The notes under the pieces were generated by a model, which did no database searches, was not told the origin of the DNA, and saw nothing but the letters and a program-made list of their open reading frames with translations. Below, piece by piece: positions 1 through 64,000 of a DNA stretch of 64,000 nt; position 1 is the stretch's first letter; each line of letters opens with the position of its first letter. Source of the DNA: Jaminaea rosea (taxonomy: Eukaryota; Basidiomycota; Exobasidiomycetes; Microstromatales); assembly GCF_003144245.1 (NCBI RefSeq), contig NW_020289978.1, positions 310,001-374,000 of the forward strand, written 5' to 3'. The translations under genes were made by a program, and so were the position numbers.

Positions 1-2
1 CA

Positions 3-1115
3 TCCGCAACAGCTCAGGCAGAGCAACAACGTCAGCTTCAAGCCCTCAAGTCTCGCCTGGCAGAGAAAGATGCAGAAGTACAACGCGTCGAGGAGCGACT
101 CGAAGAGGCACTACGCGAGGCTGAGGGAGCCCTTACGCAGGCAGCTGCGGCGCAGGAGAAGGCCAGGAAGATGGAAGAGGAGAGACAGCGTGAGGTGGAG
201 GAGATGGCTAGAGAGAAGGAAAGACAGGCAGCTCAAGCAGCTTTTAAGGCTGCGGCTGGCGCGGATGAGTCTTCGTCTATGATGGGCCACTCAGTGGAGC
301 ATTCAGCCTTGCTTGAGCCGCTCTCCGCGACGAAGGTGAAGACGAGGGCAAGGAGGGGGCAGAATATTGATCTGCCGCCTCCTATTGTGGATGACGATGT
401 GTACATGGACGAGGAAAGCACAACGAGCGGACCAAAGGCTGCATCGTCGTCGTCCGCCTCGTCATCACGCAAGAGACAGCGTGAGGTAGAGACGCTCGAA
501 GCTGCCGAGGAAGCGACCTTCTCTCTCACTGTCCCGTCCGAGGCTGAGGACCAAGAAGACGTGAAGCAAGCTGTAGCGAAGAAGCAGCAGGAAGAGCCCT
601 CAAGAAGTACCGACGCTTCAGCGTCGTCCTTGAAGCGGGCACGTCGCTCCGACCTGTCACCATCTTCTCCCTCGACCGAGCAAGCGCAACAAGAGCAACC
701 GCGTATCCTCACGAATCGTTCCGCACCCAACAGCAGCAGCGAAGAGCCGGCCGCAAAGGGCAGGCGTGTAGCTTCTTCTTCCTCGGGTACCACAACAGGC
801 AAAGCTCAACGCCCTGCGGCAGGGAGTGCAGCTCCACCCATGTCGTCCACACCTGCCGCTCCAGTCAGGAAGATGGTGTCCGCAGCCACAGTCAAGAAGC
901 AGCAGCAGCGACAACGCCAGCAGCAGCAGCAGCAGCGCCAGGAAGAAGGAGAAGACGTCAAGGCGACGCCTGCCCCTGCCCCCGCGGATGTAAAGAAGAG
1001 GAGAACAGTGGCAACGCCAAGCGTGCTTCAGGCTGCGCTTGAGAGGAGGAGAAGGGGTGCTGCAGGTGCAGAAGGGGGAGGAGGAGCGAGGAGGACCGCA
1101 AGTGGCGGACAGTGA
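3..1115 (+). CDS. Coiled-coil protein with basic, low-complexity C-terminus (5' end missing)
   Basis: The reading frame is open from the first bases of the window to a TGA at 1113-1115, so 370 C-terminal residues are visible and the start lies outside. Residues 1 to about 85 are an Ala/Glu/Gln/Arg-rich heptad-like helix, very probably coiled coil. The rest is disordered: Ser runs, a polyQ stretch near 900-945, and several Lys/Arg clusters (KRAR, KKRR) that could be nuclear localisation signals. An acidic patch (VDDDVYMDEE) sits near residues 128-137. I do not recognise the family. A coiled coil followed by a basic tail occurs in kinesins, kinetochore and nuclear structural proteins, but nothing here decides between them. 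It converges on the MIF2-like gene. Confidence 0.7.
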   Translation, partial: SATAQAEQQRQLQALKSRLAEKDAEVQRVEERLEEALREAEGALTQAAAAQEKARKMEEERQREVEEMAREKERQAAQAAFKAAAGADESSSMMGHSVEHSALLEPLSATKVKTRARRGQNIDLPPPIVDDDVYMDEESTTSGPKAASSSSASSSRKRQREVETLEAAEEATFSLTVPSEAEDQEDVKQAVAKKQQEEPSRSTDASASSLKRARRSDLSPSSPSTEQAQQEQPRILTNRSAPNSSSEEPAAKGRRVASSSSGTTTGKAQRPAAGSAAPPMSSTPAAPVRKMVSAATVKKQQQRQRQQQQQQRQEEGEDVKATPAPAPADVKKRRTVATPSVLQAALERRRRGAAGAEGGGGARRTASGGQ

Positions 1116-1492
1116 TGCGATCAAGGGCCAAAGGAAAAGGGCAGGGGCTTGTATACCACCAGAGAACGCTGTGTAGAGGGAGAAGGGTCGCCGTGTGTAG
1201 TCATGCATCCATTGCCTCGCCAGCACCGCGTGAAGTCCGCAATCTCAGCCAGGCACCTTGCGAATATCAACCTTTTGCTTTTGTTTACACGATCGAGGCC
1301 AATGAGACAATACACGGAACGAAACGAAACGGTAGACGAGGAGATAGAAGCGGATGCGGAAAGTGTAATCGAGGTGACAAGCTTGGTCGGTGGTAGAGGT
1401 GGACGGGGCGAGGGTTCGCTGTGCGACCTCGAGGGGGTATGACTGGCTGCTTCGCTAGTGTTGTCAAGACGCTGCTTTCGCCGGCGTCGTCG
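1116..1492. other. Convergent 3' intergenic region
   Basis: This 377-base gap holds the 3' ends of the coiled-coil gene and the CENP-C gene. Short overlapping open frames occur on both strands, but none has a conserved-looking product. No RNA gene or repeat was seen. Confidence 0.6.
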
Positions 1493-3613
1493 TCAAGCGC
1501 GATTCTTCGTCTTCTTCTTCTTCCCTGCCGCCCCAGACGACGAGGTGGCAGGCACGATCTCTGCATCTGAGGCATCCGACCCTGGCGATCCGTTTACCTG
1601 CTTTTGTTTCTTTTGCTTCTTTCTTTGCCCGCCCTCAGCAGCCGACCCCGCTATCCCATTGGCACTTGCTGCCCTCTCCCTCTTGATCGTCGCAGGCGAA
1701 GCCGTCGTATCCCCCAACGCGGCGGCACCCGCCGTTTGTGGCCAAGGGGCGTAGCGCTGGATGATGGGCCCCTCGATCGTTGGCTGTCCCTTGGGATGGC
1801 GCGCCTGTGTAAACCAGATGACCGCTTTGCGCTGGCTGCAATTCTCAATCGAGTAGGTGTTGCCCTTCGGCACCATGAACATTCCTCCGGGGCCTAGTCG
1901 GAACATGGTGCGATGGACGCGGATGTCGAGCCCTCCCTGCCAGATGGCGAAGGAGTAGTTGTTGTCCTTCGTGGGCTTTGTAGGTTTGGACCCGCCGACC
2001 GGAATTTCCAGGATGCCAGAGGCCATGTACTCGTCGACGCCAAAGACCTTTTCGAACGAGAAGCTCGAGTTGGTCGCTGGTTTTGCCCGCACCTGGGAGT
2101 AGGGGCAGGCGATGCGGCGCTCGACCTCGCATTGACGATCCGCATCCCACACAGTGCCGTGAGGGTCCGTTTCGTCGTCCCATCCATCCTCGGGATTGCG
2201 CGTCGCTGCGGTAGGGTCGAGCTCCTCATCTTCATCATCGCTCTCTCCCTCGCTTCCAGTCTTGCTGCGCTTCATCTTGTGCTTGGCAGAGCGCGACCGA
2301 CCTCGCCCGCCGGGCCTTGTGGTGCCGTCCGGATTGACGGGTTTCTTGCGTGGCAGACGTAGACCGGTGAATGTGCCTTCTCCTGGTGGGCGACTGTAAC
2401 GAATGATCTCGCGCAGTACGGGTACCGCATACGTCTTGATCGGCGCTTCTTCGAAGACATTCTCGTCGATGGTCTCATCCGCGTCGGCTGAGTCGTGGCG
2501 ACGCTGTGGTCGAGAAGATGGAAGAGAGGGACGACCGTAGATGGCCCGTTCACCGCGCCAGTACTCGAGGGGAGCATATCGATGGCGCGTTGAGCGGCGC
2601 ACGTCGCCGTCGATGACGCTACCTGCTCGGCCGCGACTGGATGCGACGCGCTCGCTTTCGAAGTGGCCCGCCTGAGATAGAGATGCGGGCTTGCCTTTGC
2701 CCACGGAGGAGGGCGCACTAACCTCCTTGTGTGGGCGACCCTTTCCCCTCTTTGCTTGCGTTGGCGTGCGTTGTGGGTCGTCCTGGTCCTCCTCCTCAAT
2801 GGCTTCAGCCAAGCCTTCAACCTCTTCCGCCGAAGCCGCATCGCTGTAGTCGCCGGCATTGTCGTCGTCGTCGCCAAAGCGTCGCGGCTCCTCTGGATCC
2901 TCGCTGAGTCGCTCTCGATCGTCCTCTTCCTCGTCCTGTACGCTGATTCCTCCATCGCCATAGTCCCTCTCGCCTTCGCTGTCGTCGATGTTGAAGCTGG
3001 GCATGTCTCCGCCAGCCACGTCCATTGGACCTTGGTCATCGTCGTCGTACGGAGCAGCTGAACCGGACATGTCGTAGCGGGATTGGCGTCTTGAGTCGAG
3101 ACCTCGGTCGCTCATGCCGCTCGGCCTGCCTCGATTCTGACCGATGGAATGGCTGGATCGTCCACCAGCATCGTCTTCATATCCATCTTCATCATACCCC
3201 TCCGCCGCCTCTCCGTAATCGACCACGGAGTCGCCGCTCTCCCCCTCGCTGCGCACATCCTCTTGGTATCGTGATGAGCGTGATCTGCTCTGAGGTGACG
3301 GAGCGTAGCTGTTCTCGAGGTCCATAGCCATACTGCTGCTTCCCACATCGCCTCTTCTGCCGCTTTGCCGCCTGCTTGTACGCGGTGATGAGCCAGCATA
3401 CAGGGACGAGGAGTCCTGTGGGAACCCTCTTGATCTGGTTGAGTAGGTCGTCTCATCGTAGCTTCCACCGTCGTCGTAGCTGCTCTGATCGTGCTCATCC
3501 ATTGCCCTTCTTCCTGCCTCGAGATAGCCGCTGATCGAGCGCACATCCTCATTCACCCTCATGCCCGTCCTCCCTCCGACACCAGGACCGTGGAACCTGC
3601 GCGTCGATGCCAT
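1493..3613 (-). CDS. MIF2: Centromere protein C / Mif2 homologue
   Basis: A single exon encodes 706 residues, starting at an ATG at 3613. CENP-C binds centromeric CENP-A nucleosomes and anchors the inner kinetochore. The N-terminus (GVGGRTGMRV) resembles the Mif2 N-terminal region. An acidic, disordered middle follows. The CENP-C signature lies at about residues 339-361: RRSTRHRYAPLEYW then RGER, with the Arg and Trp residues that contact the H2A/H2B acidic patch and the CENP-A tail. A C-terminal cupin-fold dimerisation domain covers about 520-625 (FGVDEYMASGILEIP, LGPGGMFMVPKGNTYSIEN). A Lys-rich tail ends the protein. Length is in the usual fungal range. It is divergent from the NUP53 gene. 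Identification rests on having both hallmark domains in the right order. Confidence 0.93.
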   Translation of the reverse strand: MASTRRFHGPGVGGRTGMRVNEDVRSISGYLEAGRRAMDEHDQSSYDDGGSYDETTYSTRSRGFPQDSSSLYAGSSPRTSRRQSGRRGDVGSSSMAMDLENSYAPSPQSRSRSSRYQEDVRSEGESGDSVVDYGEAAEGYDEDGYEDDAGGRSSHSIGQNRGRPSGMSDRGLDSRRQSRYDMSGSAAPYDDDDQGPMDVAGGDMPSFNIDDSEGERDYGDGGISVQDEEEDDRERLSEDPEEPRRFGDDDDNAGDYSDAASAEEVEGLAEAIEEEDQDDPQRTPTQAKRGKGRPHKEVSAPSSVGKGKPASLSQAGHFESERVASSRGRAGSVIDGDVRRSTRHRYAPLEYWRGERAIYGRPSLPSSRPQRRHDSADADETIDENVFEEAPIKTYAVPVLREIIRYSRPPGEGTFTGLRLPRKKPVNPDGTTRPGGRGRSRSAKHKMKRSKTGSEGESDDEDEELDPTAATRNPEDGWDDETDPHGTVWDADRQCEVERRIACPYSQVRAKPATNSSFSFEKVFGVDEYMASGILEIPVGGSKPTKPTKDNNYSFAIWQGGLDIRVHRTMFRLGPGGMFMVPKGNTYSIENCSQRKAVIWFTQARHPKGQPTIEGPIIQRYAPWPQTAGAAALGDTTASPATIKRERAASANGIAGSAAEGGQRKKQKKQKQVNGSPGSDASDAEIVPATSSSGAAGKKKKTKNRA

Positions 3614-4249
3614 TGCGTCGAGTGAGCGCTGCTAAGCTTGTTTTGGTGGATGTATGCCTGCGCTCTGGAGGCGCGACTAGGTAGCAAGACGCCTTGATGA
3701 GATGATGTCGTGGGCGATGAGCAATGCCTCAAGGGGCCAAAGCTTCCGTGGTGACTGGTGTGAAGGGGGAATTTGGCGTGCGATGATGGTAGAGGGCGGA
3801 AGAGGAGGAGTTGACGAGACGAGATGCAGGGCAGCCGCTCCTAGTTGCTCAGCCCGCTCGTCGAGTGCCAGGGCGGAGGCGGCGACGCGTCGAGGCTCCA
3901 AGAAACAACAAGCAGGAGTGAGGGCAATGCAAGTCTGCAATGGATCTCGAGCACGACACGGTACTAGCGTAGCCAGCTGGTGGAGCTTTGCACGAGGTAG
4001 CGAAGGTTACGCAGCTTCCTTGTCAATGTGCCTGAGGCCGCGATAGATGCTCAATTGCCATGTGCGCCTATGTGTTGGGCGGGTGTGTGTTGTTGCTCTC
4101 TCGACCACGTGGTATGAGCGATCGACGGACGAAGGACATGAAGGCGGCTGCAAATACGAATAGTGGTGGAACACCCATTGCTCCCTGACTGTCTGCCTCC
4201 GCCTCTCGTCCCTCAATCTCGGCGTGAGGTTTCTCTCGTTTCATCCATC
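3614..4249. promoter_or_regulatory. Divergent MIF2/NUP53 intergenic region
   Basis: This 636-base stretch lies between two divergent start codons and should hold both promoters. It contains one ACGCGT, the MluI cell-cycle box of yeasts, at 3885-3890, about 270 bases upstream of the MIF2 start. No conserved open frame was found. Use of the box is inference: this hexamer recurs by chance in GC-rich DNA and also appears inside coding regions of this window. Confidence 0.4.
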
Positions 4250-6151
4250 ATGTTAGGAGGCAATTCATCTTCATCCTCCTCTTCTCCATTCGGTTATCAG
4301 CAAGGGGGACAGCAGCAACAGTCTCAACAGCCTTTCAATAGCGGCTTTGGTGGTCAGCAACAGCAGCAGCCGCCTCAGGGTCACAGCCAAGGCTACAATC
4401 CGTACCAGCAGCAGCAGCAGACGCCTGCGCAACATCAGCCCTTTCAATCCTTCGGCCAGTCACAGCAGGGTGGCTTTCCCGGCGGTCAACAGCAGCAAGG
4501 GCAGCCCTTCCAGACCCCTCAACAGCAGCAACAGCAGCAGCAGCCGTGGGGCGCTCAGAGTCAAGGTGGTGCCATGAACCAAGGGTGGAGCCCAGCCGGC
4601 GTGCAGCAGCAGCAGCCATACAATGGTCACGATCAGCAGCATGGGATGATGTTCTCGCAAGGCCAACAAAGCTTCTACGGCCAGCAACAGCAACAGCCAC
4701 ACCAGCCCCCGATGCAGCAAGTCTACCTACCCGGCTACCTGAGCAAGATTCGCGGCCAACGACCCTACTCAGCTGCGAGTCGCAAGGTCAGCGACAATGC
4801 CAACTCGCCTCCCAAGCAAGATGATGCCGCTCTCAGCTCTGGTTCAGCAAATGCGCATGCGACCCCCAATTCGAGAGGCTCTCGCGATGGCAATCGACGC
4901 AATTCCCTTGATGGAGCTGGTGGACCTTCTTCTCCTCTGCAGGGTTTCCAGTCCTCCTTCTTCTCTTCACCCACCGACTATGCAGCGCAGAGTCGCTCCA
5001 CCTTCGACGGGTCGGGCAGCATCTTCGGCGTAGGAGGACTGCGCGGCGGCGGCAACCGCAAGAGCGTAGGGCCAGGGGCGAGCAGGGATAGCGCCTCTGC
5101 CGCTGGCACGCCCGGGCGAGAGAGGTCAGCCAGCTATATGCGAGCATCGAGCATCGGAAGTCCACAAGCGCAAAGCACGGTCGACGATGATGATGCGCCG
5201 CCCTTTGAGGCTCTGGCAGACGTCGACGCCTCACGCGAGCAGTTCGGCGCCGCTTCCTTTGGCGACTCGGTCAACGCAATGGCCACATCGCCTCCCAACA
5301 GGCAGCAGAACAGCAGCGCAGGCTTCGGTACTCCCTCCTATGGTGGGCGCAATACGCCCAACTTCAGGCGGCAAGAAGTTGCGGCTCAACCCTCTCGCAT
5401 GGACAACGGCCGCGAGTCCGCGATATGCACCCTCCTTCTATACGGCTTCCCCTCCTCACTAAGCCACGCTGTCCTCTCGCATTTCAATGGCATCGGCGAG
5501 ATCACCTCGCACACTTCCCTTGCCCCGGCCCCGGACTCAAGCAGCAGCGACGGCTTTGTCGTCTCGGAGTGCTTGCGTATCACCTACGCTGAGCCGTGGC
5601 ACGCCCTTCGCGCTTTGCGACGCAGTGGCGAGGTGGTAGCGGGTGTGGCATATGTGGGCGTCAGACTGGCGGACGATATGCTTCACCAGGAGATGCTCCT
5701 CAATGGAATGAGCTCGAGCATGTTCACCAATGGCAGCGCTGCCTCTATGATCGGGAGCAACACGACCTCCCCGCCCCTGGCGGCTGCAACCGTCACCAAG
5801 CCCATCGGTGGACCAAGCGCCGGATCGGCATCTTCAGGCGCAGGGACAGGCGCTGGTGCTCGTTCGGCGCGCGATTCGACGCCCTCCTTTGGCCGACCAG
5901 TGACCATGGTCGACAGCCCCGCTGCCGCCTTGCGAGCCCGAACGCAAGGTGGACCTGGAGGTGCGGGTACTTCTTCGCCCTTCAGCAAGGTCACGGGTCT
6001 GTTTGGCGGAGCCACTGCCGCGCCAAACGGTAGCAACGCAGGCACGCCCTCGAGAGGTGGAGCGACGCAGGCTGGGGGTAGCGGGCCGGGCACACCTGGA
6101 AATCAAAGTGGTGTGATGGGGAGGATCGGGGATGCCATCTTTGGCTGGTAG
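4250..6151 (+). CDS. NUP53: Nucleoporin Nup53/Nup35 homologue
   Basis: A single exon encodes 633 residues. The frame is open upstream to 4163, but the ATG at 4250 opens directly into the conserved-looking Ser-rich start, so I prefer it. Residues 1 to about 150 are a Gln-rich disordered region with long CAG/CAA runs. Ser/Gly-rich sequence follows. An atypical RRM (the Nup35-type dimerising RRM) lies at about 391-475, with TLLLYGFPSS, a cluster around ITYAEPWHALRALRRSGEV, and VAYVGVRLADD. The last 14 residues (SGVMGRIGDAIFGW) match the amphipathic membrane-binding helix that ends Nup53/Nup35 proteins. The protein is expected in the inner ring of the nuclear pore, at the pore membrane. The long polyQ N-terminus is the main departure from yeast Nup53. 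Confidence 0.9.
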   Translation: MLGGNSSSSSSSPFGYQQGGQQQQSQQPFNSGFGGQQQQQPPQGHSQGYNPYQQQQQTPAQHQPFQSFGQSQQGGFPGGQQQQGQPFQTPQQQQQQQQPWGAQSQGGAMNQGWSPAGVQQQQPYNGHDQQHGMMFSQGQQSFYGQQQQQPHQPPMQQVYLPGYLSKIRGQRPYSAASRKVSDNANSPPKQDDAALSSGSANAHATPNSRGSRDGNRRNSLDGAGGPSSPLQGFQSSFFSSPTDYAAQSRSTFDGSGSIFGVGGLRGGGNRKSVGPGASRDSASAAGTPGRERSASYMRASSIGSPQAQSTVDDDDAPPFEALADVDASREQFGAASFGDSVNAMATSPPNRQQNSSAGFGTPSYGGRNTPNFRRQEVAAQPSRMDNGRESAICTLLLYGFPSSLSHAVLSHFNGIGEITSHTSLAPAPDSSSSDGFVVSECLRITYAEPWHALRALRRSGEVVAGVAYVGVRLADDMLHQEMLLNGMSSSMFTNGSAASMIGSNTTSPPLAAATVTKPIGGPSAGSASSGAGTGAGARSARDSTPSFGRPVTMVDSPAAALRARTQGGPGGAGTSSPFSKVTGLFGGATAAPNGSNAGTPSRGGATQAGGSGPGTPGNQSGVMGRIGDAIFGW

Positions 6152-6791
6152 CGCAGACAGTTACCTCGAGGTGTGAACCATGTCATCTATTCATGCTCAT
6201 CACGTTGTTTCTCTCATTCAATTGACTCGTATCGAGGCACGCATCCTCATCGCAATCATCTCGCAGCTGCCCTCATCGTCTCTCTGTCACGGCCCTCGCG
6301 TTTTCCCGGCGGCACCCAAGGAGAGGCCCAGTCGCGTTGGGGACGGATCGAGGTGTGTTCTTCCAATAGCTCGAGCGCCGTGCGTGCGGGCGTGCGGGCG
6401 CCTCTCGCTTGGTCCGCCTCATCGACGTCGAAGAAGCCTGCCCGCCTGCCTGCCTGCCTGCCTGCTGCTTGCTGCTCCTGCTCCGCCGCGAAAGCAGCAG
6501 CAGCCGACTGACGCCTTGGAGACGAAGGCTTTTGCTCTTTGGTCGGACCATTGAATGCTTCTCGCTCTCCTTCCTTCCACTACTACCACTCTCGTGATCG
6601 GTCGGCATCGCATCGTAGACGCCCCTCCCTTCTCCTTTCTGACTTCACACGCTACGCCTCTACACTCCTTGCTATCGAAGGCCTAGACTAGCCCACGTCT
6701 CAATCTCGCTCTCATCGTACTAGCAGCGCACCGCTTCTTCTTCTTCTTCTTCCTTTGATTCCGCCCTCAATCACTTCACCGCATCACCACC
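6152..6791. other. Intergenic region with CCTG repeat and pyrimidine-rich leader
   Basis: This 640-base stretch lies between NUP53 and the HMG-CoA synthase gene, which point the same way. It contains a (GCCT)5 tract at 6444-6463 and, just before the downstream gene, a CTT-repeat pyrimidine tract at about 6735-6755, typical of core promoters and leaders of highly expressed fungal genes. The small open frames across it are low-complexity and not credible proteins. Confidence 0.5.
6444..6463. repeat. (GCCT)5 tetranucleotide tract
   Basis: Five perfect GCCT copies lie between NUP53 and ERG13. They are part of a wider CTG/CCTG-rich stretch. Confidence 0.85.
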
Positions 6792-8477
6792 ATGTCGTCC
6801 ACTCGTCCTCAGAATGTCGGCATCAAGGCCATGGAGATCTACTTCCCTAAGAGGGTGAGCGCAACGCCGTGGTTGAGAGAACGTAACCGTGATGCACGGC
6901 AAGGTCAAGAGAGCTCACCATCGTCATCCCGCTTGCCTCGCCGCCGCGCTTTCCTGCGTCCCAGTGCATCTCCCAAGACGCTCTTGAAGTGAGTCGACTG
7001 AGCTCAATGTATGCCTACCTCTTCAAGCTCTGAAACTGACCACCTGCCTTCCTCTAGGACTTCGACGGAGCGCCCAAGGGCAAGTACACGATTGGCTTTG
7101 GCCAGAAGTACATGGCAACCTGTGACGACCGCGAGGACATCAACTCCTTCCTCTTGACCGTCACACAAAACCTCATCGAGAAGTACAATGTCGACCCCAA
7201 GTCCATCGGACGCCTCGATGTGGGAACCGAGACGATCATCGACAAGTCCAAGTCGGTCAAGACTGTCCTCATGGAGCTCTTCAAGGCGTCGGGCAACTCA
7301 GACATTGAGGGACTCGACTCTAAGAACGCTTGCTACGGATCGACGGCCGCGCTCTTCAACGCTATCAATTGGGTCGAAAGCTCGTCGTGGGATGGCAGGG
7401 ACGCCATTGTTACCGCGGGTGACATTGCCATCTACGCTGAGGGGTCTGCTAGACCCGTCGGTGGTGCTGGCGCCGTCGCCTTCCTCATTGGCCCCGATGC
7501 TCCCATCGCCTTTGAGCGTGAGCATGAACCCGCTCTTTCAGTGATTACTGAACACCGCATAGCTGACCTTTCATCTCTACCCTCGCCCTTCTCCCTGCCT
7601 GGCGTCTACAGCCATCCACGGCACTCACATGGCCAACAACTGGGACTTCTACAAGCCCGACCTCAACTCCGAGTACCCCACTGTCGACGGACCCGAGACG
7701 ATTCAGACGTACCTCGGTGCTCTCGACCGCGCCTATGACGCCTACCGAGCAAAGGCCGCCAAGGCAGGCAAGCTGGCTGGCGCCAATGGCGTCAACGGCA
7801 CTGCTGCCCCTGGCGCCAAGGTTGACGACTTTGACTACACCATCTTCCACTCTCCCTACGGAAAGCTCGTCCAGAAGGGCTTCGGTCGTCTCGTCTACAA
7901 CGACTACCTCTCCGACCCTACCAACTCTGCTTATGCTTCTATCCCGGAGTCGTTCAAGGACCTGGACCGCCAGTCGACGATCACGAACAAGGAAGTCGAG
8001 AAGGCCTTTGCCGCCCACACCAAGCAGATGCAAGCCTCTAAGCTCGAGCCTACAAACGACACCGTCCGCCGTGTAGGCAACATGTACACCGCCTCCCTGT
8101 ACGGCGGTCTTGGCTCCCTCATCTCCAACGTCTCCTCCGCAGACATGCAGGGCAAGCGCATCCTTTTCTACGCCTTCGGATCAGGCTGTGCCGCCTCCGT
8201 CTTCTCGGCCAAGGTCGTCGGAGACGTCAGCCACATCAAGGAGAAGATGCAGCTCCAAGAGCGCCTGGCCGCCATGGAGGTCGTGCCGTGCCAGACGTAC
8301 GTGGATGCGCTCAAGATGAGGGAGGAGACGCACAACAAGGTTGACTTTGAGCCCAAGGGTGATGTCAAGGATGTGTGGGAGGGAGCCTTCTACTTGGAGA
8401 AGATTGACAAGACCTGGAGGCGGTCCTACGGAAGGAAGGGGAGCGAGATGAAGATTAGCGCTCTTCCTCAGCACTAG
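6792..8477 (+). CDS. ERG13: Hydroxymethylglutaryl-CoA synthase
   Basis: The enzyme condenses acetyl-CoA with acetoacetyl-CoA to HMG-CoA, the second step of the mevalonate/ergosterol route. Exons are 6792-6854, 6965-6988, 7058-7517 and 7612-8477, giving 470 residues, the normal length. Exon 2 is only 24 bases (CISQDALE) but is needed to restore the family's N-terminal alignment between IYFPKR and [16 protein letters not shown]. Catalytic residues are visible: Glu87 in GTETIID, the acyl-accepting Cys121 in [13 protein letters not shown], and His262 in [11 protein letters not shown]. All introns have GTGAGC/GTGAGT donors and TAG/CAG acceptors. The enzyme is expected in the cytosol. The CT-rich leader fits strong expression. 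It converges on the Mtf1-like gene. Confidence 0.97.
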
Positions 8478-8792
8478 GTGGATGGATGGGTGAGAATATG
8501 TGAAGGGGCCAATCGAGGAAGAGGGGGAAGAACATGGCAGAGAGAAGGATTAGCGGGTGCGGCATTGTAGATCGCTGAAAAGCAGCGACTCGAATCCTGT
8601 TGTCGTCATCGTATGCATTCGCAGAATGCATGAGACGAATGAGCCCCAGCCGCAGCACTGTGCAGTGTCGTGAAGAGCGATCGGTGCAGTCTTCGTGTCG
8701 TAGAGCAGCTACGCCATGTTACATTACAGAGTACAAATTGGACCCTCCTCCCGTTCATCAGTGGTGATTGTCCCTCCTTATTGACCCTTTTC
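8478..8792. other. Convergent 3' intergenic region
   Basis: This 315-base gap lies between the 3' ends of the HMG-CoA synthase and Mtf1-like genes. A GACTCGAATCC string near 8587 resembles a tRNA T-loop, but no acceptor stem or A box accompanies it. I see nothing else. Confidence 0.5.
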
Positions 8793-11486
8793 TCAATCGA
8801 CCTCCGCCATCATCGTCTCCTTGGTCCAGGTCGCTCCCCTCTCGTTAGGCGAGTCCTTCGAGGTACTCTTGGTCCTAGGCGCACTCGACAGCTTACTCTC
8901 ATCGAACAGATGAGCAGGACGGAAAGGCCATCGCTCGAACGTTCGGGCTAGTAGGATCCATTGCTCGTCCGTCAGGTCGCAGACGGGCGTGTCGGGGTGG
9001 ATTCGGAGAGATTTGGGCGGGAGGGGAGGCGGGGTGAGGGTCTGGGCATTCGAGTCGCCAGAGGCTTGTGCGCGCTGTCGTGCCAGCTCGAGCTGCTTTT
9101 CGTAGACGGCTTCTGCGTCTGGCCCAATACGTTTCAGCACACTCTCTGCCCCTGGGAAGGTTCGAGCGAGCGCGGTGCTGATGCTCTTCGACCTCAACAC
9201 GTACACTCCTCGAAGCAGATAGTCGAGGCTCTCCACCTCAATCCCGCAAAGAGCCTCGACGACCTCTGAAGCTTGCACTTCTGCTGCCGCCTTGATTGCC
9301 TCCTCGTGCTTGAGCTGGCGTGCCTCTGCCTCGTTCTCATAGTGAGAGGTGAGACGGGTACGTCGCCCGTCAATGAGGCGGAGGTACGTCAATTTGTCTT
9401 GATGGACCTTACGCAGCGATTCGAGAGTGGCAGCCCAAGCGGGCGGTGCGGACGTCGAGTCAGAGCGTCGGCCCCCTGCCTTCCGGGGTGCGGAAGCACG
9501 TCGACGCTTTGGTGAGAACGTCTCCTGCTCAGATGGGGCATCGGCATCAGCGTTGGCCGTGGCCGCTCCTGACGAGGCGGATGGGGCGTCCGAGCTGGTT
9601 GCAGGGTCTACGCTCGAGCGTGAGCGGGCAGAGGTGGAGAAGTCTCGCCTGCCCAAGGTCGGCCCCGCTGATGGCGTTTGTGATGGCCCGGTGCCTTGAC
9701 GAAGTTGGGAGAGGGTGGTGCCACTGGCCAGCTCGTCCGATGAGGGGGACAGGCCTTCACTCCCGTCCGCGGAGACTGCGTCGGCTCCACTATCCGTCTC
9801 TCCCACCGCCGTCCCGCCCTGCTCCGCCGCAGTATCCATCAATGAAGAGCTCACCGCCACCCCTTTCTTCCTCGCTCTCCTCTCCGACCGGTTGGAACCG
9901 CCGAGCTGTCTCCTCCTTTCCCTCGCCAGTAACAGCTTGACCTTCTGATACTCAACCTCGATATCCTCGTCCGTAATGTCCTCCCCTCTCAACTCCTTGT
10001 ACTCTGCCTTCAATTGGGCAATCTTGGCATCGAATCCCCTCAGCTTCTCCTCCATAGCTTTCTCTCTTGTGCCAACAACCTTGACGGCGGCCTCTCTCTT
10101 CCTCTGCTCCTCCATCTCCGCCTCCTGGTTTGCCAATTTCGTTCGCTCATCCCGGATAAGTTGGGCTTTTTGCTCTGCTTCTTGCTGAAGGTGCGCCTTC
10201 TCTTCTTCAAGCACAGAGGCAGGAATCTGACTCTGCAAGCCAGCAAGACGACGCCATGCCTGCACCTGCCTCACCTTGGGCACTGCAGTGAGCGTGCACA
10301 TGGCGAGCTGGCTCGAGCCGCTGGCCATGTTCTCGTTGGAGATACTTGCAGCGTTACGTAATGTCCGACGTTGTGCTCGCAGATTCTCAGGCCAAAAGCA
10401 GTCCGTCTGCGGTTCGAGACTTTGTGCTGATTGTATGATTCGCTGCCATGCGTAGATGCCGCCCAGGGTGCCAATACGCGCCCGCCACGCCGAGCCTGCG
10501 TTGGCTGTCGCTCTCTTCGCTAGAGTCTCAGGCATGACGAAGGCAAGCTTGATGCGCCCGTAGGGGAAGATCCAGCCGCCGTTGCCCATGGCAGCGATGA
10601 GCTGCGTGTAGAGCTGATCGCCGTGCACGGTATTTGGCAGCTGCGAGACAAAGACGACTGGCGCGAGCTGGTGCGCCGGACGGGACGGGTCTTCTGCCCA
10701 CGTTTTGGTCTGCGAGAAGGCGCCGTACTGCTCTAGCTCTTGATAGGCCCACCAATGATACCCTTCGTCACGATGATAGAAGAAGAGCTTGTCCTTTGGC
10801 CCTTTTCCCTCTGCATCTACTAGTGTTGGATCCTCTTTGAGACTCTCGAGCGCCCATGTGAACTTGGGGGACGTCTCCATCGCAATGACTCTTCCCACCT
10901 CCTTTCGAGAGATGAGCTCACTTGTAATGGTACCCGGGCCAGCGAAGGACTCGATGATGGTGACCTTCTGGCCGCCATTCTGTTCGACGATGCTCTCCAG
11001 CTCGAGGCCGTCCACAAATTTCTTGATAGCAGTACGATCGCGCATAAAGTATCGCGACTGATCGAGGAAGTCGGATCGCCGCTTGTCATAGAAGGGTGAC
11101 CGACCCCATTCGTTTGGATGAGGGAGATGACTGAAGTGGCTAGGATAGGTGATTCGATCTGATAATGGGCTGAGGTGGAAGTCGTCGAGGCGCCACAATG
11201 GTTTGGGCGTGTCCTTCTCCATGTTCCACTGTGTACGACGCATCTTGAGCGTCTTGTGATCTGAAGTGAGCGCTTCGCGAGCTCGTGCTGCCGCTCCTGA
11301 TGCCGCTTCGTCTGAGGATGCATCGAGCCTGAGCCTTGAGGTGGAAAAGGCAGGCGATGTGGCGGACGAGGAGGCCAACGCCGAGCTGGAGGCGCCACCC
11401 CTGCTGAGTCGTTGCGATCTAGCACCACATCCATAGCATGACGGTCGTGGCAATGCGAGCCGCGACCCACTTGCTATACGGTACAT
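8793..11486 (-). CDS. Mitochondrial transcription factor Mtf1/TFB-like protein with large insertion
   Basis: A single exon encodes 897 residues from the ATG at 11486; the frame is open further upstream but has no ATG. The N-terminus (MYRIASGSRLALPR) is Arg/Ser-rich and looks like a mitochondrial presequence. A Rossmann-type methyltransferase core of the KsgA/Dim1/mtTFB superfamily begins near residue 175: VTIIESFAGPGTI, then VIAMETSPKF, VVFVSQLPN and a WIFPYGRIKLAFVMPE segment. A long coiled-coil and low-complexity block follows. The end (DLTDEQWILLARTFERWPFRP) resembles the C-terminus of fungal Mtf1-like factors. Yeast Mtf1 has about 340 residues, so some 350-400 residues look inserted. It may be a promoter-melting factor or an active rRNA dimethyltransferase; the sequence alone does not decide. 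The gene is divergent from PMT4. Confidence 0.62.
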   Translation of the reverse strand: MYRIASGSRLALPRPSCYGCGARSQRLSRGGASSSALASSSATSPAFSTSRLRLDASSDEAASGAAARAREALTSDHKTLKMRRTQWNMEKDTPKPLWRLDDFHLSPLSDRITYPSHFSHLPHPNEWGRSPFYDKRRSDFLDQSRYFMRDRTAIKKFVDGLELESIVEQNGGQKVTIIESFAGPGTITSELISRKEVGRVIAMETSPKFTWALESLKEDPTLVDAEGKGPKDKLFFYHRDEGYHWWAYQELEQYGAFSQTKTWAEDPSRPAHQLAPVVFVSQLPNTVHGDQLYTQLIAAMGNGGWIFPYGRIKLAFVMPETLAKRATANAGSAWRARIGTLGGIYAWQRIIQSAQSLEPQTDCFWPENLRAQRRTLRNAASISNENMASGSSQLAMCTLTAVPKVRQVQAWRRLAGLQSQIPASVLEEEKAHLQQEAEQKAQLIRDERTKLANQEAEMEEQRKREAAVKVVGTREKAMEEKLRGFDAKIAQLKAEYKELRGEDITDEDIEVEYQKVKLLLARERRRQLGGSNRSERRARKKGVAVSSSLMDTAAEQGGTAVGETDSGADAVSADGSEGLSPSSDELASGTTLSQLRQGTGPSQTPSAGPTLGRRDFSTSARSRSSVDPATSSDAPSASSGAATANADADAPSEQETFSPKRRRASAPRKAGGRRSDSTSAPPAWAATLESLRKVHQDKLTYLRLIDGRRTRLTSHYENEAEARQLKHEEAIKAAAEVQASEVVEALCGIEVESLDYLLRGVYVLRSKSISTALARTFPGAESVLKRIGPDAEAVYEKQLELARQRAQASGDSNAQTLTPPPLPPKSLRIHPDTPVCDLTDEQWILLARTFERWPFRPAHLFDESKLSSAPRTKSTSKDSPNERGATWTKETMMAEVD

Positions 11487-11861
11487 GTGATCAAGGATGC
11501 GAGGGCCGAAAGGGAAGGATGGACTGGATGGAGGTAAAGTCAAAATTGCCTTCGACGCCTTCAACGTCCGTCTTCCCGCGTCGACGCGTGCTTAGTCAGC
11601 AATCGCGGCCCACGGCGCGAACGAAGCCAGCCGCCGCCCGTGCGCAAGGGGCCAAGCCATGGAGCGATTGAGTCTGATTGCGTCGTTGGACACGAGTCGA
11701 GTCGAAAGGCTCCTTGTTGCCATTCCTTCCTCCCGAACCTTGTCGTCGCGCGTCGACCTGCCAGGGCAATCATTGTCAAGCGCGCATAACCAGACACTCT
11801 CACACCTTCTCCCAATCCATCCTCGTCCTCATCTTCCCCCTTTCCAGCTGATTGGCCTGCC
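11487..11861. promoter_or_regulatory. Divergent Mtf1-like/PMT4 promoter region
   Basis: This 375-base region lies between divergent start codons. It contains one ACGCGT (11584-11589) and no open frame that I consider real. It probably carries both promoters and leaders. Confidence 0.35.
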
Positions 11862-14548
11862 ATGTCAGGCATGCGCTCAAGAAAGGCGGCGGCCGCGGCC
11901 AACGGCAATCACGATGCCATTCTCGACCCAAGCCTGACGGAGAGTCAAAAGAATGCAGCGCTCAAGAATGGGACGTACGCTGGTAGCAGCGACGATGTGC
12001 GTGGCTTCGAACAGGCAAAGGTGAGTACGGCGCGAGCTCCGCTTGAAGCCAGGTAGTCCTCTGACACGCGCTCCTCCATCAACGCGCCTCCTTGCCTGCA
12101 TATAGCGCCGCAGACCAGCCGTCGTACTTCCCGAATCAACACACGGCGTGACATTGGCAAACGACGGAGCCATTGTCGCACTCCTTTTCCTCGGAGCGGC
12201 CATCGTACGATTCTGGAAGATCGCTCACCCTGCTCAAGTCGTCTTCGATGAAGTCCACTTTGGCAAGTTCGCCTCGTACTACCTGCGACGAGAGTACTAC
12301 TTTGATGTTCACCCTCCCTTTGCAAAGTAAGTGCCGCAGAGACGCGGAGCTCGACAGCGCGAGTGTATGCTCATCTTCTGCTTGTCCCTTCAGGATCCTC
12401 AATGCCTTCGCTGGCTACCTCGCCGGATTCAAAGGAAACTTCGACTTCGAGAATATCGGAGACAGCTACGAAAAGGCAGGCGTGCCACACATCAAGATGC
12501 GCTCCCTACCAGCCATCATGGGCTCTGTTCAGTCGCCCCTCGTCTACCTTATCATGCGAGAGACGGGTCACGCCAAGCTCATTGGTCTGCTGAGTGCGTC
12601 GCTCCTCCTCCTGGACAATGCTCACATCGCCCAGGATCGCCTCATCCTCCTCGATGCGGCCCTCTGCCTCTTCATGACACTCTCCCTCTATTCGTACGTC
12701 AAATTCTACAAGCAGCGCTACAATGAATTCAGCCCCAAATGGTGGACCTGGATGATCGCTACTGGGGTCAACCTCTCTCTCACCATGAGCTGCAAGATGG
12801 TCGGCCTCCTCACCTTCCTCACTGTCGGGTGCGCCGTAGCCGTCGATCTCTGGAACCTCCTTGACGTCAAGCGCGGTCTCACCGTGCGCCACGTCATGAA
12901 GCACTTCTTTGCCCGTGCTCTAGGCCTCATCGTCATCCCGGCATTTGTCTACTTGTTCTGGTTCTGGGTCCATTTCAAGATTCTCATCCGCTCCGGTACA
13001 GGAGATGCATTCATGAGCTCAGAATTCCAGCAGACACTACAAGGCAACCCTATGCTGGCACAGGCGCGCGACATTCACTATGGAGACACAATTGCCATCA
13101 AGCACAAGCACACCAACGCTTTCCTCCATTCGCACATAGACCGCTACCCTTTGAAATACGAGGACGGCCGTATCTCCTCTCAGGGTCAGCAGGTTACCGG
13201 CTACCCTTTCAACGACACCAACAACCTTTGGCAGGTGCACGCCACCGTCCCTCTGCCGGAGGAGGGAGGCTCAGGTCGAGCAGTGCGCAATAACCACGTC
13301 GTCCGCCTGCTGCACGTCAACACCCAGTCTTACCTCCTGACGCACGACGTCGCTTCTCCACTCATGTCCACCAACGAGGAATTTACCACCGTCCCCTGGA
13401 ACGACACCTCGAGGTACAATGACACCCTCTTTGAACTTCGTGTCGATGGGCTCTCCAAAACGAGCACCTCTCCGTGGAAGAGCAAGAGCGCCTGGTTCCG
13501 TCTGATTCATGTACCCACCAAAGTGGCGATGTGGACGCACAACGAGACGCCTCTGCCGGAGTGGGCCTTCAAGCAGCAAGAGGTCAATGGCCACAAGGAT
13601 GTCAACGACAAGACTACCCTCTGGTTCGTCGATGAGCTCAACCCTGATCCTACGGCTTCGGACTTTGAGGAGCGGTCCAAGCCTCTGCCGCCCAGGAAGG
13701 TGACGAAGATGAGCTTCTGGCGCAAATTCGTCGAGCTGCAGATGCAGATGCTCCAGCAGAATGCTGGCCTCACACAGAGCCACCCGTACGCTTCGAGTCC
13801 CATCAACTGGCCATTCTTGCTGCAGGGTATCAGCTTCTGGACGGAGAATACTGAGCAGCAGCAGATTTACTTGATGGGGAACCTCGTCTCTTGGTGGGTG
13901 AGCGTGCTCTTCGTGAGCGTCTTCGTAGGTGTGATGGGTGCGGATACCCTCGCGCAGAGGAGAGGCATCGAACCTATTGCCCGCAATGTAAGGAAGAGGC
14001 TGGGGAGCACCGTGGGCTTCTTTGTAAGCGCTTGGGCATTCCACTACCTGCCTTTCTTCAGCATGAACAGGTGAGTCGGCGCAACAGTCAAAAGACGAAC
14101 ACTGAGCTGACATTTTGTGGCAACCATTCGCAGGCAACTCTTCCTCCACCACTATCTCCCAGCACACATTTGCGCCTGCCTCGCAGCGGGTGGAGTTCTC
14201 CAATTCATCGTAGTAGAGGAGGTCGCAGGCCCTCTCTCAGCTCCTGGTCCCCTCCTCGCCTCCAACACCTCAACACCCTCTCACCCGCAGGACGAGACTC
14301 CCCGCTCCCCCTCGGGCGTCCGTCTCTCCCTCCCGACTACCCGCTCAGATGTGCATCTTCCACGCGGCGCCATCTTCGCTATCGCGGTGCTCATGATGCT
14401 CACGGCAGCCATGTTCTGGTTCTTGAGCCCGTTCACGTACGGTACGCCGGGATTGACGAACCAGCAGTGGTTGAAGATGAGGCTGTTGAGTAGTTGGAGT
14501 CTGCACTTCTTGCCTTCGATGCAGGAGTTGGCACAGGGCAAGTCGTGA
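11862..14548 (+). CDS. PMT4: Protein O-mannosyltransferase, Pmt4 type
   Basis: The protein transfers mannose from dolichyl-phosphate mannose to Ser/Thr of secretory and membrane proteins in the ER. Exons are 11862-12020, 12106-12326, 12394-14070 and 14134-14548, giving 823 residues (yeast Pmt4 has 762). The GT39 catalytic domain starts with a first membrane segment and the acidic loop motif [15 protein letters not shown], followed by HPPFAK and an [10 protein letters not shown] segment. MIR-domain sequence is clear ([31 protein letters not shown]). The [10 protein letters not shown] motif near the C-terminus spans the last intron. The MIR wording matches Pmt4 better than Pmt1/Pmt2. Multiple hydrophobic helices lie at both ends. 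Confidence 0.93.
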
Positions 14549-15092
14549 GGGAGACAAGAGGGGAGGATTGGCGGGACGAGAGAAGTCAGTTGGTTGAGTT
14601 CACTGAGACTGATGTCACATCTAGCAAGGGAAAAGAAAGAATGTTGCAAGGAGGAGGAGGAGATTGAGAGGTAGGAGAAACACGTATCACCTTCATGTAT
14701 CGCCCCGGGCCTCAAACCCACATGGGCTCGATCATCCTGAATTGGATTGCACAGGCTTGTCTCGCAGCTACCTTACAATGACGAGACGCCAAATGTCCCT
14801 TCCTGCCTGGCACGAACTTGGCCCCCTTGTCATTCTGCTCGCTGCGCCATCTCCTCTTGTGGCTGACGCGGTCCCAGTCCGCCGCCCTCGGATGCTCGCG
14901 TAGATTGCTTTGTCGGACTGAGAGCTTGAGTGTTGCTTCCACTTGTCTTTCTTTCCATTGCAGCACTACCATCGGACACGATGGACGCCACCAAGCCAGA
15001 CTGACTACAGCAGAGCTGTGGAATAGACTACGACGGATACAGCCATACAAGCAGGCGCGGTCTCCATCACCTGTCCCACCCTTGCCAGCACG
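14549..15092. other. Intergenic region between PMT4 and WSS1
   Basis: This 544-base gap separates two plus-strand genes. A 207-codon minus-strand frame (14712-15335) crosses it but runs into the WSS1 first exon and has no recognisable motif, so I treat it as a GC-rich shadow. The region probably holds the PMT4 3' end and the WSS1 promoter. Confidence 0.5.
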
Positions 15093-16625
15093 ATGCCCCT
15101 CCCAGGTCGAGGCGCCTTTCCATCGTCTGTGCCTCCTTCCTCGACCTCTTATCGCGAGCCAACCGAGGCCTCTCGCTCCTTCGGCACCTCCTCCTCCAAC
15201 CGCAATCTGAGGGGGAATGCCCGCATCGCCGAGTATCGCGTCCTCAAGGGCTTGCCACGTGCAGATGAGGCCCTGGCAATGCTCCGGCGCGTAGGCGCAA
15301 TCGTCAAGCCAATAATGGTCAGGCATGGATGGCATGTCCCCCTTTTGGTCGAGTTTTCGGGGTTCCAGAAAAGGCCCCCTGAGCTACTTGGTGAGTTGCG
15401 GCGATGATCTGGCATCACTGGAGGAAATGACTGATGTTGACCACCGTGCTCGCCCTTCCCCTCGCGCTTAGGCATGAATGTCAACCGGGGCCAGAAGATC
15501 TTTCTCCGCCTGCGCCACCCATTGTACAGCAGCCGTGACCCCTCCAACGGCCAGCCGACCATGTCCGACTCCTTCCTCTCCGAGGATGACGTAGTCTATA
15601 CCATGCTTCACGAGCTCACGCATAATGTCCATGGCCCGCACGATGACAAGTTCAACGCCTTACTCAAGGACCTGGAGGAGGAATGGTTTGAGCAACGCCG
15701 TACGGGAGGGAGAGGCTATATGCCCGGTGATGGATTCTTGACGCCTGGGCTGAGACTGGGAATGGGGCAAGTGAGCAATGCAAAGACACCGGCGGAGGCA
15801 AGGAGGCAGGCTGCGGCTATGGCCGAGGAGAGGAGGCGCAAGCAATTGTTGGGCGTGGGTGGTGGCAGGCTCGGTGGCGGAGAGGGGGTTACGGTGGATA
15901 AGGACGCGGCTACCCTTGCGAGGGAGGCTGCTGAACGACGCCGTCGCTTGCAGGAGGTAGACAAGAAGGCTGGCGGAGGTGGTGGGGTGTGCCCGTCGAC
16001 GCAATCCGGGAGGGAGGAGGCCATCAAGTGGCACGAGGAAGAGGAGCTGTTGCATGGTATCAAGGTGATTACCATAGAAGACGACAGCGATGATGAGGAG
16101 GAGGTGCAGGTCATCGAGAAGCCAGGGCGAGGACCTTCGACAACAAACGAGCCAGACGCCAAAGGCATCGGTAGCAGCAAACATGACACCGCCGGGCCGG
16201 CCTTACCGGCCAAGGGAACGGCCGTCAAGGAGGAGGGTGCCGGCTCAACGAAGGGCAAATCCATGGGCAGCATCAAAGCCATCGTCATCGACGACGACGA
16301 CGACGAAGAAGGCGAAGACGACTTCTCGACAATTTCGGTCAAGCGCGTGAAGCGAGCGCCACCGTCCACAGCCAAAGCCGACGGCGTCGTCAAAACCTCC
16401 TCTCGCCTGAATGGCACCACCGTCGCCGCCTCCTCCTCCACAGCGGCCTCTGGTCCCTCAAACTCAGCCGCAGCAGCACTCGCCCTGCAACGCATGCAGA
16501 CCAAACGCAACGCCAGCAGCGCAAACGATGCAGGATGGCGCTGCTCGACGTGCCGACAGTGGATGGGGGGCGATCAGGCTAGCTTGTGGATCTGCATCAG
16601 GTGCGGGAGTGTGGCGAGGAAGTAG
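15093..16625 (+). CDS. WSS1: WLM-domain metalloprotease, Wss1/SPRTN-like
   Basis: Wss1 proteases cut proteins covalently trapped on DNA. Exons are 15093-15390 and 15472-16625, giving 483 residues. The intron splits a Gly codon in the LLG-MNVNRG segment of the WLM domain. The zinc site is HELTHNVHGPHD at residues 146-157, with ligands His146, His150 and His156 and catalytic Glu147. The C-terminal half is disordered and carries two hydrophobic-acidic stretches that look like SUMO-interacting motifs, VITIEDD (298-304) and IVIDDDDD (about 370). It ends in a C-x2-C-x13-C-x2-C zinc finger (WRCSTC to CIRCG), longer than the standard RanBP2 finger. The domain order matches Wss1, which acts on SUMOylated crosslinks with Cdc48. 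Nuclear location is inferred. Confidence 0.93.
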
Positions 16626-16959
16626 GCGTCGACCGACATGAAGGCAGGAGAGAAGTATATACCATCAGCGCTTAGCATCAGTCATTCATAGCCATAGTCA
16701 CAGTCAGCACTCATCGAGAATCACATTAATCCGCAGTCATCACCACCACCATCAGTTGAAGAGTGAATCTCGTGCTTCATTTCGCCCCATCGACCGTAGC
16801 GATGTGGAGAGAATACGAACAATGCGCCACGTCGTGTATATGGCAGAGCTGTATCAAGCATGATGAGGATGAAAGAGGTGACAGTGTATCGCGAGAAGCA
16901 GAGGGCGATCAGGGATAGGGAACAGCTGACGGTGACTTTTCTTCTCTTATCCCCAACCC
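16626..16959. other. Convergent 3' intergenic region
   Basis: This 334-base gap lies between the 3' ends of WSS1 and the F-box gene. It has short CAT/CAC-rich sequence near 16739-16752. I see no gene in it. Confidence 0.55.
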
Positions 16960-19365
16960 TTACGCAGCTGCAGTGCCTGCAGACTCATCCCCCTTCCTCT
17001 TCCTCAGCACGAATGGCCCCTCGTACCCTGACATCTCGCGAGGAGTAAAAGAGTCCCTCCACCTCCCCACAAGGGCGGCCCCTGCAAGCGCGTACCCACG
17101 ATAGAGCCATCGTCCTCGTCCGTCGGGTCGATACTCCTTGGAAAGGATGACCATACCATCCCAAGCGCGCACACGGCCGCGAAGTACGAAGCGACCCCAG
17201 GCTGAGTGGCCTATCCCGCTAATGAGCATCTCGTAGCGGTCCGTCGAGAGGCCGACGTCTTCTTCAGATGAGTCGCTCTCAGCGGCCTTGGAAGCAGAGC
17301 GTCGCAGGTCACGAGCCATAGCTGAGTTCAGGTAGCCGTAGGCGGCTTCGTCGCCTCCCTCCTCCTCTGCGAAGCGCGGGTAAAGCGCATAGTCTGCTGG
17401 TCGCTCGCCGATGATTACCTTCTTGCTGCCACTGGACGCAGGCTGCTCGTCGTAGTCGTCGCCGTATCGCTTCCCCTTGCCCTTTGCCTTGGCGCTGAGT
17501 CCAGCACTACTGCCTCCCTGCAAGCCTGCAGCCTCTTTAGCGTCTAGCTCTCTGGCCCTCTGCTTCGCCTCCTGCAACGTCCCAGGCAAGCGCAGCACAT
17601 CTTCCATTGGGTCCTCAGCCCCAAAGCCCGCACTAATCACACCTGCGTGGCCCCCTTCCTTGTATCCCGAGCCCTCACCCACACGAACAAAGTGTTCCTT
17701 CAACTTCCAAACCTGGGGCTGCTCACCGAAGGGACCCTCGTAGAGGCTCTGCATCCTCCCTGCCAACATCTCGCGGTACGAGTCAAAGTCGAAGAAACTG
17801 AACCTGCCTTCCCATGCACCTTCGAGCTGCCCGGCAAAGAAGCACGGCTTCAGCCCCGGAGAGCGGTAAGGGTCGTGACAGGCTACGAGACGCGCGAGGT
17901 CGCGATCGTGCTCTGCGGAGGAGAGGGAGTGAATTGGCCCTCCAGGTATGTAACCCGGTTGCTCGAGGACGGTGGTTTCTTCTCCCACTCGGCCAGCCGA
18001 CAAGGATGGGTGGAGTAGCCCCAGCTGGATAGGAGGGCGTTGCGGTGCTCCATTCGCCGGGGCATGGGCATCGCGTGTTCCAGGCTCGGCGCCGCGCTCC
18101 ACGATGGCTTGAAGACCGACGACGGCTGGGTCGCACTCTACTTGGTTGAAGAAGGAGAAGTAGGCCGCGTGGGCCAGGACGGGAGGGCGCAGGGTCAGAC
18201 GCTGCCCGCAGTGGTAGAGGACAGTTGTGCGGACCTTGGGAGCGAGGTCTGCGAGGAAGGGATTGGCCGGTTGGGCAGGCTGGGGAGCCGTTGTGCTGGT
18301 AGCGCCTGTGGGAGCGGGCAGTGTCGTAGGTGCGGACAGCGTGGCGAGACCAGGAGGTCCGCGAGGTGGAGAAGGTGCAGAGGTTGATGCCTCCGCCTCC
18401 GTGGCCGTGGCCGTAGACGTTGAGCCATTCGCGTGGGGAGCCGCTGCGAGTATCGGCGCAGCGCCCGAGCTGTCGCTGACGCTGCCTCTGACAGATCCAG
18501 CGCGACTCTGTCCCGCAGCCTCGTGCCTCTCTCTCTCCACCTCCTCCATCGCCTCACCGGGCTCCTCCGCCCTTCTGATGGGCAGCGACCTGAGGGTCCA
18601 AGGCGCATAGAAGCACTCGAATTTGTGGCTCGCAAAAACAAAGGGCCTGAGAATGAACAGTTTCTCCTCCACCTCATCCTTGCTCTCTTGCGTGAGCTCA
18701 GCTGGGTCCTTGATCAGGTACCCGATGTGCAGGGCGAGCGCCCTGTCCTCAGACTCGGGCGGGTATCCAGGCTCCAACGCCGACTCGAGCATCTCCTGCG
18801 TGTGGTGCAGAGACAAGTACTCCTTGATGTTGGCCCATTGCAGCGCAGCGACGTTAAGGCCATCGTTCTCCGTACACAGCAAGTAGGCCAACCAGAGGTT
18901 CTCTCGCATAGCGGCATCGCTTGCCTCTCCCGGCCCCTCGGGCCTGAGCCGACCAAGCTCTGTGGCATGACGAATACGCTTGAGGATAATGCAGCGACGC
19001 TGAAGCTCGTCGCAGAGGACGCGAGAGCTCACAGCCTTTCGCCCGAAGCGACGGCAGATGGCCTCCGTGTCGAATTTGGAGCGGAAGATGCGGGCGTAGA
19101 GACGCGGGTTGTTGGCTGGCGCTAGGTGGGCGTGGATCTGGCGGCAGACGAGGAGGAGGTCAAGGAGCGCCTGAGGAGGGGTAGGGGAGGAGCTTATGGG
19201 GGTCTGAGAGGCAAGGCCCGTGTAGAGGGCGATGAGATCGAGGATCTCGGGGGGTAGCGAGAGGAGAAGCCGGCCTGCGACGCTGGTTGATGAGGACGAA
19301 GGCGGCGCCTTGTCTTGCTGGTCGGGCGTATGCCTCATTCGGATGTTGCTGATCAGGGTGTCCAT
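16960..19365 (-). CDS. F-box protein with unusual C-terminal beta-rich domain
   Basis: A single exon encodes 801 residues from the ATG at 19365. The frame continues upstream to 19602 without an ATG, so an extra 5' exon is possible. An F-box lies near residues 33-85 (LLLSLPPEILDLIALYTG, LLLVCRQIHAHLAP), so the protein probably recruits a substrate to an SCF ubiquitin ligase through Skp1. The middle is low-complexity Ser/Thr/Ala/Pro. The last 250 residues contain repeated W-x-G-R-F/G-x-V blocks (LEGAWEGRFSFFDFDSY, AWGRFVLRGRVRAWDGM, RGRWLYRGYALAGAALVGRW), then YEGPFVLRKR, suggesting a lipocalin-like or other beta-barrel substrate-binding domain. I cannot name the substrate. It is divergent from the histone deacetylase gene. 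Confidence 0.75.
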   Translation of the reverse strand: MDTLISNIRMRHTPDQQDKAPPSSSSTSVAGRLLLSLPPEILDLIALYTGLASQTPISSSPTPPQALLDLLLVCRQIHAHLAPANNPRLYARIFRSKFDTEAICRRFGRKAVSSRVLCDELQRRCIILKRIRHATELGRLRPEGPGEASDAAMRENLWLAYLLCTENDGLNVAALQWANIKEYLSLHHTQEMLESALEPGYPPESEDRALALHIGYLIKDPAELTQESKDEVEEKLFILRPFVFASHKFECFYAPWTLRSLPIRRAEEPGEAMEEVERERHEAAGQSRAGSVRGSVSDSSGAAPILAAAPHANGSTSTATATEAEASTSAPSPPRGPPGLATLSAPTTLPAPTGATSTTAPQPAQPANPFLADLAPKVRTTVLYHCGQRLTLRPPVLAHAAYFSFFNQVECDPAVVGLQAIVERGAEPGTRDAHAPANGAPQRPPIQLGLLHPSLSAGRVGEETTVLEQPGYIPGGPIHSLSSAEHDRDLARLVACHDPYRSPGLKPCFFAGQLEGAWEGRFSFFDFDSYREMLAGRMQSLYEGPFGEQPQVWKLKEHFVRVGEGSGYKEGGHAGVISAGFGAEDPMEDVLRLPGTLQEAKQRARELDAKEAAGLQGGSSAGLSAKAKGKGKRYGDDYDEQPASSGSKKVIIGERPADYALYPRFAEEEGGDEAAYGYLNSAMARDLRRSASKAAESDSSEEDVGLSTDRYEMLISGIGHSAWGRFVLRGRVRAWDGMVILSKEYRPDGRGRWLYRGYALAGAALVGRWRDSFTPREMSGYEGPFVLRKRKGDESAGTAAA

Positions 19366-20259
19366 GCTGTTGGTGATGGGTGGGAGAAAGGGCGTGGATG
19401 GAAGAGAAAGGAAGATGGAGTGCGACGATGCGAGACCCACGGGTGAAGGGTCGGCGGCAAGAGCGGCGATGTCGGCGAGGGCGGCGGAGGTAGAGGGCGT
19501 CACGCGTTGCTCGTCGTTGTTCGTCGCCGTCGGCGTCACCGTCGTTGTTATTTGGCTTTGGTTGACGCGAAGGCTGTGCAAATTGCGGCTCTGCCCACCC
19601 ACACCACTATACAGCCTATACTGACGCTAATGGCCGTGGATGCTGACGCAACGTATGGGCAATATCCACCCAAGTCCGGGCGCGGACTACTGAGCCCGTC
19701 GTCAACCGAGCTGCGTGGTGATGGTGACGATGACGACGCCGAGAGGGCGGAGCAGTCAGAGCGGTGCTGAGCAGGTAAAGCGTGCAGTCGGCCGTAAGGC
19801 GGGTACCTATAGCCGTAGATGGTGCGGCGAGTGGGAATTCGTCGCCGGCGGAGCGGAGCGGAGTGTTCTGACCTCTGACGAGGATGGGCTGAAGGGCTCA
19901 CGACGACCGGTGGGAAAAGAATAGGTAAGACCGTATCAAGGTGGGTGGTTGAGGATGCTGGGACAGAAGGAGAAGAAGAAATGCGGCCGGGGCAAGAAAG
20001 GTTGATGGAGTGATGCGATGATTAGCCGGTTGACGGCACGCACGCACCGTCGTCTAGGACGAGGACGACGTCGGACAGACGGGGAAATGGCCGCCGAGTC
20101 GAGTCGAGACGTCAAAGGACCCGGAAGAGGCAGACGAGGCGAGACGCAGGCGGATTCAAGGTTTCCATTCATCCATCCCGAGTCACTACCACACCACAAC
20201 TCATCCTTCAGCGAACTCGCCCGCGCAGAGTGGGGAGGACGACCATCAACGCCTCGTCC
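19366..20259. promoter_or_regulatory. Divergent F-box/HDAC promoter region
   Basis: This 894-base region lies between divergent start codons, including a stretch (19366-19602) where the F-box frame stays open. It contains an ACGCGT at 19502-19507. Overlapping small frames on both strands carry no recognisable motif. It probably contains both promoters and 5' leaders. Confidence 0.35.
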
Positions 20260-21768
20260 ATGGTCGTCCTCAATTTTGACTCTGCAGCGTCGTCTTCGTC
20301 ATCATCTCCTGATACGAGGACGTTCGCTGCCACGCCCTTCTGGGAGGGCGACCCGCAAGCCCTTCTTCAGGATAGCAGCCATGTCCAGCCTCACTCGAGA
20401 GAGCGGGTGAGCTATTACTTCCCAAAAGGGGTCGGAGAATATCACTATGGCATGCTACATCCGATGAAGCCGGCTAGACTTACCTTGACCAATCGTGAGT
20501 ATTGGCTCGCTCTTGCCCCTACTGCGCTGGAAAGTCCTCTCTGCTCACCTGTTTCTCATCCATCCTCGCTCTCAGGCCTAGTCTTAGGGTATGGCCTACA
20601 AGATCACATGCAATGCTTTACGCCCACGGCCGCCACGCGTCAAGAGCTAGAAGACTTCCACGACGAAGAGTACATTGAGTTCCTCAGCACGGTCACCCCC
20701 TCAACCCCGCCCACGGCCTCCTTCACCAAGTTCAACTTTGCAGACGACTGCCCCATTTTCGACGGCATGTACGACTTCTGTCGCTCCTATGCCGGCGCCT
20801 CCTTGGCAGCAGCCCGCAAGCTGGCCTCCGGGTCAACGGACATAGCCATCAATTGGAGTGGGGGTCTCCACCATGCCAAGAAGGGAGAGGCGAGCGGATT
20901 TTGCTACGTCAACGACATTGTGCTGGCAATTCTGCAACTCCTCAGGTATCATGCGCGGGTGCTGTACATCGACATCGATATTCACCACGGAGACGGAGTG
21001 CAGGAGGCCTTTTACAACTCGAATCGAGTGATGACCGTGTCGTTCCACAAATACGGCAATGATTTCTTTCCCTGCACCGGAGCGCTCAGTGAAGTCGGGA
21101 TGGGGCTGGGCAAGCACTTCTGCTTGAATGTCCCGCTGCAAGACGGAATCGACGATGCCGGGTACGTAGGGTTGTTCAAGAGCGTCATGGAACGGACGAT
21201 CGATACATTCCGCCCAGCCTCAATCGTGCTGCAGTGCGGTGCCGACTCGCTAGGGTTGGACAGGCTAGGATGCTTCAATCTGAGCATCGCAGCTCATGGC
21301 GAATGCGTGCGCTTCATCAAGTCCTTTGGCCTGCCTCTGCTCGTACTGGGCGGGGGTGGCTACACAATCCGCAACGTGGCTCGTTGCTGGGCTTACGAGA
21401 CTAGTGTCCTCACAGGCACGACAGTACCCGACGCCCTCCCACACACGCCTTACGACGACTTCTTCCTCCCCTCGAAGCGCCTGCACGAGAACATGCCTGG
21501 CATGCCTGGAGGAGGAGCGTCGGCCGCTTTTGGAGGGAGTGGCGGGCTGGGCTTTGCTGGTGGGGGAGGGATTGGTGGCGGAGGAGGGGGCCGCGTGGAG
21601 AATCAAAATACTCGTGCCAGCTTGGAGAAGATACGAGTCAAGATCATGGAGGAGTTGCGCTACTTGCATGGAGCGCCGAGTGTGCAGATGCAGGAATTGC
21701 CTCCGGGAGATCTCGCTGGGAAGTGGCTCGAGGAGGAGGATGTGAGGGATCCGAGGGAGGATAAGTGA
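20260..21768 (+). CDS. HOS2: Class I histone deacetylase, Hos2/HDAC3 type
   Basis: The enzyme removes acetyl groups from histone lysines; Hos2/HDAC3 proteins work in Set3/SMRT-like complexes. Exons are 20260-20494 and 20576-21768, giving 475 residues. The 81-base intron (GTGAGT...CAG) is a multiple of three and stop-free, so the frame reads straight through; removing it restores LTNRLVLGYGL of the family. Catalytic landmarks are present: [41 protein letters not shown] and [10 protein letters not shown]. The wording ([20 protein letters not shown]) is closest to HDAC3/Hos2. Two oddities: the near-invariant FFPGTGD loop reads FFPCTGA (Cys245), and a Gly-rich insert of about 35 residues precedes [13 protein letters not shown]. 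Confidence 0.9.
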
Positions 21769-21982
21769 GAGAGGGGAGCAGGAGGATGCGAGGTTGTGTA
21801 CCTTGTTCTGTTGTACTGATACCACAATCAATGCTCTCTTGATATTGACTCGATCGATCAGATCATTAGACGTGCAACTTGAACGACTGCTGTGCTACAC
21901 TGTGTGAAACGGCATGGTACGGTATGAAGACGACGGCCGACGCGATTGCATCCCTCTCCCCCTCTCCTGTCCTCGCATCTCA

Positions 21983-23863
21983 CTACCACTGCTCGTCCTC
22001 CGGCGCCAAGTACGGCTCTCCATCCTCCTCTCTATAGAGCTGGAGTTGTTGCGCCTTGACATCCAATCTATACAGCTCATGAGTCTCAATGTACTTGATG
22101 ACAGAATTGGGCAGCAGGTACTTGATACTCTGCCCTCTCCTCACGAACAATCTGACTTTACTGCTCGAGATATCGTTGTAAATCGTCTGCTTGACCACGC
22201 GCAGATTACGGCGATAGCGCCAGAGCAAGTCGTGGGAGAGGAGGAAGCTCCACACATCTGCGCCCGTGCGTTCGACGATCATGCAGCCGTATCGTCCGAG
22301 AATGTGGTGCAAGTCCGCATCTGCCCATACGCCCGGCTCGCCCATAGATTGAATGAGATCCCCGCCTGCGAGGAGCATGATCTTGACACGTCGACGACGC
22401 CCGTCAGACATGAGGACGCCCCGCTCTGGATGGCGTGGCTGTGCCGAGGTAGACGCGGAGGTGGATGCCGCTGGGGATGTAACTCGCGAGCCGTTTGCCG
22501 AAGCTGATCCTGCTGAGGGCGCGAGTGGTCCATTGATCTCATGCTCAAAGTGGTCAAGCACAACAGCCGTGCGCTGATATTCGTCCTGCAAACTCTCCCA
22601 CGCATCCACCATGAGCCATGTTGACGTCTTCTCGACGGCCAGCTCGCACATTCTGACGCGATGCTTAGCTTGCGCCAGCCCAGCTTTGCGGTAATGGTCA
22701 CTGACGGGTGAGTAATAACCCGCGAGTAGCTCGTATTTCCCGCTCTCGATGACTTGGTCTTTGGCCATCTCAAAGATGCGCAGATGCAGATAGGTCGGCG
22801 GAGAAAAAGAACCGCACGCTACGATGACGAGGGGGATCTTGGACTCGTCGCGCATCTGGAGAGGAAGGCGATGCCGCGGGAAGCTGTAGTCTGCCTTGAG
22901 CTGGCTCTGCACCGGCACGACGTCGGCTTCACTACTTGATGCTCCGCTTGGGTTGCCAAGAACGTAGCCGTGCCCATCACCGTCAACTTCTTGGTCTGGT
23001 TCGTGCTGGTGATTGAGGCCATCGACATCATCCGTCAACTGAGTGAGGAGAGGGCGACCTTCCGAATAGCCAGCGCTGGTGCTGCGGCCCAATGAATGAC
23101 CTGGCGGCAGGGAAGACACAGATGACGGGGCTGTTGAGGTCGAGGCATCTCGCTGCAATTGAGTCGACGAGGCGCTGCTCATCCGCCTTCTGCCGTCGAG
23201 CTCCCAGTTGGGGACATCGCGGTCCAGCGCGCCTGAAGGCCTGTCAGCGCTGCTCTGTGATGAGGATGCCGTGGGTGTAGAAGGCGATGGGAAGTCACGG
23301 AGGGCATGGCCATTCGACTGCCTCGATTTGCTTCCTTGACGACTGTGCTGAGCCGCCATACTATCAGCGTCGGCTGCACCGTATTGAGCTCGGGCGAGGG
23401 GACTCGTTGTGTTAGAGCCCTTCTGCGATGATCCGGCGCCTTGCTCTGCTAATTGTCGTCCAGCTTGGTCCAGCTTATCTTGGTCGGCGGGCCCCGATCC
23501 GATAGGTACGCCAGTGAAAGGTGGGCTGTCGAGGTGGTACGAGTCTACGCTCAGAGCTGCAAATTTGAGCGACGAAGGCGCGTGAGGACCCGATGCGGAG
23601 TCTGTCATACGGATGGCAGGCTGGCCAGGCGGTAGTGATGACTGCGCCGCGGGCTGCCGTGATGACAGTGAGGATGATGTGGTGTTGACGCTACTGTTGG
23701 TTCCAGAGGTGGAGGAAGACTGGGTCTGAGCACTGTGCTGCGAGACGAGATTACGATGCTACGAGGATGTTTCAATGAGATTAGCGTGATGTATGGTGCG
23801 ATACCTTGCGCGGATCAGCCCGCGAATGCTCACATCTGGTTCAGATGACGTTGATGAAGCCAT
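21983..23863 (-). CDS. NMA1: Nicotinamide mononucleotide adenylyltransferase
   Basis: The enzyme joins NMN (or nicotinate mononucleotide) to AMP to form NAD (or its acid form), the last shared step of NAD synthesis. My model has a 30-base first exon (23834-23863, MASSTSSEPD), a 96-base intron with a GTGAGC donor and GCAG acceptor, and exon 2 at 21983-23737, giving 594 residues. A simpler start at the ATG at 23608 is also possible. Residues 1 to about 310 are Ser/Gln/Asp-rich and disordered, a large extension over yeast Nma1 (about 400 residues). The nucleotidyltransferase motif GSFSPPTYLHL is at 319-329, matching the (H/T)xGH-type site, and the ISSSKVR signature at 533-539. It is divergent from RTF2 across 299 bases. 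Confidence 0.92.
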
Positions 23864-24162
23864 TGATGCCAAGACGATGGTGCAGTTGCAAATGGGTGCT
23901 GGTATTGCCCCCTTCGCCAGAGATGATGATGAAAGAGGGACGAGGAAATGAATCTCTGGCAGGCGGCAGGCACCCTTGACTCGCTCCTCGCCGTCCGTCT
24001 CTGCCCGCCAATCAACGGATGTCAAGTCCGCACGCACTCGGCAGCGGCCCCGCCCCGCCTTGGGCCTGCAATCTGCGAGCTGCACCTCTGTCCGTCCGTC
24101 GCTGGCTTCAGTAGCGATTTCTTTTGCTTCTACCTATCGCCCTAAACCGACTCAGCGCCACC

Positions 24163-25287
24163 ATGGGTAATGACGGAGGGTCTATCGCTCGTCGTGATGA
24201 GCTTGTCAAGGTCAAAGTAGGCAAGCCAGTTCAGGAGGCTGCCAGACAGAGGCGAGCGCGATGGTCTACTTGCGCTCTGTCCAAGAAGCCCCTCAAGCAG
24301 CCAGTCGTGGCGGATGGCTTGGGCAGGATGTACAACAAGGAGGCCCTTGTCAATTGGCTCATTCAAAGCAAGGTCAATGACGCCAAGGGAGTCAAGGATG
24401 AGGCAGGTGCGAATATGTCGCATGTTAGGAAGCTCAAGGTGAGTAGCCGCGACCAAACATGCGACAAGTGATGTAGTTCAGCCAGCTGATGCTTTAAACC
24501 CTGCCTGGGACAGGATGTCACCGAGCTCAAGCTGCACGATAATCCAGCGGCAAACATTCCCAAGAATGGACAAAACGGCAGCAATGGCCACCAAAACTCG
24601 GATGACGAGCAATTGCCCGCCCCCTTTGCCTGCCCGCTCACCGGTCGACCTATGAACGGCTCACACCGCTTCGTCTTCATTCGCGCGGCAGGGAGCGGCG
24701 CAGTGATGAGTGAGTCTGGTCTCAAGGCCGTGCTGGGCTCCTCCTCGTCTTCATCCTCATCGAACGCGTCGGCGAAGGCCACCTGCCCGATCACTTCTGC
24801 AACATTCGAGCCAGGGTACATCGCCCTCAAGGCTCCAGCTTCCTCTTCGTCAAGTAGTAGCGCCGTCGCTCCGCTCACAGCATCCAATGTCGCCGACGTG
24901 ATTCCACTGAACCCGGTACCGGAGGAGGAGGTGATATTGCGAGCGGTACTGCAAGCATCTACCGCGACGGGCAAAAAGGAGAAGAAGAATGGCAAGAGGA
25001 AGAACGGTGATGAGGCGGCAACGGGCGCGGAGGACCGCGAGGCCAAAGGCGAGAAGCGTCCTTCGCCTCCCTCAGCGACGATGGTTGACGAAGCTGCACG
25101 AGCAAAGAGAAAGCGCAAAGAGGTCGATGAGGAAGCGAGCCAGTCCCGACGCTCCGTTTCACCGCCTTCTGCGTCATCAGCCACAAAGGCGGCAGCAGCC
25201 TCGATTGCGGCTAGGGCGGCGAGGGAGGCGAGGGAACGGGAGAGACCGATGAGCGCCAATGTGCTGAAGGGCATTTACGGCAAGTAG
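24163..25287 (+). CDS. RTF2: Replication termination factor Rtf2
   Basis: Exons are 24163-24438 and 24514-25287, giving 349 residues. The start has a textbook context, CCACCATGG. The N-terminus MGNDGGSIARRDELVK is the hallmark opening of Rtf2 proteins. A RING-like half-zinc domain follows (WSTCALSKKPLKQPVVADGLGRMYNKEALVNWLI), and a second such half is in exon 2 (FACPLTGRPMNGSHRFVFI, then CPITSATFEPGYIALK). The C-terminal half is Lys/Ala-rich and disordered. Rtf2 stabilises paused replication forks in fission yeast, and its human relative is removed from stalled forks. It also links to splicing in some species. Nuclear location is inferred from the basic tail. Confidence 0.93.
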
Positions 25288-25397
25288 CGAGAGCGATGGC
25301 GAGCTTTCCTTGAAGAAGTGGGTTGGAACGCGGAGGCGGCTTGCTCAATTGTACAGTAGCAATGACATTCGACGACACGCACCCCCTATTACTCGGC

Positions 25398-27348
25398 TTA
25401 CTTTCCCCCCTTGCTCCTCTCCTTCTTCTTCATCTTCCCCGCCACCTTCTTCAAATCCACGGCAGCAGCCGCACCACTCGCCTTGCCCTTAATCTCGTCC
25501 CTCTTCTTTTGCTTCTTCGCAAGCCTCTTGGCCTGCCTGGCGGGATCGTTGCGCTTCAGCTCCAGGCGAGCAAGATCAGCTGCCGTGCGGGGTTGCGCGG
25601 GTGAAGGGTTGGCGATAATGCCACTGGCGGAGGTGCCGGGAGCGGTAGTGGTCTTGGCTTTCTTCGATGGTGTGCCATTGACGTCCCCGGCTGCACTGGC
25701 CTTGGCAATGCGGCGCTGTGTTGACGGTGAGCTGCCTCCAGGGGTAGGAGCGCCCATTGAGCGACGTCGCTTCGTGTCTTTGCGCTGTGGGGTTGCGGTG
25801 GTCCGCGATGCATTCTCCCCCTCATCATTGTCACTATCAGCAGTCCTCTCCTTCCTCTTGCCCTTTTGTCCCTGTCCCCCGGCATTGCCCTTACATCTCG
25901 ACAACCTCAGCCCTCTCTTGTTGAGCTTCAGCCTCCTTTTGAAGTCCACCCTGCCACCACTCTCCGTCCTGCCGTCGTTGATACCACCACTTCCGCCGGG
26001 GCGAGCAGCAGAAAGAAAGGCCTCGTCCGCCTCGTAGACAGCCATCAGCTCATCAACGCAGGCCTCGTCCAGAAAGCGCACGTATCCGAAGCCTTTACCC
26101 ATTTGCGTGGCTGCATCACGGATCAGGCGAACGGATTGTACCCATGTCTTGCGAGCGAAAGATCTTGATGAGCTTGCGTCAGCGTCGCCATCTGCTGCGG
26201 CTTGTTCAAACGGCGGGAGAGAGGCAAGAGCCTTACTGCGCTCCTCATGGCCAGCGCCTTGCAGCAATGAAGCAGCCAACGGGGGCTCCCCGCGCTCCTG
26301 TCGCAGGACCTCTTCAAGTGCGGCGCGTAGCTCTTCCTCGTCTGCCTCGAAGTCGAGATTGCCAACAAAGAGCGTCTTCGCCTGGTCGTCTCGTCTATTA
26401 TTCCCACCCGCCAGGATGCGAGCAAGGGACTGCATCTCAGTGGTAGTCCAGGAAGACGAGGAGGCGAGCACGCCCTCCAATCCTGATTGTACGAGATCTG
26501 CCAGCGGCAGTGGTTGAACGAGGTCGACACGCAGGTGACGTCCCTCAAAGAGCGTCTCGTCCAGCTGTGATGCCAGCAGGGCGGCCAGTACGGGCGGTGT
26601 GACCTTGCTCGCTTTGACTTCGCTTGACCCATTGGGCAGACTGGCCAACGCTGTCCTATCCTTCTCGCTTACTGACGACAGCGTCACGTAGGCATTGACG
26701 CTCTTGGCCTTCTCGTTGATCTCCTGATTGATGTAGGCCACCTTCCTCTTCTGCTTCGCGTTCAGCCACACATTCGCCGGCCCCTTTCCCTCCTCCGCTG
26801 CTTGCTTCCTCGCCACTGCATCCGCAAAGGCTCTGCTGCGGTTGCGACGCTTCTCATTGGCGGCTGCGTCTGCTCCTGATTCGGCGGCGTAGTCCATTGT
26901 TGGGCGGGAGAAGGCGACTGAGCGGAAGCGGATGGCTTCAATGCGGGTGATGGACGGATAGGGGGAGTGAGAGATGACGTGCCTCTTGAGCTGGTTGGTA
27001 AGATGGCGTTCGGATGAGTGCAGAACGATGTCGATGGGGAGATTACCGATGAAAATCGTGCGCTGGTCCCTTATGAGGGGAGTCTCGGCCGCTCGCTCTT
27101 CCAGCTTACGACGGACCCTTGCTTGGCCGGCAGCGCCCGCGAGGGTCTCATGGAGGGGTGGAGAAGCATCGCTGTCCAGCTCACTGGAGCTTTCCACGTC
27201 GTCATGACCGCCTGCCTCCTCGTCATCGTCATCGTCGTCATCGCTGCCGGCGTCGTCAATGTCATCTGCATCTTCGCCCTCACGAAGACCCAATCCCTGC
27301 TCCTCCATCTCGCGCTCAATGTCTGACATGGCCAAGGAGGCATCATCA

Positions 27349-27386
<38 letters not shown>

Positions 27387-27632
27387 TGAGCTGCTCTCAT
27401 CACCGACAGCTTCCTGCTTGACCTCTGCAGCTTTTGTCTTTGCCTTCTTGGCCTGGGACGACGCTGCAACAGCTTGTGATGTGGAAGCAGCTGGCTGGAC
27501 GGCCTTGGAGAAGAGAGCATCGAGCTCTGGGTCGAACTCGGGCTTGAGTGCGACAGGAAGAGAAGCAGTACTACCCTCCTGCACAGCCACTTTCCCGCCA
27601 TTTGACTTCTTCTTCTTGCCGTCTTTGCCCAT
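25398..27632 (-). CDS. NOP12: Nucleolar RNA-binding protein Nop12
   Basis: A single exon encodes 744 residues from the ATG at 27632 (MGKDGKKKKS). It is acidic and disordered at first, with an Asp run from a (TCG)n tract near 27350-27388. Two RRMs follow: one starting near residue 192 (TIFIGNLPIDI) with a long internal insertion of helical, charged sequence, and a second starting near 420 (TLFVGNLDFEAD, then GFGYVRFLDEACVDELM). The C-terminus is Lys-rich with many KKxK clusters, a likely nucleolar signal. The order and the split first RRM match Nop12/RBM34, which helps 25S rRNA maturation in the large ribosomal subunit pathway. It is divergent from RNR1 and convergent with RTF2. Confidence 0.88.
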
Positions 27633-27670
27633 GGTCACCGAAGTAGATGGAGTTGGTGGTGATGGTATAG

Positions 27671-27695
27671 GTCAAGTCAAGTCAAGCCAAGCCAA
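27671..27695. repeat. Pentamer array GTCAA/GCCAA
   Basis: Three GTCAA copies and two GCCAA copies lie head-to-tail just upstream of the NOP12 start, in the divergent region shared with RNR1. Confidence 0.85.
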
Positions 27696-27898
27696 GCCGC
27701 CTTCTCTGCGTCCGGCCAAAATCTCAAAGTGAATTCGCATCCTCTGAGTCGGCCTCGTTTCTCTCTCCGCCCTTGGTCTCTGTGGCTTGCCCTCCCCTTG
27801 CCTGGCCTTTGCCTGCCGTTCCGTCTCGATTTTCCTGCTCCGACGCTCTCCGTCGTCCGCCCGCCTCGGCCTTGAGATTGAAGCGCGTCTCGAGTCCA

Positions 27899-27904
27899 AC
27901 GCGT
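27899..27904. promoter_or_regulatory. Candidate MluI cell-cycle box upstream of RNR1
   Basis: A perfect palindromic ACGCGT lies about 160 bases before the RNR1 start. Ribonucleotide reductase genes are classic MBF targets in budding and fission yeast. Only one copy is present, and the hexamer occurs elsewhere in the window, including in coding sequence, so chance is a serious alternative. Confidence 0.3.
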
Positions 27905-28063
27905 AGAGAGGCAGATCGATCTGCGTGGCTGCGAAGAGCAAAGGCCCATAAAGTAGGAGATCGCGTCGTCGACGGCTTCCCTTCCTCTTTCCCTCATCAA
28001 CAACACCCTACGCCCTACTCCTTTTCCTCTCACCGTGTATCGCCCTCTACTATAGGCTACACG

Positions 28064-31000
28064 ATGTACGTCTACAAGAGAGACGGCCGAAAGGAGACGG
28101 TGAGTGCTCAGCAAGGTGGCGACTCAGCGCGTTGCCCATCATCACCAGCGACGAAATCGACAATGGCAAGTCGCGCATATGTGATGTCGTGCTCACACGT
28201 CCACCCTCGCTCCTCTCTACGCCTTGACAGATCCGCTTTGACAAGGTCACAGCCCGTATCGGCAAGCTCTGCTACGGTCTTGACACCAACGTGAGTCCTC
28301 AGACGCGAGCCTAGGCCATCATCATCATCACCACCACAATCAACCTTCTCGGACAAGGTCACGCGACGCGACTTGATGCTGACTATTGTGCTCTTGACCT
28401 TCACTTCACTCAGTATGTCGACCACTACGAGGTGGCCAAGAAGGTGAGCCCGCAGCGCCGTGTATAGCGGCTCCCCATCATGGCTTGTGCTCATTACCAC
28501 TATTCTTCCGCCCTCCGCCCACGCCGCCTCTTCCTCCGCCGTGCCCACTAGGTCATCGACGGCATCTACGCAGGCGTGACGACCGTCGAGCTCGACAACC
28601 TCGCCGCAGAGACGGCAGCCTACAAGACGACTACCCACCCCGACTATGCTGTCCTTGCAGCGCGTATCGCCATCTCGAACCTGCACAAGGAGACGCGCAA
28701 GACGTTCAGCGCCGTCGTCCAGGACCTTTTCGAGTACGTCAACCCGAAGAACAACAAGCACAGCCCCATGATCTCAAAGGACACGTACGACGCTGTCATG
28801 GCGAACAAGGAGGCTCTTGATGGCGCTATCATCTACGAGCGCGACTTCCACTACGTGAGTTGCTGCGCGTGGCAAAAGCGGTGGCCTTGAGACTCAGCCT
28901 CACCTGCTCACGCCACCATCATGACCCTCGTCCCGCCTATCACAGAACTTCTTCGGCTTCAAGACCCTTGAGCGATCATACCTTCTCCGCATCAACGGGC
29001 GTGTCGCTGAGCGCCCGCAGCACATGCTCATGCGCGTTGCTGTCGGTATCCACGGCCACGACATCGAGTCGGCCATCGAGACCTACAACCTCATGTCCCA
29101 GAAAACCTTTACGCACGCCAGGTGAGCGCCGGAATCCCTACTTCAGAGCACTGAGACAGTTGCTGACTACCATCTGACCCCTCCCTCTCTCGCGCAGCCC
29201 CACGCTCTTCAACGCCGGCACTCCTCACCCCCAGCTCTCCTCATGCTTCCTCGTTACCATGAAGGACGACTCAATCGAGGGCATCTACGACACGCTCAAG
29301 ACCTGCGCCATGATCTCAAAGACTGCTGGCGGTATCGGCTTGAACATTCACAACATCCGCGCGACCGGCTCCTACATCGCCGGGACCAACGGTACCTCAA
29401 ATGGTATTGTGCCCATGCTGCGAGTCTACAACAACACAGCACGCTACGTCGACCAGGGTGGCAACAAGCGTCCTGGAGCCTTTGCCATCTACGTCGAGCC
29501 TTGGCACTCTGACGTATTCGAGTTCCTAGACCTGCGCAAGAACCACGGCAAGGAGGAAGTCCGCGCCCGCGAGCTCTTCTACGCCCTCTGGATCCCGGAT
29601 CTCTTCATGAAGCGCGTCGAACAAAACGGCGAGTGGTCCCTCATGTGCCCAGCCGAGTGCCCTGGCCTTGCCGACTGCTACGGCGAGGAATTCGAGGCCC
29701 TGTACGAGAAGTACGAGCGAGAGGGACGCGTCAAGAAGACGATCAAGGCCCAAAAGCTCTGGTACGCCATCCTTGAGGCCCAGACTGAGACAGGCAACCC
29801 CTTCATGCTCTACAAGGACGCCGCAAACCGCAAGAGCAACCAGAAGAACCTCGGCGTCATCAAGTGCTCCAACCTGTGCACTGAGATCATCGAGTACAGC
29901 GCACCTGACGAGGTCGCTGTGTGCAACCTTGCTTCGATCGCCCTTCCGGCCTTCATCGACGCTCAAACCAAGACGTACGACTTCAAGAGGCTGCACGAGG
30001 TGGCCAAGGTCATCTGCAAGAACTTGAACAAGATCATCGATGTTAACTATTACCCTGTGCCCGAGGCCAAGAGGTCCAACTTCAGGCATCGCCCCATTGG
30101 TATCGGTGTCCAGGGTCTCGCCGACGCGTTCATGATCATGGGCTACCCCTTCGACTCCGCTGAGGGCAAGTGAGTTCGAAGGAGAAGGGGACCATCAGCG
30201 CAGAAGGTGATGTTTACTGACTACTCCTTAACTTCCCACCCAACCCTACTCGCGCGTCACAGGAAGCTCAACATCCAGATCTTTGAGACCATCTACCACG
30301 CTGCCCTCGAGCGCTCCTGCGAGCTGGCCGAGCGCGACGGCCCCTACGAGACGTATGAGGGCTCTCCCGCCTCTCGTGGCGAGCTGCAGTACGACCTGTG
30401 GGGCGTGACCCCCTCCGACCTTTGGGACTGGGCCGGCCTCAAGGAGAAGATTGCCAAGCACGGTCTTCGCAACTCTCTTCTCCTCGCCCCGATGCCCACG
30501 GCGTCCACGTCGCAGATCCTCGGCTTCAACGAGTGCTTCGAGCCTTACACGTCCAACATCTACACTCGCCGTGTTCTCGCGGGAGAGTTCCAGGTCGTCA
30601 ATCCCTGGCTGCTGCGCGAGCTCGTAGAGCAGGGACTGTGGGACGAGACGATGAAGAATCGCATCATTGCGCACGGTGGATCGGTGCAGAACGTGCCCGG
30701 TATCCCGGACCGTATCAAGAGACTGTACAAGTGAGTTGCGGCTGCGAGCGCATCATCGTCGTTTATGCACAGTATCTAACAACATTTTCCTCTTGTTGCC
30801 CCTCGCAGGACCGTCTGGGAGATCTCGCAGAAGACGATCATCGACATGGCCGCCGACCGCGGAGCCTTCATCTGCCAGTCGCAATCCCTCAACATTCACC
30901 TGTCCGCTCCCTCATTCGGTCAATTGACTTCCATGCACTTCTACGGCTGGCGCAAGGGACTCAAGACTGGAACCTACTACCTCCGCACCCGCCCTGCAGC

Positions 31001-31595
31001 CAACGCCATTCAGTTCACAGTGTCAGCCGAGGAGCAGGCTCTCGCCAAGGAGGCCAACCGCAAAGCCAGCAGCGCGAAGAAGGCCGTCGTCGCTCCCGGT
31101 GCCGGCAGCAGCAGCAACAGCGGTGCCTCGACTCCCTCCGGCGCCGTCCCGACCGTAGCCGTCAATGGCTCCAAGCCTCCTTCGGCAAATGGAGTTGCTG
31201 ACCTCACGGCTGGCGTGGGCCGCCTTGGTGTTGACGGCACCGTAACGGAGGATGGCCCTGGAGGCCTGAAGGCTCAACCTCCCCGCTTGTCGAATGGTGC
31301 TTCCCCCGCCAGCCCGGCGGTCAGCACCGCCTCGACCGATTCGGAGGATGCTGTTCCCGCGGCCAAGCTCTCTCCTTCCACCGCTGACGAGGCGGCGGCC
31401 ATCGCTGAGGCTAAGACAAAGGCGCAGGAGGAGGCTAGCAAGACGGCTAACATGGCTGCCAAGGCAAACGGCGCCGAGGAGGCAGACGGCGGCTTCCAGG
31501 CTGCTCTTCAGCGTCAGAGGCAGAGACAGCTTGAGGCTGATACTCTTGTGTGCTCGCTGGAGAACAAGGAAGCATGCCTCATGTGCTCAGGATGA
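28064..31595 (+). CDS. RNR1: Ribonucleoside-diphosphate reductase large subunit
   Basis: The enzyme reduces ribonucleotides to deoxyribonucleotides for DNA synthesis. Eight exons: 28064-28099, 28231-28290, 28414-28443, 28552-28854, 28946-29121, 29198-30169, 30263-30730 and 30809-31595, giving 943 residues. The first three exons are only 36, 60 and 30 bases. The ATP-cone ([29 protein letters not shown]) is followed by the catalytic barrel. Catalytic residues fall at the same numbers as in human RRM1: Cys218 (LSSCFLV), Asn427, Cys429 and Glu431 (NLCTEI), and Cys444 (VAVCNLAS). The C-terminus ends CLMCSG, the swinging thiol pair that re-reduces the active site. An Ala/Ser-rich linker of roughly 170 residues before that tail makes the protein longer than human (792) or yeast (888). 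Confidence 0.97.
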
Positions 31596-32014
31596 GGGCG
31601 AGCAGCACCTCGACTCACCCTGCTCTTGACGACTCATCCATATCCCCCTTTGATCCTCTGCTACGCGTCATTCCCCATTGCCATCTCACGGTCTTTTCTC
31701 CTCTACTCTCCTGTCCTCTCCATCGGTCTTGTATCTTGTTCTTGTGGGTCTCGTAGTTCTCACGTCTTTCCTCGCTGTTTCATTGATTCAATCTCAGCTA
31801 GCATTCTGCCTATCTTACGTTGTGCCATCGTGAGTGTAGACGAGAGTGAGGAAGCAAGGCGTCAGTCGGTGCCGAATTTGGAGTCGCGATCTCGACGCTC
31901 ACCCGCTTCCCGTCAGTCGGATCCAGCTTCCTTCCTGTTGCAGCCCGCGTTTTGTGTTCGCTCCCTCCTACCTCCCTCTTCATTCCATCCACCTCTTTCT
32001 GAATTTTCGCCGCC
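31596..32014. other. Intergenic region between RNR1 and U2AF2
   Basis: This 419-base gap is T- and CT-rich, fitting the RNR1 3' end followed by the U2AF2 promoter and leader. It contains one ACGCGT (31663-31668). The open frames in it have no recognisable features. Confidence 0.5.
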
Positions 32015-34214
32015 ATGTCATCATCAGAGCGACAGACGGACGCTTTTCTCAGCTCAATCGAGCGGGACGCAAGAGGAGGCTCGACCCGTTCGTCCAGGCG
32101 TGACGGCGGGGATCGAGACTATGATCGAGGTGAGCTCCTCAGACCGCCGTTCGCTGCATGCTGTGCATCCACGCTGACACCCGCTCCCTACTTTGCTGCT
32201 CTAGACCGCAGCTCCCGCCGCTCCTACCGAGACGACCCGGATGTAGACCGCCATCGCATCGATGACGATCGAGATCGCAGCAGCCGTCGCCGCCGTGCCA
32301 GGGATGATGAAGATGACGACTACTACAGTAGCAGCAAGAGCTCGCGGCGCAGGCGAGACGATCCTCCAGCGGCAGAAGACTACTACCATAGAGGAGCAGG
32401 ACGTGGCTATTACCCTGAACAGGACGACCCTTACGCCTCTCGAAGGCGGTACGACGATCCGTACAACGGGTACGGCGGATATGCAGGCGGGTACGGGGCA
32501 GGGCACGGAGGCCGTCACTACGATGCGTACGGAGATGGAGGGCGTGGCGGCAGCAGAGGACGAGGTAGCGGTGGTGGGGACTGGCGAACCGCAGCAGAGC
32601 CCTCCCCTGCTCGCATGCGCAGCCCGACACCCGAGGGAACTCGCCCGATCAGCGAGCGCAAGCGCAAGAACTCCAAGTGGGGCATCACAGCACAAGGCTT
32701 TGAGAACATCAGTGCGATGGAGGCCAAGTCCACTGGGCTGTTTGGAATCCCGGGACAGTCGAGGACGCTAGGCGTTCAGGGCCAGTCGAACATCCCGCAC
32801 ACTGGCGGGCACGGGGTTGGGGGACACGGCGACCTTCCCCCCATCCGCTTCGGTGGGGCAGAAGCACTCGCCATGGGTGTAGCCGGCGCCTCATCTTCAG
32901 TACCACAAGTAGGCTCGGGCATGTCTAGCTCCAACCGTCAATCACGTCGCCTCTACGTAGGGAACCTCCCCTACGGCGTCACAGAAGCTTCCTTTGCCCA
33001 ATTCTGGAACGAGCGTATGCGCCAAATGAACTTCCAACTCTCTGACCAGGGAGAACCCTGCGTATCCACGCAAGTCAATAGCGAAAAGGGCTATGCGTTC
33101 GTCGAGTTTCGCTGCCCGGAGGAGGCTACAAATGCCATGAGCTTCGACGGAGTCATCTATAATGGTCAAGCGCTCAAGATCCGCCGGCCAAAGGACTACG
33201 CAGGGCCGGATGTCGGCCCGCCTCCCAGCTTGCATGTGCCGGGAGTGATCAGCACTAATGTCCCTGATGGACCAAACAAGATTTACGTTGGAGGCTTGCC
33301 TACGTATCTGAATGAAGATCAGGTCATCGAGCTGTTGAAGGCCTTCGGAGAATTGAGGGCTTTCAATCTCGTCAGAGAGGCAAACAATGGCCCATCCAAG
33401 GGTAAGTGGAGAACGAGCGGACGGACGAGGGCACCAAGATCCAAACCTGACCTGACGACTGACTCCCCTCCCCTCTGTGCGCAGGCTTTGCCTTCTGCGA
33501 GTACGTCGATCCAAGCCTGACGGACCTAGCCTGCCAAGGTCTGAACGATATGGAGCTCGGTGACCGCAAGCTCGTCGTCCAGCCCGCCCAATCAGGTCAA
33601 CGAGGCACCGGCCAGTCCACGGGCGGCATGACGGGCGCAAACGCTGGCGCTCTCGGTGTGCGATCCTTTGCTCTTCCGACCGCTGGAGAAGGTGGTGGCG
33701 AGCCGACGGCTTGCATGACTATGCTGAATATGGTAACGCCGGAGGAGCTGGTGGACGATGTAGAGTATGGAGAGATCGTGGAGGACGTGAGGGACGAGTG
33801 CGCGAAGTACGGCGAGGTGTTAGATGTCAGGATTCCGAGGCCTGTGGCACAGAGCAAGGGTGAGCAGAGGGAGGAGAGAGGAGAACGGACCCTGAGCGCA
33901 TCGACTGACCCTTCTGTTCCTCTGCTCGCTCGACAGGTTCATCGGCCCAGGCATGGAAAGCTTCGATCACGAGCGCTCCCCCACCGGCAGAGGAGGCAGG
34001 CAAGGAGCGCGAGGGTGTCGGGCGCGTGTACGTGCGCTTTGCTGAGACTTCGCAGTGCGAGTCGGCGTTGAAGGCTATTGCTGGCCGTCAATTCGGTGGG
34101 CGACTGGTCATCTGTGCCTTCTTGAGCCCGAATGACTGGCCAGGAGAGGAGGACGGAGGAGAGAACGCGGAAGCCACTCAGCAGCAGCAGGCCCAGCCGG
34201 CGAGCGCTGCGTGA
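32015..34214 (+). CDS. U2AF2: Splicing factor U2AF large subunit (U2AF65)
   Basis: The protein binds the polypyrimidine tract at 3' splice sites and recruits U2 snRNP. Exons are 32015-32129, 32205-33401, 33485-33859 and 33937-34214, giving 654 residues. The N-terminus is an Arg/Ser/Asp-rich RS-like domain. Next is the U2AF35-binding ligand motif, SKWGITAQGFENISAMEAK, with its key Trp. RRM1 starts near residue 286 (RRLYVGNLPYGV) and RRM2 near 396 (NKIYVGGLPTYLNEDQV). A C-terminal UHM follows (MVTPEELVDDVEYGEI, then VGRVYVRFAETSQCESAL), which docks SF1. Intron 1 is 75 bases, a multiple of three with no in-frame stop, so its retention would add 25 residues inside the RS region. Confidence 0.96.
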
Positions 34215-34656
34215 GCGAGGTGATGAGCAGACGGTGAGCAGGCGGTGAGTAGCCATCTGAGGGCTGCTGAGGCGTTAAAGGAAGTAGCTTGGATCTCGTT
34301 GAATAATTCAACTTCGTTGCAACTGCCGTCCGGGGTGCGTGAAGGCTGCGCCTCTCGCCGTGCGTGCACGTCCCTTTCCTTTTGCCTCTGGCCCTGGAGC
34401 CCAACAGTGGAAAAAGCAACACTTCGCAGCCGGCGGGCGGACTGAGCCCTCGACTCTTTGGACGTCAGCGCTGCAGTGGAGTGCATCGAGAATCGAGATT
34501 GAGGTTGAAGCGCGGCTCATCGTTGGTCATTGCTCCTTTCTTGCCTCGCCTCTGTACCGCTCCTTTTCTCTGAACCCACGCTAACAAGCATCGTAGCAGC
34601 CTCATCCTCGCAGCACACGACATCTGGCTCGGTCCGCTTGAGACCACGTCGTCACC
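34215..34656. other. Intergenic region between U2AF2 and the PQ-loop gene
   Basis: This 442-base gap lies between two plus-strand genes. Several small frames overlap in it on both strands, none with motifs. Probably a 3' UTR plus a promoter. Confidence 0.5.
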
Positions 34657-36291
34657 ATGATGATGCTGCTGCTGCCCTCGTTATCCTCCACCTCGTCCGG
34701 CCCGGACCCCACAAGCTGCACCCCACATCACGATCCTCTGGTCCTCTCGCTCGGGCTATTCCTCTGCTTAGGCCTAGTCATCTCGTACCTGCCGCAACTA
34801 TACCGTATCATCGCGCGACGCTCGTCACTGGGATTCAGCCCATGGTTCCTACTGCTGGGTGCCACGAGCTCGGCGAGTACCTTCCTGAACGTCGTGGCTC
34901 TGCAGTGGGGCAGTGTGAGGTGCTGTAAGGTCTTGACTGCGGGGCAATGTGCCGAAGGCTTGCTGGGGGTGGTACAGGTGGGATTGCAGTGGGCTATGTT
35001 CGTCATGATGTGAGTCGGCAGCACCAGGATGGGAGAGACGGAGCGGCCTGATGCTGGTGGCTGACAACTACTCCTCACCCGCTCCTCCGCTCGCCTCGCC
35101 GCAGCTTTGTCCTCTTCATCATCTATTACCCGAAGGAGCTTCGCTATGAGAAGGTTGTCGCTGTTGCCAGGGGAAGAGCAGCTGGGCTTGTTGCTGCAGG
35201 AGACGAGGAAGACGGATCAGACGACGAGGATGGGGATAGCGATGATGGCTCGTCGATCGGTGACATCGATTCGGTTGGCTCTCACATTGCGGCCAACTAT
35301 TCGACGTTCAATGGTAGTGGCAGCACCAACAGCGGTCATCCCGCAGCTTCCACCTCTGCCGCCGCAGCGAACAGCACATCCAAACCAGCAGACAGCAGCG
35401 CAGCAGCATCCTCAACCGCGACGTCACGCTCTCTCTGGCCCTCCTGGCTCTCAAGCAATGCAGGGCATTCATCAGCCAAGCCAGCCGGCCTCGCCCCAGG
35501 CCTCCTCTCAGCACCACATCGACCCTCCGACAGGTCAGCTCTCCTCACATCGGCGCCTCGAGCTCTCCGCAGCAGGAAGCGCAGGCCAGGCAATCGAGTA
35601 CGCAAGATCAAGCACAAAACCCCCGAATGGTCCCTCGCAATCGCTCTGGCATGGATCGTTGCCATCCACTTCCTCTTCATCACACTCGTCACCCTGTTGC
35701 TCGTCTCATCACTCCCGGACTCTGCCTTTCCCAAGCCTCCGGGTCCAGACGAGCCTGGGCCGACTATACCGCTTCCCCCGCCTACGACTCCGCCGCATGG
35801 CTGGCAGTGGGGTCACGAGATGGCCGCGGCTCCCTTTGGGTCGTCATCGAGGCTCCTCGTGTCCAGGTGGGCAGCCTTCCTGGGTATCACGGGAACGCTG
35901 CTCGCGGCGGCGCAGTACGTCCCCCAGATCGTGCACACGGCCAAGCAGAGGACCGTTGGCAGTCTGTCTATTCCAATGTGAGCACGAGCTTCTCGCTCGA
36001 TAATATCCTCACACGCGCTCAGCTGACCTGACTACCCTTTTTGACCTCTCCCTCGCCAGGATGTGCCTCCAAGTGCCAGGCTCAGCACTCTTCGTCTACT
36101 CCCTCGCTGTCCGGCCCGGGATAGAGTGGACCTCACTGGCAGCGTACGTCTGTACGGGTGTGCTGCAAGCTGCGCTTCTTGTGCTGTGTCTCTGCTGGAA
36201 GGCGAGGCAGAAGAGGTTGGGTGTAGATGATTATGGTCAACCGCTCGAGGGAGAGAGGGGGGCCTTGTTTGAAGAGGGGGAGGAGGATTGA
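34657..36291 (+). CDS. PQ-loop repeat membrane protein
   Basis: Exons are 34657-35009, 35105-35977 and 36060-36291, giving 485 residues. The first half has hydrophobic helices and the first PQ-loop (LGLVISYLPQLYRIIARRSS, then LGFSP). A long hydrophilic loop with an Asp-rich stretch and Ser/Ala low complexity separates it from another membrane helix (WSLAIALAWIVAIHFLFI) and the second PQ-loop (LLAAAQYVPQIVHTAKQRT, then VGSLSIPMM). Two more helices follow. PQ-loop proteins have seven membrane helices and often export cationic amino acids or cystine from vacuoles or lysosomes, as Ypq1 and cystinosin do. The long central loop is unlike Ypq proteins, so I assign only the family, not the substrate. 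Confidence 0.87.
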
Positions 36292-36471
36292 ACGCAGGAA
36301 CCACGATACCACTTTGAGCGCAATGGCAGGCAGCAATGCATTCAATCGATACTCTCAATCATCAAGAGCGTGAGAATAGTCTTTTAGGAGTTCAGAAGGT
36401 GACATTGGTAATTCAAGAGTTCGGGACATGGTGATATTGCTCTGCTTCCTTCTGCTCATCTCGTCTCCCAC

Positions 36472-37758
36472 TCAACCGGCGAGCGCGGCCCTGACTGCCT
36501 TCCTCTGCTGCTCGGTCAACCTCTGTGGAACTTCAACCGTCCACTCAACAATGAGATCTCCCTTCCTGCCCGGCGTCTTCGAGATGGGCATACCCTCCCC
36601 TGCGACGCGGGTCGTGCGCCCATTGTCAATCGTGGTGCGACCCGGCATCGGTGTCGGCAAGGGGAGGGCGATGCTCCTCCCATCCAGTGTAGAAAGTTGG
36701 CGTTTGGTTCCCGCAGCGGGTGGGTCGAGCGCATCGGCCAGCGGTAGCGGCATTTTGACCTTCAGATTGTCTCCGTCCCTTGTGTAGCGGTCATGCGACT
36801 TCTCCTCGATGATGAAGACAACATCCTGCGACGCCCCAGAGGGCAGTTCGTTGCCCTTGCCCGCGTAGCGTACCTTGGTCCCTGCCTTCCATCCAGGCTT
36901 GACGTCGACTTCAAGGATGTTCTCCTCCTGCCTACCGCTGAGTGTGCGTCGGCCGATCTTGAGCTTCTTCTTTGCCCCCTTGTACAGGTCTTCTAGTGAG
37001 ACAGGGAGGGGACGCTCGAAGTCTTTCTTCTCTGGAGCGGCTGACGAGCTAGAGCTGGGTCCACCACCCATATCGAAGTCCATGCCTCCTCCGCCGAAGG
37101 GACTACTACCGCCCATACCACCAAATCCGCCAGGCATGCCACCCATTCCTCCCATTCCTCCCATGCCGGGCATTCCTCCCATGCCGGAGCTTCCTCCGCC
37201 ACCCCTCCTCGTGCGCGTTCCACTGCTGAAGGGGTCACCACCGCCTCCGCCCATGCTGCCGAAGGGGCTGCCGCCTGCCCCTCCACCGCCCATGGCGCCA
37301 AAGATGCTTGCAAAGATATCGTTGGGGTCTGACGGGCTGAAGCTGAATGACGCTCCCCCGCCACCAGGGAATCCACCCATCCCTGGCATCCCGCCCATAC
37401 CTCCCATCCCTCCAGCTCCACGTGGCGGTCCGCCCGCCCCTCCCTTGAGCCCCTCCTCACCATAATTGTCATAGACGGCTCGCTTGTTCTTGTCGCTGAG
37501 AACTTCAAATGCCTCGCCTACTTCTTGAAACTTCTTGTGCGCTTCCTCGCCCTTGTCCTTATTCCTGTCGGGATGGTGCTTGAGCGCTGCCTTCTTGTAG
37601 GCCTTCTTGAGGTCATCGTCTGTGCAGTCTTTGCTGACGCCAAGGATCTAGCGGCATGGATGCAATAGAGCGCGAGGTCAGCAAGAGGGGTTCGCCATGA
37701 GCTGAATGCATGATGCTGCCATCCTGGACAGACTCACCTTGTAGTAGTCCTTTCCCAT
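36472..37758 (-). CDS. SIS1: Type II DnaJ co-chaperone, Sis1/DNAJB1-like
   Basis: The protein stimulates Hsp70 ATPase and delivers clients. The first exon is only 21 bases (37738-37758, MGKDYYK), followed by a 90-base intron (GTGAGT...TAG) and exon 2 at 36472-37647, giving 398 residues. The J domain covers 1-70 with HPD at 32-34 ([11 protein letters not shown]). A G/F-like region rich in GGMGGMPG repeats contains [17 protein letters not shown], as in Sis1/DNAJB proteins. C-terminal beta domains CTD1 and CTD2 follow ([51 protein letters not shown]). There is no CxxCxGxG zinc domain, so it is class B. The frame is open upstream of MGKDYYK but has no ATG. Confidence 0.94.
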
Positions 37759-38167
37759 CTTCGCAGATGCTCGTGATGCCTTGCTGCTGTTGGGCTTGGT
37801 GCGGGTATTGTTGGCTTTGCCAGATGAAGAAGAGAAGGATGCTTTTCTCTTGAAGGGCGGAATGTTGGCGTTGGATTCAGTGACGATGGAGGTAGTGGTT
37901 GATGCGGAAGGAAGGGAGCGCAGACGCGATTCGAGTGTGCAATGCCCAGACGGAGGGAGAAACGGCGAGAAGGACGACAAGGACGCGGCGCTCTGCTCGG
38001 GCCTCCTCCACTCCGACCTCGGGTCAACTGTGGCCGTGGCACCCGTGGCACGCGACCCATCGACCGATGCTCAATGACATGGCATGGATGAAATGCATTG
38101 CATTGCGATGCGGTATGTACAGGTCCAACAACGTGATACTGGATATAAATTTGAGGCTGCGCGCGCG
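37759..38167. other. SIS1 promoter and downstream-gene 3' region
   Basis: This 409-base gap lies between two minus-strand genes. It should hold the SIS1 promoter. I could not find a convincing HSE array (repeated nGAAn) by eye. No open frame here is credible. Confidence 0.45.
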
Positions 38168-39886
38168 CTACGACATGTCCCAAAAAGTGGGCAGGTCGTC
38201 CGTCGAATTGGCGCCATCCTTGCGATTGGTATCGCGCACGCACGCGCGCAAGGTGCGACGCAGCGCTTTGGTACTTTTGGCGGTGATTGCCTTCGGGTTG
38301 AGCAGCTGCAGAGCTCCATCGTCTGCTGTCATATTGCCAGTCCCGAGGTGAGGATTGCGGATATACGAGAAGCCCTCGCCTGCGTCGCTTTCATTTGATG
38401 TGGCGGCAGAATCTGTGCGACCCAATGGCGGAGGGACGACGAGCTTCGAGCCATCTTGCTCGCGGGCTGGGGTTGTGTCACTGCCGCCGCTAGCATCGTC
38501 GTCGACGGGATCGTCGAGGTATATCGTCGCCGTCGCTCTCCTGATCTCCTCCTCTGCATCGCCCGCCAAGGTTGCCTCGTCATCATAATCCTCTTCAGTG
38601 CCTAGCGCCCCACCCTGCCTTGCAGCCGCAGCCACTGCCGCCTCCTCTAGGCTCTTGCCCTCCCGGGCCACACCTACGACGATGTCCCTACGCAGCTGCC
38701 TCAAGCCAAGCCATGCTCGCCTCTCCTCGAGCTGAAGCGCCTCAATCTTCTCGCGGAAGAACTCGCTCCTCATCTTGCTCCGTCTGATTTCTCTTCTCAC
38801 ATGCGCCAGTTGTGCTTGCGCCTGCGCATACGAGGTCTCAAGGGAGCCATGCATGCTCGCCTCGCTCATGGGCTCCACTGCAGCTACTGAAGCAGGAGCA
38901 ACAGAAGTAGCCGTGGGTCCTCCCACGGGCAAGCGGTTCAGATCCATCAACTTGAGCACGGGCAGTCGCCTGACCAGCAACTGGCTGCCCCTCGCCTCAG
39001 CGAAAAATGTCGTCCCCTTGCCGCTGGCCGTCTTGGCCGAAAGCACCAGTGTGCTCACCCGCCGCGCAACGATGTTCGGGCTGCCATTGACGAAGAGTTG
39101 ACGAGTGTATTTGGTGTTTGTGGGTACGCCCGCTTCAAGGGTCACGGCGAGGGCTTGGCGGAGGTGTGAGAGGACAGACTCGAACGATGGAAGAGAGGCA
39201 TGTAGCTTGTCCCGTGAGCGTCGCTCTCGCTCATTCTCTGCTGAGAGCTGTGAAGAAGGGAAGGGGGAAAGAGAGGGAAACATTGTTAGCTAAGTGAGGA
39301 CGGCAAGCGAAGGGTGCACCGCTGGACGCACAAATCTTCGCGTCTCCCTTGCTACGAGGACAGAGTGCTCCCCTTGATCTTCCGCAGAGCAGCCCTCCGT
39401 CGGTCCACTGAAGAGGCTCTCGTCGAGGGTATCAAGCTCCTTTTCGAGCACGAGCAACCTTTCATTCGCCCTCTCTATCTCCGTCAACCTCTCTTCCGTC
39501 AGCCTGACTTCTTTCTCCATCTCCACGATCTCAGCCTCTAATTCGTCCCTTTCCCGATACCTCTCTCTCCAAAGCGCTGCAGCGGCCTCGAGCTTGCGCC
39601 TTCTCTTGGCAACTAGCTTGGCCCCGAGCCTGGTGCCGACTCCAGGGTGAAGCGCATCCCGAGCGGCCTCGCCATCTGCGAAGCGACCTTCTATGCGATT
39701 CCATGTTGTGCGCTTTGATGTCAGCCGGCCTTTTTGCGCGTACAAATCGTTTTGCGTCTGCTCTTGTAGGCGGACGACGTCGAGGAGTGGACGGATCGAG
39801 TCGTGCAGTGAGGTGTGGGTTGAGTAGGCGTCTATTATTCGAGAGGGGAGCGAAGGACCTGCGCCAGTCGCCGCCTTGTATGACAT
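38168..39886 (-). CDS. Unrecognised coiled-coil protein
   Basis: Two frames join into one gene of 544 residues: exon 1 39332-39886 and exon 2 38168-39247. The 84-base intron has a GTGCGT donor, a GCTAAC branch site and a CACAG acceptor, and both junctions are phase 0. Residues 1-180 are helical and charged (VRLQEQTQNDLYAQKGRL; EAEIVEMEKEVRLTEERL), a clear coiled coil. A middle region (SFESVLSHLRQALAVTLEAG, RQLFVNGSPNIVARR) looks folded and is followed by a second short coiled coil (SYAQAQAQLAHVRREI). The C-terminus is acidic and disordered and ends LPTFWDMS. I do not recognise the family. It is divergent from HUL5 across 383 bases. Confidence 0.72.
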
Positions 39887-40269
39887 GGCAGGCAAGGAGA
39901 TGGGATGAAGGAAGGAGAAGCGAGATCAGGGCCGCATCTGGCCCTTTCGGCCTTGAGGAGATGAAATGAAGTGAAGCAGGTGTGGATGACTGGTGGTAGT
40001 AGAGTTCCCCAACCACCACCGCTGTGGCTTTCGACTTTGTCCCCCTCGGCCCGCCCGCATCGACTCGCACTCCACTTTTGAGCGCCAGGGCGGAACTGGC
40101 TCATCGACTGGCTCGTCCTTGGTGGCTGAATGCGAGGCCGCGTCAGATGCGGCCTCCTCACCGACTGAGCTTGACCTTTCTCAACACCTTCGACCTACAA
40201 CCTTCTCAACCTTCATCATCCTCAATCTTACGAGACATCGCCATCGCCGCCGCTCCACTCTCTGGCGCG
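39887..40269. promoter_or_regulatory. Divergent coiled-coil/HUL5 promoter region
   Basis: This 383-base region lies between divergent start codons. The HUL5 frame is open upstream to 40024 but lacks an ATG before 40270. Nothing else is visible. Confidence 0.4.
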
Positions 40270-43200
40270 ATGGACCCCCTTTTCAGCGGCTCAATAGCCC
40301 GACAGAGGAACATCAACCTCGGTGGAGCCCTCGCAGGCCCCTCGTCCTCTTCGCAGCTTGCTGCTCAAGCTAGATCATCTCGACAGGCAAGAGATGCCCT
40401 GCGCAGACACCAACAGTCAGCGACTCGCATTCAGAGCCACTGGAGAGGTAGCCAGGCCAGAGCAGATGTACGGCAGCAGAGGAGAGAAGCATTTGTAGAA
40501 GCTCTCAGTGTAGGCGACTTGTTGGTGGCGAGTCGCTATCTCTCTGCTGTCCTGGGCAAAGGCTTCGCAACTTCGCGAGTGCGTTCCAAATGGGCTTCGG
40601 TGGACGAAAATCTGGTCAAGCAATGGTGCAGTAAGATGTCAGAACAGCCGGCGCAGACATCCTCCTCGCAAGCTGCATCGCAGACCGTCTTCTCGACCAC
40701 CCTCGCTGCCTCATCCATCGAGTTCGCCACGCACGCCAAGACTATTATCGGGCAGATGGGTCAGCGTCTTATTCATCAAGCACAGCATGTCGGCTTTGAG
40801 GAGCAGTCCGCCTACTTGAGGCTGCTTGGTGCAGTTCTCAGCCCTTCAAGCATGCCCGCGCAGCAGTCTCTGGCACGGCAAATCCTCGAGAGTGACCCGT
40901 ATCGCGTCTTGGCTGCTGTCCTTCAGAACTTGCCGACCAACCGCAAAGGCCCCGCCTCCATTGCAGAGCAGGCCGTCGCTCTAGTTCTCGCTCCCTTTGT
41001 ACTCATACCAGCGGGCCCGACAACGGACGAGCCACGCCGCTCGATCGTCTCGCTCTTCACCCGTAGCATTCTCAGCATCCCGTCCCTACCGAATCGCCTC
41101 CCCGTGCTTCTCTTCGCCAAGCTTGCAGCCAGCTTTCCCCTCGAGGAGATGGCTGCCAGTCTCAACTCACAAGGTGTAGCGTTTTCGGACGCGACGCAGC
41201 CGGAGACCGCTTTCGCAGCAGTCCATACACTTGCCAACTTCTTGGCTCTGGGCAGCCAACGGGTCCCCCTCTTGAAGACGGGCAAGAGCCTCAACGACTA
41301 TCTCGGCGCTCTCACAGGTCTGCAGGACCACGTCGACCCCGCAGCGTTCGCGCCCGAAGCTACGGGAGAAATCAACGCCGAGACAAAGAAACGCCTCGCC
41401 ATTCTGCCCTCGGTCAAGCATCTCACCGCCATCTTGAATCTGTCAAACCGCTTCCCATCGACCACGCGACCAGCACTCTACTCCTTCCTCTGCTCAATTC
41501 TTGCTGCCTGGCCCAGCGACATCAAAACGGCTACGCTCAATGCGGTCTTGTATGGAACAAGTGAGTCAACAGCCGCGCCTGCCAGTAGCAACGCAGCTTC
41601 TGCCTCTGCTGCGGCAGGACAAGGCCCGATTCGCGAGCTCTGGCGAGGTTACACGCGCAGCTCTCCTCTTGCAAGACGACTGGGTTCCATCTCGGCCAGC
41701 AATGCAGATGCTAGCCTCTTCCGCAAACCAGTGGATGGCTGGGCGCCGCTAGTGCTGTTGGCAGAGCTTTACTCGCGCTTGCTGCTCACGCTTGGTGACG
41801 ACGAGTTCTTCCCTTCACGGCAAGGAGGCACTGCAACGCCCAGCTCAGCCACCAGTGGCGGGGCATCCGCGTCGGGAACGGCAATCGCAGCTCGCAATCC
41901 TCTCACGATGGACGAGGTCAGCAGCCTCATTGCCCTCGTCCGCAATCTCGCCTTCACCCTGTACTGGCATCAAGACGTAGCTGCTGTTGGTCCACGCAGC
42001 GTTGAGTCGTCGCAGCACGTGCCCGGCCTGCGCTACTCCTTTGCGGCGTTGCGAGACCTCGCAACCCGACTGCTCCAGCAGATTCATGCCCGCGACGCAC
42101 GCCATCGTTTCACTAAGGAGGATTTCTGGCTTATGACTGACGAGATGGACATGGAGAGCTTCATCGAGAGCGTGATGCTTGAGGAGGAGAAGCTGGCTGA
42201 GGAGCAGGCGGAGAGAGAGTCCAACACACAGAGCAGCTCCAATGCTGCGCTCGCGTCTGCTGACGGCGACGACCTCTTCGACGAGGAGATGGCTCCCCTG
42301 GAAGCCACCATGCCGCGTTCCACGACCGCCCGCGCCTCCTCGCGCAAGTTTATCTCAGCCCGCAAGATGGCTTTTATTTCTCCTCGGCTGGGCATCCTCA
42401 ACAATCTTCCCTTTGTCATCCCCTTTGCTACGCGCATTCAAATCTTCCGCGCCTTCATTTACCGGGATGCGGTTCGTCTTCGACTCGACAGAAGCAGCAT
42501 CAACAGCTTTCACCATCACCGCCGCCGCGTTACAGTGCGCCGCGATCATGTTGCTGAAGACGGAATGGCGCAGCTCAACGGCTTGGGTTCGAAGCTGAAG
42601 GAGAGCGTGGAGATCGTCTTCATGGACCAGTGGGGGATGGAAGAGGCGGGCATCGATGGTGGTGGAGTCTTCAAGGAATTTTTGACCAGCCTCGTCCGCG
42701 AAGCATTCGATACGGACCGCGGGCTCTGGCGCGCAACTGAACAGCAAGAGCTTTATCCCAATCCTGCCTCGTACGCCAGGCAGACGGAGCAGCTGCAGTG
42801 GTACTCCTTCCTCGGTCGAGTACTGGGCAAAGCATTGTATGAGGGGATCTTGGTCGACGTGCGCTTTGCATCTTTCTTCCTAAGCAAGTGGCTGGGAGCT
42901 CGACGCGGCTTGACCCACCTGGACGATCTTGCCTCGCTCGACTCCTTCGACTCCGAGCTCTACCGTGGTCTGATCTACCTCAAGAATTATGCAGGCGACG
43001 TGGAGTCCGATCTATCCCTCAACTTCACGGTGACGGACGAAGAGTTCGGGCAACGTAAAGTCACGGAGCTTGTGCCGGGTGGAGGGAACATGGCGGTCAC
43101 CAACAAGAATCGCCTCTCGTACATCTTCCTCGTCGCCAACTATCGTCTCGACGCGCAAATTCGTGCGCAGAGCTCAGCCTTCTTTGCGGGGCTGAGCGAG

Positions 43201-43614
43201 CTCATCGACCCGCGCTGGCTCAGTATCTTCGACCAGCAGGAGCTCTCTCGCCTCATTCGTGGCTCAGAAGAGCCAATTGACGTGGATGACTTGAAGGCGC
43301 ACACCGTCTACTCGGACTACCACGAGAAGGACTTGGCAATCCAGTACTTCTGGCAGACGCTCGAGAGCTTCGATCAGGAGGAACGAGCGGCGCTGCTTAA
43401 ATTCGTTACCTCGTGTCCTTCTCCGCCGCTACTAGGCTTCGGGCAACTCAACCCGAAGTTTTGTATCAGGCTGAGTGGAGAGGACGAGGGAAGGCTGCCG
43501 ACAAGCTCCACTTGTGTCAACTTGCTGAAGCTGCCGCGGTACGGGAGTTTCGAGCTTTGCAGGGAGAAGGTCTTGACTGCTGTGAGGTCGGGAGCTGGGT
43601 TTGATCTGTCGTAG
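40270..43614 (+). CDS. HUL5: HECT E3 ubiquitin ligase, Hul5/UBE3C type
   Basis: A single exon encodes 1,114 residues. Hul5/UBE3C extends ubiquitin chains on proteasome-bound and misfolded substrates. The N-terminus (MDPLFSGSIARQRNINLGG) and an IQ-like motif (SATRIQSHWRG, about residues 55-65) are characteristic of this subfamily. A long helical middle follows, with an acidic Glu-rich stretch. The HECT domain covers about 770-1114, including INSFHHHRRRVTVRRDH, GIDGGGVFKEFLTSLV and FLGRVLGKALYEGILVDVRF. The catalytic Cys1082 lies in SSTCVNLLKLPRYGS, and the chain ends in a hydrophobic tail. Length fits UBE3C (1,083). It is divergent from the unknown coiled-coil gene. Confidence 0.94.
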   Translation: MDPLFSGSIARQRNINLGGALAGPSSSSQLAAQARSSRQARDALRRHQQSATRIQSHWRGSQARADVRQQRREAFVEALSVGDLLVASRYLSAVLGKGFATSRVRSKWASVDENLVKQWCSKMSEQPAQTSSSQAASQTVFSTTLAASSIEFATHAKTIIGQMGQRLIHQAQHVGFEEQSAYLRLLGAVLSPSSMPAQQSLARQILESDPYRVLAAVLQNLPTNRKGPASIAEQAVALVLAPFVLIPAGPTTDEPRRSIVSLFTRSILSIPSLPNRLPVLLFAKLAASFPLEEMAASLNSQGVAFSDATQPETAFAAVHTLANFLALGSQRVPLLKTGKSLNDYLGALTGLQDHVDPAAFAPEATGEINAETKKRLAILPSVKHLTAILNLSNRFPSTTRPALYSFLCSILAAWPSDIKTATLNAVLYGTSESTAAPASSNAASASAAAGQGPIRELWRGYTRSSPLARRLGSISASNADASLFRKPVDGWAPLVLLAELYSRLLLTLGDDEFFPSRQGGTATPSSATSGGASASGTAIAARNPLTMDEVSSLIALVRNLAFTLYWHQDVAAVGPRSVESSQHVPGLRYSFAALRDLATRLLQQIHARDARHRFTKEDFWLMTDEMDMESFIESVMLEEEKLAEEQAERESNTQSSSNAALASADGDDLFDEEMAPLEATMPRSTTARASSRKFISARKMAFISPRLGILNNLPFVIPFATRIQIFRAFIYRDAVRLRLDRSSINSFHHHRRRVTVRRDHVAEDGMAQLNGLGSKLKESVEIVFMDQWGMEEAGIDGGGVFKEFLTSLVREAFDTDRGLWRATEQQELYPNPASYARQTEQLQWYSFLGRVLGKALYEGILVDVRFASFFLSKWLGARRGLTHLDDLASLDSFDSELYRGLIYLKNYAGDVESDLSLNFTVTDEEFGQRKVTELVPGGGNMAVTNKNRLSYIFLVANYRLDAQIRAQSSAFFAGLSELIDPRWLSIFDQQELSRLIRGSEEPIDVDDLKAHTVYSDYHEKDLAIQYFWQTLESFDQEERAALLKFVTSCPSPPLLGFGQLNPKFCIRLSGEDEGRLPTSSTCVNLLKLPRYGSFELCREKVLTAVRSGAGFDLS

Positions 43615-43798
43615 AGAAGGGGGAGGCAGACAGTTCTATGGCCTCTTACACTGTGCGGTTCTTTGATGTACATTGCTGAGCGATGAATAGATTGACAGCT
43701 GACCAATTGCCACGATGGCGCCACGTCTCAAGTGCAGAAGGAATGCTGGATGCTGAACGAGAGGCAATGCTGGCATGCTGGGGTGAGCCATCTGTGCT

Positions 43799-44889
43799 CT
43801 AAGCTACCTCCTTCTTGGCCGCCTCTTCCTTCGCTTGGCGTTCAGCGAAGTTGCAATGGATACTGCGGGTCGAGGAGCATCGTGAATAGGTCAGTCGGTC
43901 GTCTGTGAGGCGGTCGTCTCACTCTCGCGCCTACTCACATCCACGCATCATAGAATGCCTCCTGCGGCTCCCCCTCCTTCGCGCCAGCTATCCTCAGACG
44001 ACCAGCATTGGGGATCTTGCCTACCTGCGTGAAGCCAAGGCGTTGCCAGATTGCGAGCGAAGCGACGTTGTTGGCGTAGACGAGGTTGAAGACGGACCCT
44101 GCGTAGCCTAGCGTGGGCTGTGAGCGAGAAGGCGGAGCGGAACTGGGGTCAGGCCACGATGATACGAGGTTGCAGAATCCGGGCCTCTACTGACGCCATA
44201 GTGGGTGAAGCTCCTCCCCGCGAGTCCACCCAGACCAAGCCCGCGATTCCAGTCTGGCACCACAAAGCCAGCGTTGCACAAGTGGCTCGAGCGACCTGGA
44301 TAATTTGGCTTGACGTAGTAGAAGCAGGCCAATGACTTCTTCCAGTCGAGCGACGTCACATCCACATTGGCATCGCTTAGGGAGATATCTGTTCCTGCTT
44401 CAGTGGGCTTGATTCCCGCGGGCAGAGAGGGGAGGAAGATTCCCACGATGAGGTCTGGCAAGAAGGCCAGTCTCCTCGTCAATTAGCTTGCTGGTGGCCT
44501 TACAGTCGGCCGTACCGCGCAGCACGCACCGTAGCCAAGGAAGTACGACGCAAAGGCATCGTCCGACATAATTTCCTCCTGAGGATAAGTCAAACCGCGT
44601 TCGAGCTCGCTGCACAGCGACAGGTCGAGACCGCAACCGATCAGCTAGTCAGTTCTCCGCAAGTCTATGATATCGCATTATCAGCTCACGTATTGAAAAT
44701 ACCCCTCAGCAGCTTGACGCCCTCCTCCGGCAGCTGGCCTTGCCCGGCTTCCCCAAAGGGCACGCACAGTACCGCCTCTCGAGGGTCAGACGGGTCCTTC
44801 CTTACTCGCTCGGGCAAGGCGTAGACTCTCGGCGAAAGCGGCGTCGCAGAGGTGCGCTTCGGCGGTGCTACGCGGCCATATGCAGACAT
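43799..44889 (-). CDS. GNAT-family N-acetyltransferase, five exons
   Basis: Hand-assembled gene on the minus strand: exons 44690-44889, 44530-44609, 44195-44454, 43939-44117 and 43799-43862, giving 260 residues with every junction in frame. No single frame covers more than about a third of it. Exon 2 continues ELERGLTYPQEEIMSDDAFASYF; exon 3 holds DLIVGIFLPSLPAG, ACFYYVKPNYPGRSSHLCNA and the acetyl-CoA loop RGLGLGG (164-170); exon 4 holds LGYAGSVFNLVYANNVASLA, then IWQRLGFTQVGKIP. These are GNAT motifs A and B. The second intron acceptor was chosen over a nearer AG because only it avoids a stop and keeps the family sequence. It belongs to a fungal GNAT group I cannot tie to a substrate. Three junctions have non-GTGAGT donors (GTGCGT, GTCAGT) or competing acceptors. 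Confidence 0.8.
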
Positions 44890-45806
44890 TCTTTTGAGTC
44901 GGCAGGCGAGCAAACAAGCAAGGCAGGAGAGAGGTGGCAGAAGAATGGAAGGATGAGGTAAAGAGATAAGGCTGGGTGTGGGTCGATGCTGCGAATGACC
45001 CCGCGTTGGCTGCCTTGCCCGGCTTTTCCGCGAGTACTTCTTCTCGTGGTGTCAGTTGACTCGCGGTCGCGTGGTCGTGCAGCTATGGGCTTGTCTCAGT
45101 GGAACAGCACAGCGCACCGCCTGCCTGCATCGACGTCGATGCCCGTCCAACACCCAGATTGAGCTAATGGCCAGCCATTGCTTGCCGTCGACTTCGCCGA
45201 GAGCGCCGAGTCAGCACATCAAGGGCGAGCGTATCGCTGTCGTCATCCGACTTGCCTACTCTGTACCTTGATATCTCTCGCTCGCTCGGTCCGAGGTTTG
45301 CTTCTCGGCGAAGCGAATGCTCCTATGGTCAGTCAGAGTCAGCTCGCCGCCCGCGCCCCCTTTCAAGCAAGCGAATGAAGGAAGTTCCACTCTCCACCGG
45401 CTCCCCCACGTCGGACAGAAGCGAATCTGGACTCTGCATGCAGGCGCCAGGTTGGGTGAGGGCGGTCAGACGAACGGCCAAAATGATGACACGCACAACT
45501 CACCTGCGATAGCACAAAGGCGACTCCAACGCAGAGATGCAGAGATACTCACTTGCTTCATATACCCATCTTTGAGACGAGGCGACGCTGGCGTTCCCTC
45601 CTTCACTTAACACCAGACGCCCTCCCTCCCTTCACTTCACTTCACTTCTCCTCGCACCCTCGCGTCCTTCACCTCGTCTTGCCCCTATCCTCGGCGCCAC
45701 TCTCGCCCACTTACCCCTCGGTGTCGGATCACCTTCTACTCGCCTTCATCACTATTCTCTCTCATCCTCTCACTGACTGCTCTGCTCTGCTTTGCCTCAC
45801 GTCATC
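44890..45806. promoter_or_regulatory. Divergent GNAT/S53-protease intergenic region
   Basis: This 917-base region lies between divergent start codons. The last 200 bases before the protease are strongly CT-rich and include a CTTCA-type pentamer array (about 45630-45648), as in leaders of highly expressed fungal genes. Several small frames occur but none shows motifs or codon bias that I trust. Confidence 0.45.
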
Positions 45807-47633
45807 ATGAGATTGCCACTCCTCGTCACGCTCCTTCCCCTGCTGCTGGCCTCACTCGCCCTTGCCGCACCTAGCAGCAGCCCATACGCTCCCTCATCCT
45901 TCATTCGCAAGGACAGCATCGCCATTCCCGCCGGCTGGGCCAAGCGCGCACCAGCCACGGGCAACGAAGTCGTCCACCTTCACCTCGGTCTCGCCAAGAG
46001 GGACCAACTTGGCCTCGAGGCTCGTCTTCAGCAGATCTCAGACCCTGACCACGCGGACTACGGCAAGTGGCTCTCCGCAGACGATGTCGCCGAGTACTTC
46101 TCGCCCTCCGCAGAGACGCGCAGCATCGTCTCGCGATGGCTGCAGGCTCATGGCGTCGAAGAGTCTCACGTTACCAAGCGCAGCGATATGGGCAACTCGA
46201 TCAGCTTCTCTGTCCCTCTAGCTCAGGCGCGCGCCATGCTCGGCGACGCCGACTTTGCCTACTTCCAGCACCGCGACTCGGGCGAAGAGCGCTTCACTGC
46301 CACGAGCTACTCCCTGCCCCGCGAAGTCGCTCCTCACATTGACGCCGTCTTTGGTCTTGCCAACTTCGCGCGCGGCGCTTCCTTCCGTGCCCCGTACAAG
46401 ATGGTCATGGATGATGACCTCGAGGTCGGCGAGAGCCGCTTGTCCTCCTTTGCAGCCGAGAATGGCCAGGCTAGCAGCGCTGCGCCCTCGTCCTGCCAGT
46501 TCAACCTGGTCACGGCGCAATGCCTGCGTGACCTCTACGGCACAGCGGACTACAAGCCCTCAGGCAAGGGCCAGTTCATCGGCATTAGCGGCTTCCTCGA
46601 AGAGTACGCCAACTACGATGACCTTGCTCAGTACGAGGCAGACCAGCGACCCGATGCCAAAGGCTACAAGTTCTCTGAAGTCTCCATCAATGGTGGCCTG
46701 AACGACCAGAGCAAGCCCGGAGGAGAGGCAAGCTTGGACGTCCAGACGGTCGCAGGTATTGCTTACCCTATCAACTCAACTTACTACTCGACTGCCGGTC
46801 GTCCTCCTTTCAAGGCCGACGCGTTCACCCCAACCAACACCAACGAGCCCTACGAGGACGAGCTGAACTATCTTATTGGCCTCAAGAAGCTGCCCTCCGT
46901 TCTCTCCACCTCGTATGGAGACGATGAGCAGACGGTCCCGCTCGAGTATGCCAAGCGCATCTGCTCAGATATTGCTGGATTGACGGCCCGTGGTGTCTCG
47001 ATGCTGTACGCCTCCGGTGACAACGGTGTCGGTGACACTGCTTCAGTGTGCAAGAGCAACGATGGTAAGAACACGACGATGTTCTTGCCGACTTTCCCTT
47101 CGACTTGCCCTTGGGTCACCTCGGTCGGCGCAACCATGCGCTTCGACCCTGAAGTCGTGACCACGAAGGAGGCATCATTCATCATCTCTGGCTCTGGCTT
47201 CTCCAACTACTTTCCTCGCCCCGACTACCAGAAGAAGGCCGTTGCAGGCTACCTTGCCAAGATCGGCAACAAGCACGCCAACCTGTACAACCACACCGGG
47301 CGTGCTTACCCCGATATCGCAGCTCAGGGATCGCGCTTCAAGATTGCGGTCAAGGGCAAATTCGGCGCCGTTTCTGGCACTTCAGCCTCTACGCCCCTCT
47401 TTGCTAGCATCGTTGCCCTCTTGAACGACGCGAGGTTCAAGGCGGGCAAGCCGCAGCTGGGCTTCTTGAACCCTCTAATCTATGGCCTGGAGGGCAAAGG
47501 TTTCAATGATATTACACAAGGATCTGCTACGGGCTGCGGTACAGACGGTTTCCCGGCTTTGGAGGGATGGGACCCTGCCGTTGGGTACGGGACTCCCCAA
47601 TTTGACACCCTCAAGAAGCTAGTCGGCGCGTGA
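45807..47633 (+). CDS. Secreted sedolisin (S53) serine-carboxyl peptidase
   Basis: A single exon encodes 608 residues. A signal peptide is plain (MRLPLLVTLLPLLLASLALA). A propeptide of about 200 residues of the Pro-kumamolisin type follows (LEARLQQISDPDHADYGKWL, then SADDVAEYF). The catalytic domain has the sedolisin triad: Glu307 and Asp311 in GGEASLDVQT and Ser526 in SGTSASTPLF. The oxyanion Asp is in LYASGDNGVG, and the calcium site near the end in FNDITQGSATGCGTDGF and GWDPAVGYGTP. Fungal S53 enzymes are tripeptidyl-peptidases or endoproteases active at acid pH and used for extracellular protein digestion. Which of the two activities this one has cannot be read from sequence. Confidence 0.95.
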   Translation: MRLPLLVTLLPLLLASLALAAPSSSPYAPSSFIRKDSIAIPAGWAKRAPATGNEVVHLHLGLAKRDQLGLEARLQQISDPDHADYGKWLSADDVAEYFSPSAETRSIVSRWLQAHGVEESHVTKRSDMGNSISFSVPLAQARAMLGDADFAYFQHRDSGEERFTATSYSLPREVAPHIDAVFGLANFARGASFRAPYKMVMDDDLEVGESRLSSFAAENGQASSAAPSSCQFNLVTAQCLRDLYGTADYKPSGKGQFIGISGFLEEYANYDDLAQYEADQRPDAKGYKFSEVSINGGLNDQSKPGGEASLDVQTVAGIAYPINSTYYSTAGRPPFKADAFTPTNTNEPYEDELNYLIGLKKLPSVLSTSYGDDEQTVPLEYAKRICSDIAGLTARGVSMLYASGDNGVGDTASVCKSNDGKNTTMFLPTFPSTCPWVTSVGATMRFDPEVVTTKEASFIISGSGFSNYFPRPDYQKKAVAGYLAKIGNKHANLYNHTGRAYPDIAAQGSRFKIAVKGKFGAVSGTSASTPLFASIVALLNDARFKAGKPQLGFLNPLIYGLEGKGFNDITQGSATGCGTDGFPALEGWDPAVGYGTPQFDTLKKLVGA

Positions 47634-47877
47634 ACAGGCTGTGTGGACATTGGACTGTATCTACTGTATGTTGATTATCGTCGGAAGGACAATGCAATTT
47701 CTCTCGAATGAGCTCGGCCAATGATGAGGGTTGAATGTGTTTTGTGTCGCGCGAGCGTGAGCCGTTGGCCTGTGCGTCGGGCTGTGAAGGCGGACTGCGA
47801 GCGCGACTCTCAGCTTTCCTCATTTCCTTATCCTCTTCTATCTCCTTCTGCTCCCTTTCCCTCTCTCCTGTGTCGGG

Positions 47878-49773
47878 ATGGCTACCGACGTCGACGTCAA
47901 CTGTCGAGACGTCGTCAAAGGGGCTTTTTCCAAGGGCAATGGCAGCGCTGGCTTCTGCCCGAGAGTGCCCAGGTTGGACCAGTGGGTCAACCGCTCCTTT
48001 CGAGCTGTTGAGCGAGCGGCAGACTGGTTGATGGGGAGCGCCGGCCCCATCTTCGTCACGCTCTGCATTGTCCTCGTCTCCATCGGTGCTTGGACCTTCT
48101 GTGAGCTTTCTCGGCGCCTCTTTGACCCACTACGATAGCCAAACTAATCCTGACCCTTCTCGCTTCCCCCAGTCCTCCTCTTCCTCCCCTCGGCCTTCCC
48201 ACCTCGTTCACCATCCCTCTCCCTCAGCTTCCTGATCTTCCCTCTGGCCCTCCTCACGTGCCTCAGCATCATGCATACCATCGCTTGGTTCTACTATACA
48301 GCCTGTCGCACCCCACCGGGCTTCGTCGCCTCCTTCGCGCTCGAGTCCTGCCGACTCGCGGGCGACGACATTGCGGCCATTGATGCGAGATGGAGGCAGT
48401 ATGCGGCCGAGGCCAGACGGAGGAGTCAATGGGTCGACGATGGAACCATTCCGAGGGAGAGGCTACCACAAATGCGGAGAGAGGGTAGAGACGGTAGAAA
48501 TGGAGAGGCTGGAGACGACAACGACGACGATCATTGGCCGAGAGTCAAGATGTGCTTCAAATGCTCTCAGATTCCGCTCTGGAAGGCCTTGGCATATCTG
48601 CCGCCGGAGTTGAGGGAGGTGGAACGTAACAAGAGGACAAAAGCGGGCGTTGAGGGAGAGCAGGCAGTTTCGTCTGCGGCGATGACAGGTTTGCTGCATG
48701 AAGAAGCTGGCTCGTCATTACGCTCGAGGGCCGCTTCTCCACGCGCAGACGATGAGGATGATACAGAAGAGGATGAGCGGGAGAAGCTTATCCCCTCATC
48801 TTCCTCCTCTCCCTCTATTACCAAGCGCAACCGCTTCCTCCACCTCACTGCCGCCGAAGAGGATAGCCTGCTCCTCCCGCTCCGCCGGTCTATCCTCACA
48901 TGGCTCCCTCCCTCCCAAGCGTACACGCTCGTCCCACCCCCAAAGCCAGAACGGACGCACCATTGCTCTGTCTGCAAGATCTGTGTGATAAAGTACGACC
49001 ACCACTGCCCCTGGCTCAACCAGTGCGTGGGACTTTACAACGAGCGACATTTCCTTATGTTCCTCTTCTCTCTCACTCTCGGGATGGCAATCGTCCTCGC
49101 CTGTGGGACCAGAGAGTTCATTGCGGCGGCCAAATTACTCAGGGCTTACGACGCCACCCCACGCCTCTTGGTCAGCTTTGGAGGGACGAACGTGGTACCA
49201 CGGGGCTTCGTCCTCATCACGTACATCCTCTGCGGCGTGATGGGTTTTGCGCTCTGCGTCATGGGCGTCTCGCATCTTCTCATGCTGGGCAAGGGAGAGA
49301 CGAATGTAGAAGCATCAGACCGCTCGAGTCTGTACGAGGGACTGGCGAAGAGGCGCGGCGTCAAATTTGCGAATGTGTATAGTATGGGCAACAAGTGGGA
49401 GAATTGGCGCAATTGGGGGAGCGTCGCGCTGCCACGAACAGAGAGGGGAGGGGCAAGACGACGAGGAGGAGGAGAACCGTCGACAGCAACAGGAGTAGGG
49501 AGGATCGCAAAGCTTCGTGCTTGGCTTCCTGTCCTGCTTCCAGTGCGCAGGGAGACAACGTGGAGCGATGGTTGGCACTGGCCTAAGCGCAAGGGATTGG
49601 GAGGGGTGCATGCGGGCATTGCGGAGGAGGAGGAGCTGACTGATGAAGAGGTGGAGAGGGATGAGCAGGAGCAGCCAGGAGTGAACGAGATGTCCCAGTC
49701 TGGACCGCCACCGCCGGCTGAGGGCAGCCATCAGCCAGAGATGAGAGGACGCGCCGCAGCCGAGAGGCAATGA
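47878..49773 (+). CDS. DHHC palmitoyltransferase
   Basis: Exons are 47878-48100 and 48173-49773, giving 607 residues. The 72-base intron (GTGAGC donor, ACTAAT-like branch site, CAG) splits a Phe codon in the second membrane helix. Four membrane segments are visible: two before the catalytic domain ([36 protein letters not shown]) and two after ([36 protein letters not shown]). The Cys-rich domain contains [19 protein letters not shown] and ends [12 protein letters not shown], with catalytic DHHC at 350-353. The TM2-DHHC loop is long, with acidic and Ser-rich tracts. These enzymes S-palmitoylate proteins at ER, Golgi or vacuole membranes. I cannot say which Pfa member it represents. Confidence 0.93.
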
Positions 49774-50000
49774 GCCCGCCATGCAACGGAGCTCGTCGTT
49801 CGTTTTTTGTCACGCTGTGATGAAAGGCGAGCCTGCTGAATTAGAGTGCTCAGGAGATATTGACAGATAGAATCAGAGAAGAAGAATGATCGAAAGACGC
49901 CAAGCAAGCAGACAAGTGGGCAAGCAGCTAAGCAAGCACGATATGATACAGCACTTTCAACATTATGAACCTCGACGCGCTACTCGTCTGCGTTCGCTCT

Positions 50001-53000
50001 TCAGTGGAAGCCAAAGAGGGCCGAACTGATGCCATGAGGCAGGAAGCCGTTGCCGCCGTTGCTACCGTTGGTGTCAACAGGCATGTACCCATGCCCAGGA
50101 GCGCCAAAGCCCGCCCCTCCCTGGTGAGCCTGCTGATTTGGATGTTGCCCGTGCCCCGCAGCCGCGTCTCCGCCACTCGCTGCATTGCTCGGCGTTTGCC
50201 CGCTCGCTGTTCCACCAGCGCCGAGCCCACCGACAAAGTCATCCAAGCTTGAGAGATCAAGTGGCAGAAGCGGGAAGACACTTTCGTCCGTACCGCCCAT
50301 GGTAGTGGTGGACAGGTCGGCAGAGAGGAGCTCCTCGAGCTGGAGGGCGGAGAAGTCCATCGTGGGTGGTGGACCGGTATGGCCTGACGAAGGGTTGAGG
50401 CCAGCCTGCTGAGCATGGTGTTGTTGAGCTTGGTGAGATTGAGGATGCGGAGGCGCGTGCGCTGATGATGATGAGATAGAGGGATGGGAGGGATGCTGGC
50501 CGTAGGACGACTGATGGTGGCCGGGAGTTGCGGCGTAGTGCTGCTGGTGCGCTCCGTGCTGGCCGTGCTGCTGCTGCTGGTAACCATCGAATGGCCCAGG
50601 TGTAGCAGCAGTCCACATCTTACCGTACGGTGTGCTTGCGCCATTCGACGCGGTGCCGTGACCTCCTCCGCCTCCCATGCCATTGCCATTCGCACCAGGT
50701 CCAGAGGAGGACTGCACGCGCTCTTGCTCCGCAGCCCACATATCGACCAGAGCGCGGATGTCAATCTCGACAGAGGTGGAAAGCTGGCCGGAGAGAGCGA
50801 GACCTAGAGGATTGTCACCGCTTGAGCCGGAGGCAGAGGCTGAGGCTGAGTCCAGAATACCCTCGTGCTGTTGATGATGCGCTGCTTGCGGATGCTGCTG
50901 CTGTTGCTGAGCGGCATTGGCGGCCGCAAGCAAGCTCGCAATACTTGTCGCCGCGCCAGGGCTGCCCATTGAGTTCCGCAGGCCACTCGTCACAGCAGTC
51001 AACGACGTCTCTCCAGCAGCAGCACCGCCCGCAGTACCGCCCGCCGCTCCCGCAAGAGTAGCCGCGCTCCCTCTCCTAGAGGCCATCCTGACTTTGGCTT
51101 GCTTAAGCTTATCCTTCGCCCATGCACTGAGGAGCTCCATGTCTCTCAGTGGTGCCTGCATTGCATCCTCATCATCCGCGTCCGGTATCACATCGCTGCC
51201 CGACGCGCCCGCCGCTTCCTGCTCGAGAGCCCTCGCAGGCCAGGAAGCGCCTGCCCAGTAGTGGCTCAAAGTGCGCAGCCAGACGGTGCATTTCGTCAGG
51301 TTGTCCGTAATCACCTTGCGGTGCCGCATCAAGTTGGTGATGCGATCACTCTGCCCTGACGAGGAAGCATCAGTGACCGCCGTTGTGGCAGCCGTCGTTC
51401 CCGTTGCAGTTGTCGTGCTACCACCGCCGGCCGTGCTCTCGCTATTGCTGGTGTGCAATTGCCTTGAAGGGCTGGACTGGCGTGATTGGCCGGGCATGTA
51501 TCCACACTGCTTCATCGCCTCGTTGATGCTTTCCCTCTCTGCAACGAACAGGCGGCCAGTAGGCAGGATGAGTTGATCAAGGTACGGCGACGAATGGAAG
51601 CTCTTCGGATCCACATGAGCAGCAAGGGCTACCATATCCACGATGGAGCGTGACGCTGAAGCCGAGATGTGGCCCGCAGCGCTCATGACCGTCGAACTGC
51701 TCTGTGGCGGGGCCGAGAAGTCGGTGTCCCTCGCCCTCATCATGCCGGGTCGCTCCAGTAGACTGATCGTAGACTGGAACAGGACGTGCAAATAAAGGAA
51801 GGCCGACCCTTGATTGTTGCTTGCTGCACGCTTGAAGCTCTGCACGCCAAATGCGCAGCTGGAGGGCAGGGACTGGAAGTAGGCGGCGCACTCCTGCCAG
51901 AGCTCGGTGAGGCGGACCTTCTTCTCGCTGAGGCGCATTCCGTCGTCGCGACGATTGAGGAGCTCACCCATCCTGCCACGACGGAGGAGAACTTGGATGA
52001 TCTGGCTCGCGAAGAAGGTGTCCGCCGTAGCCTCAACGACAGGAGGGCGACAGTCGATGGCGTGGTCGAGAAGAGTGACGGGCCGACCTGTGCCGAAACA
52101 GGTGATGCGATCGATGGCGTAGCATCCCGACCAGAACAGCCAGCGGGCCTTCTCCTGTTGTGCTTTGGTCGGCAGACTCTGAATTGTCGATTCGTGCTCG
52201 ATTCCCAGGTCCATGGCCATTCGCATGCCCATCCCCGAGTACATCCACAACCCTGAATCAGATCCGGCCCCGAATTCCGCATAGCTCAGGATGATCAATG
52301 CTTCAATAACGTCGAGGCTCGGCCAGGAGAGCATGGGCACAATGAGTGTCTTTGCCATCTCGCTGAAGCACTCGCCTACGCTTTTGGGAGGCTTGCGCTT
52401 GAGCTCAGCCCAGTCGGAGAAGCGGGCAGTCATCGCGCAGATGGAGTTGGCGAGGATTGAGGGCATTGTGCCGTCTTGAACGCTCTTGAGCAGCTCTTCT
52501 TCGATAATCCAGGGGCAGAGATGAGTGCGGAAGTACTTGACGAAAAGCTCCGACAGATGGAGGAGAATGTCCTTGCGTGGATAGCGTGGTCGCGAGGGGT
52601 CGAACAGGTCGCGAGATGTTGACGAGGCGACGGAGTCTTGCTCCATTCCGCCGAAAAGGTGACGAGACCCGTGCAGCCTAGGCGTCAAGGGGGTAACAGA
52701 GGTCGACGAGGGGTGGTCTGCAGGTGGCTGAGTAGGGCTGCCATTCGGTAGGGCTGTCTTGCCCGTGGCGTCGTCGTCGCTGGCTCGCTCAGCGGGAGCT
52801 CCAGACGCCTGTGTTGCACCATCGCCTCCTTCGCCATCTTCTTGCTCGGTGCCAGAGGGTGGCTTGTCGTCCTCATCTTGAGGCACATCTGGGTTGACGG
52901 CGACCTTGATCCTACGGTAGCCAGGCGTGTTGGCCGTGAGACCGAACCAGCGGAAGAAGGGAACAACGAGAGAGGGCTTTTTTGCCGCCGAGCTGCGACT

Positions 53001-54644
53001 GCCTTGAGAACCAGCTGTGTGAGCCTCGCCAGCGGATGGGTGATCGTCGGCAGGAGGCGAGTGGAAGGTTACTCGTTGCTGCTGCTGTTGATGCTGATGC
53101 TGCGAGGTCGAGTGAGAATGGCCTTGCTGTGATGCACCGTCTCTGCGCTCCTGATGTGAAGGGGCGCTCGGTAGCTCGCGATGCACACTGCCTGGCGAGT
53201 GCGGCAGCCTCGTCTTTGTGAGCGGAGAGAAGGGCCGTTCTGACCGAGTGTCTGAGGCCCCCGTCAGTGGTCGATCCCATTCGCTTGGATACCTCGAACG
53301 CCTCTCGCCGCTCGATGACGACTCGCTGCCTAAGCCAGGAAAGGCGGTACGGATTGGTGGCAAGGCTGATGGTGAGCCGGCTGCCGAAGGGGCGCGTGGT
53401 CGATGTAGCCGCTCCCTGTCGCGATCGCTCTCTCGAGGCGAGTAGGGTGACGGTCGGCCCGGCGGAGGGGTTGGGTATGGCAAGGCGGCCGAGTGTGGGG
53501 AGCCATACATGACAGGCGGCTGCGTGGAGTAGTAGGTCGGCACAGGCGGAGGAGGAGGTCTGGCTGAGCCTTGACTGTAGCCGTCATAGCCATGACCGTA
53601 TCCTGCGGGCGGTGGATGGTACATGTTGGGAGTGGCCGTCGGGTAGCCGACTTGGGCGGGATGGGGTGGGGGCGGATGAGGCAAAGCTGGTGTAGGAGTG
53701 GCGAAGTTTGTACGATGAGCCCCGAATCCGTAACCAGGTGGGTATGGCGCAGCATGATGAGGCGGCATCATAGGATGCGGCGGCGGCGGCGGCGAGGAAC
53801 TGCTTGAAGCTTGTGCTACCATGTGGGAAGGAGGCGCGCGCATCACAGGATCGACGACGATGGGTGCACCATGCTCAACTGCGGTGGGCGCCGGCGCAGC
53901 GGTCTTGACCGAATCCTTCCTCGACCTCTTCTTTGCGCTTTCCTCGCCCTCCTCTGGCTCCTCTCGCGAGTGCCCAGTCAAACTGCGGCGGTGGGCCGCT
54001 CCTCCACTCGTCGACTCCTTCCTGTGCGCCTTGGGCTTGCTCTTAATCTCTCTCGCATCAGCCCCCGGAGGCCCCAAATGACCAAATCGCTCAGCCCTAA
54101 AGTCCGGGCGCAGATCATCGATGCGGAAGAGGCATTCCTTGCCCGCCGAAGCGCAACGCTCGCAGATGGGCTGATCGGGCTTGAGGATACACTTGACCTT
54201 GTGAGCTCGGCAGGCTTCACAGGCGCTCACGGGCCTTGTACGCTTCCTGCGCTGTCCGGGTGGGGGAGAGCCGCTGCCCTCCGTCTTGGCGGAGGTTGGC
54301 GCGAGTGGGGGCGATTGAGAGCTTGAGGGCTCGTCGCCAGTCCTTGGACTCATAGCCGCGGCGCTGGCGTCCTTTGCTGCGCCGTTCGATGAGGAGATTG
54401 AAGCTTGCTGCGACATCAGAGAGGATGGCTGGGTATGCGAGGGATGTGGATCGGTGATGATGATGGATGTAGCGATAGAAGAAGAGTCAAAATGCTCGAG
54501 AGCAGCGCTGATCGATGGCGAGGTACCGCGCTGTTGCCAGAGCACAGCCGGATCAACCGTTTGTCCAGCCGGAATGCCTGAGCGGCGGATGAGGGCGAGA
54601 TCCGTCAGCTCATCTTCGACAACAGCCGAGCACTCGGGCTTCAT
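50001..54644 (-). CDS. Large Zn2Cys6 transcription factor
   Basis: A single exon encodes 1,547 residues from the ATG at 54644; the frame is open further upstream but without an ATG. Six cysteines of a binuclear zinc cluster lie at about 142-170 (ACEACRAHKVKC, then ICERCASAGKEC), preceded by basic residues. A long Pro/Ser/Tyr/His-rich disordered segment follows. The fungal-specific transcription factor middle homology region covers roughly 700-960 (FRTHLCPWIIEEELLKSV; GLWMYSGMGMRMAMDLGIEH; RWLFWSGCYAIDRITCFGTG). The C-terminal third is Ser/Ala/Gln/His-rich and could be an activation domain. Target genes are unknown. The factor is unusually long for the family (commonly 600-1,000 residues), almost entirely through low-complexity sequence. 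Confidence 0.92.
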   Translation of the reverse strand: MKPECSAVVEDELTDLALIRRSGIPAGQTVDPAVLWQQRGTSPSISAALEHFDSSSIATSIIITDPHPSHTQPSSLMSQQASISSSNGAAKDASAAAMSPRTGDEPSSSQSPPLAPTSAKTEGSGSPPPGQRRKRTRPVSACEACRAHKVKCILKPDQPICERCASAGKECLFRIDDLRPDFRAERFGHLGPPGADAREIKSKPKAHRKESTSGGAAHRRSLTGHSREEPEEGEESAKKRSRKDSVKTAAPAPTAVEHGAPIVVDPVMRAPPSHMVAQASSSSSPPPPPHPMMPPHHAAPYPPGYGFGAHRTNFATPTPALPHPPPPHPAQVGYPTATPNMYHPPPAGYGHGYDGYSQGSARPPPPPVPTYYSTQPPVMYGSPHSAALPYPTPPPGRPSPYSPRESDRDRERLHRPRAPSAAGSPSALPPIRTAFPGLGSESSSSGERRSRYPSEWDRPLTGASDTRSERPFSPLTKTRLPHSPGSVHRELPSAPSHQERRDGASQQGHSHSTSQHQHQQQQQRVTFHSPPADDHPSAGEAHTAGSQGSRSSAAKKPSLVVPFFRWFGLTANTPGYRRIKVAVNPDVPQDEDDKPPSGTEQEDGEGGDGATQASGAPAERASDDDATGKTALPNGSPTQPPADHPSSTSVTPLTPRLHGSRHLFGGMEQDSVASSTSRDLFDPSRPRYPRKDILLHLSELFVKYFRTHLCPWIIEEELLKSVQDGTMPSILANSICAMTARFSDWAELKRKPPKSVGECFSEMAKTLIVPMLSWPSLDVIEALIILSYAEFGAGSDSGLWMYSGMGMRMAMDLGIEHESTIQSLPTKAQQEKARWLFWSGCYAIDRITCFGTGRPVTLLDHAIDCRPPVVEATADTFFASQIIQVLLRRGRMGELLNRRDDGMRLSEKKVRLTELWQECAAYFQSLPSSCAFGVQSFKRAASNNQGSAFLYLHVLFQSTISLLERPGMMRARDTDFSAPPQSSSTVMSAAGHISASASRSIVDMVALAAHVDPKSFHSSPYLDQLILPTGRLFVAERESINEAMKQCGYMPGQSRQSSPSRQLHTSNSESTAGGGSTTTATGTTAATTAVTDASSSGQSDRITNLMRHRKVITDNLTKCTVWLRTLSHYWAGASWPARALEQEAAGASGSDVIPDADDEDAMQAPLRDMELLSAWAKDKLKQAKVRMASRRGSAATLAGAAGGTAGGAAAGETSLTAVTSGLRNSMGSPGAATSIASLLAAANAAQQQQQHPQAAHHQQHEGILDSASASASGSSGDNPLGLALSGQLSTSVEIDIRALVDMWAAEQERVQSSSGPGANGNGMGGGGGHGTASNGASTPYGKMWTAATPGPFDGYQQQQHGQHGAHQQHYAATPGHHQSSYGQHPSHPSISSSSAHAPPHPQSHQAQQHHAQQAGLNPSSGHTGPPPTMDFSALQLEELLSADLSTTTMGGTDESVFPLLPLDLSSLDDFVGGLGAGGTASGQTPSNAASGGDAAAGHGQHPNQQAHQGGAGFGAPGHGYMPVDTNGSNGGNGFLPHGISSALFGFH

Positions 54645-55912
54645 GGCGGCGGTGACACGACGGTACGGATGATCAGGAGTCGAGCCGTCGCGGTCGATGG
54701 ATCTTGTCCACCTTGACAGGATAGAAGGGTGTGGCAGCCATCTACGGCCACGTATCGTCGACTTTCGCCAGACGAAGCCATTCTCGACCCGTACCGTCCC
54801 GCAGTGTGCCGTCAGCACCGCCGTCGTGATCTCTCACTCACCTCGTGCGGATGTGCCAGGCAGAGGCGGTAGCAGCTGTCGGGAGCGATGTGACGTCCTG
54901 TCCTCTGGCGCTACGAAAGAGGCTTGGAGTCGCGGAGGAGGTGCGGGCGTTGCGCGCCGGACAATGTAGGCCGAGGAGATGATGAGCCTCTGACCGCTCC
55001 TTCGCTCGTCGACAGGAACAAGATGAAGATTGCAAAGCAATCACTTTGGTCCCGCCGATGATGGAAGGAGGTGTTCCGCCGCCGCCGTCTGAGCCGTGCC
55101 GTGATGAGCCGTGCCACGTCGCGCCTGCCGAGATGAGCTGGATGATGGATGACGGTGAGAGGGGCGAACGCAACTGCGCCTCGTCAATGGTCCGCCTTGC
55201 CCGTATGCTATCCTCGATGATGGAGAAGAAGGATCAGAGAGCAGATTGTAAGAATCAAAGCTCTTGCAAAACGCGAGCGGCAGTGAGCGAGATGGCGCAC
55301 GACCGACCGACCGACCCACGGCGGACTGAGCCGGACTGGCGGGTGGGCGGCAGACGAGATGCGCCTGCATTGATTTTGAGTCTTCCGACAAGAGGAGCGA
55401 GAGCAGGCAGCAGCATAGCAGGGCAGGACGAGTGTGTGAGGCAGGCAAGCAAGCAAGCGCATGAACACGAGAAGCATGAGAAGCAGCGGCGACCCCGCAC
55501 CTCCAACGACGATGACTGCCACCCACACGACGAGAACGCTGCCGCGATGAACATAGTGACACCGGCTGAATTCGAGAAGCAGATCGTTCCTGCTGATCAC
55601 CCGCGCACACATTGCTCTATAATGGCAGGCACAGCGGTGGTGATGCTGTGCTTGGTAAGAGAGACATATGGGAGCGCCTTCATCTTCGTCGTGGGATGAG
55701 AAAGCCGAGTGGTGGCGCTGCCTGGCGCAGCGGAGCAGCTTTAGCGTGGGGCCGCGTGGAAAGAAATCCCGATGTTGAACGGGAGAAAGAGCGCTTGAGC
55801 GTCATAGATCTAATTGAAGAAGCACAACTGAGAAATGAGACACTCATTCGCATTCAATGACGTGGGTTACTATGAGTGATCAATACCATTCTCTTGGCAC
55901 CCCAGCTTCTCA
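54645..55912. other. Long intergenic region, no gene found
   Basis: This 1.27-kb stretch lies between two minus-strand genes and is the longest gap in the window. It should include the Zn2Cys6 gene promoter and possibly a spliced leader. Both strands are open for about 190-217 codons around 55041-55699, but neither frame starts with a family-like sequence or shows a domain. About 55,790-55,870 is visibly more AT-rich than its surroundings. A CACGAC-rich stretch lies near 55300. I see no tRNA, repeat or element. Confidence 0.5.
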
Positions 55913-57580
55913 TCACGCCCCTGACACTGCCTCAACGCTTTCCTTCAGCGCCTGCACTGCCCGCCATACGTCTTCGAACGTCGAGTACTGAGCGAGGGGC
56001 GCCAACCTAAGTACATCTGGATTGCGGATGTCTGCAATGAGCCCAAAGTGCTCCTCTGCGTGCGCCTGCACCCGGGAGACGAGCGTGCCCTTGGCCGTCG
56101 GGCCAGCTACGGCGGGGGCTGCGGCGGGGGAGTCGTCCGTGTTGCCGTTGCTCTGGGATGAGCCGTTCGCCGCAGCGTTTGGGACCCTGATCGTCAACTG
56201 AGAGCCACGTTGCTCCGGGTCGTCCGGTGAGACAAGCTTGATGCCCACCTTCTCAAAAATGGCCTTGTTCTCCGGAACCTCGAAGAGAAGATGCTCCATA
56301 TAGCCTGTAAGCTTGAGCGACTTAGCCCTTAGCAGGGGCATGATGCTACCGTACCCAATTTTGTCCTGTCCTTCCCGCTCCTTCTGCCATGCCTCGCTCG
56401 CAAAGCCTCCTTGAGCATTGCCGGCGAGATCGAGACTAAGCGCCAAGGTCTCCAAGCTACCCCTCAACGCCGCAACATCCAGCGCGCTAGGGTTGCTCTG
56501 CTGCCAACCGGCCGCTCCACGCATCGGGTCGAACTCCTTGGGCATGGCAAATCGCGTCGCCTTGTTGTGGCCCCACCAACCCGCTGGCCTCTGCAGCGCC
56601 TTGTCATGCCACTTCTCATGAACGAACATGCCTCCAATGCCACCAGGGCCAGAAGAGCCGTACTTATACGTGCACCACGCCGCAAAGTCTACGCCCCAGT
56701 CATGCAGGGCAAGAGGTACATTGGCGAAGGCGTGGGCCAAGTCATAGGCGACGAAGATGCCTAGCTCATGAGCCTTTGCTGCTATCTTGCCCAGTTCGAA
56801 AGCCTGGCCGGTGAGGTATTGCACTGAGCCGAGTAAGATGCCCCAGCATTCTCCTGTTGCCGCTTCGCGCTCCATGGTCGAGAGGATGTCCTCTGTGCGG
56901 AGCGTGTCCTCGCCGGTGCGGGGGGAGAGCGGGACGAGCGTCTGCTCTGGGTCGAGATTGTTGAGCTGAGCGATGGAGGTGAGGGTGTACCCATCCGAGG
57001 GGAAGGGGCTGCGCTCGTGAATGATCTTGTGGCGCATTTTGCCATTAGCGCTGCCGCTGCTCCCTACGCCTTGTGGCACAGCCAGCGGACGATAGAAGGT
57101 AGCTAAGAGGGTGTGCAGATTCGACGTCAATGTGTTGTTCAGGGCCACCTCCGACGGCTTTGCCCCGACGATGTCGCTCATGATACGCTGTGGCGTCTGC
57201 TCCATCTGCGTCCATTGCCTATCTGACCCCTTTGGGTGGTTGAAGTGCCCCAAGACGGAATGCGTGGCCCAAGCATCGAGCTCTTCGCTCACGTACTGGT
57301 GCGTGCGCTTTGCCATTGGTCCCAGGGAATTGCCGCAGAGGTACAAGGCCGGTTTGGATGATGAAGGTTTCGGAGCGGCCTTGTCGGAGGGCCATGCTGA
57401 GTGAGCGGCAGCTTCGCGTAGGGGAAGGTGGTACTCCTGCCGCAGACGGGCGAGGGGGTCGTTGTCGTCGAGGAGGCGGGCGAAGCCCAGGGACGACGGC
57501 TCGAGGTACATGGATGCAGCCTCTTCTTTGATCTCGGCTGTGAGCCATGATGAGTCGGCGGAGCCGGTTTGGGAGGTCAT
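55913..57580 (-). CDS. BNA5: Kynureninase
   Basis: The PLP enzyme cleaves kynurenine and 3-hydroxykynurenine to anthranilate or 3-hydroxyanthranilate plus alanine, in tryptophan breakdown and de novo NAD synthesis. A single exon encodes 555 residues from the ATG at 57580. The N-terminal motif LYLCGNSLGPM (the family's GNSLG), GSDRQWTQMEQ, EVALNNTLTSNLH and the PLP lysine Lys306 in WCTYKYGSSGPGGIGG are all present. Next are WWGHNKATRFAMPKEFDPM and QQSNPSALDVAALRGSLE, both strongly conserved in the family. An Ala/Ser/Asn-rich insert near the C-terminus explains the extra length over yeast Bna5 (453). Cytosolic. It is divergent from the antiporter gene. Confidence 0.97.
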   Translation of the reverse strand: MTSQTGSADSSWLTAEIKEEAASMYLEPSSLGFARLLDDNDPLARLRQEYHLPLREAAAHSAWPSDKAAPKPSSSKPALYLCGNSLGPMAKRTHQYVSEELDAWATHSVLGHFNHPKGSDRQWTQMEQTPQRIMSDIVGAKPSEVALNNTLTSNLHTLLATFYRPLAVPQGVGSSGSANGKMRHKIIHERSPFPSDGYTLTSIAQLNNLDPEQTLVPLSPRTGEDTLRTEDILSTMEREAATGECWGILLGSVQYLTGQAFELGKIAAKAHELGIFVAYDLAHAFANVPLALHDWGVDFAAWCTYKYGSSGPGGIGGMFVHEKWHDKALQRPAGWWGHNKATRFAMPKEFDPMRGAAGWQQSNPSALDVAALRGSLETLALSLDLAGNAQGGFASEAWQKEREGQDKIGYGSIMPLLRAKSLKLTGYMEHLLFEVPENKAIFEKVGIKLVSPDDPEQRGSQLTIRVPNAAANGSSQSNGNTDDSPAAAPAVAGPTAKGTLVSRVQAHAEEHFGLIADIRNPDVLRLAPLAQYSTFEDVWRAVQALKESVEAVSGA

Positions 57581-57862
57581 GGCGGTCAATTCCGCAGACC
57601 AGAGGAGGTTAGGATTGAGGAGATGGGAAGAAAAGAAAGAGTCCGCCGCCAACTCAGACGCGTGGAGGCGGGGGCAAGACCGATCCCAAAAGTGGAGTCA
57701 AGTTGCCCTGGCGCCCTGGGAGGAAAAGGGGGTTCCAAATTGACGCTGCCCTTGTCTTCATTCATCGATCACCGCATTCAATCTAGAGTAGAGTAGAGTA
57801 GAAGTCGAACGGACCTCACATCTACATCGGCAATCCACGACCGCTCCCTTCAGTAGCCCGTC

Positions 57863-59626
57863 ATGGCCATTGAAGAGCTCGACGCCGTCGCCCTCTCCTT
57901 CGGTCTCTTTGCCTGCCTCTACGGCCTGTTCAGCTACCAAATCAAAGAGCGCCTCTATCTGTCCGAAGCACCCCTCGCCTTTCTCGTCGGCATCCTCATC
58001 GGACCCTATGGACTAGGGCAGCTCACAAAATGGGATGGAGAAGGAGAAGATGCAGCGTACGCAGACCAAATCTCCCTCGGTCTGAGCAGAATCGTCATTG
58101 GCATTCAGGTCGCTCTGGTGGGCGTCCAACTGCCAAAGTACTACCTCATTCATGAGCTGCGCAGTCTGTCCATCATGCTGATACCGGTCATGGCATGCAT
58201 GTGGCTCATCACCGCGGTGCTCATCACATGGGTCATCCCCGACGTGCCCTTGATCGTCGCGCTCGTCATAGCTGCCTCTGCGACACCTACGGACCCGGTG
58301 TTGAGCAACGCATTGGTAAAGGGAAGCTTTGCGGACCAGTACGTGCCTGCCAGGCTACGCAATGTCATCTCAGCCGAGTCGGGCTGTAACGATGGCTTGG
58401 CCTATCCCTTCCTTTTTCTGGCTATCCGCCTCCTCAAGGCGCCCACAACCTCGCAGGCACTCGGCAATTGGCTGCTGACTGATATAGTCTATACCGTCGT
58501 GGCGGGCGCAGCAATGGGTGTAGCTATCGGTTTGGCGGCCAACAGGGCTCTGCGTTTCTCCTGCCGACACGACTTCATCGACAAGGAGTCGTTCCTCCTC
58601 TTTGGCCCCATGCTCGGTCTCGCCTCCATCGGCCTCGCAGGCGCAATGGGACTCGACGATGTCCTCGTCTCCTTCGTGGCGGGCAATGCATTTACGTACG
58701 ACGACTGGTATCGAGTGGAGACGGAGGAAGACGAGGTGCAGAACGTCTTAGACTTCTTGCTCAACAGCATCTTCTTTGCATTCGCTGGAGCGGCCGTGCC
58801 CTTTGCTACATTCAATCTGCCCGACCTCGGGATCACACCTTGGAGGCTCATCGTACTAGCCGTTCTCGTCCTCCTACTTCGACGTCTCCCACCTATGCTC
58901 CTCTTCTACAAGGCCATTCCCGCACTCCGTGATGTCAGCGAGGCGGCCTTCGTTGGCTACTTTGGCCCCATTGGAGCCGGGGCGATCCTGTACGCTAGCA
59001 TCATCCTTCACGAGTTTCCCCTCGTGTCAGACGGCCTCGACCCAATGGGTCAGCGAGTACGTGAGCTCATCCGACCCATCACCTTCGTTCTCGTCCTCGC
59101 AAGTTTGCTGGGCCATACGCTTCTAGTGCCAGCGGTCAAGTTCTTCCTCGACGCCCGAGGAGCGCGAGGTGTACAATTGACGTCCACCATGGCGGAAGAT
59201 GAGAGGCACGAGGCCGCCAGCGCTGATGAAGGGGAGGACGACGATGAGGCTGCGGAAGAACATTACGAGTCGGGAATGAGCCCGCCGCCTGAGGATTCGC
59301 AAGGCCAGCGTCGTAGGGGTCCCGGTAGTGTGCGTGGTCGCTCATCCATGGTCGGTACTCCCGACGTGGAGATGGCCCAACCTGCTTCGAGTGTCCATCA
59401 CGCTACGCTCCGTGCTCGCTCTTCTTCGACTACCGCAGACGTCAATGCTGCCTACTGCAGGCGCCGAAGCACAGCAGATGGCTCATTGGAGCGAGGCAAT
59501 GGTGGAGTCGAAGGGGCATCGGCGCCGCATGTCGACGAATCATCGTGGCGCCACTCAAGTGGGCATAAGCTCGGACCCCATCGCGCGGTTGAGGCTCATG
59601 AGAGGGACAGAAGTAGGAGGGGCTAG
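57863..59626 (+). CDS. NHA1: Na+/H+ antiporter, Nha1/Sod2 type
   Basis: A single exon encodes 587 residues. The protein exports Na+ (and often K+) in exchange for H+ at the plasma membrane. About 12 hydrophobic helices occupy residues 8-430. Family signatures are FLVGILIGPYGLG near the N-terminus, ASATPTDPVLSNALVKG (with Asp144) and ISAESGCNDGLAYP (Asn176-Asp177), the ion-binding ND site of fungal CPA1 antiporters. The cytosolic tail, about 150 residues, is acidic then Ser/Arg-rich. That tail is far shorter than that of budding yeast Nha1 (total 985) and closer to fission yeast Sod2. A TAGAG pentamer array lies in its leader (57784-57802). Confidence 0.94.
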   Translation: MAIEELDAVALSFGLFACLYGLFSYQIKERLYLSEAPLAFLVGILIGPYGLGQLTKWDGEGEDAAYADQISLGLSRIVIGIQVALVGVQLPKYYLIHELRSLSIMLIPVMACMWLITAVLITWVIPDVPLIVALVIAASATPTDPVLSNALVKGSFADQYVPARLRNVISAESGCNDGLAYPFLFLAIRLLKAPTTSQALGNWLLTDIVYTVVAGAAMGVAIGLAANRALRFSCRHDFIDKESFLLFGPMLGLASIGLAGAMGLDDVLVSFVAGNAFTYDDWYRVETEEDEVQNVLDFLLNSIFFAFAGAAVPFATFNLPDLGITPWRLIVLAVLVLLLRRLPPMLLFYKAIPALRDVSEAAFVGYFGPIGAGAILYASIILHEFPLVSDGLDPMGQRVRELIRPITFVLVLASLLGHTLLVPAVKFFLDARGARGVQLTSTMAEDERHEAASADEGEDDDEAAEEHYESGMSPPPEDSQGQRRRGPGSVRGRSSMVGTPDVEMAQPASSVHHATLRARSSSTTADVNAAYCRRRSTADGSLERGNGGVEGASAPHVDESSWRHSSGHKLGPHRAVEAHERDRSRRG

Positions 59627-59865
59627 ATGGAAGGGACGGTCTGCGGTGAGGGCATGCTCGTGACTTGGCGCCGAGGATCGAGCAGAGGACGAAGTTGCAA
59701 GTAAGCAGAGAAAAGCAAGAGCAGGTCTTGCGTTGAGTTGGACGAAAGGGCCCGCCGGGCCTTTCTTGCTTGGACAGCGCAATGCAGAGGCAGAGCTAAG
59801 CAGGTCGGACGAGCAGAAGCACAGCACTTCACCTTCGCACTTGTCCCACTAGACTTGACCAACAA

Positions 59866-59913
59866 CACCATCATCACCATCATCACCATCATCACCATCA
59901 TCACCATCATCAC
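59866..59913. repeat. Nine-base tandem repeat (CACCATCAT)5
   Basis: Five perfect copies of CACCATCAT plus a final CAC fill 48 bases in the convergent intergenic gap. No protein is predicted across it. Confidence 0.9.
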
Positions 59914-59972
59914 GAGGACCTGCACTTGCAGAGAGATGATTGTATGGAAAGAGTTTCACAATTATAGGTTCT

Positions 59973-60000
59973 AGATGCGAGATGCGAGATGCGAGATGCG
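59973..60000. repeat. Seven-base tandem repeat (AGATGCG)4
   Basis: Four perfect copies of AGATGCG fill 28 bases, followed by a degenerate ATGATGCG. Such short arrays usually arise by replication slippage. Confidence 0.88.
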
Positions 60001-60332
60001 ATGATGCGTACTGAGAGACACTTTGGACAAACGGTGTGGGGGGCTACCAGCGCCTTTGCTGCTGTTGGTCTTGTGTTGCGTTCTGGTCTATGCTTTATGG
60101 CGGTACTGCAGGTGATGACGTTGAGCCTAGTGCACAACGTGACGCTGATGACGAGGCGGCCGCGTGCTGAGAATGGCGATCGCTGGACGTGAGTCAGCAC
60201 AACCATGTTGGAGTCACGATGCTTGTTGGTGTAGTCCTCCGCTGACGGCCTTGTCCGCTACTGTCTTGCTTCCCTAGCCAGTCCCATCCACCAATTATCC
60301 GCTTCGGCGCCGTCGCCTCTTTCTCTATCCAC

Positions 60333-63114
60333 TCAATCAAACCCATCCATCTCATCCCCATCCCTCTCATCCGACCCTGCAGCACCATTGCCATTCGCCC
60401 CACCAGACCCGCCACGCCCGCCACTACCATTCAGCGTCCTCTTGACGGCAACCCAGATTCGAGCACGCCTCACTGCCTGCTTGGTCTCGTCAGCCAGATC
60501 GCCCTCTCGGACACCGGAGCGCATCACCTCCGTCACCAAGTCGCGGAGCTCGGCCGCCGAGGCAGTATCGCCTGGCATGGATGTGGGGAAACGGCGAGCG
60601 AGACGCCCGTCGACGTTGGTGCCGTGTCCTGAGAGGACGAGTGCGTAGATGACTCTGTCCGCCGACGAGGTGCTCATCATTGGCGAGCCAGTGGAGTGGG
60701 GCGAGTCTGGGCGAGGTGGAGCCAGCGACGTCGACCAAGCCGCAGAGGCTGCGCTAGCGGCTAGAGATGCCCCGAGCTGGTAGCGCTGCTTCATATCCTG
60801 ATGCTGGATGCCGGTCGGGTTCGGAGCAGCCGTGTACACCACGCCAACCTCACCGAATGGAGTGTTGGTGATAGTCGTCCTCACGACCTTGGTGCGGTTG
60901 CCCAGCTCGCCACGAGCGTACATACCCGGGTCGAGTCCGCCCAGAGCACGCTTGGCACGTCTGACTGACCAGCCTCGCAGCGCTTCGTTGAAGGTGTGGT
61001 CGTCGACGCGGGCAGCACCAGGGGCAGCATTGTCCATACCAAGCATGTCTTGCAGGTGAAGCGATTGCGTTGCTTTGGAGAAATCGCCCGGAGTCAGGGA
61101 CATGAGTTTCGTCAGGGAGCCTGCGATGGAGCGGGAGCAAAGTGAGCGGCCATGAAGTTATCGTCAGCGTCAGCGTTACAGTCCAGCGTCAAGCTGCTCT
61201 CGCTCTGCACTCACGATGGAAGTGGAAGGTGCTCAGCCCTGCCTTGGCCGCGTAGTCCTTCAACGTCCTTTTCCTAGGCTCTCCGTCCCCCTCTGTAATG
61301 CAGTTCGTGGCCACGAGCATCATCTCTCGCACGCACTCCCTGACCGCGATGACAGTGCGATGCTGATGCTGATGCTCTCCACCACCGGCCGCAACACCAG
61401 CTGACCTGGCCATGCCCGTCAGTCCAAGCCCATCCATCGGGGAGCCCGAGACGGCGCTACCAGGGCCGTAGGCCATCTCAGGGCGGCAACGCTTGCAGCT
61501 CTTGAATCCCATCGCCTCAGCCTTGATCGCTGCGTCCGGCTGGGAGAAGAAGCGAATGCAGTCGGAGCGACTGCCTCTCGGATGCCCTTGGTTGAGGTAC
61601 TGAGGAGGTTGACGATGCTTCGTAGCGCTTGCGCTGGCGTGGCACGAAGGGCGGCAGTACGTTTGAGCGGACGTGGATGCGTACAAGAAGTGGCGATCTG
61701 CGTGCAGAGATCGGTTCATCACTGCTTGCCATTTAGCCTCGTCGTCTTGATATTGCCAACCCTGAGCTGCGACGCCGCCATTGGTTGAGGAAGGGGGCAG
61801 AGAGGTCATCATAGAAGGAGGAAAGGCGGTTATTGACCCTGGCTGCATCGAGTTCAGGGAGTCGTGACCACTCAACCAAGTCGAGTGCTGCTGGCCGCTT
61901 GCTCCGTTGAGTCCCAGTATGGTGCTGTTGCCATTGACATCGCTCTGGCCCGCTCCATCCCACATCAATGGCATGCTTCGATACGACGTCGAAGATTCAT
62001 AAAGGGGTGCTCCGGATGCACGAGAGGTGCCGTTGCCGCTCATGTGGACTGGCTGCATCATGCCATTGGTAAGGTCGTGGCTGCTTGAATGGCCCACAAA
62101 GGGAAGAGAGTGATACTGGCCGGAGTTGTTGGACGTCGAAGAGGCGGACGACCACGGTGAAAGCTGATTCTTTGCCACACCATCCTGGTGAGCGGCTCTC
62201 AGCGACATGTCCTGCATGTGTTGCTGCGGCGGCGGCTGCATCGTTCCATTCAGTGAGGCTAATGAAGACGTCGATGAGTCTGCGTAGTAACTAGGTTGGT
62301 TCGATGGCGGGCCCATGGCCGTTCGTGAATCCGGGAACAGGGTAGAGCCATGCCTGTATGCTGGTTGAGCGTGTGGCTGGTGCTGAGAAGTTGATGGCAG
62401 GGCACGGGCAATTCCATAAGACGAAGGAGAGTGCTGCTGCTGCTGCTGCTGGCCAAGAAGCGCCGTCGAGTGAAGGCTCGGCATCGCTGTCGACGACTGA
62501 GCGCCGTAAGTTGCGGATCCAGCGTTGCTTGGACGCGCACTGTTTGGTCGAGAAGACGATGCCGATGAGATAGGCAGGGGCGTATTGGTTGACATGCTGG
62601 GTGAAGGGTCGAATTGAGTCTGTCCTGGCGAGCCGTTGTGGAAAGAGAGTGATGTTGCTGCGGAGGCTGAGGGAGTCGTGTCGTGCTGGTCCTGCTGTTG
62701 GTGCTGAAGAGGTCGAAGAGGCGTAGACGAGACGGCTCCTCCTCCAATAGCAGTGATGCCAGCATTGGACGAAGATGTTGAGGACGAGCCCGCTGTGCTC
62801 TGCGGCGGCCAGAGCGATGAAGAGAAGAACCTCATGCTGTTGTTGTTACTGCTAGGCATTGTAGGCGTGGAGATGGCTGAGCTGCTGCCAGCGCCATCCT
62901 CTGCTTTCGGCGCCCAGCCGTAGCTTGGAATGGGCGATGTCATCGATGTCGCGGTAGAGGCAGCTCCCGTGCCAACACTGAGAGCTGAGCTGCCGGTCCC
63001 GTATGCTGAATGCGTAGACTGATGAGCTTGGTACGATTGATGAGAAGCCGCCTGCTGATGCTGCTGCTGGTCGTCTTGATGCTGATCCGCAGGGTGCCGT
63101 GAGAAGGGGTGCAT
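60333..63114 (-). CDS. Ada-like protein: Cys4 zinc domain plus AraC-type helix-turn-helix
   Basis: Two exons, 61215-63114 and 60333-61120, joined across a 94-base intron (GTGAGT...GCAG), give 895 residues. The start is the ATG at 63114 (G at -3); an ATG at 63162 is possible. Residues 1 to about 460 are Ser/Gln-rich and disordered. An Ada zinc domain follows: WQAVMNRSLHADRHFLYA, TYCRPSC and SCKRCRPE, with ligands Cys487, Cys491, Cys540 and Cys543; the gap between the pairs is about 22 residues longer than in E. coli Ada. An AraC-type helix-turn-helix (TLKDYAAKAGLSTFHFHR, then SLTKLMSLTPGDF) is split by the intron. Downstream, KVVRTTITNTPFGEVGVVYT resembles the start of Ada's methyltransferase module, but I see no PCHR active site. 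Probably a transcription factor; phosphotriester repair is possible. Confidence 0.82.
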
Positions 63115-64000
63115 TACGGCGCTGACGGAGGAGTGGTGATAGGGGATGCGAGCAAGACACATTCGTAAAGAGATGAGGAAGGCTAGGAACTTATCCAAAT
63201 GGTGGGCGAGAGATGGTCGCAAAGGGCTGAGGTATCGTCGGCCGTGTTGACCAGAGGACCTGAAGGAGGAAGGTGTAAAGTACCGAGATGGAGAAGAGAG
63301 GTGCGCTTGACGGCTCCTTGAGAGATTGACAGTCGACAAGAGGCGACGAGCTAGTCAGCTGCTGGGCCTGGAGCGAGAGCGTCTAGTGGTGCCGGCTTGT
63401 TTCCCGGTCTGGTCGAAAGTCCGGTACGCGTTGAGCCGTGAGGGAGCCGAAGGATGGAGGTGATGAAGCGAGTTATCGAGAGCGGAGGACGAATACGGAG
63501 CTGCTGGAGGTCCCAAGAAATGACCACACACGGCTCCTTGAGCGCTATACGACAGGAAACGGGGCACGATTAGTGACCCTGAATGCTCAACGCAGCGGGA
63601 GTAGGCGCGAGAGCTCGCGTACGACCCCAAAAAGGGCGAGTACGTACTGAAGGACAAATATGTACCAAGGGCAGGAACGAGAAGGGAGAGGCGCGCCCGC
63701 TTTCCGTGGGAAGAAACCAAGGGGGCCTGGGGAGCAAGAGATGGGATTGAAATGGGCCGGTGCCGCTGGGTCGAGCGGAACAGCTACTCGATGTCGACCG
63801 ACTTGAGTCGGATGAGACGGGGAGGAGTTCGGGTCGGGCAGCTCCGTGCAGGCTGCGAGATGGACACCTTCGCCTCAAGGCAAACAGGGCAGAGAGATGA
63901 GGGTGAGTGGGCGGAAGACAAGACTTGCCGAACAGGGTCCGGTAATTGTCTGTGTTTAGGAGGAGTCTGAACGGGGAGCCCGAAGATTGAATCGACTAAG
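63115..64000. other. Upstream region of the Ada-like gene, no gene found
   Basis: The last 886 bases are upstream of the Ada-like gene and should include its promoter. The gene's frame stays open to 63339 without an ATG, so a short non-coding or coding 5' exon is possible. One ACGCGT lies near 63426. Small overlapping frames on both strands to the window end have no recognisable motif. Confidence 0.45.

Follow-up and report, generated by a model that had tools for sequence, protein, structure and literature searches.

A gene on the minus strand of the 64,000-nucleotide stretch of Jaminaea rosea DNA analysed here (the window), at positions 60333-63114, encodes a spliced Ada-type protein of 895 residues. 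The protein carries an Ada zinc-binding domain with all four zinc-ligand cysteines and an AraC-type helix-turn-helix (HTH) that is restored by a splice, and it lacks the catalytic end of the Ada methyltransferase. It is probably a transcription regulator, and on balance we lean towards an Ada-family regulator of the SaraC kind that has kept methyl sensing at least in part. If read correctly, this would be a transcription factor of a eukaryote that carries a bacterial-type sensor of chemical damage, and it would allow a test of whether the methyl switch still works once the repair half is lost.

Exon 1 covers 63114-61215 and exon 2 covers 61120-60333, including the stop codon. They are separated by a 94-bp phase-1 intron (61121-61214, (-), GTGAGT...TCGCAG), which interrupts the first HTH. 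To evaluate the splice, the GT-AG pairs of this region giving an intron of 40-250 nt and leaving more than 60 residues were taken together with the unspliced frame, in total 18 isoforms, and scored with a profile of the first HTH in bacterial Ada. Our splice obtains 32.0 bits, the highest score of the set, compared with 18.5 bits for the runner-up, which is the unspliced frame. This splice (61214-61121) is the only one among the 18 isoforms that restores the first AraC HTH, and the intron is well supported. The coordinates, the reading frames, the length and the intron inside the HTH had all been given in the first-pass annotation of this DNA and agree with our gene model. The start codon is uncertain, as an in-frame ATG at 63162 would lengthen the protein by 16 residues.

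The gene is convergent with a Na+/H+ exchanger gene (+), and the two are separated by short tandem arrays (ACCATCATC, AGATGCG) at 59858-60008. The exchanger gene and a kynureninase-like gene (-) occupy 55913-59626, between the Ada-type gene and a 1605-residue open frame at 50001-54818 (-), a Zn2Cys6 factor whose Zn_clus and Fungal_trans domains mark this DNA as fungal. Further away, an open frame at 45792-47633 (+) contains a pro-kumamolisin activation domain and a match to S8-family peptidases.

That the protein belongs to the Ada zinc-domain family is almost certain. The N-Ada domain covers approximately residues 459-547 (61474-61740, (-)) and matches Ada_Zn_binding (PF02805) in two stretches with an E-value of 5.2e-13 and 49.2 bits, the Pfam cut-off being 23. 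In a PDB sequence search the zinc part matches the E. coli N-Ada structure 1wpk at 2.8e-10. For a comparison part by part, profiles were built from 34 full-length bacterial Ada proteins, and the score of each part was compared with those of 2000 shuffled versions of its residues, where shuffles without a HMMER score were counted as lower. The zinc profile gives 70.5 bits, equalled by none of the 2000 shuffles, and with the Pfam and 1wpk matches this excludes a chance match. The four ligands are found in the spacing C-x3-C and C-x2-C (Cys487, 491, 540 and 543). The first-pass annotation had recognised a Cys4 site of the Ada N-terminal type with TYCRPSC and CKRC and with its first Cys kept; both observations hold, and Cys487 falls in a conserved column.

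To describe the surroundings of the acceptor, we used a bacterial set of 61 distinct open frames, obtained from the 75 of 131 loci that fit a motif in which the gap from one Cys pair to the other was limited to 22-34 residues. The 55 of these 61 frames that are longer than 150 residues were used for conservation and for the tree, and a column was called conserved when at least 80% of the 55 sequences have the same residue. The Jaminaea protein keeps 19 of the 29 conserved zinc-domain columns, including the four Cys, CRPxC and CKRC. The other ten are changed: D13S, G18R, V24S, T27A, G28Q, I29T, N44C, V45I, A57M and R60K, numbered by alignment column and with the consensus residue first. Columns T27-I29 directly precede the acceptor Cys, where the bacterial TTGI reads SAQT; N44 and V45 are close to an insertion and are aligned with less certainty. 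A single-sequence AlphaFold2 model of the zinc/HTH part of exon 1 was uninformative (mean pLDDT 39).

This insertion adds 22 residues between the two Cys pairs, at approximately 61567-61635 (-), the exact place depending on the alignment. The pairs are 48 residues apart, compared with 25 (one), 26 (52) or 27 (four) residues in 57 distinct bacterial matches when 10-90 residues were allowed; these matches come from 75 of the 131 loci, and the other 56 loci do not have the motif and were not counted. The 22-residue expansion noted in the first pass is therefore real. A gap of about 26 residues is a usual trait of the family and not a strict definition of PF02805.

An unspliced intron is an unlikely source of the additional residues. 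In-frame removals of 36-150 nt were scored, and a spacing of 26 would need the removal of 66 nt. Among the 12 best removals listed, eight exceed the 70.0 bits of the unspliced frame, the best with 81.1 bits. Seven of these eight rely on non-consensus GC donors, and the last is a 39-nt intron with the donor GTCAAC. There is no consensus in-frame intron among the candidates, and none removes the required 66 nt.

The first AraC-type HTH is located at approximately residues 617-660 (61041-61266, (-)), split by the intron. It obtains 32.1 bits with the bacterial Ada HTH1 profile at the collinear place, a score reached by none of 2000 shuffles, so that chance is excluded. The motif STFHFHR agrees with SPFHLHR of E. 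coli at five of seven positions (S, F, H, H, R); five of the ten conserved HTH1 columns are kept, and the other five are unmatched, two of them being gaps in the alignment. The AraC-like HTH aligned by eye with E. coli Ada in the first pass is thus confirmed, though in Pfam it stays below the cut-offs. HTH_AraC (PF00165) reaches 16.3 bits in the whole protein and 18.4 with the domain alone (cut-off 26.6), and HTH_18 (PF12833) 14.3 bits with the domain alone (cut-off 33.6). Of the profile searches proposed at that stage, Ada_Zn_binding gave a clear match (5.2e-13), HTH_18 did not reach its cut-off (14.3 vs 33.6 bits), and no methyltransferase was matched. Behind the first HTH, at approximately residues 676-706 (60903-60995, (-)), a degenerate HTH-like stretch is collinear in the alignment with the second HTH of Ada, but the match is weak (3.3 bits; 39 of 2000 shuffles score as high).

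The methyltransferase active site and the catalytic subdomain are absent from the protein according to Pfam, the Ada profiles and NCBIfam. The catalytic-half profile scores -0.5 bits on the Ada-type protein, as do 279 of 2000 shuffles or higher. All six frames of the window are free of PCHR, and of its 1923 open frames with 15 or more residues none gives a credible match to the catalytic half; in the first-pass annotation, too, no PCHR acceptor region was visible. A hidden PCHR exon in the window was also considered and rejected, as there is no PCHR and the best catalytic-half match, at E=0.16, is to an unrelated frame (53774-53905). Because the PCHR catalytic subdomain is gone, Ada-style repair of O6-methylguanine is impossible for this protein. 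NCBIfam yields a single match with E no higher than 1, to the Ada equivalog NF011964, at 55.8 bits and thus far below the cut-off of 345.

For the tail of the protein the evidence is suggestive: approximately residues 710-835 (60516-60893, (-)), with an inserted stretch of about 57 residues, may be what is left of the N-half of the methyltransferase module. A combined tail profile, from the second HTH to the methyltransferase N-half and built from the same 34 Ada proteins, gives 8.1 bits, which is reached by one in 10000 shuffles, and the tail outscores 194 overlapping control chunks from open frames of the window, the next chunk obtaining 3.2. The N-half profile gives 5.7 bits (one of 2000 shuffles as high). 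When the tail is divided, its parts are weaker: 50 of 10000 shuffles are as high as the linker part (6.0 bits), which also falls behind four of the control chunks, and the second part obtains 6.3 bits (21 of 10000 shuffles) and narrowly beats the top control chunk (3.6 vs 3.5). In a blind scan of the same 1923 open frames, the gene ranks first with the combined tail profile, at E=0.62, and fourth with the N-half profile alone, at E=3.5.

Pfam finds no methyltransferase in the C-terminal 194 residues, none of the 14 PDB sequence matches is an Ada or methyltransferase chain, and hhalign against bacterial Ada gives a probability below 1% with E 0.07-0.11 for a single comparison, which is not significant. 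AlphaFold2 with 12 bacterial rows models the exon-2 tail with a mean pLDDT of 59, the best blocks reaching 75-85, around a strand-strand-strand-helix-helix core. With this model Foldseek returned 164 matches with E up to 10, the best at 1.3 and none at or below 0.001, and there is no Ada or alkyltransferase among the 50 matches listed of the 164. The model is weak evidence either way, because the input alignment itself biases it toward Ada. The placement of VVRTTITNTPFGEVG by MAFFT is ambiguous: default and local modes align it with the second HTH, global mode and shorter fragments with the methyltransferase N-half. The RNase H-like half of the second Ada module, to which the first pass had noted a resemblance in this segment, is favoured by the shuffles (1/10000) but not by the blind scan (E=0.62), Pfam or the fold comparison, where no significant match was obtained.

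Residues 1-455 (61750-63114, (-)) form a low-complexity region rich in S, A, Q, P and G, with 75% S/T/N/Q/G/P/A/H, 6.6% charged residues and no match in the Pfam search of the whole protein. The region had been called disordered; the low complexity is evident, and the disorder is read from the composition. It is a possible activation region.

Over the zinc domain and the first HTH, the Jaminaea protein is most similar to full-length Ada, with a best identity of 46% and a median of 38% (n=35). The median is 31% both for short zinc and AraC proteins without a methyltransferase (n=5) and for long open frames without PCHR (n=15). This pattern would agree with descent from a fused Ada, short of proof. 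The best of the five short frames, L014 with 41%, is an enterobacterial Ada-like frame that ends early. It is located at 2501-2908 in Kluyvera genomosp. 3 strain YDC799 and stops after 197 residues with no in-frame PCHR, perhaps because of a frameshift, or perhaps as a genuine truncation. A phylogeny of fungal and bacterial Ada domains had been proposed as a check. In the tree of the zinc and HTH1 parts, which contains bacterial sequences only, the protein from the window is placed beside a full-length Ada (L009), but with a support of 0.54 this is too weak for naming a donor. The searches for relatives yielded no fungal sequence, and none of the nine candidate stretches from viral contigs is a relative.

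In E. coli Ada, the methyl group of a DNA methylphosphotriester is transferred to the first zinc cysteine, which switches on promoter binding. By analogy, Cys487 would accept the methyl group from a methylphosphotriester, and the protein would then bind alkylation-response promoters. The zinc-bound Cys4 domain and the AraC-type HTH would bind DNA jointly in the nucleus, and the long N-terminal region, rich in S and Q, probably serves to bring in the transcription machinery. Methyl sensing is a plausible, if unproven, part of this model. The regulator reading is based on the significant zinc and HTH1 parts, the 19 of 29 columns kept, the STFHFHR motif, the splice that restores the HTH, the S/Q-rich N-terminus and the precedent of SaraC, as described in the available text of PMC9769804. 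Against this reading we count the ten of 29 zinc columns that are changed, among them T, G and I of TTGI, the 22 additional residues and the degenerate second HTH, as well as the sub-cut-off HTH_AraC match, the five of ten unmatched HTH1 columns, the lack of a nearby operator and of a fungal relative. For the operator we searched the E. coli Ada pattern AATN6GCAA; its only exact occurrence in the 64-kb window is at 24541, and there is none near the gene. The first-pass proposal of a bacterial-origin sensor reused as a eukaryotic transcription factor is partly supported, by the zinc site, the HTH and the missing active site; the acceptor Cys487 is kept, but with SAQT in place of TTGI just before it.

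Alternatively, the protein could be a factor that is constitutive or gated in another way, in which the Cys4 site would be a structural zinc module aiding DNA binding and sensing would have been lost together with the methyltransferase. The change of TTGI to SAQT beside the acceptor, the 22 additional residues between the Cys pairs and the absent catalytic end are all in line with this. However, the four Cys, CRPxC and CKRC are all kept, and a purely structural site would not need to retain the CRPSC motif on the acceptor side; we regard this explanation as rather unlikely. The gene could also be decaying, its catalytic end lost, its second HTH eroding and its insertions the result of drift. 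The degenerate second HTH, the weak tail and several long low-complexity stretches would fit, but open frames and a consensus splice site are maintained across 895 residues and the zinc and HTH1 parts match strongly; of all explanations, we find this one the most improbable.

Nor does it seem at all likely that the protein is mainly a global regulator of secondary metabolism linked to DNA demethylation, rather than to the alkylation response. For SaraC, the part of PMC9769804 available to us reports that it binds and demethylates 5mC and 6mA oligonucleotides, with very low product, and that secondary-metabolism genes are activated when it is overexpressed. Around the Jaminaea gene, none of the five neighbouring open frames scanned encodes a secondary-metabolism enzyme. 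A Cys4 zinc site is also not known to remove the methyl directly from 5mC or 6mA. Returning to the Ada-family regulator with partial methyl sensing, a more specific history can be proposed for it, which we consider doubtful. A fused bacterial-type Ada may have lost only its catalytic subdomain in the fungus and kept the N-half, with a long activation region, as a platform for regulation; the former alkylation sensor would then be a switch of transcription only, the surroundings of its acceptor being altered.

A fungal regulator of the Ada/AraC type is not new, because such regulators or domains are described in the accessible text of four papers (PMC9769804, PMC5415576, PMC10056406, PMC5470089). 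The basidiomycete SaraC is reported to bind DNA and, on overexpression, to alter transcription; its authors name it a hypothetical bifunctional regulator/methyltransferase, and in the available text no methyltransferase domain is listed (PMC9769804). The same text divides 27 chosen sequences into basidiomycete, ascomycete and bacterial clades and calls such regulators ubiquitous in fungi. The AraC-type HTH is included in a table of DNA-binding domains typical of fungi (PMC5415576), a single HTH_AraC copy is given for most genomes of the Fusarium oxysporum complex (PMC10056406), and in Ascochyta rabiei AraC-type factors are called abundant (PMC5470089), in each case in the part of the paper available. 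The architectural novelty claimed in the first pass was therefore overstated (PMC9769804). In the literature searched, whose coverage leaves out most subscription journals and some of which was available in part, we found no published account of the insertion or of the methyltransferase remnant. With fungal Ada/AraC-type regulators and one functional study already published, what this analysis adds is a gene model backed by its splice, the extra residues that separate the two Cys pairs and what may be a remnant of the methyltransferase.

Compared with E. coli Ada (PDB 1wpk, 1u8b, 1zgw; NF011964), the Jaminaea protein has in common the zinc domain, the acceptor-type Cys, the first HTH and the collinear order, and possibly the start of the methyltransferase module. 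It differs by the missing PCHR subdomain, the 22 additional zinc-domain residues, the degenerate second HTH and an N-terminal extension of 455 residues. The AdaA family, methyl acceptors with a zinc domain and an AraC HTH but no methyltransferase, is represented presumably by the short bacterial frames L042, L044, L061 and L029. They share with the Jaminaea protein the zinc domain and the AraC HTH in the same chain without a methyltransferase. However, over the zinc and HTH1 parts the protein is nearer to full-length Ada (46%) than to these frames (best 33%), with a tree support of 0.54, and it has a possible methyltransferase remnant and the fungal additions. The closest parallel in kind is SaraC of Stereum hirsutum (XP_007299133.1; PMC9769804), likewise a fungal Ada-type regulator and treated as a regulator of transcription in the available text. 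SaraC is smaller, its tagged form being predicted there at 54.9 kDa (PMC9769804), compared with the 895 residues found here. The Jaminaea protein fits the SaraC-like pattern of Ada_Zn_binding together with an AraC-type HTH, the HTH being recognised by the shuffles and below the Pfam cut-off.
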